36,162 nucleotides of DNA from Candidatus Woesearchaeota archaeon (lineage in GTDB: Archaea > Nanobdellota > Nanobdellia > Woesearchaeales > GW2011-AR9), in contig JACRPH010000055.1 of assembly GCA_016214025.1 (NCBI GenBank), forward strand, positions 1 to 36,162. The letters run 5' to 3'. A program made the translations under genes and the position numbers. Below, in pieces: positions 1 to 36,162 of this stretch (positions within the stretch are counted from its first letter, which is position 1; each line of letters begins with the position of its first letter). The notes below the pieces were generated by a model. The model ran no database searches. It had not been told where the DNA came from and saw nothing but the letters and a program-made list of their open reading frames with translations.

Positions 1-57
1 AGAGCCGAGATTACTTTATTTTGTGAAGTTTTTGGTGTGAATATTTATCACCAGTAA
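1..57 (+). CDS. C-terminal end of an unidentified gene (partial)
   Basis: Frame 1 of the first 57 bases is open and reads a plausible C-terminus (ending VFGVNIYHQ) before a TAA at 55-57. It abuts the radB stop on the opposite strand, so the two genes would converge with no gap. The fragment is too short to assign a family, and the open frame could be chance. Confidence 0.4.
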   Translation, partial: RAEITLFCEVFGVNIYHQ

Positions 58-732
58 TCACCGCACTTCCTCAATCCCTTTCCCTACAATCCTGAATCGG
101 GCTTCCAATCCTTCCGGGAGGGAGCGATGCTTTCTTAAGACAATTCCCCGGGCATTAGCCAATTTCACTAATTCGATCAGGCACTTGGAACTGTACTTCA
201 GCAAATCGCCACCCACCACTTTTACCTGGTCCCGGTTGTCGAACTCACTATATACCTGGGCCGTCAACAGTACTGGTATTTTTCTTCTGCGCGCAATTTC
301 TATCAGAAACGCCAACTGCCTACCCAAAGCAGCATTCACATCATACACTTCTTCATTCTTGCCCAATTCCAAGCGATACAGCATGGAAATGGAATCAACT
401 ACAATCAATCCCACCTGCTCAGTAGCTAGTGAACGGATAGTTTCAAACACTTCTTTCTGCTCTTCAAAATTAGTGGGGCTGAAGAAGATCATCTTGGGCA
501 GAATGTAGTTAAAATCAGAAGAAATTTGTTTGATACGCTCTACTGCGATTCCCCCTTCCGTATCTAAGAAGAGAACTTTCTTTCCGGATTCTGCCACTTT
601 AACTGCCGCAATCAAGCAGAAATTGGTTTTCCCGCTTCCTGAAGGGCCGTAAATCGTGGTCACAATATCATCATCATAGCCTCCATTAAGCAATAGGTCT
701 AAGAAAACGATTCCGGTAGATAGTTTGGGCAT
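58..732 (-). CDS. radB: DNA repair and recombination protein RadB
   Basis: RadB is the archaeal RadA/RecA paralogue that binds single-stranded DNA and modulates RadA-driven homologous recombination in the cytoplasm. The 224-aa protein is a bare RecA ATPase core without the N-terminal helix-hairpin-helix domain of RadA, which is the usual RadB length. It has a Walker A motif GPSGSGKT near residues 29-36, a DTEGG segment near 57-61, and a Walker B strand LIVVDSISML near 109-118. A TATA box lies 28 bp before the ATG, so the mRNA is probably leaderless. It converges with the gene fragment at 1-57. The family assignment is strong. A KaiC-like ATPase is the main alternative, but the size and motif spacing favour RadB. 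Confidence 0.92.
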   Translation of the reverse strand: MPKLSTGIVFLDLLLNGGYDDDIVTTIYGPSGSGKTNFCLIAAVKVAESGKKVLFLDTEGGIAVERIKQISSDFNYILPKMIFFSPTNFEEQKEVFETIRSLATEQVGLIVVDSISMLYRLELGKNEEVYDVNAALGRQLAFLIEIARRRKIPVLLTAQVYSEFDNRDQVKVVGGDLLKYSSKCLIELVKLANARGIVLRKHRSLPEGLEARFRIVGKGIEEVR

Positions 733-755
733 GGAGCAAGTTAAACTGGGGCGGA

Positions 756-764
756 GATATAAAG
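756..764 (-). promoter_or_regulatory. TATA box of radB
   Basis: On the minus strand this reads CTTTATATC, centred about 28 bp from the radB ATG. The expected start of transcription therefore falls at or next to the start codon. The 733-944 gap holds this promoter and the divergent one for the next gene, and nothing else recognisable. Confidence 0.65.
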
Positions 765-911
765 ATTATGGGGATGGAGAAGATTAATTGGAGAGATGAG
801 CCTCAGATTTGTTGTTTAAAGCGGTTATTGAGCGATAAAGTGGGGATTTGGGCATAACACCTCTTTATACTCAACACCCTCGCAGTATCGTAACTACTCC
901 AGTAGATATAA

Positions 912-920
912 GCTTATAAG
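912..920 (+). promoter_or_regulatory. TATA box of the 945 hypothetical
   Basis: GCTTATAAG is centred 28 bp before the ATG at 945, the same leaderless spacing seen at other first genes in this window. A second AT-rich stretch, GATATAAG, lies just upstream at about 905-912. Confidence 0.6.
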
Positions 921-944
921 AAAGTAAGAAGCCCATCTAACAAC

Positions 945-1586
945 ATGGGAAAATACGCACTTACAAGAATAACCGGACTGGAAAGCTCTCAACTCAGAAC
1001 CGAATTTGAATCCTACACCGAAGAGTTTGCTGCCAGAAAGATTGACCTGCAAAAAGTCACTTCTGAGATTGTAGACTTACAGACGCGGCCGGAATATAGC
1101 CCTGAAATCCGGATGTTCCAATTAAGAAGGCTGGACTCAGACTTGTTTTACGTGTTTAATGAAACCATTTACACCAGCAACGAGTTTGTAGATGAATTAG
1201 AACAGTTTATCCGGTCAAAAGTAGTGCCCGTAAGAGCTGATAAATTTGAGGAAGTTCCTAAAAGCTACAAACACTTCTTTGAAACGCCATATACGATAGT
1301 GCCGGTAGATGTTATTAAAACTAGCATAAAAATTTCCAACCCAGATGGAAGCTGGCTTACCGCAGAACAAGACACGTTCGAAAAAGTAGATTTCAGTTCA
1401 TCCTGCACTTTAAAGATGTTAGAGCCAGGAATATTATTCGATAAGCTGGAACAGATAGAAAAAGCAGGTAATTTTTCAGTTGTAATCAAGAAATCAAACG
1501 GAGCAAAAGATCTAGAAACTGTAGCTTTTGAATATCGAAGAGGTAATGAACATAAGACCATAGAGCATCTGGTGTTTAGGGGTTAA
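945..1586 (+). CDS. hypothetical protein, 213 aa, soluble
   Basis: I do not recognise this protein. It has no signal peptide or membrane segment. The first 90 residues are rich in charged helix-forming residues (for example EFESYTEEFAARK) and could form a helical or coiled-coil region. The C-terminal half alternates hydrophobic and polar residues, like a small beta-rich domain. It is monocistronic: divergent from radB, with its own TATA box, and 119 bp before the glycosylation block. The start is supported by the 28-bp TATA-to-ATG spacing. It may be lineage-specific. Confidence 0.75.
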   Translation: MGKYALTRITGLESSQLRTEFESYTEEFAARKIDLQKVTSEIVDLQTRPEYSPEIRMFQLRRLDSDLFYVFNETIYTSNEFVDELEQFIRSKVVPVRADKFEEVPKSYKHFFETPYTIVPVDVIKTSIKISNPDGSWLTAEQDTFEKVDFSSSCTLKMLEPGILFDKLEQIEKAGNFSVVIKKSNGAKDLETVAFEYRRGNEHKTIEHLVFRG

Positions 1587-1640
1587 TTAAATTCAAATTT
1601 CTTCTGCACTGCTAAAAACAGCACTTCCTTCACCCCTATA

Positions 1641-1650
1641 TTTATAAAAT
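1641..1650 (+). promoter_or_regulatory. TATA box of the glycosylation block
   Basis: TTTATAAAAT is centred 28 bp before an ATG at 1673 that opens an 8-codon ORF, not before the real gene start at 1706. The predicted transcript would therefore carry a leaderless mini-ORF ahead of the STT3-like gene. Confidence 0.6.
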
Positions 1651-1672
1651 AGAACCACTTAACTAAGCCTAA

Positions 1673-1699
1673 ATGAGGGGGAAGCTAATAAAGCTGTAA
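1673..1699 (+). other. possible 8-codon upstream ORF
   Basis: The sequence encodes MRGKLIKL followed by TAA. Its ATG sits where transcription should begin, and its stop lies 6 bp before the ATG of the STT3-like gene in the same frame. It could act as a translational leader with re-initiation at 1706, or it could be chance. Peptide function is not implied. Confidence 0.35.
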
Positions 1700-1705
1700 T
1701 GGGAG

Positions 1706-3199
1706 ATGGACAATAAGACTAAATACTGGCTCCTGGGAATATTCCTGTTAACCCTAACCGTAAGGCTGCTGTTAGCGTTCCTTATCCCTAACTTCACCTA
1801 CGAATCCTACTTTCACTTAAGGCAGGTGCAGCATATCACTGAAACTGGCCTGCCATTATACCATGACTTTTTATCCTATGGGGGCAGAGAGCTCGTTTTC
1901 CTGCCTTTCTTCCACTACTTCATGAGTTTCTTTGACTTGCTCCTGCCGTTAGAACTGGCTGCTAAACTAATTCCAAATATACTTATGGCATTGCTCACGG
2001 TCATCATTTACTTCATCAGCAAGAAAATAACCAACCACGATACCTCTTCATTAATCTCCGCTTTCATCGCCGGCTTCTTACCCGTGCTTGCTACTCCCAA
2101 CAACTTTGTCCCGGAAACGTTATTCCTGCCATTGATCTTCTTCACCATTTATTCTTTCCTAAATCTCTCCGAAAAGAAATACCTCTACCTCTACTTAACT
2201 TCGTTCATACTCCTCTCCCTTACCAGCTCTGCTGCGTTCCTAATGCTCATGGGCTTCGGCATTTACTTGCTCTTATCATTTTTAGAAGAACGTCAAATTA
2301 AGCCTGAAGAGAAAGAAGTAATGTTATTTTCATTATTCATGTTCATCTGGCTCCAATTCCTGTTCTTCAAAAAAGTATTAATTACTTATGGAATCAGCTT
2401 CATCTGGCAGAACATTCCGCCGGCAATCCTCTTAGAATACTTCCCGCATCTTTCTATCCCCAGCGCCATTGTATTAGTAAGCGTAATACCTTTCCTCGCC
2501 GGAATATGGGTAGTATACCAATCTTTATTTCAGGTGAAAAGCCGAAAGATGTTTCTATTAATCAGCTTAGTAATCGCTACCACCATATTAGCCTGGTTCC
2601 GGTTACTACGGTTCAATCTCTCATTATCTTTCTTTGGAATAACCTTAGCCATATTATTCGCTTTATTCTATCAAGACCTGGCCATGTACATAGAAAAAAC
2701 CAAACTGTCCTCATTAAAAAAATGTCTGCTTCCGTTAACCTTGATTCTGCTCACCCTCACCATCGTTCCACTAACTATTGGCACTGCTTTAAAACAAAGT
2801 ACTCCCTCTACTAAAGAGCTCGCCGCATTCGCCTGGCTTAAAGATAACTCTCCTCCAGACGCAGGCATACTTTCCACTCTCAAAGAAGGGCATTTGGTAA
2901 CCTATTATTCCCAACGACGTAACCTTATGGATGACCAATTCACTTTAATCAGTAATATCGAAGCCAGATTCAACGATTTAAACCATGCATATATCACTAA
3001 ATTCCAAACCCAAGCTTTAAGCGTATTTGACAAGTATAAGATAAATTACTTGGTACTCACTCCTGCTGCCCAACTAAAATATGACTTACCTGGGTTTAAT
3101 TATTTGGGAGAAAGCTGCTTCAAAACTCAATATGATGAAGAAACTAAAATTTATCACGTAGAATGCGCTTTAACTTCGCCTTTAGGAGATGAAAAATGA
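1706..3199 (+). CDS. STT3-like GT-C membrane glycosyltransferase (first copy)
   Basis: This 497-aa polytopic membrane protein has roughly ten or more hydrophobic segments followed by an extracytoplasmic C-terminal tail of about 120 residues. The first external loop has YESYFHLRQ, matching the position of the acidic metal-binding loop in STT3/AglB oligosaccharyltransferases (there typically a D before YHLR). The tail begins AFAWLKDNSPP and continues GHLVTYYSQRRNLMDDQF, like the STT3 segment around the WWDYG region but without that motif. The role is probably transfer of a sugar or glycan from a polyprenyl-linked donor outside the membrane. It overlaps the next gene by ATGA, so the two are translationally coupled. 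The exact acceptor is unknown, and it is shorter than a full AglB. Confidence 0.75.
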   Translation: MDNKTKYWLLGIFLLTLTVRLLLAFLIPNFTYESYFHLRQVQHITETGLPLYHDFLSYGGRELVFLPFFHYFMSFFDLLLPLELAAKLIPNILMALLTVIIYFISKKITNHDTSSLISAFIAGFLPVLATPNNFVPETLFLPLIFFTIYSFLNLSEKKYLYLYLTSFILLSLTSSAAFLMLMGFGIYLLLSFLEERQIKPEEKEVMLFSLFMFIWLQFLFFKKVLITYGISFIWQNIPPAILLEYFPHLSIPSAIVLVSVIPFLAGIWVVYQSLFQVKSRKMFLLISLVIATTILAWFRLLRFNLSLSFFGITLAILFALFYQDLAMYIEKTKLSSLKKCLLPLTLILLTLTIVPLTIGTALKQSTPSTKELAAFAWLKDNSPPDAGILSTLKEGHLVTYYSQRRNLMDDQFTLISNIEARFNDLNHAYITKFQTQALSVFDKYKINYLVLTPAAQLKYDLPGFNYLGESCFKTQYDEETKIYHVECALTSPLGDEK

Positions 3200-4692
3200 A
3201 TGCGGAAGAGAAGGTATCAAAATCAGAATCGGAAACTTTAACTGAAAATATCAAAGGCCGTCTCCACTTGGACAAATGTGAAGAGCTGTTGGATAACATC
3301 CACTATGACGAAGCCCTCAATTACTTGGTAGAATATCGTTATCTTTACCTTCTGCTCGCTGTAGCGATAGTTTTAGGAGTTCCTCTGCTTTCAATGTATT
3401 GGCAGGGGCAGCCTTTACTGGGCACAGAAAGTTATTATCATCTCTCTCAAGCTCAAGAGATAAATTGGAAGAACTATTACTATTATCCTTTAAACTTGGC
3501 CCAGGAAATTATGCCTTCCTGGACTTTATCATTCATCCCGCTTGCTTTGGCGTTCTTTTCCGTAATCTTGGGATTAAAACTGGCAAAAAGACTGGAACTT
3601 TCAGACCATTTTATCTTCTTGTATCTAGCACTCCTAATCATCTCACCCGTATTTATACTCACTTTTATCACCATCTCTACCTACTCTTACTTCATCAGTC
3701 TGATACTAATTGGATTGTGGCTACTGTCCTCTCACCCTAAACTCCTACAGTACTTAGCTTTAATTCCACTAATGTTAGCCACTGCTTTAGACTTATTCTC
3801 TTCTCTATTTCTACTCCTAACCCTGCTAGTTTACTACTATTATTCCCCCGAAAAAGATAAAGAAGAACACTGCAACATGGTTAAGCTCATCTTAATAATC
3901 ATTGCGGTAACGGCCTTATCCCATTATCTCTTCTTTGACACTCCGCTCTCGCTGGGCCCTTTTCACAACTATAATTTGCTCTCAGATCTGGTCTCAGATT
4001 TAGGAGGATTAAGTGGAATTTCCTTATTCGCTTTGCTCTTAACCGTGGGGGGGCTCATTTACACCTGGAAGGAAAAGAGCTATTATTGGGGGCATTTATT
4101 CATATTACTAACCATCCCCCTCTACATTTACCGGCCCCAATATCTCTTCTTACTGACCATTTCACTCCTGCCCTTCTCCTCATCTGGATTCATCCGCATG
4201 TTTGAACGCCGCTGGAACTTAGACTCTATCAAGAAATTCACTACCCTTTTAGTTATCTTAGGATTGTTATTCTCAACCCTTACTTATTTAAATCGAGTCA
4301 CAGACCTGGGACCAGCTCCCAACGAAATTGAAGCATTAACCTGGCTCAAAGAAAACGTCCCTGAAGAAAGAGCGGTCTTCTCTATTCCTGAAAATAGCGA
4401 ATACATCCGTTATTTTGCCCAAAAAGAGCCGATATCCTCATTCAGAGATTCTCCAGGACAGGCAGAAACAGCCCTCAACATTCTTAATTCTTCTTACACT
4501 TCCACCACTTTCCCGTTATTGGATAAAAATAATATTTCAATTATCTATTTCTCGCCCCGGATGAAACCAGCCTTTCCTTCAGGCCAGGGGCTAATATTGG
4601 TGTTAAGAAACGAAAAGTTTAAAATGGTGCATTCCTCTGGAGATGCTGAGGTGTGGATGTACAAACAGGGCTGGCCGGAAGAAAGTAGCTAA
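3196..4692 (+). CDS. STT3-like GT-C membrane glycosyltransferase (second copy)
   Basis: This is a 498-aa paralogue of the preceding gene and starts inside its stop codon. It adds a cytoplasmic N-terminal extension of about 50 residues, rich in Glu and Lys, before the first membrane helix. The loop motif TESYYHLSQ corresponds to YESYFHLRQ in the first copy, with Glu again in the likely acidic position. The C-terminal region has ALTWLKENVPE and then RYFAQKEPISSF, resembling the STT3-type tail in shortened form. The paired arrangement suggests either a heteromeric enzyme or two successive transfer steps. Activity on protein or lipid acceptors cannot be told from sequence. Confidence 0.72.
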   Translation: MNAEEKVSKSESETLTENIKGRLHLDKCEELLDNIHYDEALNYLVEYRYLYLLLAVAIVLGVPLLSMYWQGQPLLGTESYYHLSQAQEINWKNYYYYPLNLAQEIMPSWTLSFIPLALAFFSVILGLKLAKRLELSDHFIFLYLALLIISPVFILTFITISTYSYFISLILIGLWLLSSHPKLLQYLALIPLMLATALDLFSSLFLLLTLLVYYYYSPEKDKEEHCNMVKLILIIIAVTALSHYLFFDTPLSLGPFHNYNLLSDLVSDLGGLSGISLFALLLTVGGLIYTWKEKSYYWGHLFILLTIPLYIYRPQYLFLLTISLLPFSSSGFIRMFERRWNLDSIKKFTTLLVILGLLFSTLTYLNRVTDLGPAPNEIEALTWLKENVPEERAVFSIPENSEYIRYFAQKEPISSFRDSPGQAETALNILNSSYTSTTFPLLDKNNISIIYFSPRMKPAFPSGQGLILVLRNEKFKMVHSSGDAEVWMYKQGWPEESS

Positions 4693-4761
4693 AAGAATGT
4701 GTACACTGCATCAATTTGATTAAATACGCTAAGAAGTTTTCAGCTAGTTAAGAGGGTGGTT

Positions 4762-6036
4762 ATGAATACTGTCATCAGCATTATATTATGGATTGCTTAT
4801 GTTGTCGCGTTGTACTTTTCCGTATTTCTGGTATTGGTATACTTAGATAAAAAACGATTATTTTCCATTGAAGAATCAGCTGATAAGATCAGTAAGTTCC
4901 CGCTGGTTTCGGTTTTAATCCCGGCATATAATGAAGAAAAAACCATCCTCCGCACTTTAGAATCGGTACATGCTTTGGACTATCCTAAAGATAAGCTGGA
5001 AGTAATTGTTATCAATGATGGCTCTAAAGATAATACTGAAAAAGTTATCCGAACCTACATTAAAAACAAGCCCCATTTCCAATTGCTGTCCCATCCTAAC
5101 CGGGGAAAAGCTGCTTCCCTTAACCGCGCCTTGAACCTCGCTACAGGAGAATTCTTCGCCTGCTTAGATGCTGATTCTTTTGTAGAAAGTTCCACGCTAA
5201 AAAAGATGCTGCAAATCTATGAAAAAGAAAACAATCCTAATCTGGCTATTGTAACCCCGGCCATGAAAGTGTACCAGCCCCAGAATATGCTGCAGAAGGT
5301 GCAATGGCTGGAATATTTAGTTATCATCTTAATCTCCCGATTATCCAGCCACCTAGATTCTTTATACGTCGCTCCTGGGCCATTCTCACTATATCGCACC
5401 GCGATTATCCGCAAGATCGGGGGCTTTGATGAGAAGAACATTACTGAGGACCAAGAAATTGCCTACCGGCTCCAGCAGCACCAGTATCTGATAAAACAGT
5501 GCACCAATGGTTATGTATATACTACTGCACCACCAGAATTAAAGCCATTTTACCACCAGAGAAGACGATGGTACCTGGGAGGAATAGCCTGCCTGCACCA
5601 GTACCGCAAGCTCGTTGCTAACAAAAAATACGGCGACTTCGGGCTTATGCAGATGGTTAAAAATGTAGTCGGGTTTATATTAGCGGTTACTGGAATAATT
5701 ATCGCCGGATATTTCTTTGTGCTGCCTTTATTTCAGACCCTCAAAGAGATGATAATGGTTAATTTTAACTTTATGCCTTATCTCCAGACGTTAAAAATTA
5801 AGATTACGTTCCTTAACTTTTTGCTTGCTGATTTTAGAAAAGGCCTTATCATTCTGTTCCTGTTTATAATCGGCGGGTTCTTTTTTTATCAGGCCCATCG
5901 CAATGCCAAAGAGAAAATACTTGGATTTGGATGGGTTCCTTTGATTCCTTACTTTGCATTTTATTATACTTTAAAGGGAATAATTTTAATCCTATGTATG
6001 GTTGAATTTGTGAGAGGTAAAAAAGTCAAATGGTAA
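4762..6036 (+). CDS. membrane-bound family 2 glycosyltransferase
   Basis: This is a processive-type GT2 enzyme like poly-GlcNAc or cellulose synthases. An N-terminal membrane helix (about residues 5-28) is followed by a GT-A catalytic domain with PAYNEEKTI, VINDGSKDNT, the metal-binding LDADS, GGFDEKNITEDQE, and the acceptor-site QRRRW. Two or more C-terminal membrane helices follow. It uses a nucleotide sugar on the cytoplasmic face and may extrude the product or load it on a polyprenyl carrier. The ORF track starts at a GTG (4756). The ATG at 4762, preceded by GAGGGTGG, is a better start and gives 424 aa. Its stop overlaps the next gene. Confidence 0.88.
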   Translation: MNTVISIILWIAYVVALYFSVFLVLVYLDKKRLFSIEESADKISKFPLVSVLIPAYNEEKTILRTLESVHALDYPKDKLEVIVINDGSKDNTEKVIRTYIKNKPHFQLLSHPNRGKAASLNRALNLATGEFFACLDADSFVESSTLKKMLQIYEKENNPNLAIVTPAMKVYQPQNMLQKVQWLEYLVIILISRLSSHLDSLYVAPGPFSLYRTAIIRKIGGFDEKNITEDQEIAYRLQQHQYLIKQCTNGYVYTTAPPELKPFYHQRRRWYLGGIACLHQYRKLVANKKYGDFGLMQMVKNVVGFILAVTGIIIAGYFFVLPLFQTLKEMIMVNFNFMPYLQTLKIKITFLNFLLADFRKGLIILFLFIIGGFFFYQAHRNAKEKILGFGWVPLIPYFAFYYTLKGIILILCMVEFVRGKKVKW

Positions 6037-6836
6037 GCAGAAAGAGCGAAGTTAAGCAGAATGAAGTTAAACCTAAAGAAGAGCCAATACCCAAAACAAT
6101 GGAAGAAAAAGAAACTAAAGACGGAGCTTTCAGGAAAATAAGCACCGACAAATATGTCCTCGCCGGGATAATCACTTTCCTGATATTCTCGTTAGGATTG
6201 ACATTGGGGATGATAATTGACGATCACCGGTACAACTTGGTGGATGAGATAAATATGGAACAGGAAGTGAAATATCTCAGCCTGCAGTCGCAATACTTGT
6301 ATTTAAATGCATTCAGCAGCTATAACAACTGCCCCATTATCTCTACGGCATTAAAAGAAACGATTAAAGACTTATCAGATTCTTTAAGCGAAGTTATCGC
6401 CTATGAAGAAGAAGAAAAAACTACTACCGATAAAAGAAAGCAGATAATCATGCGCCGGTACTTGCTCGACAACCTTCGCTATTGGCTATTAGCAACTGAG
6501 AATAAACAAAAATGCAGCCTTAATATCGCGCCGATATTATACTTTTATTCTACTGAATGCCCTTCCTGCCCTAATCAAGGCACGATTTTGACTTATTACA
6601 AAAAAGTATTTGGAGAAAAGGTGCTGGTATTTCCCATAAACCTTGACTTTCAATACGAAGAGCCTTTAATAGAGATAGTGATGAATCAATTTAACATAAC
6701 TAAACAGCCTACGCTGATAATTGACGATAAGAAGTATGAAGGTGTAGTTGGGAAAGACCAATTGCTTACTTTAATCTGCAGCTCGCTGAAAGAATCAGAG
6801 CATTGTCCAGAGGAAGTTATTTCAGAGAAGCAGTAA
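6030..6836 (+). CDS. membrane-anchored thioredoxin-like protein
   Basis: A charged Lys/Glu-rich cytoplasmic N-terminus of about 45 residues is followed by one membrane helix (about 47-66) and an external domain. From about residue 168 this has a thioredoxin fold: ILYFYSTECPSCPNQG contains a CPSC redox site, and KQPTLIID supplies the cis-proline loop. Additional cysteines occur at NNCP, QKCS, LICSS and EHCP, which could form structural disulfides. The gene starts inside the stop of the GT2 gene. In this context it may keep cysteines of surface enzymes in the right state, as Ost3/6-type thioredoxin subunits do for eukaryotic OST; that analogy is inference. Confidence 0.78.
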   Translation: MVSRKSEVKQNEVKPKEEPIPKTMEEKETKDGAFRKISTDKYVLAGIITFLIFSLGLTLGMIIDDHRYNLVDEINMEQEVKYLSLQSQYLYLNAFSSYNNCPIISTALKETIKDLSDSLSEVIAYEEEEKTTTDKRKQIIMRRYLLDNLRYWLLATENKQKCSLNIAPILYFYSTECPSCPNQGTILTYYKKVFGEKVLVFPINLDFQYEEPLIEIVMNQFNITKQPTLIIDDKKYEGVVGKDQLLTLICSSLKESEHCPEEVISEKQ

Positions 6837-6869
6837 GTTATTCATTTGACCATTAAATTTGTACGCTCC

Positions 6870-8312
6870 ATGAAATTCCTGCAAAATTTAATTAAGAAAT
6901 TGTTGGAAAAACCGTTATGGCTCATTCTAGCGGTGGCGTTCCTACTTCGGGTGCTGTATTTGATATTAAACTACCCTTTATGGTGGGACGCTCATGTGTA
7001 CCTGGGCATGGGAAAATTCTTGTTTTCAGGAGGGAAGATAGGAATGTGGGAGCCGTTCCGGCCATTAATACATCCACTGCTTCTGGGGATAGCTTGGAAA
7101 ATGGGATTGAATACAATTATAATGGGGAAGCTTTTAGACTTGTTATTTTCTTTGGCTTCGGTGTATCTGCTGTATAAAATTGCAGAGAAAGCTTACTCTA
7201 AAACTGCCGCCATAATCTCTTCAATAATATTTGCACTTTCTCCCGTGTTTATCATGTTTACCGGACTGCTCCTAACCGAACCGCTAGCGATACTGTTTGG
7301 ATTAATCGGAATTTACTTTTTGGTTAAAGAAACCTCAGCCAAGAACTATTTCTGGGGCGGACTATTTTTAGGATTATCCTTTCTCACTAAATTTCCACAG
7401 GGAATACTATTGGCAGCAGTAGCCATATCTTTACTTTTAACTAAAACCAGACCGGAAGAACAACTGCATAGTTCGTTACTAAAGAAGCTAAGTTTATTAT
7501 TCTATCTCTCATTTGGCTTCCTAATTCCAGTAATGCCTTATCTTATCTTAAATTATATTCTCTATCAAGATATTTTTCTGCCTTTTACCTCCGGTTCTTG
7601 GATTATTACTACCGCTACTTGGGCGTATAATTCGGAATGGTGGTACTATTTGTACTGGTTCTTTGTGAAAAATCCCTTATACTTATTATTTTTTCCAGCA
7701 TTATACTTATTTTACCAGAAAAAAGAATGGCATAGCCCTCAGAAAAGCATCATTATCTGGGCAGCCCTGCTAATTTTAGCTTACTTTTGGTACCTGCCTC
7801 GTAAGGAAGTCCGATATGTAGTACTAGCTCTGCCTTTTCTCTCGCTAATGATTGGCAGCTTCATTAATTATTTATATGAATTAAACCGGGAGAAGAAAAT
7901 TATTAAACCGAAGGCATTCTGGATAGCATTTACCATTGTGCTTCTGCTTCCCCTGCCCTCTAATCTTTACTTTGAGCGCCCCCCTACTTTTGAGAAAGAG
8001 ATACGCAAAATCGTAGTCGAACACAATATTACCGGAATGGTGCTGACTTCAGATCCGGCTTTCGTCTCTTTTTTAGATAATCCCATAATTACGTTAGACG
8101 GAATGGAATTTGCTCCCACAATTTATGCACGAGAAAGAGGCCGTTACAAATTATTATTCCTAGGAGATTGTGATTTGGGCTGCCCACCTCAGGATAAGGC
8201 TTGTTACATCCACAAAAAGCAGTTTTTAGAGCAGATCATACAGGAAAACAACCCTGAATTCACTTCGCAATACAAAAACTGCACTTATATGATGCTCACC
8301 CCAAAAACTTAA
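6870..8312 (+). CDS. ArnT/PMT-like GT-C glycosyltransferase
   Basis: This polytopic membrane protein of 480 aa (from the ATG at 6870) has about eleven hydrophobic helices. The first external loop reads WWDAHVYLGMGKFL, with an acidic residue where PMT/ArnT (GT39/GT83) enzymes hold catalytic Asp or Glu. LLTEPLAILFGLIGIYFL and LGLSFLTKFPQGIL follow, as is typical of PMT-2 domain proteins. The short C-terminal external part contains a Cys-rich stretch GDCDLGCPPQDKAC. The reaction would be transfer of a single sugar from a polyprenyl-phosphate sugar to a protein, glycan or lipid. The track start at 6846 is TTG and adds 8 residues. The ATG is preferred, although no clear Shine-Dalgarno or TATA motif decides it. 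Confidence 0.8.
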   Translation: MKFLQNLIKKLLEKPLWLILAVAFLLRVLYLILNYPLWWDAHVYLGMGKFLFSGGKIGMWEPFRPLIHPLLLGIAWKMGLNTIIMGKLLDLLFSLASVYLLYKIAEKAYSKTAAIISSIIFALSPVFIMFTGLLLTEPLAILFGLIGIYFLVKETSAKNYFWGGLFLGLSFLTKFPQGILLAAVAISLLLTKTRPEEQLHSSLLKKLSLLFYLSFGFLIPVMPYLILNYILYQDIFLPFTSGSWIITTATWAYNSEWWYYLYWFFVKNPLYLLFFPALYLFYQKKEWHSPQKSIIIWAALLILAYFWYLPRKEVRYVVLALPFLSLMIGSFINYLYELNREKKIIKPKAFWIAFTIVLLLPLPSNLYFERPPTFEKEIRKIVVEHNITGMVLTSDPAFVSFLDNPIITLDGMEFAPTIYARERGRYKLLFLGDCDLGCPPQDKACYIHKKQFLEQIIQENNPEFTSQYKNCTYMMLTPKT

Positions 8313-8317
8313 ATAAG
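8307..8317 (+). promoter_or_regulatory. TATA box of the DUF362 gene
   Basis: ACTTAAATAAG is centred about 27 bp before the ATG at 8339 and overlaps the 3' end of the upstream gene. It suggests that the DUF362-UbiA pair has its own leaderless transcript. Confidence 0.55.
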
Positions 8318-8338
8318 AGGTGCGACTTAGAAATTAAC

Positions 8339-9412
8339 ATGACCTACCAACCCATCGTTGCGGTACTAAAAACTACCCCGCCTACTGTTCTCGATGACTA
8401 CCAAAAACTAATGCACTTAGCCAAATACCAAAAATTCATCCGCAAAGACAAAGAAACTGTTCTTAAACTCAACTTGTCTTGGTCAATGTATTATCCGGCT
8501 TGTTCTACCGAACCTTGGCAGTTGGAAGGCGTGCTCAAGACTTTACAGAAAGACGGCTACAAGAATCTTCATCCGGTAGAAAATCGTACCGTAGTTACCG
8601 ATGTGTGGAAAGGGGCAAAAGGAAATAAATGGCTTCCTATTCTGCAGAAATATGGGCTGAAATACGAGCCATTGACTGAAGTGGAGTGGGTGAACTATAA
8701 GCCGAAAGCAGAGATGCTGGCGCTGGATAAGATTTTTCCTGATGGGCATAAAATTCCAAAAATGTTCATGGGAAAGAATGTTATCCATCTGCCTACAATG
8801 AAAGTCCACGGACACTCGGTGATAACCGGAGCAATAAAAAATGCCTTCGGCGGTTTAATTACTAAGAGAAGGCACCATTGCCATAAAATGATTCATGAGG
8901 TGCTGGTTGATTTGCTAGCTATCCAGAAAGAGATTCATCCGGGAATGTTTGCAGTGATGGATGGAACGGTAGCCGGAGACGGCGCAGGGCCCAGGACAAT
9001 GATTCCAAAAATAAAGAATTATTTACTTGCTTCTGGAGATCAGGTAGCTATTGATGCTATTTCTGCCAAGATGATGGGTTATGACCCGTTAAAAATCAAG
9101 TTCATCAAATTAGCTCATGATAGGGGATTAGGAATGGGCGATCCAAGACAAATTGAAATAGTAGGAGAAGATATTTCCAAAGTAAATTTTCATTTCCAGA
9201 CTTCCCGCAGCCCGGTAATTATGGGAGATAAACTGTTCCGTTTTGGAGCATTAAAGTTTGTAGAACCGTTATTATTTCATACGCCGTTGTTCAAGCTCTG
9301 TGTTTTCGGCTCGGAATTTTATCATGATAAGTTGTGGTACAATACTGTTGGAAAGAGACATATTAATAAATTCATGCACACTGAGTGGGGTAAGCTATGG
9401 CAAAAATATTAG
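8339..9412 (+). CDS. DUF362 family protein
   Basis: The 357-aa protein matches the DUF362 pattern: IHLPTMKVHG, then TGAIKNAFGGLI, AVMDGTVAGDGAGP and LASGDQVAIDAISAKMMGYDP. Biochemical function of the family is not well established. Some members carry ferredoxin domains, but this one has no CxxCxxC cluster, only scattered cysteines. It appears cytoplasmic, with no signal peptide. It overlaps the UbiA gene by 16 bp, which ties it to polyprenyl-lipid or sugar-donor metabolism by context only. Confidence 0.8.
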   Translation: MTYQPIVAVLKTTPPTVLDDYQKLMHLAKYQKFIRKDKETVLKLNLSWSMYYPACSTEPWQLEGVLKTLQKDGYKNLHPVENRTVVTDVWKGAKGNKWLPILQKYGLKYEPLTEVEWVNYKPKAEMLALDKIFPDGHKIPKMFMGKNVIHLPTMKVHGHSVITGAIKNAFGGLITKRRHHCHKMIHEVLVDLLAIQKEIHPGMFAVMDGTVAGDGAGPRTMIPKIKNYLLASGDQVAIDAISAKMMGYDPLKIKFIKLAHDRGLGMGDPRQIEIVGEDISKVNFHFQTSRSPVIMGDKLFRFGALKFVEPLLFHTPLFKLCVFGSEFYHDKLWYNTVGKRHINKFMHTEWGKLWQKY

Positions 9413-10260
9413 ATTACATTAATTTGATTCGGGCAAGACAGTGGTACAAGAATTTAGTTATCTTCCTCGCGTTATTTTTCGTAGCACAATTATTTAACTC
9501 AGGACTACTCTTTCTGGCCGGATTAGGTTTTGTGGCATTATGTCTCGCTTCTTCAGCAAATTATATTATTAACGATTTAATAGACTTGCCTAAAGATAAA
9601 CTCAACCCGGAAAAGAAACATCGGCCTTTGGCTTCGGGAACAGTAAACAAATCTTCAGCGATAGTCCTAGCGATTATTTTGTTAATTGTATCTTTAATCT
9701 TAAGTTATTCTCTAAGCCGGTGGTTTTTTTATTCGGTTATGGGGCTAGTGGTGTTGACACAGGTTTATTCTTTGTGGCTGAAAGAGGTGATATTCGCAGA
9801 TATTTTAAGCATCGCGACGTTATTTGTAATTAGGGCCATCTCTGGAGCATTATTAATTGATGTAAAAATTTCTCCATGGCTGATATTGTGCCCGTTCTTC
9901 CTCTCATTATTTTTATCCGTAGGAAAACGCCATTCAGAGATAACTTTGCTTAAAGAGAAATCAGGAGAAACCAGAAAAGTGCTTAAAGAGTACAATCACG
10001 GATTGACAAATTCGCTAATGACGATATCTACTACTCTGCTGATAATCTCTTACGCGCTTTATTCTTTCCTCAGCGAACATCAAAACTTGCTGTTTACCTT
10101 GCCTTTTGCTCTCTTTGTCATCTTCCGCTTTTATTACCTGATCAATTCCGGCTCGGAAATAGCCCGGCATCCCGAAAAGGTTATTAAAGATAGGACAATG
10201 ATAGTAGGAATGGTGCTGTGGGTGCTAGTAACGTTAGTCTTGATTTATGTGCCTTTATAA
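9397..10260 (+). CDS. UbiA prenyltransferase, polyprenyl-phosphate phosphoribosyltransferase-like
   Basis: This 287-aa integral membrane protein has about eight or nine helices. The first Asp-rich motif is NDLIDLPKD (NDxxDxxxD form), followed by LNPEKKHRPLASG, and the N-terminus reads RARQWYKNLVIF. These details fit the UbiA branch of decaprenyl-phosphate phosphoribosyltransferases (mycobacterial Rv3806c type), which attach phosphoribose from PRPP to a polyprenyl phosphate. Geranylgeranylglyceryl-phosphate synthases for archaeal lipids are the other archaeal UbiA option but usually lack this combination. The following PAP2 gene supports the phosphoribosyl reading. Confidence is high for UbiA and moderate for the substrate. 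Confidence 0.85.
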   Translation: MAKILDYINLIRARQWYKNLVIFLALFFVAQLFNSGLLFLAGLGFVALCLASSANYIINDLIDLPKDKLNPEKKHRPLASGTVNKSSAIVLAIILLIVSLILSYSLSRWFFYSVMGLVVLTQVYSLWLKEVIFADILSIATLFVIRAISGALLIDVKISPWLILCPFFLSLFLSVGKRHSEITLLKEKSGETRKVLKEYNHGLTNSLMTISTTLLIISYALYSFLSEHQNLLFTLPFALFVIFRFYYLINSGSEIARHPEKVIKDRTMIVGMVLWVLVTLVLIYVPL

Positions 10261-10294
10261 AAAGAAGATATTTGTTTAGCATAGGAATTCAAAC

Positions 10295-10774
10295 ATGGAA
10301 ACCACAAAAGAAAGCAGATACACCAAGTATGTACAAATCTTCTTCAGAGATGTAACCGCTTTAGGGGGCGCATTTTTTTATGGTTTAGTCTCGCTGTTGG
10401 CGTTAGCAGCAGGAGAAACGGAATTATTTGTTCGGTTAGTAATTGGATTTGTGTTATGCGTAGGAATTACTTCTTTAATTCGTGTATTCCACTTCAAAAA
10501 TCGTCCGGCAAAGCAGGAATTCCATAACTTTCTGGAAAGGATAGACGCCTCATCTTTCCCCAGCTTGCACACATCCAGAATCGTATTCATGTGCACAACG
10601 CTGGCTTATTTCTTTTGGAACAATTATCAGAACAATTATACCACTGCTTTCTTTGTCTTGGTAGCGGTAATAGTAGCTTACTCTAGGATTTATCTCAAGA
10701 AGCACGATTGGTGGGATTTGTTAGGGGGAGTGGTGTTGGGGGGAGTAGTAGCAGGAATAATAATATGGTTTTAG
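10295..10774 (+). CDS. PAP2-type membrane phosphatase
   Basis: This is a small (159 aa) phosphatidic-acid-phosphatase-like protein with about five membrane helices. The signature pieces are FKNRPAKQ (the K-x-RP motif in shortened form), SFPSLHTSR in place of the classical PSGH, and SRIYLKKHDWWDLLGG (SR...H...D motif with the catalytic His). It would remove a phosphate from a lipid-linked substrate. Lying 34 bp after the UbiA gene, it parallels the Rv3806c-Rv3807c pair, where the phosphatase is thought to act after phosphoribosyl transfer to give polyprenyl-phospho-ribose. A polyprenyl-diphosphate recycling phosphatase is the other option. Confidence 0.83.
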   Translation: METTKESRYTKYVQIFFRDVTALGGAFFYGLVSLLALAAGETELFVRLVIGFVLCVGITSLIRVFHFKNRPAKQEFHNFLERIDASSFPSLHTSRIVFMCTTLAYFFWNNYQNNYTTAFFVLVAVIVAYSRIYLKKHDWWDLLGGVVLGGVVAGIIIWF

Positions 10775-10784
10775 AAGGGAATCA

Positions 10785-11273
10785 TCACTTCCTTTTTTTT
10801 ACTTTAATAAAATCGCCCAAAGTAAGCACATCACCAACTTTCTTTCCATCAGCTTTCTCCAGCTTCTCTTCAGCCGCAGCCTCATCTTTCACTATCAGCG
10901 TAACTCCCAGAATCCTCTGCAATTTCTTAGCCGTCTCTAAACTCGGCTTCTGTCCGCCCGATTCCCATTTTGAAACCAAACCTTCCCGTTCCTGCAATAA
11001 TTTAGCAAAATCTTCCTGAGTCAGCCCTTTCTTCTCCCGCGCTTCCCGCACTAATTGCCCGAAATTATCTACTACTTTATATTCAATCATGTCTTTTGGC
11101 GGTGCAGTTTGGCGTTTAAAGCCAGAAGAAACCGAAGCTCGAGAATTAGGATGCCTAATCTTGCCAAATTTAGTGCAGTTAGGACATACTTTTAACTCAA
11201 CACCTTCAATCTCAGCAGTTAAAAGGTTTCCTGCTCTTCCGCACATCTCGCACACCGGCACTTTATTAGACAT
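10785..11273 (-). CDS. archaeal multiprotein bridging factor MBF1
   Basis: The 162-aa protein has an N-terminal zinc ribbon (CEMCGRAG ... CPNC, residues about 8-34), a basic linker, and a Cro/C1-type helix-turn-helix (about residues 70-135, with GLTQEDFAKLLQ and LVSKWESG), ending in a Lys-rich tail. Archaeal MBF1 associates with the small ribosomal subunit and is thought to link translation and transcription. It converges on the PAP2 gene with a 10-bp gap and is otherwise alone. Its ATG is set by a TATA-like motif about 29 bp upstream. Confidence 0.92.
   Translation of the reverse strand: MSNKVPVCEMCGRAGNLLTAEIEGVELKVCPNCTKFGKIRHPNSRASVSSGFKRQTAPPKDMIEYKVVDNFGQLVREAREKKGLTQEDFAKLLQEREGLVSKWESGGQKPSLETAKKLQRILGVTLIVKDEAAAEEKLEKADGKKVGDVLTLGDFIKVKKRK
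10792..10800 (+). terminator. T-rich terminator after the PAP2 gene
   Basis: A run of Ts lies 18 bp after the PAP2 stop and fits an archaeal oligo-T terminator on the plus strand. The same bases encode the Lys-rich C-terminus of MBF1 on the other strand, so the run may equally reflect lysine codons. Confidence 0.4.
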
Positions 11274-11297
11274 TTTACTTAAAAATATAGCTGCTAC

Positions 11298-11307
11298 TAT
11301 TAAAACT
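11298..11307 (-). promoter_or_regulatory. TATA-like box of MBF1
   Basis: The minus strand reads GTTTTAATAG, centred about 29 bp before the MBF1 ATG. The 11274-11437 gap holds this and the divergent promoter of the aaRS-like gene. Confidence 0.5.
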
Positions 11308-11404
11308 TAACGGGAAAAGTTAGTTCAACTTTCTGAAGTTCTTAAATTATAATTTTCGCACCCAATCGGTAGTTACAACTATTTTGGAGTAGTAATCCTA
11401 AAAA

Positions 11405-11415
11405 GATTTATAAAG
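11405..11415 (+). promoter_or_regulatory. TATA box of the aaRS-like cassette
   Basis: GATTTATAAAG is centred 28 bp before the GTG at 11438. The spacing supports a leaderless message starting at a GTG codon. Confidence 0.65.
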
Positions 11416-11437
11416 TCCAAGCGTTTATTTTAATAGC

Positions 11438-12538
11438 GTGGCGACTAAATCAATTCATAATAAACTTTTAGTTTTTCCTCCGGTTGTAATTGCCCATTTG
11501 GTACAAGATCTTGCAGACCTTTATAGGCCAAAAATAATCAATAAAAGTTCAATTGAGATACATTATTCTGCACAACTGAACGGCCACCCACATTTTGGCA
11601 CCATTACTAGCATGGCTACAGCATTTGCCTCCGGAGAATATTTATCCTCTCGATTTAAAATTCCTGCTGTTTTTAAGTTTGAAGCTTTGGAAAACGCTCC
11701 GGGAGAACAAAAAAAAGTAGGAGAATTGACTTATTGTAAAATGCTTTCGGACTGTTTTAATGGATCACATTCTAAAGCGAAGATTCATATGGATTCATTC
11801 AAAAAGTTATTAAATTTTTTCAAAATGAATACAACTGTTAATTATGAGATAGAATCTTATCGTGAATTCCAGAAAAATCCTTTCGTAAGGAAAATACTGT
11901 TAAAGATTATTGCTCGTAAATCAGAATTTATCCCATTTATTTCTCCATCTGAGGGTTATCTGAGGATTAGATTTCCTTGTCCAGAGTGCTCTTATATGGA
12001 AAAATCTTCCCGAAAAACTCAAATCTTGTCCACTGACCGGGTAGATGAAATTATCTTAAAAAGCCATTGTTTTGAGCATGGCGGACATTCTATTTTGGTT
12101 AAAGAAGACAATGATGATTTTGTAGATTTCAATACAGCCATAAGAAATGTTATCAAAGAAGCTAAATTTATTGAAGATGCAAAAATGAATAATGCTTTCA
12201 ATCTTATGGTTGATGGTGGGGATTGGGTCGGAATGACTGGTCTAATCACTGAATCTCTTGGCCTATTAGATTATCATATCCGCGATTTGCCATCCAGGCT
12301 ATTTACTCCGATAATTGAAGATTGGTCTGGGGCCAAATTCTCAAAATCAGTTTATGTCGAAAAGGGGACATACAAAGATGTTCCAGAAGAATTTGTAAAT
12401 TTTACAAAATTCGAGGAAAGTTTTGGGTTAGAGGGATTAATCAAAGTCTTAGATGAGGTTAGGATTTGGATTTCTGATCCTAAAAAAATTTACCGCAATT
12501 ACTCTGTGGAATATTTACGAAATGTTTTTAATATATAA
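11438..12538 (+). CDS. stand-alone class I aminoacyl-tRNA synthetase-like protein (LysRS-I-like core)
   Basis: This 366-aa protein keeps the class I synthetase signatures. HYSAQLNGHPHFGTI has a HIGH-like site (GHPHFG), a zinc-ribbon-like insertion has CPEC followed by SHCFEHGGH, and DWSGAKFSKSVY is a KMSKS-like loop. The order resembles class I lysyl-tRNA synthetase, but the C-terminus ends about 50 residues after KFSKS, too short for an anticodon-binding helical cage. It is therefore unlikely to be the housekeeping LysRS. It probably activates an amino acid or another carboxylate with ATP for a non-canonical acceptor. The GTG start is fixed by the TATA spacing. Base composition is more AT-rich than the neighbours and two ASCH genes follow at once, suggesting a transferred cassette. 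Confidence 0.72.
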   Translation: MATKSIHNKLLVFPPVVIAHLVQDLADLYRPKIINKSSIEIHYSAQLNGHPHFGTITSMATAFASGEYLSSRFKIPAVFKFEALENAPGEQKKVGELTYCKMLSDCFNGSHSKAKIHMDSFKKLLNFFKMNTTVNYEIESYREFQKNPFVRKILLKIIARKSEFIPFISPSEGYLRIRFPCPECSYMEKSSRKTQILSTDRVDEIILKSHCFEHGGHSILVKEDNDDFVDFNTAIRNVIKEAKFIEDAKMNNAFNLMVDGGDWVGMTGLITESLGLLDYHIRDLPSRLFTPIIEDWSGAKFSKSVYVEKGTYKDVPEEFVNFTKFEESFGLEGLIKVLDEVRIWISDPKKIYRNYSVEYLRNVFNI

Positions 12539-12553
12539 CTCATTTGCTGGGCT

Positions 12554-12988
12554 ATGCACACATATTTATTAAGCATTAAACAAGAACATTTTGAAGCGCT
12601 TCTTGACGGCAGAAAAAAACATGAATTTAGAAGAAAATTTGCGAATATTAAAGAGGATTTTATGATTGTATTTTACCTCAGTTCACCGGTTAAGGCAATT
12701 TGCGGTTATGGGCTCTTTGGGGCGGTGATAAAAGATAGAATTCAGAAAATGGTTGAATTAGTTTCTACACATGAATATAGTTCTCCAGAAAGGATTATTA
12801 ATTATTTTCAAAATTTAGAATGGGGTTATGCCTTACCGGTAAAATCTATTTACCGAATCGATTCTCCCCTCAGCTTAGCACAATTAACTTTATCTGTTTT
12901 TGGGTTTAAAGCACCCCAATCGTTTCTTTCTTTAGACAACCCAAAGTATAATATCATTAAAAAAATGGTGATTAAACATGGATCATGA
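12554..12988 (+). CDS. ASCH-domain protein (first)
   Basis: The 144-aa protein starts with the ASCH pattern LLSIKQEHFEALLDGRKKHEFRRKF. ASCH domains have a PUA-like beta-barrel fold and are proposed to bind RNA or modified nucleotides, and some are nucleases or deaminating amidohydrolases. The middle part (AICGYGLFGAV) is the expected second strand region, and the last 40 residues are an extra tail. It starts 15 bp after the aaRS-like gene and overlaps the next ASCH gene, so all three form one operon. Confidence 0.78.
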   Translation: MHTYLLSIKQEHFEALLDGRKKHEFRRKFANIKEDFMIVFYLSSPVKAICGYGLFGAVIKDRIQKMVELVSTHEYSSPERIINYFQNLEWGYALPVKSIYRIDSPLSLAQLTLSVFGFKAPQSFLSLDNPKYNIIKKMVIKHGS

Positions 12989-13328
12989 GATGAATTTATT
13001 CTTAGAACCATTCGAAAGAATTAAGTCCGGCAAAAAAGTGATTGAGGTAAGACTTTATGATGAAAAAAGAAGAAAAATTAAAATGGGGGATAGGGTTATC
13101 TTCCGAAGATTGCCCGACGATATTCAAGAAAAAATTGTGGTAGAGGTCATTGGCTTATCTTTATTCAGGAGTTTTAAAGAGTTGTATGCTATTTTTGATA
13201 AATCAAAATTTGGGCACCCGTTAGATTATACCTTAGAGGACCAAATGAATGGTATCCGCAAAATCTATTCAGAAGAAAAAGAACTAGAATGGGGGGTTGT
13301 AGGAATACATCTCAGATTATTGGTTTAG
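12978..13328 (+). CDS. ASCH-domain protein (second)
   Basis: The 116-aa protein is a compact ASCH domain: LEPFERIKSGKKVIEVRLYDEKRRKIKMGD carries the ligand-pocket Lys/Glu/Arg pattern, followed by the strand RVIFRR and a C-terminal WGVVGIHLR strand. It overlaps the first ASCH gene by 11 bp; a later ATG at 12990 is an alternative start. Its last 12 bases also overlap the convergent Nudix gene. Two unlike ASCH copies in tandem might form a heterodimer or recognise different nucleotides, which is inference. Confidence 0.82.
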   Translation: MDHEMNLFLEPFERIKSGKKVIEVRLYDEKRRKIKMGDRVIFRRLPDDIQEKIVVEVIGLSLFRSFKELYAIFDKSKFGHPLDYTLEDQMNGIRKIYSEEKELEWGVVGIHLRLLV

Positions 13329-13769
13329 GAGATTATTCATCTCCATGAATCGGAATGCTTTTAAGATTATTCCTTTGAGATTCTCAGTTAAATTAGAATT
13401 GCTTATTTCTTCTTTTGTTAGCCATTGATAACCAGAAAGTTCTTGATTATTAATTCTAAAAGTGCTAATGTCATCGACTAAACATAGATATTCCTGGATT
13501 TGCAATCTTCTGTTCTCGGCGGGAATAATTTTAAAAGTAATAATCAGAGGTCTGGGTTGACTATTTTCAAGTTCTAAATGACCAGTACTAATTATTTTAA
13601 TATCTAAATTTGTTTCCTCTTTTATTTCCCGGCTCAGTCCTTCGGTGAACAGCTCATTTTCTTGTAAATGACCGCCACAAGACATAAATCTATTTGATTT
13701 TTTATGTTTAACTAACAATACTTTAGCTTTATGAAAAATATACCCCATGACCACCGTTCTAGTTTCCAT
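13317..13769 (-). CDS. Nudix hydrolase
   Basis: The 150-aa protein has the Nudix box GHLQENELFTEGLSREIKEE (G-x5-E-x7-REUxEE), with Asn where Gly usually follows. It would hydrolyse a nucleoside diphosphate linked to another moiety, using divalent metal; the substrate is not predictable. The track start at 13844 lies upstream of the promoter. A TATA box (ATAAATA on the minus strand) sits 26 bp before the ATG at 13769, which I use. The gene converges and overlaps by 12 bp with the second ASCH gene and diverges from secF. Confidence 0.85.
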   Translation of the reverse strand: METRTVVMGYIFHKAKVLLVKHKKSNRFMSCGGHLQENELFTEGLSREIKEETNLDIKIISTGHLELENSQPRPLIITFKIIPAENRRLQIQEYLCLVDDISTFRINNQELSGYQWLTKEEISNSNLTENLKGIILKAFRFMEMNNLLNQ

Positions 13770-13788
13770 CAGTTCAATAAAAAAGGTT

Positions 13789-13800
13789 GAGTATTTATGC
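13789..13800 (-). promoter_or_regulatory. TATA box of the Nudix gene
   Basis: The minus strand reads GCATAAATACTC, centred about 26 bp before the ATG at 13769. It rules out the longer ORF-track start for a leaderless transcript. Confidence 0.6.
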
Positions 13801-13853
13801 TTTCTGGGAAAAACGTACATATTAAACCAAACCATCCACTCCATTCACATAAT

Positions 13854-13865
13854 CTTTATATATAC
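13854..13865 (+). promoter_or_regulatory. TATA box of secF-secD
   Basis: CTTTATATACTC is centred 28 bp before the ATG at 13887 and inside the upstream part of the ORF-track version of secF. It shows that secF begins at 13887. Confidence 0.7.
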
Positions 13866-13886
13866 TCTTCAAAATTAACTCAAAAC

Positions 13887-14792
13887 ATGTTAGCTCAGAT
13901 TAAACATATCTACGAACACAAGTATAAGCTGTTGATGATTCTTCCCATTCTGTTAGTTGTTCTCGCTCTGTTACAAATCGGATCTCAAACCATAACCACC
14001 GGAGATTTCATTCATCGCGGAGTCAGCTTAAAAGGCGGTTCTACCATTACTTTAAACCAAGTGGAAGGGCTCAACCCTGATGAGTTAGGATCGTTCTTAA
14101 AAGGTAAATTTCCGGGCAGAGATATTGAAGTTAGAACTTTAACTACGGCTGGTACTATAACTGCAATTGCCATAGACACCGATGCCCAGCAAGCCGCTGA
14201 AATTGATGCCATAACTAAAGTACTAAAAGAAAAAGTAGGTTTGGAAAAGGTTCAATACAGTGTAGAAGTCATGGGAGCATCATTGGGAGAGAGCTTCTTC
14301 AGGCAAGCCGGATTAGCTTTATTATTCTCATTCTTACTGATGGGAATCGTGGTTATTCTTTATTTTAGGGTATGGATACCCAGCTTAGCGGTTATTGCAG
14401 CTGCCTTTTCGGATATCGTAGTTACTATAGCTATTTTCAACCTTACCGGAATGAAACTAAGCACTGCTGGAGTAGCGGCATTCCTGATGTTAATTGGTTA
14501 TTCTATTGATACTGATATTTTGCTTACCAGCCGGGTATTAAAGCGTAAAGAAGGAACGGTGATGGACAGGATTTACGGAGCCATTAATACTGGATTAACT
14601 ATGACCTTCACCACCCTAGCTGCGGTTTTAGTAGCGTTATTCTTAGTGCAAAGCGAAGCTATCCGCCAGATAATGTTCATCATTTTTATCGGATTGATCA
14701 TAGATATGATCATGACTTGGATCCAAAATGTAGGATTCATTAGATTATACTTGGAACATAAAGAAAAGAAATTACAGCATAAAGTAAATTAG
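13887..14792 (+). CDS. secF: protein-export membrane protein SecF
   Basis: SecF works with SecD beside the SecYEG channel and helps release exported proteins on the outer side. From the ATG at 13887 it is 301 aa: one N-terminal helix (about 15-35), an external domain opening with GVSLKGGSTI, then five membrane helices starting at MGASLGESFFRQ and including GVAAFLMLIGYSIDTDILLTSR, a family hallmark with the intramembrane Asp pair. The ORF track adds 30 residues that contain the TATA box, so they are not translated. secD follows 19 bp later. Confidence 0.95.
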   Translation: MLAQIKHIYEHKYKLLMILPILLVVLALLQIGSQTITTGDFIHRGVSLKGGSTITLNQVEGLNPDELGSFLKGKFPGRDIEVRTLTTAGTITAIAIDTDAQQAAEIDAITKVLKEKVGLEKVQYSVEVMGASLGESFFRQAGLALLFSFLLMGIVVILYFRVWIPSLAVIAAAFSDIVVTIAIFNLTGMKLSTAGVAAFLMLIGYSIDTDILLTSRVLKRKEGTVMDRIYGAINTGLTMTFTTLAAVLVALFLVQSEAIRQIMFIIFIGLIIDMIMTWIQNVGFIRLYLEHKEKKLQHKVN

Positions 14793-14811
14793 ATGGATAA
14801 CCCAGATTAAA

Positions 14812-16437
14812 ATGGTCCCCTGGAAAAAGATATTCACCAGCTGGAGAGTGATTTTATTACTTACGCTGCTAGTTCTAGCAATATGGTCGATTCAGCCACA
14901 TCTGTTTGGAAACGAAGGCGCAACTATCAGGAGCGTAGCGGCGAATTCTTCTGCGTCTAACGCGGGAATGCAAAGCGCTGCAGCTAAGCTTGCTCCTCTA
15001 TCCCGAGAAAAGATATTATTTGTCAATGGAGAAAAGATAAATACTGGTCAGGATTATTATGCTTCTATTGAAAAATTAGGCCCAAACCGCACCGTTAAAA
15101 TTGATACCAGCAAAAGCAGTTATAATCTAATTACACCTGAGGCTTTACCGAATACAGTTTTACCCAATGCTTCTTGGAGTTATCAAGCTGAATTGGGATT
15201 AAAAGTTTATGATGCCCCTTTTTCTAATCTAAGAAAAGGATTGGACTTGGAAGGTGGAACCCGGGTGTTGTTAAAGCCGTCGGAAGCGGTTTCACAGGAC
15301 ACTTTAGACATGACCGCAGATACATTAAAACAGCGCTTAAATGTATATGGATTAAGCGATATTATAGTAAGAATTGCTTCCGATTTATCCGGAGACAAGT
15401 TTATTTTGATTGAGATAGCCGGAGTTACGGAAGAAGAAGTAAAACATTTATTAGCCTCGCAGGGAAAGTTTGAAGCTAAGATTGGAAACGAAACCGTATT
15501 TTATGGCGGGAAGAAAGATATCACTTATGTATGCCGGAGCGCCCAATGCTCCGGCCTTGACCCACGGAAAGGATGTTTCCCGGTGCAGGACGGCTATGCC
15601 TGCGGTTTTTTCTTTGCTATCTCTTTAAGCCCGGAAGCGGCAGAAAGGCAAGCGGCACTTACCAATAAGTTATCGGTGGTTTCAAGCGATACCAGTGGTG
15701 AGAATTACTTGAGCGATGATATTGTGTTGTTTTTAGATGATAAAGAAGTGGATAGGCTGAAGATTGGTGCAGAATTAAAAGGTAAAGCTACCACGGAAAT
15801 ACAGATCTCTGGTTCTGGCGCTGGAGCAACCCAGCAATTGGCCGCTACTACTACTTTGCAGAACATGAAGCGCCTGCAAACTATCATTATTACCGGAAGC
15901 TTGCCGGTTAAGTTAGATGTGGTTAAGATGGATACTGTCTCTCCTTCATTGGGAAAAGAATTCTTAAGCAATGTGATGTTAATAGGTCTTTTAGCTGTAC
16001 TAGCAGTCAGCGGAGTAGTATTAGTGAAATATCGCCGGGCAAAGATTGTTGTTCCTATAGTGCTTACCATCATCTCTGAAATGGTTCTGATCCTGGGCTT
16101 CGCAGCAATAGTGGGATGGAATTTAGACTTAGCGGCAATTGCTGCTATAATTATTGTGGCTGGAACGGCAGTAGACCACCTTATTATTATTACCGACGAG
16201 ACTTTACGCGGAGAAGTAATGGCTACGGATTGGAAAGTTAGAATCAAGAATGCTATGTTTATTATTATGGGTGCATATCTGGTAGGTGTAGCATCTATGG
16301 TCCCATTATGGTTTGCCGGAGCAGGGATGTTGAAAGGATTTGCTTTTACTACTATCGTTGGAATTTCATTTGGGGTGTTAGTGGCTCGGCCGGCGTATGC
16401 TGCAGTAGCGGAGCTGTTATTAAGAAAAGAGGATTAA
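14812..16437 (+). CDS. secD: protein-export membrane protein SecD
   Basis: This is a 541-aa archaeal SecD. One N-terminal helix (about 12-28) is followed by a large external part holding a PDZ-like stretch (REKILFVNGEKINTG), then LRKGLDLEGGTRVLL, the TADTLKQRLNVYGLSD strand-helix unit, and six membrane helices at the end with AIIIVAGTAVDHLIIITDE. A Cys-bearing insert (VCRSAQC ... GCF ... YAC) has four cysteines that could form two disulfides outside the cell. It partners SecF in the same operon. An 8-bp GC-rich inverted repeat lies in the coding sequence of the insert. Confidence 0.95.
   Translation: MVPWKKIFTSWRVILLLTLLVLAIWSIQPHLFGNEGATIRSVAANSSASNAGMQSAAAKLAPLSREKILFVNGEKINTGQDYYASIEKLGPNRTVKIDTSKSSYNLITPEALPNTVLPNASWSYQAELGLKVYDAPFSNLRKGLDLEGGTRVLLKPSEAVSQDTLDMTADTLKQRLNVYGLSDIIVRIASDLSGDKFILIEIAGVTEEEVKHLLASQGKFEAKIGNETVFYGGKKDITYVCRSAQCSGLDPRKGCFPVQDGYACGFFFAISLSPEAAERQAALTNKLSVVSSDTSGENYLSDDIVLFLDDKEVDRLKIGAELKGKATTEIQISGSGAGATQQLAATTTLQNMKRLQTIIITGSLPVKLDVVKMDTVSPSLGKEFLSNVMLIGLLAVLAVSGVVLVKYRRAKIVVPIVLTIISEMVLILGFAAIVGWNLDLAAIAAIIIVAGTAVDHLIIITDETLRGEVMATDWKVRIKNAMFIIMGAYLVGVASMVPLWFAGAGMLKGFAFTTIVGISFGVLVARPAYAAVAELLLRKED
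15533..15555. repeat. GC-rich inverted repeat inside secD
   Basis: GCCGGAGC and GCTCCGGC form a perfect 8-bp stem with a 7-base loop, within the codons for the Cys-rich insert. It would make a stable hairpin in the mRNA. It may be only a codon coincidence. Confidence 0.6.
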
Positions 16438-16457
16438 GTATAGGAGTGTAAGTATTT

Positions 16458-16847
16458 ATGTCAAATAATAGGCAAGCAATTTTATTAGCTTTATTATGTA
16501 CTATTTTCACTTCTGCTGGACAGTTGATGTGGAAGATGGGAGTAGGCAAACTGAGTTGGCTAAATTGGATAACCTTCCTAAATGCACCATTCCTGCTGGG
16601 ATTTGTGTGTTATGGCCTTGGCGCAGTATTAATGTTGATGGCGTTTAAGAAAGGCGAGCTTAGTTTAGTTTATCCTCTGATTGCTACCAGTTATGTGTGG
16701 GTGGGCTTGCTTTCGCCGTACTTTTTTCCAACTGATTCCATGAACTTATGGAAGTTTGCGGGGATAGGAGTAATTTTGGTGTCCGTAGGAGTATTAGGGT
16801 GGGGAAGTTCCAAGAAAACGGAAACTGCAGCTGGTGGTGTGATATGA
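16458..16847 (+). CDS. half-size EamA/SMR-like transporter subunit A
   Basis: The 129-aa protein has four membrane helices and matches a single EamA half: FTSAGQLMWKMGVG in helix 1, then GELSLVYPLIATSYVWVGLLSPYFF, typical of SMR/ArnE-ArnF-like proteins. Such proteins work as dimers. With the next gene starting inside its stop codon, a heterodimer is likely. Known relatives flip polyprenyl-linked sugars or export cations; the nearby glycosylation block makes a lipid-sugar flippase plausible. An AGGAGT stretch lies 13 bp before the ATG. Confidence 0.8.
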   Translation: MSNNRQAILLALLCTIFTSAGQLMWKMGVGKLSWLNWITFLNAPFLLGFVCYGLGAVLMLMAFKKGELSLVYPLIATSYVWVGLLSPYFFPTDSMNLWKFAGIGVILVSVGVLGWGSSKKTETAAGGVI

Positions 16848-17185
16848 TTGACCTGTGGGCAATAGTGCTGGTACTTATCGCCACCATAATCGGAGCATTT
16901 GGAGCATTATTGTTGAAGAAAAGCACTGATAAATATTCTTTCCGCAAGCTTCTTACCAGTTCATTATTGATTACGGGATTATTTTTATATGGGCTTTCTA
17001 CAATTTTATATGTGGTTGCGTTACGCCGGGAAGAATTAAGTGTGTTATATCCTTTAGTTTCTACTTCTTATATTTGGACTACGCTGCTTTCCGTTAGATT
17101 TCTAGGAGAGAAGATGAATGCCTGGAAGTATGTCGGGTTAGTAGGGATAATTATTGGCGTGGTATTGATTGGGATAGGGAGTTAG
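16844..17185 (+). CDS. half-size EamA/SMR-like transporter subunit B
   Basis: The 113-aa protein is counted from the ATG that overlaps the upstream TGA (ATGA), not from the ORF-track start 96 bp earlier, which lies inside subunit A. It has four helices with IGAFGALLLKKSTDK and REELSVLYPLVSTSYIWTTLLSVRFLGEKMNAWKY cut to the same pattern as its partner, including the GE-like acidic site before the last helix. This looks like the second half of a heterodimeric four-helix transporter. Confidence 0.8.
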   Translation: MIDLWAIVLVLIATIIGAFGALLLKKSTDKYSFRKLLTSSLLITGLFLYGLSTILYVVALRREELSVLYPLVSTSYIWTTLLSVRFLGEKMNAWKYVGLVGIIIGVVLIGIGS

Positions 17186-17190
17186 AGCTT

Positions 17191-17232
17191 ATGAAACAGG
17201 ATGATATCACAAAAATAAGTAAAGATGGATAA
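17191..17232 (+). other. possible 13-codon leader ORF before the GNAT gene
   Basis: ATG at 17191 opens a 13-residue ORF (MKQDDITKISKDG) whose stop overlaps the GNAT start in another frame. It could couple translation of the GNAT gene to the upstream transporter operon, or it may be chance. Confidence 0.25.
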
Positions 17233-17767
17233 AATAAACGTCAAAGATATCAAAATTGAACGATTACAGCAGAGCCATAATGTCAAAGATTTTAGGTCTT
17301 ATGAGCCAGAACTGGCTAGTTTTCTAATAGAGGATGCTCTAAACAATCAGAACAACCAAATTTCTGTAACATATCTATGGTTTTTAAACACGAATGAGTT
17401 AGTTGGATATGTAACTCTTCTTAATGATCGGATAAATCTTGAAGGTGAATTAAAAAAGATATTTCGTGGAAAAGGAATTGGATATCATTCATTGCCAGCA
17501 TTAAAAGTTGGCGGATTATGTGTTGATGATCGATATCTACGCAAAGGAGTAGGAACACTTATGCTTGCATTTGCGGTTAAAATTGCAAACCATATTTTTA
17601 AAGATTATGCTGGGTGTAGATTTATCGTTTTGGATGCAAAAAGAAATCATCAGAACGACCCTATACGTTTCTACAAGAAAGTAGGATTTGAAGAACTTAA
17701 ACAACGAAAGAAAGGAACTACGCCCATGTATTTAGATTTAGTTCACAACATGGAACTTCATTTCTAA
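17225..17767 (+). CDS. GNAT-family N-acetyltransferase
   Basis: The 180-aa protein has the acetyl-CoA-binding motif A as VDDRYLRKGVGTLML (RxxGxG form near residue 110), preceded by the strand LPALKVGGLC, and the C-terminal FYKKVGFEEL segment. The LPALKVGGLCVD and RFIVLDAK stretches resemble GNAT toxins of the TacT/AtaT type that acetylate charged tRNAs, but ordinary GNATs share them. Its 3' end overlaps a small convergent gene by 30 bp, an unusual layout for a toxin-antitoxin pair, which normally runs co-directionally. The substrate is unknown. Confidence 0.8.
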   Translation: MDKINVKDIKIERLQQSHNVKDFRSYEPELASFLIEDALNNQNNQISVTYLWFLNTNELVGYVTLLNDRINLEGELKKIFRGKGIGYHSLPALKVGGLCVDDRYLRKGVGTLMLAFAVKIANHIFKDYAGCRFIVLDAKRNHQNDPIRFYKKVGFEELKQRKKGTTPMYLDLVHNMELHF

Positions 17768-17890
17768 TGCTTTCTTGATAAAAGCGACACGTTTGGGATT
17801 TGGATTCCTCTCTTCTTTAATCATATTCTTTACAAATCGTACCGCATCTGCTCCTCTTAGCGTAGGAGTCGCTCTTATTGGTTTTGCCAT
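17738..17890 (-). CDS. small basic protein of the PTLRGxDAxRF type
   Basis: The 50-aa protein is counted from the ATG at 17890, which has a TATA box 29 bp upstream. The ORF-track version adds 31 residues that cross the promoter. The sequence IRATPTLRGADAVRFVKNM is of a kind I associate with small prokaryotic proteins often found beside toxin-like genes; that recollection is not proof. It has a C-terminal helix rich in Lys and Arg. Its 3' end is antisense to the GNAT gene. Confidence 0.7.
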   Translation of the reverse strand: MAKPIRATPTLRGADAVRFVKNMIKEERNPNPKRVAFIKKALEMKFHVVN

Positions 17891-17912
17891 GATATTGTTT
17901 AAATAAATGAGC

Positions 17913-17924
17913 GGATATATAAAA
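17913..17924 (-). promoter_or_regulatory. TATA box of the 50-aa gene
   Basis: The minus strand reads TTTTATATATCC, centred about 29 bp before the ATG at 17890. It fixes the short start. Confidence 0.65.
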
Positions 17925-18098
17925 GTTTGGGGGTTATTTTTTCTCATTTGCTCGAACACAGGATCCTTTTTAATCTTCAGCATATGCCGGTTTAATCATC
18001 TCCACAAGTTGAAATCTCTCTCCTAATTCTAACTTTATCCCTGCTCTTATTAAAGCACTAGAATTACTATCTCACCAACCCCCACAACCCTACCGCAA

Positions 18099-18109
18099 CA
18101 TTTATAAAC
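18099..18109 (+). promoter_or_regulatory. TATA box of the winged-helix gene
   Basis: CATTTATAAAC is centred 28 bp before the ATG at 18132, so the mRNA is probably leaderless. Confidence 0.65.
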
Positions 18110-18112
18110 TAC

Positions 18113-18131
18113 AGTTACCAAATAGGTAACT
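18113..18131. promoter_or_regulatory. palindromic operator candidate at the start site
   Basis: AGTTACC-AAATA-GGTAACT is a perfect 7-bp inverted repeat with a 5-bp centre, placed between the TATA box and the ATG. A dimer bound here would block initiation. Because the gene it precedes looks like a winged-helix protein, autoregulation is a reasonable guess. The 12-bp half AGTTACCAAATA recurs inverted in the RNase P RNA promoter. Confidence 0.55.
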
Positions 18132-18722
18132 ATGACTTCGGAGATACCTGCCTATGGATTAAGAGCATACGCGTTGTTCTTTACTAGGCATGGGACTAAA
18201 GAGCCGTTCCAACAGGATGAATTAGAATGGTTTGTTCGTCCTAGTATGAAAAAGAAGATATTTTCAGTATTGTTGCGGGCAGGATGGATTAAGAAAATAA
18301 GCCGAAATGCTTACGCCTGCATCTCTCCGGAAGATAATGTAAAGCAGTTGTTAGAGTTTAAAGTTCCGGGGATAATCCGCTTAGCCAAGAAAGATTACGC
18401 TTTTACCGGGTTATCAGCAATAGAGATTTGGTCGGATTATTCTTACGTTCAAAGAAGCACTGAAAAATCACCTTATTTCATAAAAGTAAATAAGAAAGAT
18501 TTAAAATATTGGAAAAACTTTTTTAATGCTAATAATATTCCTAACTATGTTAAATCCGGAGCAACTATTGGGGAGTATGTAATTTTAATCCCAGTACAAA
18601 AAGTGAAAGCATCAACTAAAGAGCAATTTAAGGTAGATTCATTAAAAGAAACATTAAAAGAAGCCCAGAAGAACGAAATGTTTAACTATGCTTATAATTA
18701 CATGAGGAAGAAATATCAGTAG
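18132..18722 (+). CDS. winged-helix protein, AbiEi-like
   Basis: The 196-aa protein has an N-terminal winged-helix-like region (FSVLLRAGWIKKISRNAYACISPED), the arrangement seen in AbiEi-type antitoxin regulators and related transcription factors. A domain containing YAFTGLSAIEIWSDYSYVQ and a Lys-rich helical tail follow. AbiEi represses its own operon by binding inverted repeats, and a perfect one overlaps this promoter. No AbiEii nucleotidyltransferase toxin follows; the next gene is on a separate promoter. It may be a solitary regulator. Family assignment is tentative. Confidence 0.6.
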   Translation: MTSEIPAYGLRAYALFFTRHGTKEPFQQDELEWFVRPSMKKKIFSVLLRAGWIKKISRNAYACISPEDNVKQLLEFKVPGIIRLAKKDYAFTGLSAIEIWSDYSYVQRSTEKSPYFIKVNKKDLKYWKNFFNANNIPNYVKSGATIGEYVILIPVQKVKASTKEQFKVDSLKETLKEAQKNEMFNYAYNYMRKKYQ

Positions 18723-18746
18723 CTTCCCAAAAAACAAACCACGAAG

Positions 18747-18757
18747 ATTTATATATA
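18747..18757 (+). promoter_or_regulatory. TATA box of the 18780 gene pair
   Basis: ATTTATATATA is centred 28 bp before the ATG at 18780, indicating a leaderless two-gene message. Confidence 0.65.
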
Positions 18758-18779
18758 GGTATAATTTTACAAGATTATA

Positions 18780-19028
18780 ATGGCAATGGAATTAGTGTCT
18801 TTAAAGAATGTCTCTTTGAAATCTAAAGTTCAATTGGTAGAACAACTTGGTTATACTTCTAATGGCGAGTTTATCTTTGATGCAACAGGAAATAAGATAG
18901 TTGATAGATATATTGAAATTCCAGTGCGAGTGGATAATATGGTTATATTGCCTGGAAGCACCATCATTCTAGATGACAACGAACTAAGTATTGCCTCATA
19001 CATAGAGGAATTTGGAAATGTTTTCTGA
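18780..19028 (+). CDS. small hypothetical protein (82 aa)
   Basis: I do not recognise this 82-aa protein. It is acidic and probably beta-rich (RYIEIPVRVDNMVILPGSTIILDD), with no membrane segment. It is the first gene of an overlapping pair: its last 11 bases lie in the next gene, whose Shine-Dalgarno-like GAGGA is inside this coding sequence. The size, acidity and coupling are consistent with an antitoxin-like partner, but no homology supports that. Confidence 0.68.
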   Translation: MAMELVSLKNVSLKSKVQLVEQLGYTSNGEFIFDATGNKIVDRYIEIPVRVDNMVILPGSTIILDDNELSIASYIEEFGNVF

Positions 19029-19680
19029 GGCAGTAGAAGGGGTTACTAAAGGTGCATTAGATTGGTCCGCCGAAAATATTGCTTCTTTTGTGCAGAAACT
19101 TAAAGAGCGAAAGCTTGCTTTCATTGAAAATCGAAAAACTATTGAAGTAGTAAAAGAGCAATATAATTCTGGGGAGAGTAAATTTTATAGTAAATACATT
19201 AAAGACAAAGAATTGCTTTTCTTGGTAAGGGTGGGCCTCACACTACGGAAATTGGAAGAAGACGAAGATAAACTCCTAAATTTGAGGAATAAAATTCATC
19301 ACAAATATGGAATTAATGGGCTTCATATTGCACAATTTGTCCAAAACGGTATCCTGAACCGATATTTTGGGCTTCTCATAGAAAAGCTAACTTCTGAAGA
19401 AGAATTAGAAAAGAAGATTCATGATGTGTTAAAAAACATTGAGAAACATGCCCTTTTTGTTTCGGGAAATAGTAAAGTTGCAGAAATTGTCCGGAAAGCA
19501 ACCAATATTATAGATTCACATTCCCCCTCTATCTTTGTTATTGCTGGCTTGAAATCTGCTGCTAAAATCGTTTCAGATGCGATAGCCCCACTAAGCTCAA
19601 TTATGGAAGATTATGAACAAGAAAGATTTAGTAGTGAGGAAAAAGAAATTGTGATATTCAAAGTGAAAGTAAACAAATAA
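19018..19680 (+). CDS. helical hypothetical protein with HEPN-like RNxxHH motif
   Basis: The 220-aa protein is counted from the ATG at 19018; the track start at 19012 is TTG. It is mostly alpha-helical and charged. LLNLRNKIHHKYG contains R-x4-H, the catalytic signature of many HEPN ribonucleases, flanked by helices on both sides. A C-terminal part (AAKIVSDAIAPLSSIM) looks amphipathic. The overlapping small gene upstream could be its antidote. HEPN membership rests on this one motif and the helical context, so it is a suggestion. Its stop abuts pheT on the other strand. Confidence 0.65.
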   Translation: MFSEAVEGVTKGALDWSAENIASFVQKLKERKLAFIENRKTIEVVKEQYNSGESKFYSKYIKDKELLFLVRVGLTLRKLEEDEDKLLNLRNKIHHKYGINGLHIAQFVQNGILNRYFGLLIEKLTSEEELEKKIHDVLKNIEKHALFVSGNSKVAEIVRKATNIIDSHSPSIFVIAGLKSAAKIVSDAIAPLSSIMEDYEQERFSSEEKEIVIFKVKVNK

Positions 19681-21333
19681 CTATTTCTTATTCACTAACC
19701 CCCACAACCCTTCCACATCCATCTCCATCGCCACCACTGGCATAGTAATGCCCCAGTTAGTTAATGCCTGTGGATGAATCTCCCCAATAATCCCCACTTT
19801 CTTTCCTTCAATTACAATATTGCCCACCCTTCCGGGAATGAACGATGCATGCTTAGCATCCCTAATCACTGCTTCTAATCCTAATGAACGCATCAATGCA
19901 TCTAAGCTCTGCCGGATTTGAGTGAAATCTGTTTTATCATGGCAGAGTACAATTCCTAAGTTGTCTTTCTCTCCCACCCCAGTTTCGGCTTCTTCGGCCC
20001 ATTCAAATATTCGGCCAATTTCAAATATATTCTGGGGATAGAGATTATGCTGGTTCTCCTGAAGATTTTTCAGCAGAGAAGGCAGTACTGAATTGCGCAA
20101 GGTATTATTCTCTCCCAGCGCATTCTTGAGCGTTATTAACTTAGCCGCTAAATTCATTCGCTTATTCAGCTCCAGCTCAGTAAGCAGATGAATGTTCTTC
20201 ACTTCCATCAGCTCCAACCCAACTAACACTTCTCTTACTTTTCTGGCAAATTTTTCCAGTGGGGCTTCTTCACCAATAGTTGAAACATTAGGCAGCTCTT
20301 CAGTAAAGTTTTCATAACCGTAGGCAATGGCGATATCTTCAGCTAAATCCACTTGGTGCATTATGTCCGCACGATACGGCGGAATCAACACCATGCCTTT
20401 CTCATAGCCAAAGCCCATTTTTTCCAGTAAGCCTATAACTTCTTTTTCTTTAAGTGATAAACCTAAACGTTTGTTTACATAAGTTAAATCAAGCTTCATC
20501 TTACGGGGAGATAAATCAGGAGAGATCTTCTTATCATCCGGATAAATTAATTCCAACGAATAAACTTCTCCGCCCATTTCTGCCAGTGAGGTAACGATTA
20601 TGTTCAAGCAGATGCTTAATGCATCATAATCAAACCCGGAGCATTCAATGAATACGTCTTTAGTCTGCGGAGTTATTCTTCCCGTGAGCTGGGAATTGAT
20701 AATTGGAGGCATACTTAAAATTTCATTCTTAGCATCGATGAAGATAGGAAACTTGGCTTTCCCTTCCAGCAACGCACCATATTCTCTTCCGGCTTTATGC
20801 CGGGAAAGTATTTGTGCTCCGGTCATCGCTTCATCGGCTTCTAAAGGGATAAAGCTAATCTGGTCCGGCTTTTCCGCTTTAAAAGTTACGGGAAATGTTA
20901 TTTTTTCTAAAGGATATACTCCGATGGCCGCTTTCTTGCGGTTTCTGCCGTAAGTAGTGTGTAATTTTTCCTGAAGCTGAATAATTTCAGTTATTTTTTC
21001 GTCATCAAATTTTATCCCTTTAACGATGGCGCAGGCAGTGAACGGGCGGACTTCTTTAACCGAAGCGTCTATATTTATCTTTAATCCGCTTTTCTTTACC
21101 GGATAATTTCGTAATCCTGTTTTTGCTCCGATAAAACTAGCCAATGCCCGGGCAAATCCCTGTTCAGAAAGCATATCCGGGCGGGAAGGAAATACTTCCA
21201 CTTCGAGCTCATCTCTGTTAACCTTCTCCAATACCGCATCCATCATAGAAATGCGCTCTTTGAGCTGGTCTAAAGTAAGCTTCTTGCCTACGGATTGTTC
21301 CAGTACTTTTCTATTGATGATGATGTTGGACAT
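19681..21333 (-). CDS. pheT: phenylalanyl-tRNA synthetase beta chain
   Basis: The 550-aa protein matches archaeal-type PheRS beta, which lacks the bacterial tRNA-binding OB extension. It contains the B3/B4 editing region (PQTKDVFIECSGFDYDALSICLNI), a B5 domain (LTYVNKRLGLSLKEKEVIGLLEKMGFG) and the core with PYRADIMHQVDLAEDIAIAYGYENF. It forms an alpha2-beta2 enzyme with PheS that charges tRNA-Phe. Its ATG follows the yip1 stop directly (TAAATG) with GGAGGTG about 12 bp upstream. It is the last gene of the pheS-nif3-yip1-pheT group. Confidence 0.96.
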   Translation of the reverse strand: MSNIIINRKVLEQSVGKKLTLDQLKERISMMDAVLEKVNRDELEVEVFPSRPDMLSEQGFARALASFIGAKTGLRNYPVKKSGLKINIDASVKEVRPFTACAIVKGIKFDDEKITEIIQLQEKLHTTYGRNRKKAAIGVYPLEKITFPVTFKAEKPDQISFIPLEADEAMTGAQILSRHKAGREYGALLEGKAKFPIFIDAKNEILSMPPIINSQLTGRITPQTKDVFIECSGFDYDALSICLNIIVTSLAEMGGEVYSLELIYPDDKKISPDLSPRKMKLDLTYVNKRLGLSLKEKEVIGLLEKMGFGYEKGMVLIPPYRADIMHQVDLAEDIAIAYGYENFTEELPNVSTIGEEAPLEKFARKVREVLVGLELMEVKNIHLLTELELNKRMNLAAKLITLKNALGENNTLRNSVLPSLLKNLQENQHNLYPQNIFEIGRIFEWAEEAETGVGEKDNLGIVLCHDKTDFTQIRQSLDALMRSLGLEAVIRDAKHASFIPGRVGNIVIEGKKVGIIGEIHPQALTNWGITMPVVAMEMDVEGLWGLVNKK

Positions 21334-21918
21334 TTAAGTTAAAGCACCTCCTAGCGCCATTAATGGCAACAATGAAGCCATCAAAGTAAAATAGATTATT
21401 ATTCCCAGTACAATTCCAATCCCCGCCGGTATCAACACTACTGCCGCGCTCTTTCCCCAACTCAACTGCTGGCGTTTTTTAATGCCGATAACTTGTAATA
21501 TTAATATGTAAGCCATCGCTAAATAATTGATGATTGGGATTACTCCAAATATTTGAGGAGAGATGGAATAAGCAACAACTTTAAATGTTTCTACATATCC
21601 TTTCTTTCCGCTAAAAATTAGTACAAATAAATGCAATATTCCTGCTCCCACGTACAACATTCCCCAGGCGAAGAGTAACATAAATGGATATGCTACTATT
21701 AAACCTAATACTACCCATATTACTTTATCCGCCATACCTCCAAAAGCGATAGCTGCAGAAACAATTAACCCCATTGTAATTAATAATAAAGCTGAGACTA
21801 TCGCTTGTACTTTCAGGAAATACTTGGTGGCTTCAGCATATTGGTCTTTCTTGGACAGCTTCCCGTAAAAATTAATCGGGTTAAACATAATTTCTTTCCA
21901 TGTATTGAACAATCCCAT
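21334..21918 (-). CDS. YIP1-family membrane protein
   Basis: The 194-aa protein has five membrane helices of the YIP1 type: an N-terminal WKEIMFNPINFYGKL amphipathic stretch, then helices with YSISPQIFGVIPIINYLAMAYILILQVIGIKKRQQLSWGKSAAVVLIP. The function in prokaryotes is unknown. It sits between nif3 and pheT and contributes the pheT ribosome-binding site from its own last codons. A GAGGT lies 9 bp before its ATG. A TATA-like ATTATAAGA about 37 bp upstream could be an internal promoter. Confidence 0.82.
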   Translation of the reverse strand: MGLFNTWKEIMFNPINFYGKLSKKDQYAEATKYFLKVQAIVSALLLITMGLIVSAAIAFGGMADKVIWVVLGLIVAYPFMLLFAWGMLYVGAGILHLFVLIFSGKKGYVETFKVVAYSISPQIFGVIPIINYLAMAYILILQVIGIKKRQQLSWGKSAAVVLIPAGIGIVLGIIIYFTLMASLLPLMALGGALT

Positions 21919-21964
21919 TTTAGTTTACCTCGTTTTGTTTCTTGTTTATTCTTATAATATTAAT

Positions 21965-22714
21965 TTAAATCAACGTGGGCACATCAATAAACTCCACTTT
22001 CACTTTAAACTGAGCTTTAAGCACCGGCATCAATGCTTTTACTCCCCATACTTCCGTTTCATAGTGTCCGCCGAAGATGACGTTTATGTCTGCTTCTTTG
22101 GCTTGATGATAAACGTGATGCATGGGCTCTCCAGTAATATATAGATCCGCTTTCTTAGCAATGGCTTCAGTAACGTCAGCAGCCGCCCCGCCGGATACGA
22201 TAGCCACTTTCTTTACTTTATCTTTTCCAAAGGGCAAGGTTAAAGTTTGTATTTTGTTCTTCTCCAGAACCTTTTTAATTTCTTTCAAAGTGAAACTAGT
22301 TTCTCCGAGCCACCCTAAATATTTTCCTTTCTCCTTCAGAAACGGCTCCACTTTCTGTAAGTTTAGCAGTTTTGCTAGTTGAGCATTGTTTCCGTATTGG
22401 GGGTGTAAATCCAACGGCAGGTGTGCAACATATACTGCCAAGTTATTTTCTAAGGCAAACTTTACCTTTTTGTAGTCCGAGCCAATCAAGTAAAATTTGT
22501 TGAAGCTCCAAAACAATCCATGATGCACTATTAACATCTGGCAGCCTGCTTCTACTGCCTGCTGGAACGTCTCTAAGCAAGCGTCTACCGCAAATCCTAT
22601 CTTTTTAATTTCGCCGGTGTTCTCTACCTGCAAGCCGTTGCTGGAATTATCTTCAATCCCATTGATGTCTAATTCTTGGTCCAAAAATTCTGCAATTTCA
22701 ATTGCGGTTGCCAT
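21965..22714 (-). CDS. Nif3-like dinuclear metal-binding protein
   Basis: The 249-aa protein belongs to the Nif3/YbgI (DUF34) family. Metal ligands are visible at MLIVHHGLFW (HH near 60) and VYVAHLPLDLHP, and near the C-terminus at ITGEPMHHVYHQAK and IFGGHYETEVWG. It is the short form without the inserted PII-like domain. The family binds two metal ions and is linked to GTP cyclohydrolase-like or metal-insertion roles, but its reaction is unsettled. It starts 28 bp after pheS with no evident Shine-Dalgarno motif. Confidence 0.92.
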   Translation of the reverse strand: MATAIEIAEFLDQELDINGIEDNSSNGLQVENTGEIKKIGFAVDACLETFQQAVEAGCQMLIVHHGLFWSFNKFYLIGSDYKKVKFALENNLAVYVAHLPLDLHPQYGNNAQLAKLLNLQKVEPFLKEKGKYLGWLGETSFTLKEIKKVLEKNKIQTLTLPFGKDKVKKVAIVSGGAAADVTEAIAKKADLYITGEPMHHVYHQAKEADINVIFGGHYETEVWGVKALMPVLKAQFKVKVEFIDVPTLI

Positions 22715-22742
22715 TTTTTATTTTGTTTTTAACTCATTATTC

Positions 22743-24281
22743 CTATTTTAACCACACTTTTACTTCTCGTGACAGCTTCAAATCATTCTTATACAAGTTA
22801 CGGATATCTTTTATTTGATAATACTCTAAAATAATCCTATCAAATCCGGGTCCCCAGGCTAGTACTGGAATATCTTTTCCCAGCAAAGGAACCACCACTT
22901 CCGGGCGCAGCATTCCGGCTCCACCTAATTCTACCCATTCCTGCCGTTCCTGGTGCCACACGTCTATTTCCAAACTTGGTTCAGTGTAAGGAAAGTACGA
23001 TGGCCTGAACCGAGCTTGTGGAAATCCCATCTTGGTGAAGAACTGTCGTAAGTAACCTAACAAGTGCCGGAAATCAGCATTTTGATCTACTACAATGCCT
23101 TCAGTCTGGTTGAATTCAAAGTGATGCTTCCAATCTACCGCTTCATTGCGGAAGCACTTGCCTACGGCGAAGAATTTGGCAGGTAAATCTTTGTCTTTCA
23201 ATTGAGCTAATGTTTTTGAAGTAAGAACAGTAGTATGGGTTCTGAGAACGTTTCTTTTAGCTTCTTCTTCATTCCAGGAATATTTCCAGCCGCTGCTGCC
23301 GCTTTTTCCACCAGTTTCATGAGCTTCTTTTACTTGTTGGATTATATCTGCTGCCGGCAATTTGCCCTTTTCTGCTTTCCCACCCAGAAAGAACGTGTCC
23401 TGCATAGTTCTGGCGGGATGGTCTTGAGGCACAAATAAAGCATCCATACACCAGAATGAAGTACTTACCATCGTTCCAGTCATTTCTTTAAATCCCATCT
23501 CCAGCCAAATCTGCTTGGCATATTCTATGGCTTGGTTTACAAAATGGGTTTTTCCGGAATAGATGGACGGAACTTGAGCTTGGATGTCATAAGCGCGGAA
23601 TTCCTTGTCTTTCCAGCTTCCGGTTTTAAGCATTTCTGGAGTAAGACGATTGAGCACTTCTCCGGTGCTTAGTTTTACGGCGATTACTTTCTTGCCTAGT
23701 TCGGTGAGAGAAATAGTAACTTTTCGGATTTCTTCTGTGGAAACTAACTCTTTTCGCTTCTTTAGCTCTTCTAATGAAAATTTCTCTACGTCAGTTAATT
23801 TTTCCAGCTCTAATGGAAAAGATTTAGTCAGGAATTGTTCTTCCAGGGTTCCTTCCGACAGGATTTTCTTTCCCTGCAAGCCTAATTTCAGCATCAATTC
23901 CTTTTCTTTCTGCAGTTCAATGCCCACTTTGCGCTTAAGGATTCCAATACACGCATCTACTTCTTCTTTTTCTAATCCGCTTTTCTGGGTTATTTCGCTT
24001 AAAGATTGGAATTTGTCCGTAAGAACTTTAAGCAGCTTCTTTTCCGGCATGCCTTCCTCCTTGTATTTCAACCCGTTTTTTCCCAGAACAATCACTTTTT
24101 TAGTTTCGGTGCTAAGATGTAAAATATCTTTGTTTTCCAGCCATTGCAACGCGCGCATAACTTCGATTTCCTGCATCCCGGAAGCTTTGACGAGACTTAA
24201 AAGTTCTTTTTCTGATTTTAGAAACGGCAATACTTTGCGTTCTAACGGATGCAGTTTGGAAATCAGGGAAGTTAGGTTCAT
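22743..24281 (-). CDS. pheS: phenylalanyl-tRNA synthetase alpha chain
   Basis: The 512-aa protein is the catalytic class II chain of archaeal/eukaryotic length, with an N-terminal region of winged-helix repeats (about residues 1-160, for binding tRNA). The class II core has motif 2 as KCFRNEAVDWKHHFEFNQTEG and motif 3 as LAWGPGFDRIILEYY. Its partner PheT lies downstream after nif3 and yip1. A TATA box 27 bp before the ATG gives a leaderless mRNA and lies back-to-back with the RNase P RNA promoter. Confidence 0.96.
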   Translation of the reverse strand: MNLTSLISKLHPLERKVLPFLKSEKELLSLVKASGMQEIEVMRALQWLENKDILHLSTETKKVIVLGKNGLKYKEEGMPEKKLLKVLTDKFQSLSEITQKSGLEKEEVDACIGILKRKVGIELQKEKELMLKLGLQGKKILSEGTLEEQFLTKSFPLELEKLTDVEKFSLEELKKRKELVSTEEIRKVTISLTELGKKVIAVKLSTGEVLNRLTPEMLKTGSWKDKEFRAYDIQAQVPSIYSGKTHFVNQAIEYAKQIWLEMGFKEMTGTMVSTSFWCMDALFVPQDHPARTMQDTFFLGGKAEKGKLPAADIIQQVKEAHETGGKSGSSGWKYSWNEEEAKRNVLRTHTTVLTSKTLAQLKDKDLPAKFFAVGKCFRNEAVDWKHHFEFNQTEGIVVDQNADFRHLLGYLRQFFTKMGFPQARFRPSYFPYTEPSLEIDVWHQERQEWVELGGAGMLRPEVVVPLLGKDIPVLAWGPGFDRIILEYYQIKDIRNLYKNDLKLSREVKVWLK

Positions 24282-24302
24282 GGTTTAGAGAGAATGGGAG
24301 AG

Positions 24303-24314
24303 TATTTATAAAAT
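24303..24314 (-). promoter_or_regulatory. TATA box of pheS
   Basis: The minus strand reads ATTTTATAAATA, centred 27 bp before the pheS ATG. It lies about 37 bp from the divergent rnpB TATA box. Confidence 0.7.
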
Positions 24315-24340
24315 TAACCAGCCCCATTCAAAACAGAACA

Positions 24341-24349
24341 TTTATAAAT
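24341..24349 (+). promoter_or_regulatory. TATA box of the RNase P RNA gene
   Basis: TTTATAAAT is centred about 26 bp before the first base of the P1 helix at 24371. Confidence 0.7.
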
Positions 24350-24370
24350 AATCACTATTTGGTAACTAAA

Positions 24371-24777
24371 GGTAGCGGCAGGAGACTGCAGAGGGTGCTT
24401 TATTGCGCTCAGGAAAGTCCGCCCACCTGAAGTCACAACTAGTTGTGATAGCCACTTCCTTCGGGAAGAGGGAGAAATCCCTGGCTCTGGCTTAGAAACG
24501 GCACGTCCATAATCGAGGATGAAAATGGCGAAGGTTCCTGTGAAGGAGCTGAGTTAACCCGTAGACGTTGGTTATGGGAACGATGAAACGGCGAAACCTC
24601 TCGCGCAAGCGGGGAATCCTTTAGGATGAAAGTCTGGAAGGATTTGGCTGGTGCAAGTTCCGTTGTGGACGCTCAGTAGAATGCAGTCATGGAGTATCGG
24701 CTGTGCTTGGCGCATCAGCTGTGTGCCTAGGATGGCTTTGGCTCTTACTAAAGGCGGCTTATCTCTGCCCTACCAAC
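24371..24777 (+). ncRNA. rnpB: RNase P RNA (archaeal, type A-like)
   Basis: This is the catalytic RNA of the tRNA 5'-end-processing ribozyme. The ends pair as helix P1: GGTAG-C-GGCAG at 24371-24381 with CTGCC-CTACC at 24765-24774. Conserved core blocks are visible: AGGAAAGTCCGCC near 24411, TGGTGCAAGTTCC near 24650, GCTCAGTAGAATGCAG near 24671, and AAAGGCGGCTTAT near 24749. The length of about 405 nt fits type A. The gene has its own promoter, and the ends are set by P1 pairing to within a few bases. Confidence 0.95.
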
Positions 24778-24784
24778 CTTTTGA

Positions 24785-24843
24785 CTCGCTTCGCTCGCAA
24801 AATGTTGGATCGAAATTAGCGGGCATACGCTCACTTCGTTCGC
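24785..24843. repeat. near-identical direct repeats after rnpB
   Basis: CTCGCTTCGCTCGC (24785-24798) and CTCACTTCGTTCGC (24830-24843) differ at two positions and flank 31 bp. An inverted relative is found at 29246-29261. The repeats are richer in C and G than the surroundings. Confidence 0.6.
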
Positions 24844-24858
24844 TTAGCCCAGCGAGTT
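24819..24858 (+). terminator. hairpin and T-run downstream of rnpB
   Basis: GCGGGC pairs with GCCC-A-GC (one bulged A), followed by GAGTTTTTATATAA. The stem and T-run would suit processing or termination of the RNase P transcript. Confidence 0.4.
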
Positions 24859-24869
24859 TTTATATAATC

Positions 24870-25841
24870 TCACCCCGCCAGATGCACCACTTTGTGCAGG
24901 TTCAGCAGGTGAATATACTTGTAATTCCTAATCGTGCCGGGAAACTGCTTCTTTAACGTCTCCATAAACCCGTGAAAAGCAGTAAGCCCTTTGACTTCCA
25001 CATCAAATTCAAAGTCGGCGTTATCGCTTATGGCTTCAGTGATGGAAATAACATGGGGATGGCTGCGGCAGAAGCCGGCTAATTCTTTAGCTAGTTTAAA
25101 ATCTTCCAATTCTAACGTAACTTTATAATGTTCATAACCTAACGCTTCAAAGTTTAAATCTGCTCTGTGCCCCACAATTATTTTCTTCTTAGCCAATTGC
25201 TTCAACCGATAAATAATAGCCATGCTTCCCAAACCCACTTTCGTGGCTAGATCTTTTATAGGAATACGAGCATGGTCAGAAAGCAATTTTAACAAACTTA
25301 AATCAACCTCATCAACTTTTTCTTCGGGAGAACTTCCACCTAAATCCCAACTAGTTTTAGCTGCCTGCTTATCGCTGACCAAATAAGTGCGGGAGAATAA
25401 ATGCTCGGTTGTAACTAAATTAGTGGCATAATTCCTTATCAGGCCCCTAAATTTCTCCATCATCTTGTTCCAGGCGCCATAGAATTCTAACGGATGTTTA
25501 ACATGCATGGTGAATATTACATCCCAATCCCCTAACGTTCGGGCTACTATTCCAGTTTTCTTGTCTTTTACTAAATATTGGAGCAACTCTTCTTCTTTCT
25601 GGGGGTCAAGCTCATAAAGGTCCAAATACGCGCCAAATTGTATATGTCCTAACTTGGAATAATCTACTAATGTAATATACTTTTTCAGCAATCCCAATGA
25701 TTCCATGCGCTTAACTTGGTAATTCACTACATTCTTGCTCAGCTTAACTTCTTTAGCTAAATCAGAATTGCTCTGCCGGGCATCTAAGTCCAGCTCTTTA
25801 ATTATTTTCCAATCTTTGGCGTTTAATTTGAGGTCTTCCAT
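24870..25841 (-). CDS. double Lrp/AsnC-family transcriptional regulator
   Basis: The 323-aa protein contains two full Lrp-type units in tandem. Helix-turn-helix 1 (about residues 5-60, DARQSNSDLAKEVKLSKNVV) is followed by a RAM-like ligand domain, then helix-turn-helix 2 (about 178-228, DHARIPIKDLATKVGLGSMA) and a second RAM-like domain. Single Lrp proteins are about 150 aa, so this is an internal duplication able to mimic a dimer in one chain. It probably controls amino-acid or central metabolism genes; targets are unknown. It is leaderless (TATA 29 bp upstream) and divergent from Sec61-beta. Confidence 0.88.
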   Translation of the reverse strand: MEDLKLNAKDWKIIKELDLDARQSNSDLAKEVKLSKNVVNYQVKRMESLGLLKKYITLVDYSKLGHIQFGAYLDLYELDPQKEEELLQYLVKDKKTGIVARTLGDWDVIFTMHVKHPLEFYGAWNKMMEKFRGLIRNYATNLVTTEHLFSRTYLVSDKQAAKTSWDLGGSSPEEKVDEVDLSLLKLLSDHARIPIKDLATKVGLGSMAIIYRLKQLAKKKIIVGHRADLNFEALGYEHYKVTLELEDFKLAKELAGFCRSHPHVISITEAISDNADFEFDVEVKGLTAFHGFMETLKKQFPGTIRNYKYIHLLNLHKVVHLAG

Positions 25842-25864
25842 GGTGTAGAAAAGGAATAAGGAGA

Positions 25865-25876
25865 AGTATTTAAAGT
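25865..25876 (-). promoter_or_regulatory. TATA box of the double Lrp gene
   Basis: The minus strand reads ACTTTAAATACT, centred about 29 bp before the ATG at 25841. The 126-bp gap to Sec61-beta holds only the two divergent promoters. Confidence 0.6.
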
Positions 25877-25934
25877 TTCTTATTTTGGATGAAAAAGTAA
25901 GAGAAGTTTAACCTAATGACAATACTCCAGAAAA

Positions 25935-25945
25935 CTATATAAATA
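25935..25945 (+). promoter_or_regulatory. TATA box of Sec61-beta
   Basis: CTATATAAATA is centred about 27 bp before the ATG at 25968, the leaderless spacing typical of this window. Confidence 0.7.
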
Positions 25946-25967
25946 CCCCCCCTCTTCGGCTTAAAAC

Positions 25968-26138
25968 ATGGCAGACGACAAGATAAGAATGCCCATGGGG
26001 CAAGGCGGCTTAGTGCGCTATTTTGACGAATACAAATCAAAGATAGAATTCTCTCCCGGAGTCGTAATTGTAATGGCAATTTTAGTAATTGTAATAGTAA
26101 TTCTGCTGCATTCTTTCGGGAAAGGATTGGTTGGGTAA
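25968..26138 (+). CDS. preprotein translocase subunit Sec61-beta (SecG-type)
   Basis: This 56-aa gene is missing from the ORF track because of its size. It reads MADDKIRMPMGQGGLVRYFD, then EYKSKIEFSPGVVIVM and a single C-terminal membrane helix ending HSFGKGLVG. The soluble MPxGxGGLVRYF segment, the (K/I)xSP before the helix and the tail-anchored layout are diagnostic of archaeal Sec61-beta, the third subunit of the SecYE channel. It is transcribed alone and meets the secreted-protein gene stop-to-stop with no spacer. Confidence 0.93.
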   Translation: MADDKIRMPMGQGGLVRYFDEYKSKIEFSPGVVIVMAILVIVIVILLHSFGKGLVG

Positions 26139-27431
26139 TTATTCTAGCGCTGGCACTCCTATTGAAACCCACGCACTTGTCTCTTCTAATCCTGGATGAA
26201 CTGTAACTTTAGCAATCACCTTCCCCCCAAAATTTCTCTCGTAAGTTACCGCCGGATCCGGCGAAAGCCCAGTAGTCACTGCTACTATTTCTCCAGTTCC
26301 CATGGCAAAAGCAGGTCCAACTCCTTTTCCGTACGGGGTATTGGTATAATATCCTGCAACTGCCCCACTAGAACTTTCCGGGGACAACAATGGAATTTTC
26401 ATCTTGTTTCCCTCGACCGGTTTGGTTAAGCTTCCCATAAATCGGGGAATAAATGCGGTTCCGGTTGAAGCCCTGCTCAACGATAGTAGCCCCCGATGCC
26501 CATTAAGTGCAGTGGAAGGATTATACTCGGTGTAAAGCTTCCAGGCTAATTCCTGTGCTGTTGCCGAATCAAAATGCGGCTTAAGCTCGGCGGCAATAGC
26601 CGGATACGTTTTCAGTTTAGCGACATCTCCTCCAACAATACTCTTTAAGTTTTGGTGCATCTCCTTGTCTATAACTACAGTGGTGGTATGTGAAATATCA
26701 TCCGCATCTTCTCCACTAATTGAATTTGAAACTGACTGCACGTAATTTTTTCCAGCAAACTGGAGTTCCTGGTTCGGATTAAAAGTAACCTCCCCGAGAG
26801 AATCTCCTACCCCCACATATCCTACTCTTGAAATAACTTCAATGGTAGATTTAAAATCGGAGCCGTCATCTATTTCTTTAACAATCTGAAGAGGAATTGC
26901 TTCTACTTTTCCTACTCCCGCCAGTTTAGTTATACTTCCTTCTTTCTTTACCAGTAATCCGTCACGTATAGCAGTAATTTTATTTCCATTAGTATCCGTC
27001 ATCGTAGCTCCTTTAGGTAAAACTATTTCTCCGTTGGATTTTACTTCCACGCTTCCGGTTGAGCTACCAAAATCAATTGTATTTCCGTCGTACTCGAAGT
27101 TCCCTGCTGTTCCTTTGGAAATGGAAAATCCGCCTCCGCTTAACGCTACAATCTTGGCTCCGCTTAATCCGGGAGCAGTTAAGTCTAAAGTGACGCCGTC
27201 ATTGGTTAGTTTTCCGTCATTATAAGTCGCTCCGTTAGTTAAATCTACTTCTAATTCGTGTTTTTGGTGAATTGCTTCCCAGGCATTTTGGTATGTCTTT
27301 AAGTCTCCAGCTTGGTTAAGATTATTTGTATCCCATTCGTCTGCTTTAAGCGTGTTATAATCGGTTTCTGCAGTTGTAAATAACAATAAAGCAATTATAA
27401 ATCCAATTATCATTAATAACTGTTTCCTCAC
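26139..27431 (-). CDS. secreted hypothetical protein, beta-rich
   Basis: The 430-aa protein starts with a signal peptide (MRKQLLMIIGFIIALLLF, cut near TTAET). The first half has repeated short beta-strand units rich in Gly, Thr and Asp (LDLTAPGLSGAKI, GSSTGSVEVKSNGEIVL), like a solenoid or S-layer-type surface protein. The C-terminal half is less repetitive. No catalytic motif is recognised. The GTG start overlaps the upstream stop (GTGA), with GGAGGAGGTGG ahead, so it is translated together with the pilin-like protein. The two probably act together at the cell surface. Confidence 0.72.
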   Translation of the reverse strand: MRKQLLMIIGFIIALLLFTTAETDYNTLKADEWDTNNLNQAGDLKTYQNAWEAIHQKHELEVDLTNGATYNDGKLTNDGVTLDLTAPGLSGAKIVALSGGGFSISKGTAGNFEYDGNTIDFGSSTGSVEVKSNGEIVLPKGATMTDTNGNKITAIRDGLLVKKEGSITKLAGVGKVEAIPLQIVKEIDDGSDFKSTIEVISRVGYVGVGDSLGEVTFNPNQELQFAGKNYVQSVSNSISGEDADDISHTTTVVIDKEMHQNLKSIVGGDVAKLKTYPAIAAELKPHFDSATAQELAWKLYTEYNPSTALNGHRGLLSLSRASTGTAFIPRFMGSLTKPVEGNKMKIPLLSPESSSGAVAGYYTNTPYGKGVGPAFAMGTGEIVAVTTGLSPDPAVTYERNFGGKVIAKVTVHPGLEETSAWVSIGVPALE

Positions 27432-28276
27432 GTCTCCACCTCCTCCAGCGGAGTCTCTCCAACCTTAGCTGCAAATAAGAACTTTAATGGAGTATAATCA
27501 ATCATCGAACTATTATCAGTAACCAAAAATACATAAGTATCATTATTGACTAATCCCACATCAATGGTATAATTCTGCTCTAAGAGATAAAAGGCATCGA
27601 TAACGTATGGGTCATAATTTAATTTACTTACAAATTCTTGCGAGAATAAGCTTAACTTTTCCAAATCTGCATCATATTTCTGAGTAGGGAAATTAGTTAT
27701 TTCTTTTTCCTGCTCGCCTACGGTTATCAACAGAGGCCAGTTTACCGTTAGCAAAGTATTATCATCTTCAATTTTTACTGTAGCATTAACCTCTCCGATT
27801 TCTGCCACCATCGAATCAAATAAAAGATTGTAATTTATAAGCTCAGGAGACACTCCTTCGGGGGAAATCTCCAGGGAACGGGAATGCTCTATCTGCCCAG
27901 TACATTTCTTAAGATTCTCCTCTACGAGAGTTTCCAGCGAATGTTCCATCTCTTCTACGGTAGGAGCCGAAGCTTCGCCCATATTGTACAGATAATTAGC
28001 ATCAAAGAGCTGTTCGTCAAGATAAGGGCCGACTAAGTCTTCTTTTCCTCCACGATAGCCCAAAATAATAATGGCTTTTTCTCCGGTTTTTTCAATGCAG
28101 TTTTCCACTAACGCTTTTACGGAATTGGCTTTAGATTCTAATTCTAGGGCAGCATCAGCATCTTTTTGGAGCTGTTCTTTCTTTACGGAGTTGCTGATGG
28201 ACGTAGCGATTAGTATCGTAGCTAAGACTAATATTCCTAGAATAATGAATATGGTTATTTGGCCTCTTTTGTGCAT
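27428..28276 (-). CDS. pilin-like membrane protein with class III-like signal
   Basis: The 282-aa protein begins MHKRGQITIFIILGILVLATIL. The KRG before a hydrophobic stretch fits an archaeal type IV prepilin signal, cleaved after Gly, and the KRGQ(I/V)T(I/L)F start is common among DPANN surface proteins. The rest is an acidic external domain with Cys at NCIEKTG and KKCTGQ that might pair. It is unlike short pilins in length, so it is better called a pilin-like anchored surface protein. It is operonic with the secreted protein and shares a bidirectional TATA box with NAC. Confidence 0.75.
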   Translation of the reverse strand: MHKRGQITIFIILGILVLATILIATSISNSVKKEQLQKDADAALELESKANSVKALVENCIEKTGEKAIIILGYRGGKEDLVGPYLDEQLFDANYLYNMGEASAPTVEEMEHSLETLVEENLKKCTGQIEHSRSLEISPEGVSPELINYNLLFDSMVAEIGEVNATVKIEDDNTLLTVNWPLLITVGEQEKEITNFPTQKYDADLEKLSLFSQEFVSKLNYDPYVIDAFYLLEQNYTIDVGLVNNDTYVFLVTDNSSMIDYTPLKFLFAAKVGETPLEEVET

Positions 28277-28298
28277 TAGAGACTAAAGAACAAATAAG

Positions 28299-28306
28299 TT
28301 TATAAA
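28299..28306. promoter_or_regulatory. symmetric bidirectional TATA box (pilin-like gene and NAC)
   Basis: TTTATAAA is a perfect palindrome whose centre is about 28 bp from the NAC ATG and 27 bp from the pilin-like ATG. Only 54 bp separate the two start codons, leaving no room for two independent TATA boxes. One TBP site may therefore drive both directions. Confidence 0.6.
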
Positions 28307-28330
28307 AATTTGGGTATTTTTAGCTAAGAA

Positions 28331-28675
28331 ATGTTCCCCGGAATAAATCCACGACAGATGCAGCAGGCAATGAAGAGAATGGGTATCCAGCAGGTAGATA
28401 TTCCTGCAGTTAAAGTCATCATCCAGACTGAAGACAAAGAATTGGTGTTTTCGCATCCAACCGTAGCTAAAGTCAATATGATGGGGCAGGAGACGTATCA
28501 AATTGTGGGAGAAGCAGAAGAACGATCTTTGTCTTTCACACCTGAAATTTCTGAAGATGATATTAAAACAGTGATGGAACAGACTGGTGTAAGTAAAGAA
28601 GAAGCCCAAAAGGCAATCGAAGAGGCTAAAGGAGATTTAGCGGAAGCGATACTAAAACTGCAAAAAACGAAATAA
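28331..28675 (+). CDS. nac: nascent polypeptide-associated complex protein
   Basis: This is the 114-aa archaeal homodimeric NAC that shields new chains at the ribosome exit. The N-terminus MFPGINPRQMQQAMKRMGIQQ is the ribosome-binding part, the NAC domain follows (AVKVIIQTEDKELVFSHPTVAKV), and a C-terminal UBA domain closes it (IKTVMEQTGVSKEEAQKAIEEA). This is the complete family architecture. Confidence 0.95.
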   Translation: MFPGINPRQMQQAMKRMGIQQVDIPAVKVIIQTEDKELVFSHPTVAKVNMMGQETYQIVGEAEERSLSFTPEISEDDIKTVMEQTGVSKEEAQKAIEEAKGDLAEAILKLQKTK

Positions 28676-28687
28676 AAATATTTATAG
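28675..28687 (+). promoter_or_regulatory. TATA box of the 28709 gene
   Basis: AAAATATTTATAG is centred 28 bp before the ATG at 28709 and overlaps the NAC stop codon. It argues against the TTG start in the ORF track. Confidence 0.6.
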
Positions 28688-28708
28688 TTGAATGTATTTA
28701 TAGAGCTT

Positions 28709-29188
28709 ATGTCTTCCGACTACCACGAATTATTAGCACGAGCCGTACAACAGCACCACGTAGCAGTGCATCTGCTTACAGTTACTTTTCCGTTAGCTAA
28801 AGAGCCTAAATTACTGCTGGGGATTACGTTTAATCTTACTTCAGCTATGGAATATGCGATTGAGGCGTTATTAGCTTATGAAAGAAAGCTGGGACTGATT
28901 TCAGCATATGCAGAAGAGCTCGATTTTAAAGGAAAATTACGGTTATTCAAAGAGAGGTGCATGGTCAGGAATAAGATTCCAGTAAAGTACCTGCACTTGC
29001 TCAGCCAGATGCACCATCTTCAACAACTGCATAAAACCTGCCCAACTGAATTTCAGCGCGGGAATAAGCTGGTAATGTGCACTTCCCGGTATGAAATGCA
29101 TACTGTTTCCATCAACGATATTAAGAATTATGTGAGTGAGACAAGGGAGTTTGTGGAGATGATTGGGAGGATTATGAATAAAGGTTGA
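28709..29188 (+). CDS. conserved-looking helical hypothetical protein
   Basis: The 159-aa protein starts at the ATG supported by the TATA spacing; the ORF-track TTG start adds seven residues. It is largely helical: LLTVTFPLAKEPKLLLGITFNLTSAMEYAIEALLAYERK, then a basic DFKGKLRLFKERCMVRNKI. I recall similar uncharacterised proteins in Woesearchaeota-like genomes, but no function. It has no signal peptide or continuous membrane helix. It is the last housekeeping-type gene before the accessory island. Confidence 0.75.
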   Translation: MSSDYHELLARAVQQHHVAVHLLTVTFPLAKEPKLLLGITFNLTSAMEYAIEALLAYERKLGLISAYAEELDFKGKLRLFKERCMVRNKIPVKYLHLLSQMHHLQQLHKTCPTEFQRGNKLVMCTSRYEMHTVSINDIKNYVSETREFVEMIGRIMNKG

Positions 29189-29245
29189 GTGGATTTGTTT
29201 TTGTTTTGCCGGGGAGAGGAAGTAATTTCAGAGGCGTATTCAATC

Positions 29246-29261
29246 AAGCGAACACAGTGAG
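29246..29261 (-). repeat. third copy of the post-rnpB repeat (inverted)
   Basis: AAGCGAACACAGTGAG, read on the minus strand as CTCACTGTGTTCGCTT, matches the 24830 copy (CTCACTTCGTTCGCTT) at 14 of 16 positions. It lies in the 29189-29434 gap, which otherwise holds only the promoter of the next gene. Confidence 0.45.
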
Positions 29262-29388
29262 TTTTCAAGAATAAGAATCAAGAAGCAATTTTCGTTTAGT
29301 AGTTTCGTAGGGGGAATTCCGTCGTTTAGTTGTTAGTAAGGAGTTCAGTTTGAGTAGTTGAGGACGAGAAGAGTTCTAGCATAGTAAT

Positions 29389-29399
29389 CTTTATAAGTA
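29389..29399 (+). promoter_or_regulatory. TATA box of the accessory island
   Basis: CTTTATAAGTA would start transcription near 29420, leaving a leader of about 15-20 nt with GAGGG before the ATGs at 29435/29441. This differs from the leaderless host genes. Confidence 0.5.
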
Positions 29400-29440
29400 T
29401 GTGCAGTTATTTATTACTAATATAGTTAGAGGGAATGATA

Positions 29441-29596
29441 ATGGAAGAAAGTAAAAACATCACATTGAAAGTTAATTCCAAATTGTATGATGAATACAGA
29501 GAAGTATGCAAGAAAGAGGGTTGGATAGTTTCTCGTCAGTTTGAAAAGTTAATGGAAGCAGAACTAGAGAAGAGGGGGCGGGAAAATGTCAAATAA
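29441..29596 (+). CDS. small ribbon-helix-helix-like protein
   Basis: The 51-aa ORF is too short for the ORF track. It reads a strand [20 protein letters not shown] then a helix [16 protein letters not shown], the beta-alpha-alpha layout of ribbon-helix-helix DNA-binding proteins. An in-frame ATG at 29435 adds two residues. Its 3' end overlaps the hsdM stub by 11 bp, so it is the first gene of the broken restriction operon and may have regulated it. Confidence 0.7.
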
Positions 29597-29753
29597 CGGC
29601 GCTAATTTAGGGTTTGAACAAAAATTATGGTCTTCTGCTGATAAGCTAAGAAGCAATATGGATGCTGCTGAATATAAGCACGTTGTTTTAGGATTGATTT
29701 TCTTAAAATATATTTCTGATGCTTTCACAGAAGTTTATGAAAAATTAAGGTGA
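29586..29753 (+). pseudogene. 5' stub of type I restriction methylase hsdM
   Basis: The 55-codon ORF reads [18 protein letters not shown], then [20 protein letters not shown] and [11 protein letters not shown] before TGA. This is the classical N-terminus of HsdM, the N6-adenine methylase of type I systems, normally about 500 aa. The SAM-binding and NPPF motifs are absent, so no methylase can be made. The next ORF starts 3 bp later, implying a clean deletion of the rest. It could be a sequencing or assembly deletion, but the later hsdS stub suggests real decay. Confidence 0.85.
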
Positions 29754-29756
29754 ATA

Positions 29757-30152
29757 ATGGAAAAATACGAAAAGATTCAAAAAGAAAATATTAAACTGCT
29801 TAACAAATTTGAAGAATACTTATTACAGAAGAACCTCAGTAAAAAAACAATAAAACGCCATATTAACAATGTAGAATTGTATATTAACGACTATCTGGCA
29901 ATAGATGAAGAAGAAAGCCCGCAGGAGATTGATGGATACACTTTAGAGTCTTTTTTCGGCTGGTGCATTGATAAATGGATATTTAACACAGTATCAGGAC
30001 TGCTTTCTATGATTATTAGTGTAGATATATTTTATGAATATCTCAACGAAAATAAACCGATAGCGCATATTGATGAAATTCGGAAAGTCTGCGCAAATAA
30101 AGAATATTATACCAAAAAATTCAAGAGCCATGAAAGGCTTCTGGACATGTGA
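29757..30152 (+). CDS. SAM-like integrase N-terminal-domain protein
   Basis: The 131-aa protein has a segment resembling the core-binding (phage integrase SAM-like) domain of tyrosine recombinases: LLNKFEEYLLQKNLSKKTIKRHINNVELYINDYL. The catalytic domain with the Arg and Tyr residues is missing. A lone DNA-binding domain might regulate, or this may be a remnant. It lies between hsdM and hsdS stubs, where some type I loci carry a recombinase. The family assignment is moderate. Confidence 0.6.
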   Translation: MEKYEKIQKENIKLLNKFEEYLLQKNLSKKTIKRHINNVELYINDYLAIDEEESPQEIDGYTLESFFGWCIDKWIFNTVSGLLSMIISVDIFYEYLNENKPIAHIDEIRKVCANKEYYTKKFKSHERLLDM

Positions 30153-30155
30153 GCT

Positions 30156-30332
30156 ATGAAACAAGAAACAAAATTCAAACAAACTGAAATAGGAAGAATT
30201 CCTGAAAATTGGGAAATGAAAAAGAGAACGTTCCACATGAAACACAATGAAGAAATGAACTGCAACCAATGTAATAAAATAATCTCTGCACACATAAAGA
30301 ATAAACTCAAAGAGGATCTAGAAAGTGAATAA
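30156..30332 (+). pseudogene. hsdS 5' stub fused to a short CxxC tail
   Basis: The 58-codon ORF begins MKQETKFKQTEIGRIPENWE, the standard start of a type I specificity subunit (HsdS, normally about 400 aa), then changes to an unrelated segment with CNQCNKIISAH, possibly part of a zinc finger. No target-recognition domain remains. Its stop overlaps the GTG start of the TPR gene. It supports the reading that a type I restriction locus was replaced here. Confidence 0.7.
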
Positions 30333-31347
30333 AGAAAATTTATACCATAAAGGCGCGGAACTGTACGAAAGAGAAAAATTTGCAGATGCCATAATTGTTT
30401 TATTAGAAGCTTATGCGAAAGACCAGGAGGATGTTGATACAATAATATTGCTGGCGGGATGTTATATCAATATTGCTCATTTTACTGAAGCTGCAAAGTG
30501 GCTTTTCGTTGCCAATGAAATTGATGCTAATAATCCTCTGATTAAATACAATTTAGGTTACGCACTCCTTTGTATGGGCAGGCTTAGCGATGCAATGAAG
30601 TGCATGAACGAATGCCTCGGGCTAAATCCACCATTCGAAATAAAGAAAATGACAAAAAGAATGTTGAAATCGGAAGAATATTTTACCAAAAAGCTAGAAA
30701 ACAATTATAATATTTCGTTGGAAGAAGAATTTGAATGCGAAGAGAAATTTTGTAAAGCACAAGAATATCTCTATACAAAACGATTTGAAGAAGCTATCGC
30801 TCTCTATAAATTTATCCTGGAAAAGAAGCCAAATTTTCATCGAGCCATTCAAAATATTGGCGTTTGTTATATTGAACAAGGAAAGCCGAAAGAGGCGCTA
30901 AACTATTTTGAAAATGCTTTAAGTATTTCACCAACAGATGATCTTTGCTTAGGAAATATTGCTCATGCCAATTATTTATTAGGTAATTTAGAAAAATCAA
31001 GAGAATATTCTGAAAAAGCTATGAATGCAGTAAAAGATCCTTTACTTAGAGACTTGATACGTTTAATAACTTTATTTATTAAAATAGAACAATTTGAATT
31101 TGCAAGGAAACTTCTTACCAGCTATAGCGATGCCCATGATAATGCCCAACTAACATTCTTATCCGGGGTGGTATATGCAAAACAAAAAGATTATCTCGCT
31201 GCAAAAGGGGAGTTCCAGATTATTAGAAAACACTCAAAAACTGCAAGGGAATATTTGGAAGAAACTAAACAGCTGATAGAAGGCAGAATTAAGAAATTCG
31301 ATTTTGAGCCTAAAATGCCTGTTGATGCAAGTGAGGACATGATTTAG
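30325..31347 (+). CDS. TPR-repeat protein
   Basis: The 340-aa soluble protein has tandem tetratricopeptide repeats: KGAELYEREKFADAIIVLLEAY, CYINIAHFTEAAKWLFVANEI and LGYALLCMGRLSDAMKCMNEC in the first half, and AIQNIGVCYIEQGKPKEALNYFENAL and LGNIAHANYLLGNLEKSREYSEKAM later. TPRs are protein-binding scaffolds. The GTG start has AGAGGAT about 9 bp upstream and overlaps the hsdS stub. It leads the coupled gene series that follows and may be the sensor or scaffold of that system. Confidence 0.85.
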   Translation: MNKENLYHKGAELYEREKFADAIIVLLEAYAKDQEDVDTIILLAGCYINIAHFTEAAKWLFVANEIDANNPLIKYNLGYALLCMGRLSDAMKCMNECLGLNPPFEIKKMTKRMLKSEEYFTKKLENNYNISLEEEFECEEKFCKAQEYLYTKRFEEAIALYKFILEKKPNFHRAIQNIGVCYIEQGKPKEALNYFENALSISPTDDLCLGNIAHANYLLGNLEKSREYSEKAMNAVKDPLLRDLIRLITLFIKIEQFEFARKLLTSYSDAHDNAQLTFLSGVVYAKQKDYLAAKGEFQIIRKHSKTAREYLEETKQLIEGRIKKFDFEPKMPVDASEDMI

Positions 31348-31373
31348 TCGTTATTTAAAAATTGGAGGTAAAA

Positions 31374-31799
31374 ATGGCGGAGAAACAATATACCCTAAAA
31401 GAACAACAAAAGATAAAGAAATATCACGACTTATTCAATGCCAAGAATGAACTCCATAACCTGCTTAGAAGAGTAGTTGTTTCCACAAAACTTGGAACTC
31501 AAGAAAAACAGCCGGATGATGATATTGAACTAGATATTGGTAATGGTAGTCTAGGCTCTTGTGGAAAATACGAGCAAGTAAGATATTTTCCCACAGGGTT
31601 GTTTACTGAGCATCAATTAGATGATGATTTAGAAATGATAAATTATCTGATAACAGAAATAAAACAGCGATTTCAAGCATTTAGAAAAGCAAGAGACTCT
31701 AACCCCTTAGATCATATAAAAGGAAAAAAGAAATTTGCCAAGCAGTTCTTTGATCTGCCATTACATAAAATAAAAGAAAAATATGGTGGTGGAAAATGA
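31374..31799 (+). CDS. hypothetical protein, 141 aa
   Basis: I do not recognise this protein. A strong GGAGGT 5 bp before the ATG at 31374 selects that start over the ORF-track one at 31362. It is charged and mostly helical, with a central GNGSLGSCGKYEQVRYF segment and a helix DDDLEMINYLITEIKQRFQAFRKA. Its stop overlaps the start of the next gene (ATGA), a sign of joint production. It has no membrane segment or catalytic motif. Confidence 0.68.
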   Translation: MAEKQYTLKEQQKIKKYHDLFNAKNELHNLLRRVVVSTKLGTQEKQPDDDIELDIGNGSLGSCGKYEQVRYFPTGLFTEHQLDDDLEMINYLITEIKQRFQAFRKARDSNPLDHIKGKKKFAKQFFDLPLHKIKEKYGGGK

Positions 31800-32254
31800 A
31801 AGATACGACTAAAAAACGAATTCAACAAAAAATAATCGCCACTTATGTACCATTAAGAGAACTGATTTTTGAGGACAATGGAAGAGAAGTTAATGTTGTA
31901 AAAGATTTTACCGATTATTCTCCGGTTTTGGCGAGTGTTGAGCTTATTATCTATAGTTTTACGAAGGCAAATCAAAATATTTATGATCAAGATATATTAA
32001 ATGCCCTAAAAAGGATAAGAAGAAACCCCCTGCAAGAATTTTCACGATCGGAAGAGGATGCCTTAGCCTTTGCTATCCAGTATGGGATAAGCAGGGGACT
32101 CCAGCAAAAGAGGCTTGCTATCAACGAGATTCATGCTCTGCTTGACTGGCTGATTCATGAGGTAGAGGGAAGAATGCAGAAAAATGAAAATTATATTGAA
32201 TGGTTAGGAGAGTTTTTTAGAGATAACCCATTGAAAACATTTAATGGTGATTAA
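31796..32254 (+). CDS. hypothetical protein, 152 aa
   Basis: This is an unrecognised soluble helical protein. It starts in the stop of the preceding gene. Notable parts are a basic N-terminus (KDTTKKRIQQKI), a helical core ending AFAIQYGISRGLQQKRLAINEIHALLDWLI, and an acidic tail ending DNPLKTFNGD. The size and helical build would fit a small adaptor within a multi-gene system. It overlaps the following ORF-track start, but the better start there is two bases after this stop. Confidence 0.68.
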   Translation: MKDTTKKRIQQKIIATYVPLRELIFEDNGREVNVVKDFTDYSPVLASVELIIYSFTKANQNIYDQDILNALKRIRRNPLQEFSRSEEDALAFAIQYGISRGLQQKRLAINEIHALLDWLIHEVEGRMQKNENYIEWLGEFFRDNPLKTFNGD

Positions 32255-32255
32255 A

Positions 32256-32594
32256 ATGGTCAAAAAAGACTTTATTGGCAAATGGCGCATCACTAAGATG
32301 GGCGCTTGGGATAAAGAGTATTTTGACGAAGAAGTGCCAGCTTACATTAAGATAGAAAAAAATCTTATGGGAAACTTCCACTTTGGCTATGTCCAAGGAG
32401 AGATAGATGGCAGGGTTGTCAAACGTGGCGGCGATGAATTTCTTGAATTTACATTTGATGGAAATGACTATGGCGGTGGTGATGACGTTTCAGGAAGTGG
32501 TTGGATGAAATTAAAAGGTAAAAATAACGCAGAAGGGGAGATTAAATTTCATTTAGGTGATGACTCCACATTCCAACTAAGGAGGATGAAATAA
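32256..32594 (+). CDS. small beta-rich protein of the GKWRITxMxxWD type
   Basis: The 112-aa protein starts at the ATG preceded by GGTGA. The pattern KDFIGKWRITKMGAWDKEYFDEE, then FHFGYVQGEIDGR and GSGWMKLKGKNNAEGEIKFH, suggests a small beta-barrel. I recall widespread uncharacterised bacterial proteins with the same pattern, of unknown function. Its gene ends in GGAGGATGAAATAATG, which supplies the ribosome-binding site and start for the next gene. The C-terminal strand reads STFQLRRMK. Confidence 0.7.
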   Translation: MVKKDFIGKWRITKMGAWDKEYFDEEVPAYIKIEKNLMGNFHFGYVQGEIDGRVVKRGGDEFLEFTFDGNDYGGGDDVSGSGWMKLKGKNNAEGEIKFHLGDDSTFQLRRMK

Positions 32595-33565
32595 TGAAAG
32601 ATGACATTTTGCTGGAATTGTATGACTATTGTGAGAAAAAATACAGTAAAAAAGAGATGACCGACTACCTAAACAAATTAGGGGAAAAAATTCCTTACCA
32701 CATTGAAGGTATTGATCAAGATAATTTCATTCGTAACTTTATGGATTGGTTTGTACTAGAAAGAGTAATGCCTGAAACTGGAAAAAGATTAACCGAATCC
32801 TATGTTGAAGAACATCCCGAACTGGATGAAGAAACAAAACAAAAAATTCTTAACACTAAAAATATCCTTGCCACAGAATTTGTAGTGATTGCCAAAGACG
32901 GCTTGAATCTAAAACTGAAAGACAGGAAAAATGGGAATTATTATCTCGTTGTACAAGTTTCCAACAATCCACAAATCCAAGCGAACACAATGATTTTAGG
33001 AAGAATTTTTCCGTGGGGACAGATCTACCGCTTTGCTGGCGTGATGGCTTTGGCGCATACTCCAATGATACTCGACCCAGACATTATGATGCACCATTAC
33101 GAAAAAAAAGAGATAGAGCGTGCAGAAAGCATCATCCTCTCCCCATCAACTAAACTTACTGCGGTTCTGAACAAATATCCATCTCAGTGGGTTGATGGAA
33201 TTTGCGAATCTCTTTTGATAGAAACGGGCGGAAGAAAGAATGAAAAAGTAAAAAATATTGCAGATAAGCTTGTAGCCGACCTCCCCGTAATTATAAGCAG
33301 ACTACCTGAAAAGTCAAAAGAAGCTTTAAAGTTCATATTACAAAATGGCGGTTATGTCAAATATAATCTGCTCAAAGACTATGATGATGAAATTTCCTGG
33401 TGGTGGAACAATCACCCTCCAAAATCAACTATTGGTTTACTAAGGTTGTACGGTTTAATAGTTGTAGGAAAAATGCCGCAAGGTACAAAGTTATTCAAGA
33501 CAGCATTAATTCCTAAGGATATAAACGAAGAACTGAAGATGTCGGTTGGTTCTTTTTTGAGGTAG
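32594..33565 (+). CDS. hypothetical protein, 323 aa
   Basis: This is an unrecognised soluble protein, the largest unknown of the operon. It begins with a helical region (LLELYDYCEKKYSKKEMTDYLNKLG), continues with a mixed part (LNLKLKDRKNGNYYLVVQVS, then PWGQIYRFAGVMALAHTP), and ends with a helical part that could be a winged helix (SKEALKFILQNGGYVKYNLLKDY ... TIGLLRLYGLIVVGKM). The start shares a base with the upstream stop and is preceded by GGAGGA. A C-terminal DNA- or protein-binding domain is plausible. Confidence 0.7.
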   Translation: MKDDILLELYDYCEKKYSKKEMTDYLNKLGEKIPYHIEGIDQDNFIRNFMDWFVLERVMPETGKRLTESYVEEHPELDEETKQKILNTKNILATEFVVIAKDGLNLKLKDRKNGNYYLVVQVSNNPQIQANTMILGRIFPWGQIYRFAGVMALAHTPMILDPDIMMHHYEKKEIERAESIILSPSTKLTAVLNKYPSQWVDGICESLLIETGGRKNEKVKNIADKLVADLPVIISRLPEKSKEALKFILQNGGYVKYNLLKDYDDEISWWWNNHPPKSTIGLLRLYGLIVVGKMPQGTKLFKTALIPKDINEELKMSVGSFLR

Positions 33566-33570
33566 AAAAA

Positions 33571-33855
33571 ATGAAAAAAGAAGTTGAATCATTTTCAACA
33601 ATAGGACACTTAATAAGGGCCTATAGCAAAAACATAATCGGGGAAGTTGTTGATGAAGTTTATTTTTTTGATGGACGTAGTAGGCACTCACTCCAGAAAA
33701 TCCAGTCCGAAATAGATAAAAACAGCTACTTTTATATCTTCCAGGTACACGATATGAAAAAAGAGCATATTAGTCCAGTAATACCCCCCATTTTTCCAGA
33801 GCATATTTTAAGCGAGCTATTAAAAAAAGCCAAAGAAAGGAAGTGGGGGATATGA
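33571..33855 (+). CDS. small hypothetical protein, 94 aa
   Basis: The protein is unrecognised. It lies 5 bp after the 323-aa gene and its stop overlaps the start of the DUF488 gene (ATGA), so it is part of the same operon. A central EVVDEVYFFDGRSRHS segment and a C-terminal basic helix (ILSELLKKAKERK) are visible, with VIPPIFPEH between them. It may be an adaptor for the DUF488 protein; that is inferred from coupling only. Confidence 0.65.
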   Translation: MKKEVESFSTIGHLIRAYSKNIIGEVVDEVYFFDGRSRHSLQKIQSEIDKNSYFYIFQVHDMKKEHISPVIPPIFPEHILSELLKKAKERKWGI

Positions 33856-34697
33856 AACTCTTCAACCGCCATAAAGTGTTACTGAACACCATTGAATCGT
33901 TAAATAACCAGAATATCCACTCCCGTATAGCGATAGTTAAATCTCTCTTCCTATTAAAAGAAGAGCATAACTTTAGTGAAAAAACACCATTTTACCATTT
34001 CTTTGCCTATAAGCAAGGACCATTTTCCCATCTCTGTTTTGATGATTTGAGAAAGTTAAGAGACAACAATTTGGTTGACCAAGAAGAAACAACCATCACA
34101 AAAGCAGGAGAAACAGTATTAAAAGAAGTAAGAAGAGAGCACAACCAGACCATAACAACCAGGTTAAAATCGTTTCCAAATGAAAAGAAAATTACCGATT
34201 ATGTCTATCAAAAATATCCGCAATACACTGTAAAAAGTGAATTAATAACGCAGAAACCAAAGAAAATAGAGCCGGGATTTTTCACCATAGGATATGAAAA
34301 GAAGGATATAGACCAATTTCTCAACGCATTAGTAAGCAACCAGATAGAACTCTTAATTGACATCAGAAGAAATCCGTTTAGCATGAACTTTATTTATATT
34401 AAAGATGCTTTGATGAAGAAGTTGAAAGATGCGGGTATTGATTATCTTCATATCCCTGAATTAGGAATTGAAAGCGAAGAGCGGAAAAACCTCAATACCC
34501 CAGCAGATTATGATAAATTATTCGCAAAATATAGGGAAACTCTCCCCATCAAAGAAGTTTATATCAACAGAATTATTGAGTTGGGAACAACCAAGAGAAT
34601 CGCTCTCTTATGCTTTGAAGCAGACTGCAACTTTTGCCATAGGGGAGAAGTAGCTAAAGTTATTAAAAGCAGGGAACATGAGGTAATAAACTTATGA
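33852..34697 (+). CDS. winged-helix-like and DUF488 fusion protein
   Basis: The 281-aa protein is counted from the ATG at 33852; the track start is an in-frame GTG. The C-terminal half is a clear DUF488 domain: FFTIGYEKKDIDQFLNAL, LIDIRRNPFSMN, a LHIPELGI segment and the closing CFEADCNFCHRGEVAKVI, whose Cys and CHR residues are the family signature. The first 110 residues resemble a winged helix (AYKQGPFSHLCFDDLRKLRDNNLV). Ordinary DUF488 proteins are 120-180 aa and lack this part. DUF488 function is unestablished; conserved Cys, His and Arg suggest an enzyme. It shares an ATGA with the next gene. Confidence 0.82.
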   Translation: MKLFNRHKVLLNTIESLNNQNIHSRIAIVKSLFLLKEEHNFSEKTPFYHFFAYKQGPFSHLCFDDLRKLRDNNLVDQEETTITKAGETVLKEVRREHNQTITTRLKSFPNEKKITDYVYQKYPQYTVKSELITQKPKKIEPGFFTIGYEKKDIDQFLNALVSNQIELLIDIRRNPFSMNFIYIKDALMKKLKDAGIDYLHIPELGIESEERKNLNTPADYDKLFAKYRETLPIKEVYINRIIELGTTKRIALLCFEADCNFCHRGEVAKVIKSREHEVINL

Positions 34698-35488
34698 CTG
34701 AAATAGCATCATTTTGGCTGAAAGAGATGGTGGTGTTGGGACAGGGAGCTCTTAACCAAGCAAGAAAACTAAAAGGCAGGCAGGGAAGGTGCTTATGTTT
34801 ATGGTCAGAAAAGACCGGGTTTGTAAGAGTTTTCCCAGTACCGCCTGGTTATGTCCATGACTGGGAGATTATTAATGTCGAAGTTAGAAAGCCGAATGAT
34901 GATGGTCGAGAAAATACTTTTGTTATTAACCAATATGAAGAAGAATTTGACAATTTGTCAAAAAGAATATACGCACAAAAAGAAATAACAAAAAAAGGAA
35001 CTAAGAAGAATAAAGAGCTAAAACGACCAGAAAAAATCGCCCTACTTGAGAATATTTCAAAATCAACCTTCTCTCAAATCAGAGATAATAATAAAAGCTT
35101 TGGTCTTATAAAGCCAACGAATATGAAATTCTTACTTATGAGAAAAAAAGAAATTTCTGAGGCTCAGACTACACTTGCAGAACAAGAATATGATATTATG
35201 AATCCAGACGACTTTGCTTTTACTCCATACTTACAATACGACTGCGTAGGCCCATGTAGCTCAAAACATCCTCATCAACAACAGATTGTGTCTTGGGAAG
35301 CATATCAATTTATGAAACAAAATCCAAATTCCGAAGAACATTGTATGAGATTGAAAGATAATTATGGGATAGAAAAAGAAAATTGGCTACATTACCTCTT
35401 GATTGGAAATCTAAAGCATAAACCTTATACATACGTGATTGTAAAATTAATCCGATTTAAAATTGAAGAAGAAAACGTCCCAGAATAA
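34694..35488 (+). CDS. hypothetical DUF488-partner protein with Cys/His site
   Basis: The 264-aa soluble protein starts in the DUF488 stop codon. The N-terminus has LWSEKTGFVRVFPVPPGYVHDWEI, the middle is a Lys-rich linker, and the C-terminal part has YDCVGPCSSKHPHQQQIVSWEAYQF, where two Cys and two His could hold a metal, followed by a strand (PYTYVIVKLIRFKIE). I know of no characterised function. Strict coupling to DUF488 suggests a two-protein enzyme acting on a nucleic-acid or nucleotide substrate; that is inference. It is the last gene of the operon. Confidence 0.72.
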   Translation: MTEIASFWLKEMVVLGQGALNQARKLKGRQGRCLCLWSEKTGFVRVFPVPPGYVHDWEIINVEVRKPNDDGRENTFVINQYEEEFDNLSKRIYAQKEITKKGTKKNKELKRPEKIALLENISKSTFSQIRDNNKSFGLIKPTNMKFLLMRKKEISEAQTTLAEQEYDIMNPDDFAFTPYLQYDCVGPCSSKHPHQQQIVSWEAYQFMKQNPNSEEHCMRLKDNYGIEKENWLHYLLIGNLKHKPYTYVIVKLIRFKIEEENVPE

Positions 35489-35521
35489 TGCTTAAGAAAG
35501 TTGACGGAAGAGTTGACGCAA

Positions 35522-36073
35522 ATGAAAATAACTATTTTAGGCGGCAAGAATGAAATCGGCGGAAATAAGATATTAGTTGAACACAAAACCACCAAGCTCC
35601 TCTTAGACTTCGGCATGTCTTTCTCCCAAGCCGGCAAATTCTTCTCGGAATTCCTCCAGCCCAGGAAATGCGCTTCCATACCCGATTTAATCGAACTAAA
35701 CCTTCTTCCAGACTTAAAAGGACTTTATCGCAACGATTACTTAAAACACATGGGAAGAAAAGAAGAAAAGCGTGAGTTCGACGCTCTTCTCATCTCCCAC
35801 GCCCACGCTGACCATGTTCAATATCTACACTTCTTAAGAAATGATATTCCGAGCTATTGCACCAAGCCCACTAAAATCATTCTGCAAGCTTTAGAAGAAA
35901 TAGGTGCAAACACTTTCTCAGATTTAGTCACTACTGTAGAAACTTTCCAATTCAGAATAAACTCCAAAGGCGGTCTATCTAGAGTAACCAGAAGAGATGT
36001 TGAATACGTTAAAGAAAGACCTTGTCAAAACGTTGCGAGCGCCCTACCGCCGGTCACAGACCGGACGGCATGA
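35522..36073 (+). CDS. truncated metallo-beta-lactamase RNase J-like protein
   Basis: From the ATG at 35522 (the track start is a TTG 21 bp earlier) the 183-aa product starts MKITILGGKNEIGGNKILVE and has LLISHAHADHVQYLHFLRND, the HxHxDH metal site of the MBL fold, as in archaeal RNase J-like or beta-CASP nucleases. Family members run to about 400 aa or more. Here the recognisable protein stops at VEYVKERP, after which translation reads through a GC-rich palindrome to TGA. The remaining MBL metal ligands and any beta-CASP domain are absent, so it is inactive or the sequence is rearranged here. Confidence 0.75.
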   Translation: MKITILGGKNEIGGNKILVEHKTTKLLLDFGMSFSQAGKFFSEFLQPRKCASIPDLIELNLLPDLKGLYRNDYLKHMGRKEEKREFDALLISHAHADHVQYLHFLRNDIPSYCTKPTKIILQALEEIGANTFSDLVTTVETFQFRINSKGGLSRVTRRDVEYVKERPCQNVASALPPVTDRTA

Positions 36074-36084
36074 CGGGCGCTCGC
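36035..36084. repeat. GC-rich nested palindrome truncating the MBL gene
   Basis: The outer arms GCGAGCGCCC and GGGCGCTCGC are a perfect 10-bp inverted repeat. Inside, CCGGTC-ACA-GACCGG forms a second perfect 6-bp stem that extends by three pairs past one bulged A. The 50 bp are about 70% GC in an AT-rich region. It could be a small mobile element, an attachment-like site, or an assembly chimera. Confidence 0.75.
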
Positions 36085-36162
36085 CGGATTAATAAGCAAA
36101 ACTGCCCAATGTTTTCTGCCCCAACTTCTTTATTCCTAATGCCCCATATTTCTGATTTTTTA
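36085..36162 (-). CDS. possible partial coding region at window end
   Basis: On the minus strand these 78 bases are open in one frame and read like protein (SEIWGIRNKEVGAENIGQF). One plus-strand frame is also open. If real, it would be an internal part of a gene running into the palindrome. No family is recognised, and this is weak evidence. Confidence 0.25.

Follow-up and report, generated by a model that had tools for sequence, protein, structure and literature searches.

Eight co-directional genes (g1 to g8) at positions 30325-35488 of an archaeal contig raise the question of whether a tightly packed operon of largely unrecognised genes is one system or an assembly of independent parts. 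The window, meaning the whole stretch of 36,162 nt that was analysed (GCA_016214025.1, contig JACRPH010000055.1, positions 1-36,162, forward strand), comes from an uncultured Candidatus Woesearchaeota archaeon (GTDB lineage Archaea; Nanobdellota; Nanobdellia; Woesearchaeales; GW2011-AR9). A first-pass annotation had read the eight genes as a single unit. None of the 27 further loci that carry a homologue of g8 had g1-g6, and by homology the supposed system appears to be two unrelated pieces, a g7-g8 pair and a six-gene passenger block. A vague eight-gene claim is thereby replaced by a precise two-gene unit that is testable.

Gene arrangement and the upstream restriction scar

The open reading frames were all present on the plus strand (Table 1), and their tight coupling was confirmed. 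A 26 bp gap separates g1 from g2 (ATG at 31374), g2 and g3 share a 4-bp ATGA overlap, and g4 (ATG at 32256) follows g3 after 1 bp; g4 and g5 overlap by 1 bp, g5 and g6 are 5 bp apart, g6 overlaps g7 (ATG at 33852) by 4 bp, and g7 and g8 are again joined by a 4-bp ATGA overlap. Strong Shine-Dalgarno motifs had been said to set this operon apart from the host. This distinction was not upheld, because host genes that abut or overlap an upstream gene also carry such motifs (GGAG at 3196, GAGGT at 6030, GGTGAT at 12978 and GGAGGTG at both 19681 and 26139). Since operon-internal host genes have them too, the motifs mark operon-internal position and not foreign origin, and they were rejected as a sign of the latter.

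Table 1. Features of the locus (window coordinates)
Feature	Position	Strand	Basis
Variable insert, 4265 bp: type I restriction-modification (RM) scar plus g1-g6	29587..33851	.	blastn against same-genus locus L047
Type I RM scar as a whole: remnants of hsdM (N-terminal), recombinase and hsdS (start), the last fused to a Cys-rich fragment	29586..30332	+	searches; hsdS and fusion read from sequence
hsdM N-terminal fragment	29586-29753	+	36% to Haloquadratum HsdM
Tyrosine recombinase, truncated, SAM-like N-domain only	29757-30152	+	domain search
hsdS-like start, ~23 codons	from 30156	+	by eye
g1, TPR protein, putative passenger outside the pair	30325..31347	+	TPR_19 1e-21
g2, small protein, putative passenger	31374..31799	+	no family match
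g3, first gene of recurring g3-g4-g5 cassette	31796..32254	+	remnant and domain in relatives
g4, small family, recurring cassette	32256..32594	+	homologues in L083, L080 and plasmids
g5, 323-aa protein, recurring cassette	32594..33565	+	homologues in three genomes
g6, 94-aa protein, putative passenger, overlaps g7 start	33571..33855	+	no library match
g7, PDC-M19A: helical N-terminal domain fused to DUF488	33852..34697	+	PADLOC, Pfam, PHROG
g8, divergent PDC-M19B/DuOB-like partner	34694..35488	+	hhalign, PHROG, relatives

The type I restriction scar of the first reading was confirmed, with remnants of hsdM and a recombinase and a short stretch that resembles an hsdS start. When the window was compared by blastn with a locus of the same genus (L047), homology ended at 29586 and resumed at 33852, exactly at the ATG of g7; in L047 the space between these breakpoints holds a 71-aa ORF and a gene for a type IIG RM enzyme in place of the scar and g1-g6. 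The g1-g6 block appears to have been swapped in beside g7-g8, and its members may be passengers that arrived with, or took the place of, the type I restriction locus.

The six upstream genes

The TPR protein proposed for g1 was recovered by domain search, and no support was found for the suggestion that a TPR scaffold and small adaptors act with the DUF488 protein. Neither g2 nor g6 matched anything in Pfam, NCBIfam, PADLOC or PHROG. A possible weak relative of g2 (26%, E 9e-4 in a comparison with nine proteins only) lies in another genus at 10821-11177 of L083, where it adjoins g4-g5. We also found a remnant of g3 that is 70-87% identical (G015), a g3-like domain adjoining a g4 homologue (L080), g4 homologues in L083 (74%) and L080 (49%), and members of the g4 family on bacterial plasmids (11 plasmid records, cyanobacteria among them). 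Three further genomes of this order have homologues of g5 (80%, 50% and 44%), none of which lies near a DUF488/partner pair. Viral scans with g4 and g5 and a plasmid search with g5 gave no match. By these comparisons g3-g4-g5 appears to be a separate recurring cassette, independent of g7-g8.

The tight spacing and overlaps throughout make co-transcription plausible and would suit a reading of the whole set as a single coupled system for defence or nucleic-acid modification. Against this stand the absence of g1-g6 from every other pair locus, the loci elsewhere that carry g3-g5 without the pair, and the same-genus homology boundary at the first codon of g7. The recurrence check that had been proposed, a survey of other genomes for the same gene set, did not find g1-g8 recurring. 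Together the absence, the independent recurrence and the boundary refute a conserved eight-gene system, and we consider a coupled one very improbable.

The DUF488 gene and its divergent partner

The proposed DUF488 fusion with a conserved cysteine was borne out for g7, which matched PADLOC PDC-M19A (PDLC04505) end to end (1e-73, residues 4-276), phrog_14939 (4.7e-39 over residues 5-272) and Pfam DUF488 (PF04343; 6e-23, 82.2 bits against a cut-off of 22.2). D170, R172, C254, E256 and C262-H263-R264 were invariant in 11 of 11 sequences, and the invariant family motifs are D-x-R and C-x-E-x5-CHR. The N-terminal domain scored below the cut-off for SocA/Panacea (PF13274; 16.6 bits against 25.7), and a weak Panacea match was seen in five of six gene-7 relatives (best E 0.0035); this domain varies, being Panacea-like here and ParB, HTH or AbrB-like elsewhere. 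The structural model of g7 (pLDDT 76) had its best fold matches among tetrapyrrole-methylase Rossmann folds (E 0.011, none at E<0.001), and a sequence search of solved structures with g7 and g8 gave nothing useful. Full-length genes of this type were present in about 5 of 371 genomes of the phylum. DUF488 relatives were also seen in E. coli, which served as a control.

Searched alone, g8 had no match in Pfam (DuOB, PF22557, included), NCBIfam or PADLOC, whose M19B profiles were tried at E up to 10. The HMM-HMM comparison that had been recommended was informative where this direct family search was blank: hhalign aligned g8 with PDC-M19B relatives (probability 99.6%, E 4.9e-24). Furthermore, g8 matched phrog_25907 (4.9e-18), the PHROG that also holds bacterial M19B, PDC-M19B was matched by eight of nine members of the gene-8 family (best 8e-13), and an HMM derived from M19B matched g8 at 1.6e-12. 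Its identity is resolved via these relatives, which place it as a predicted divergent PDC-M19B. Across 23 members C33, R45, P48, D70, R72, W201 and G238 were invariant. The metal site first proposed for this protein held in part: among the putative ligands C184 (20/23) and H194 (17/23) are widely shared, and C188 (8/23) and C217 (7/23) are not, which rules out a universal site. The g8 model was of low confidence (AF2, pLDDT 57), and its best Foldseek matches, mostly OB-fold ssDNA binders, were non-significant (E 0.29 or worse). A viral scan with the gene-8 alignment found two viral contigs. For g7 dN/dS was ~0.08 against the same genus, and for both genes it was at most ~0.1, values at which strong purifying selection on the pair is indicated.

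Distribution and proposed role of the pair

In 23 of the 28 loci, which range from Woesearchaeota to Streptomyces, the partner has a DUF488 gene beside it, so that the adjacency in the window is repeated in 22 others; the two genes are co-directional in some loci and convergent in others. On pSOG2 and in Natronococcus no DUF488 gene adjoins the partner. Pairs are common on plasmids (Pseudomonas sp. CIP-10 and Rhizobium among the carriers) and also occur in a prophage-type cassette, that of the temperate Gordonia phage Nymphadora, where both genes (42 and 43) lie between the immunity repressor and the integrase, in the lysogeny cassette and not among early lytic genes. In viral contig L088 a ParB-DUF4326 fusion adjoins a gene-8 relative. 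A type IIG RM gene lies within 5 kb of the pair in L047, L048 and L040, the second of which also has an HKD/SNF2 helicase nearby, and the Haloquadratum plasmid with the pair also carries DNA methyltransferases, HsdS and DUF262. Because only ~34 strong Eco57I-type genes were counted in 148 genomes of the phylum, we roughly estimate chance RM proximity at well under 1% per locus. Four archaeal copies (L049-L052) have ordinary genes as neighbours, the flanks examined showed no recognisable restriction gene, and L050 adjoins MoxR/vWA genes. Neighbours have been swapped around a conserved pair. The defence module first proposed is retained as a candidate reading for the last two genes, given their PDC-M19 match and the RM neighbours in several genomes, and dropped for g1-g6.

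We give about an even chance to the reading that g7-g8 is a PDC-M19 pair, a cysteine enzyme candidate with an OB-like partner likely serving defence, separate from g1-g6. Its most likely role would be antiviral, with the cysteine domain (DUF488) processing nucleotides or the ends of nucleic acids; a 2023 study of DUF488 reportedly predicted DNA-end processing in conflict systems. In such a scheme g7 would be a cysteine-dependent enzyme of rhodanese/phosphatase type whose targets are nucleotides or the phosphate or sugar groups of nucleic-acid ends, g8 would bind nucleic acid through an OB-like fold and present the substrate, and the exchangeable N-terminal domain of g7 would supply targeting or control. 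The pair would likely protect whichever cell, plasmid or prophage carries it from invading DNA. The sister domain DUF4326 has been placed in the rhodanese-phosphatase superfamily, with ribose phosphates as its predicted substrates (PMC9503650). More doubtful is the broader proposal that PDC-M19 genuinely works as a two-gene antiviral system, widespread and active in archaea, bacteria and prophages. In it a thiol enzyme of the DUF488/DUF4326 clade would chemically cap or trim invading-DNA ends on a strand held by a dual-OB partner, and the exchangeable targeting domain would set when and where it acts. If true, such processing would be unusual chemistry in prokaryotic immunity.

The copies among housekeeping genes, the low dN/dS and the E. 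coli relatives would also fit a host repair or nucleotide-salvage tool whose spread and RM neighbours merely reflect horizontal transfer into islands, but the patchy distribution, the carriage by plasmids and phage, and the RM proximity itself make this rather unlikely. Mobile carriage would fit a toxin-antitoxin or addiction module that stabilises plasmids, prophages and islands, with a DUF488 toxin restrained by the Panacea-like domain or by g8; Panacea is an antitoxin domain, and the annotators of Nymphadora had guessed a HipA-type toxin. This too is rather unlikely, since the Panacea match stays under cut-off, many pairs lack such a domain and are convergent, in contrast to one-operon toxin-antitoxin pairs, and the conserved enzyme motif is unlike known toxins. 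That the pair belongs to mobile elements as a counter-defence, partition or regulatory device, as the plasmid ParB-DUF488 fusions and the viral DUF4326 version might suggest, is improbable: chromosomal copies are kept under selection without nearby mobile genes, and the phage copy occupies a lysogeny position.

Among known systems, the defensive PDC-M19 reading preferred here may be set beside four. With DuOB (dual OB-containing domain) the likeness is indirect, in that M19B relatives match it weakly (E 0.0019) and g8, itself unmatched, is homologous to them; neither PDC-M19 nor DuOB was mentioned in the literature searched. The DUF488 conflict-system class shares with g7 the domain and its invariant C, CHR and D-x-R residues of predicted catalysis, whereas g7 does not reach the cut-off of the DUF488-N3a subclade model (E 6e-4). 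On plasmids of Haloquadratum and Saccharolobus, archaeal ParB-DUF488 fusions with the same domain adjoin a homologue of g8, but g7 is Panacea-like and not ParB at its N-terminus; a DUF488-HTH fusion protein binds CTP (PMC12704722). The closest counterpart is PDC-M19, a PADLOC phage-defence candidate of two adjacent genes (M19A and M19B), to which g7 corresponds over its full length and the gene-8 family by profile. PADLOC itself would probably miss the copy in the window, because g8 is too divergent for its M19B profiles. By homology g7-g8 belongs to this already catalogued candidate family, for which the Gordonia phage copy offers a convenient laboratory test case, and the pair joins three groups kept separate in the libraries used: PDC-M19, PHROG 14939 with 25907, and the archaeal ParB-DUF488 fusions.

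Two units within the eight-gene run

The window is contig C44 of a 1.43-Mb genome whose relatives are DPANN archaea, the named records with homology being mostly Woesearchaeota and Nanoarchaeota. All eight co-directional ORFs of the first-pass annotation are present on the + strand; neighbours overlap at four junctions (by 4, 1, 4 and 4 bp) and are separated by 26, 1 and 5 bp at the other three. They lie downstream of a decayed type I restriction-modification scar, in which the beginning of hsdM, a truncated recombinase and a short stretch resembling the start of hsdS are left. Their Shine-Dalgarno motifs had been considered unlike those of the host, an argument that fails because host genes overlapping their predecessor have equally good motifs.

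The locus was found in one other genome of the genus (L047), flanked in both cases by a 162-166-aa ORF to the left and, to the right, by a gene for a beta-CASP ribonuclease. Homology between the two DNAs ends at 29586 and resumes at 33852, where gene 7 has its ATG. The non-homologous 4265 bp of the window hold the scar and genes 1-6, and the equivalent 3005 bp of L047 hold an 893-aa enzyme, assigned to type IIG restriction-modification by PADLOC (3.5e-123), and a 71-aa ORF. Genes 1-6 were absent from every gene-8-homologue locus fetched from other genomes, and joint recurrence of all eight genes, proposed as a survey check, was not found. The DNA comparison and the locus survey thus divide genes 1-8 into two units; the original observation was largely correct, its reading as one system was not.

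We also observed a type IIG-like gene on another contig of the window's own genome, with an 898-aa frame of about the length of the L047 gene. The beta-CASP ORF loses homology to its relative at 36021 and extends into a GC-rich palindrome close to the contig end, either a mobile element end or an assembly artefact.

Coordinates of the features discussed
Feature	Location	Strand
Type I restriction-modification scar	29586-30332	
Genes 1-6	30325-33855	+
Gene 7 (DUF488 protein)	33852-34697	+
Gene 8 (partner)	34694-35488	+
beta-CASP ORF, homology lost	36021-36100	
Type IIG-like gene, own genome	G000:C65:1968-2447	
Proteins with C-terminal gene-3 domain	L080:958-2265; L082:1489-2352; L079:688-2322	
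ParB-DUF488 fusions beside gene-8 homologue	L057:9001-10173; L060:3945-4994	
Gene-8 relative and DUF4326 fusion	L088:3792-5742	
Decaying pair copy	L041/L054:1423-3119	
Nymphadora genes 42-43	L094:5968-7265 (NC_031061.1 33833-35130)	

A cassette of genes 3-5

A locus of another genus (L083) carries genes 4-5 and a gene-3 remnant at ~79% DNA identity to the window, in a different neighbourhood and without genes 7-8. At L080 the gene-3 domain adjoins gene 4, and gene 5 homologues occur in L084 and L085; close to the L084 copy are a TPR gene and also a Cys-rich ORF resembling the fragment at the window's scar. Genes 3-5 thus form a separate, loose cassette. The gene-3 domain is an undescribed domain family; it is also joined to other domains in L079 and L082, where one fusion partner resembles the SEC-C protein of L083. 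It forms the C-terminal part of three longer proteins, preceded in two by a domain like that of a SEC-C protein.

Genes 7-8 as a PDC-M19 pair

Gene 7 matched the full profiles of PADLOC PDC-M19A (1e-73) and phrog_14939 (4.7e-39). Gene 8 by itself had no match in Pfam, NCBIfam or PADLOC and therefore seemed new. Where a genome's gene 7 is more distant, the adjoining gene is PDC-M19B, and profile comparison related the gene-8 and PDC-M19B families with 99.6% probability across 225 columns. A profile built from M19B proteins picked up gene 8 (1.6e-12), 8/9 gene-8 relatives matched PDC-M19B, and phrog_25907 was matched by gene 8 and bacterial M19B alike. These comparisons place genes 7-8 as a new, divergent member of PDC-M19, a catalogued candidate defence family. 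PDCs come from a guilt-by-embedding approach, and the majority still await tests (PMC12988326).

Plasmids that carry partner genes belong to Sulfolobales, haloarchaea, cyanobacteria, Actinomycetota and Proteobacteria, and genomes that carry them to Woesearchaeota, Nanoarchaeota and Altiarchaeales. A DUF488 gene adjoins the partner in 23/28 loci; the two run in one direction in some lineages and converge in others, so the linkage outlasts rearrangement. The N-terminal part of the DUF488 protein is Panacea-like in the window and, as read from sequence, HTH-like in Streptomyces, with an AbrB-like stretch in L040 and L052. On plasmids of Haloquadratum and Saccharolobus, a ParB-DUF488 fusion lies beside a gene-8 homologue, and on viral contig IMGVR_UViG_3300027320_000248 a gene-8 relative directly precedes a DUF4326 fusion whose ParB-like part was read by eye. 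Another Woesearchaeota genome holds a frameshifted, decaying pair copy beside ribosomal protein genes.

Type IIG restriction enzymes lie <5 kb away in three loci (L047, L048 and L040); L048 additionally encodes an HTH regulator together with an HKD/SNF2 helicase, and methyltransferases, HsdS and a DUF262 protein are encoded close to the Haloquadratum pair. Strong Eco57I matches number about 34 across 148 phylum genomes (~1 per 4-5 Mb), so three of ~11 archaeal loci are far above chance, a rough estimate as contigs are short. Some further loci lie among ordinary genes, and context alone is therefore no proof of defence.

Predicted activity and a phage counterpart

Genes 7-8 are under strong purifying selection (dN/dS <= ~0.1). 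The DUF488 domain has invariant D170, R172, C254, E256, C262, H263 and R264; in the partner, C33, R45, P48, D70, R72, W201 and G238 are invariant. The metal site proposed for gene 8 is not a family-wide feature, since its second cysteine is kept in just 8/23 relatives. The partner is probably an OB-fold protein: its family matched DuOB weakly, and the fold comparison of gene 8 gave non-significant matches to LEF-3, Cdc13/Stn1, RPA and Rim1. DUF488 is inferred to be a rhodanese-phosphatase-type thiol enzyme. Burroughs and Aravind reportedly grouped RapZ-C, DUF488 and DUF4326 in 2023, predicting DNA-end processing in conflict systems. DUF4326, the sister of DUF488, is assigned to the rhodanese-phosphatase superfamily and predicted to act on ribose phosphates (PMC9503650).

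The temperate Gordonia phage Nymphadora carries a PDC-M19-like pair, genes 42-43, within its lysogeny cassette. Gene 43, the partner, overlaps the end of the immunity repressor gene, and gene 42, next to the integrase, converges on it; gene 42 carries the annotation of a HipA toxin, but the protein is DUF488. Genes at such positions are commonly expressed from the prophage, and the placement of this PDC-M19-like pair would fit a role in lysogen protection.
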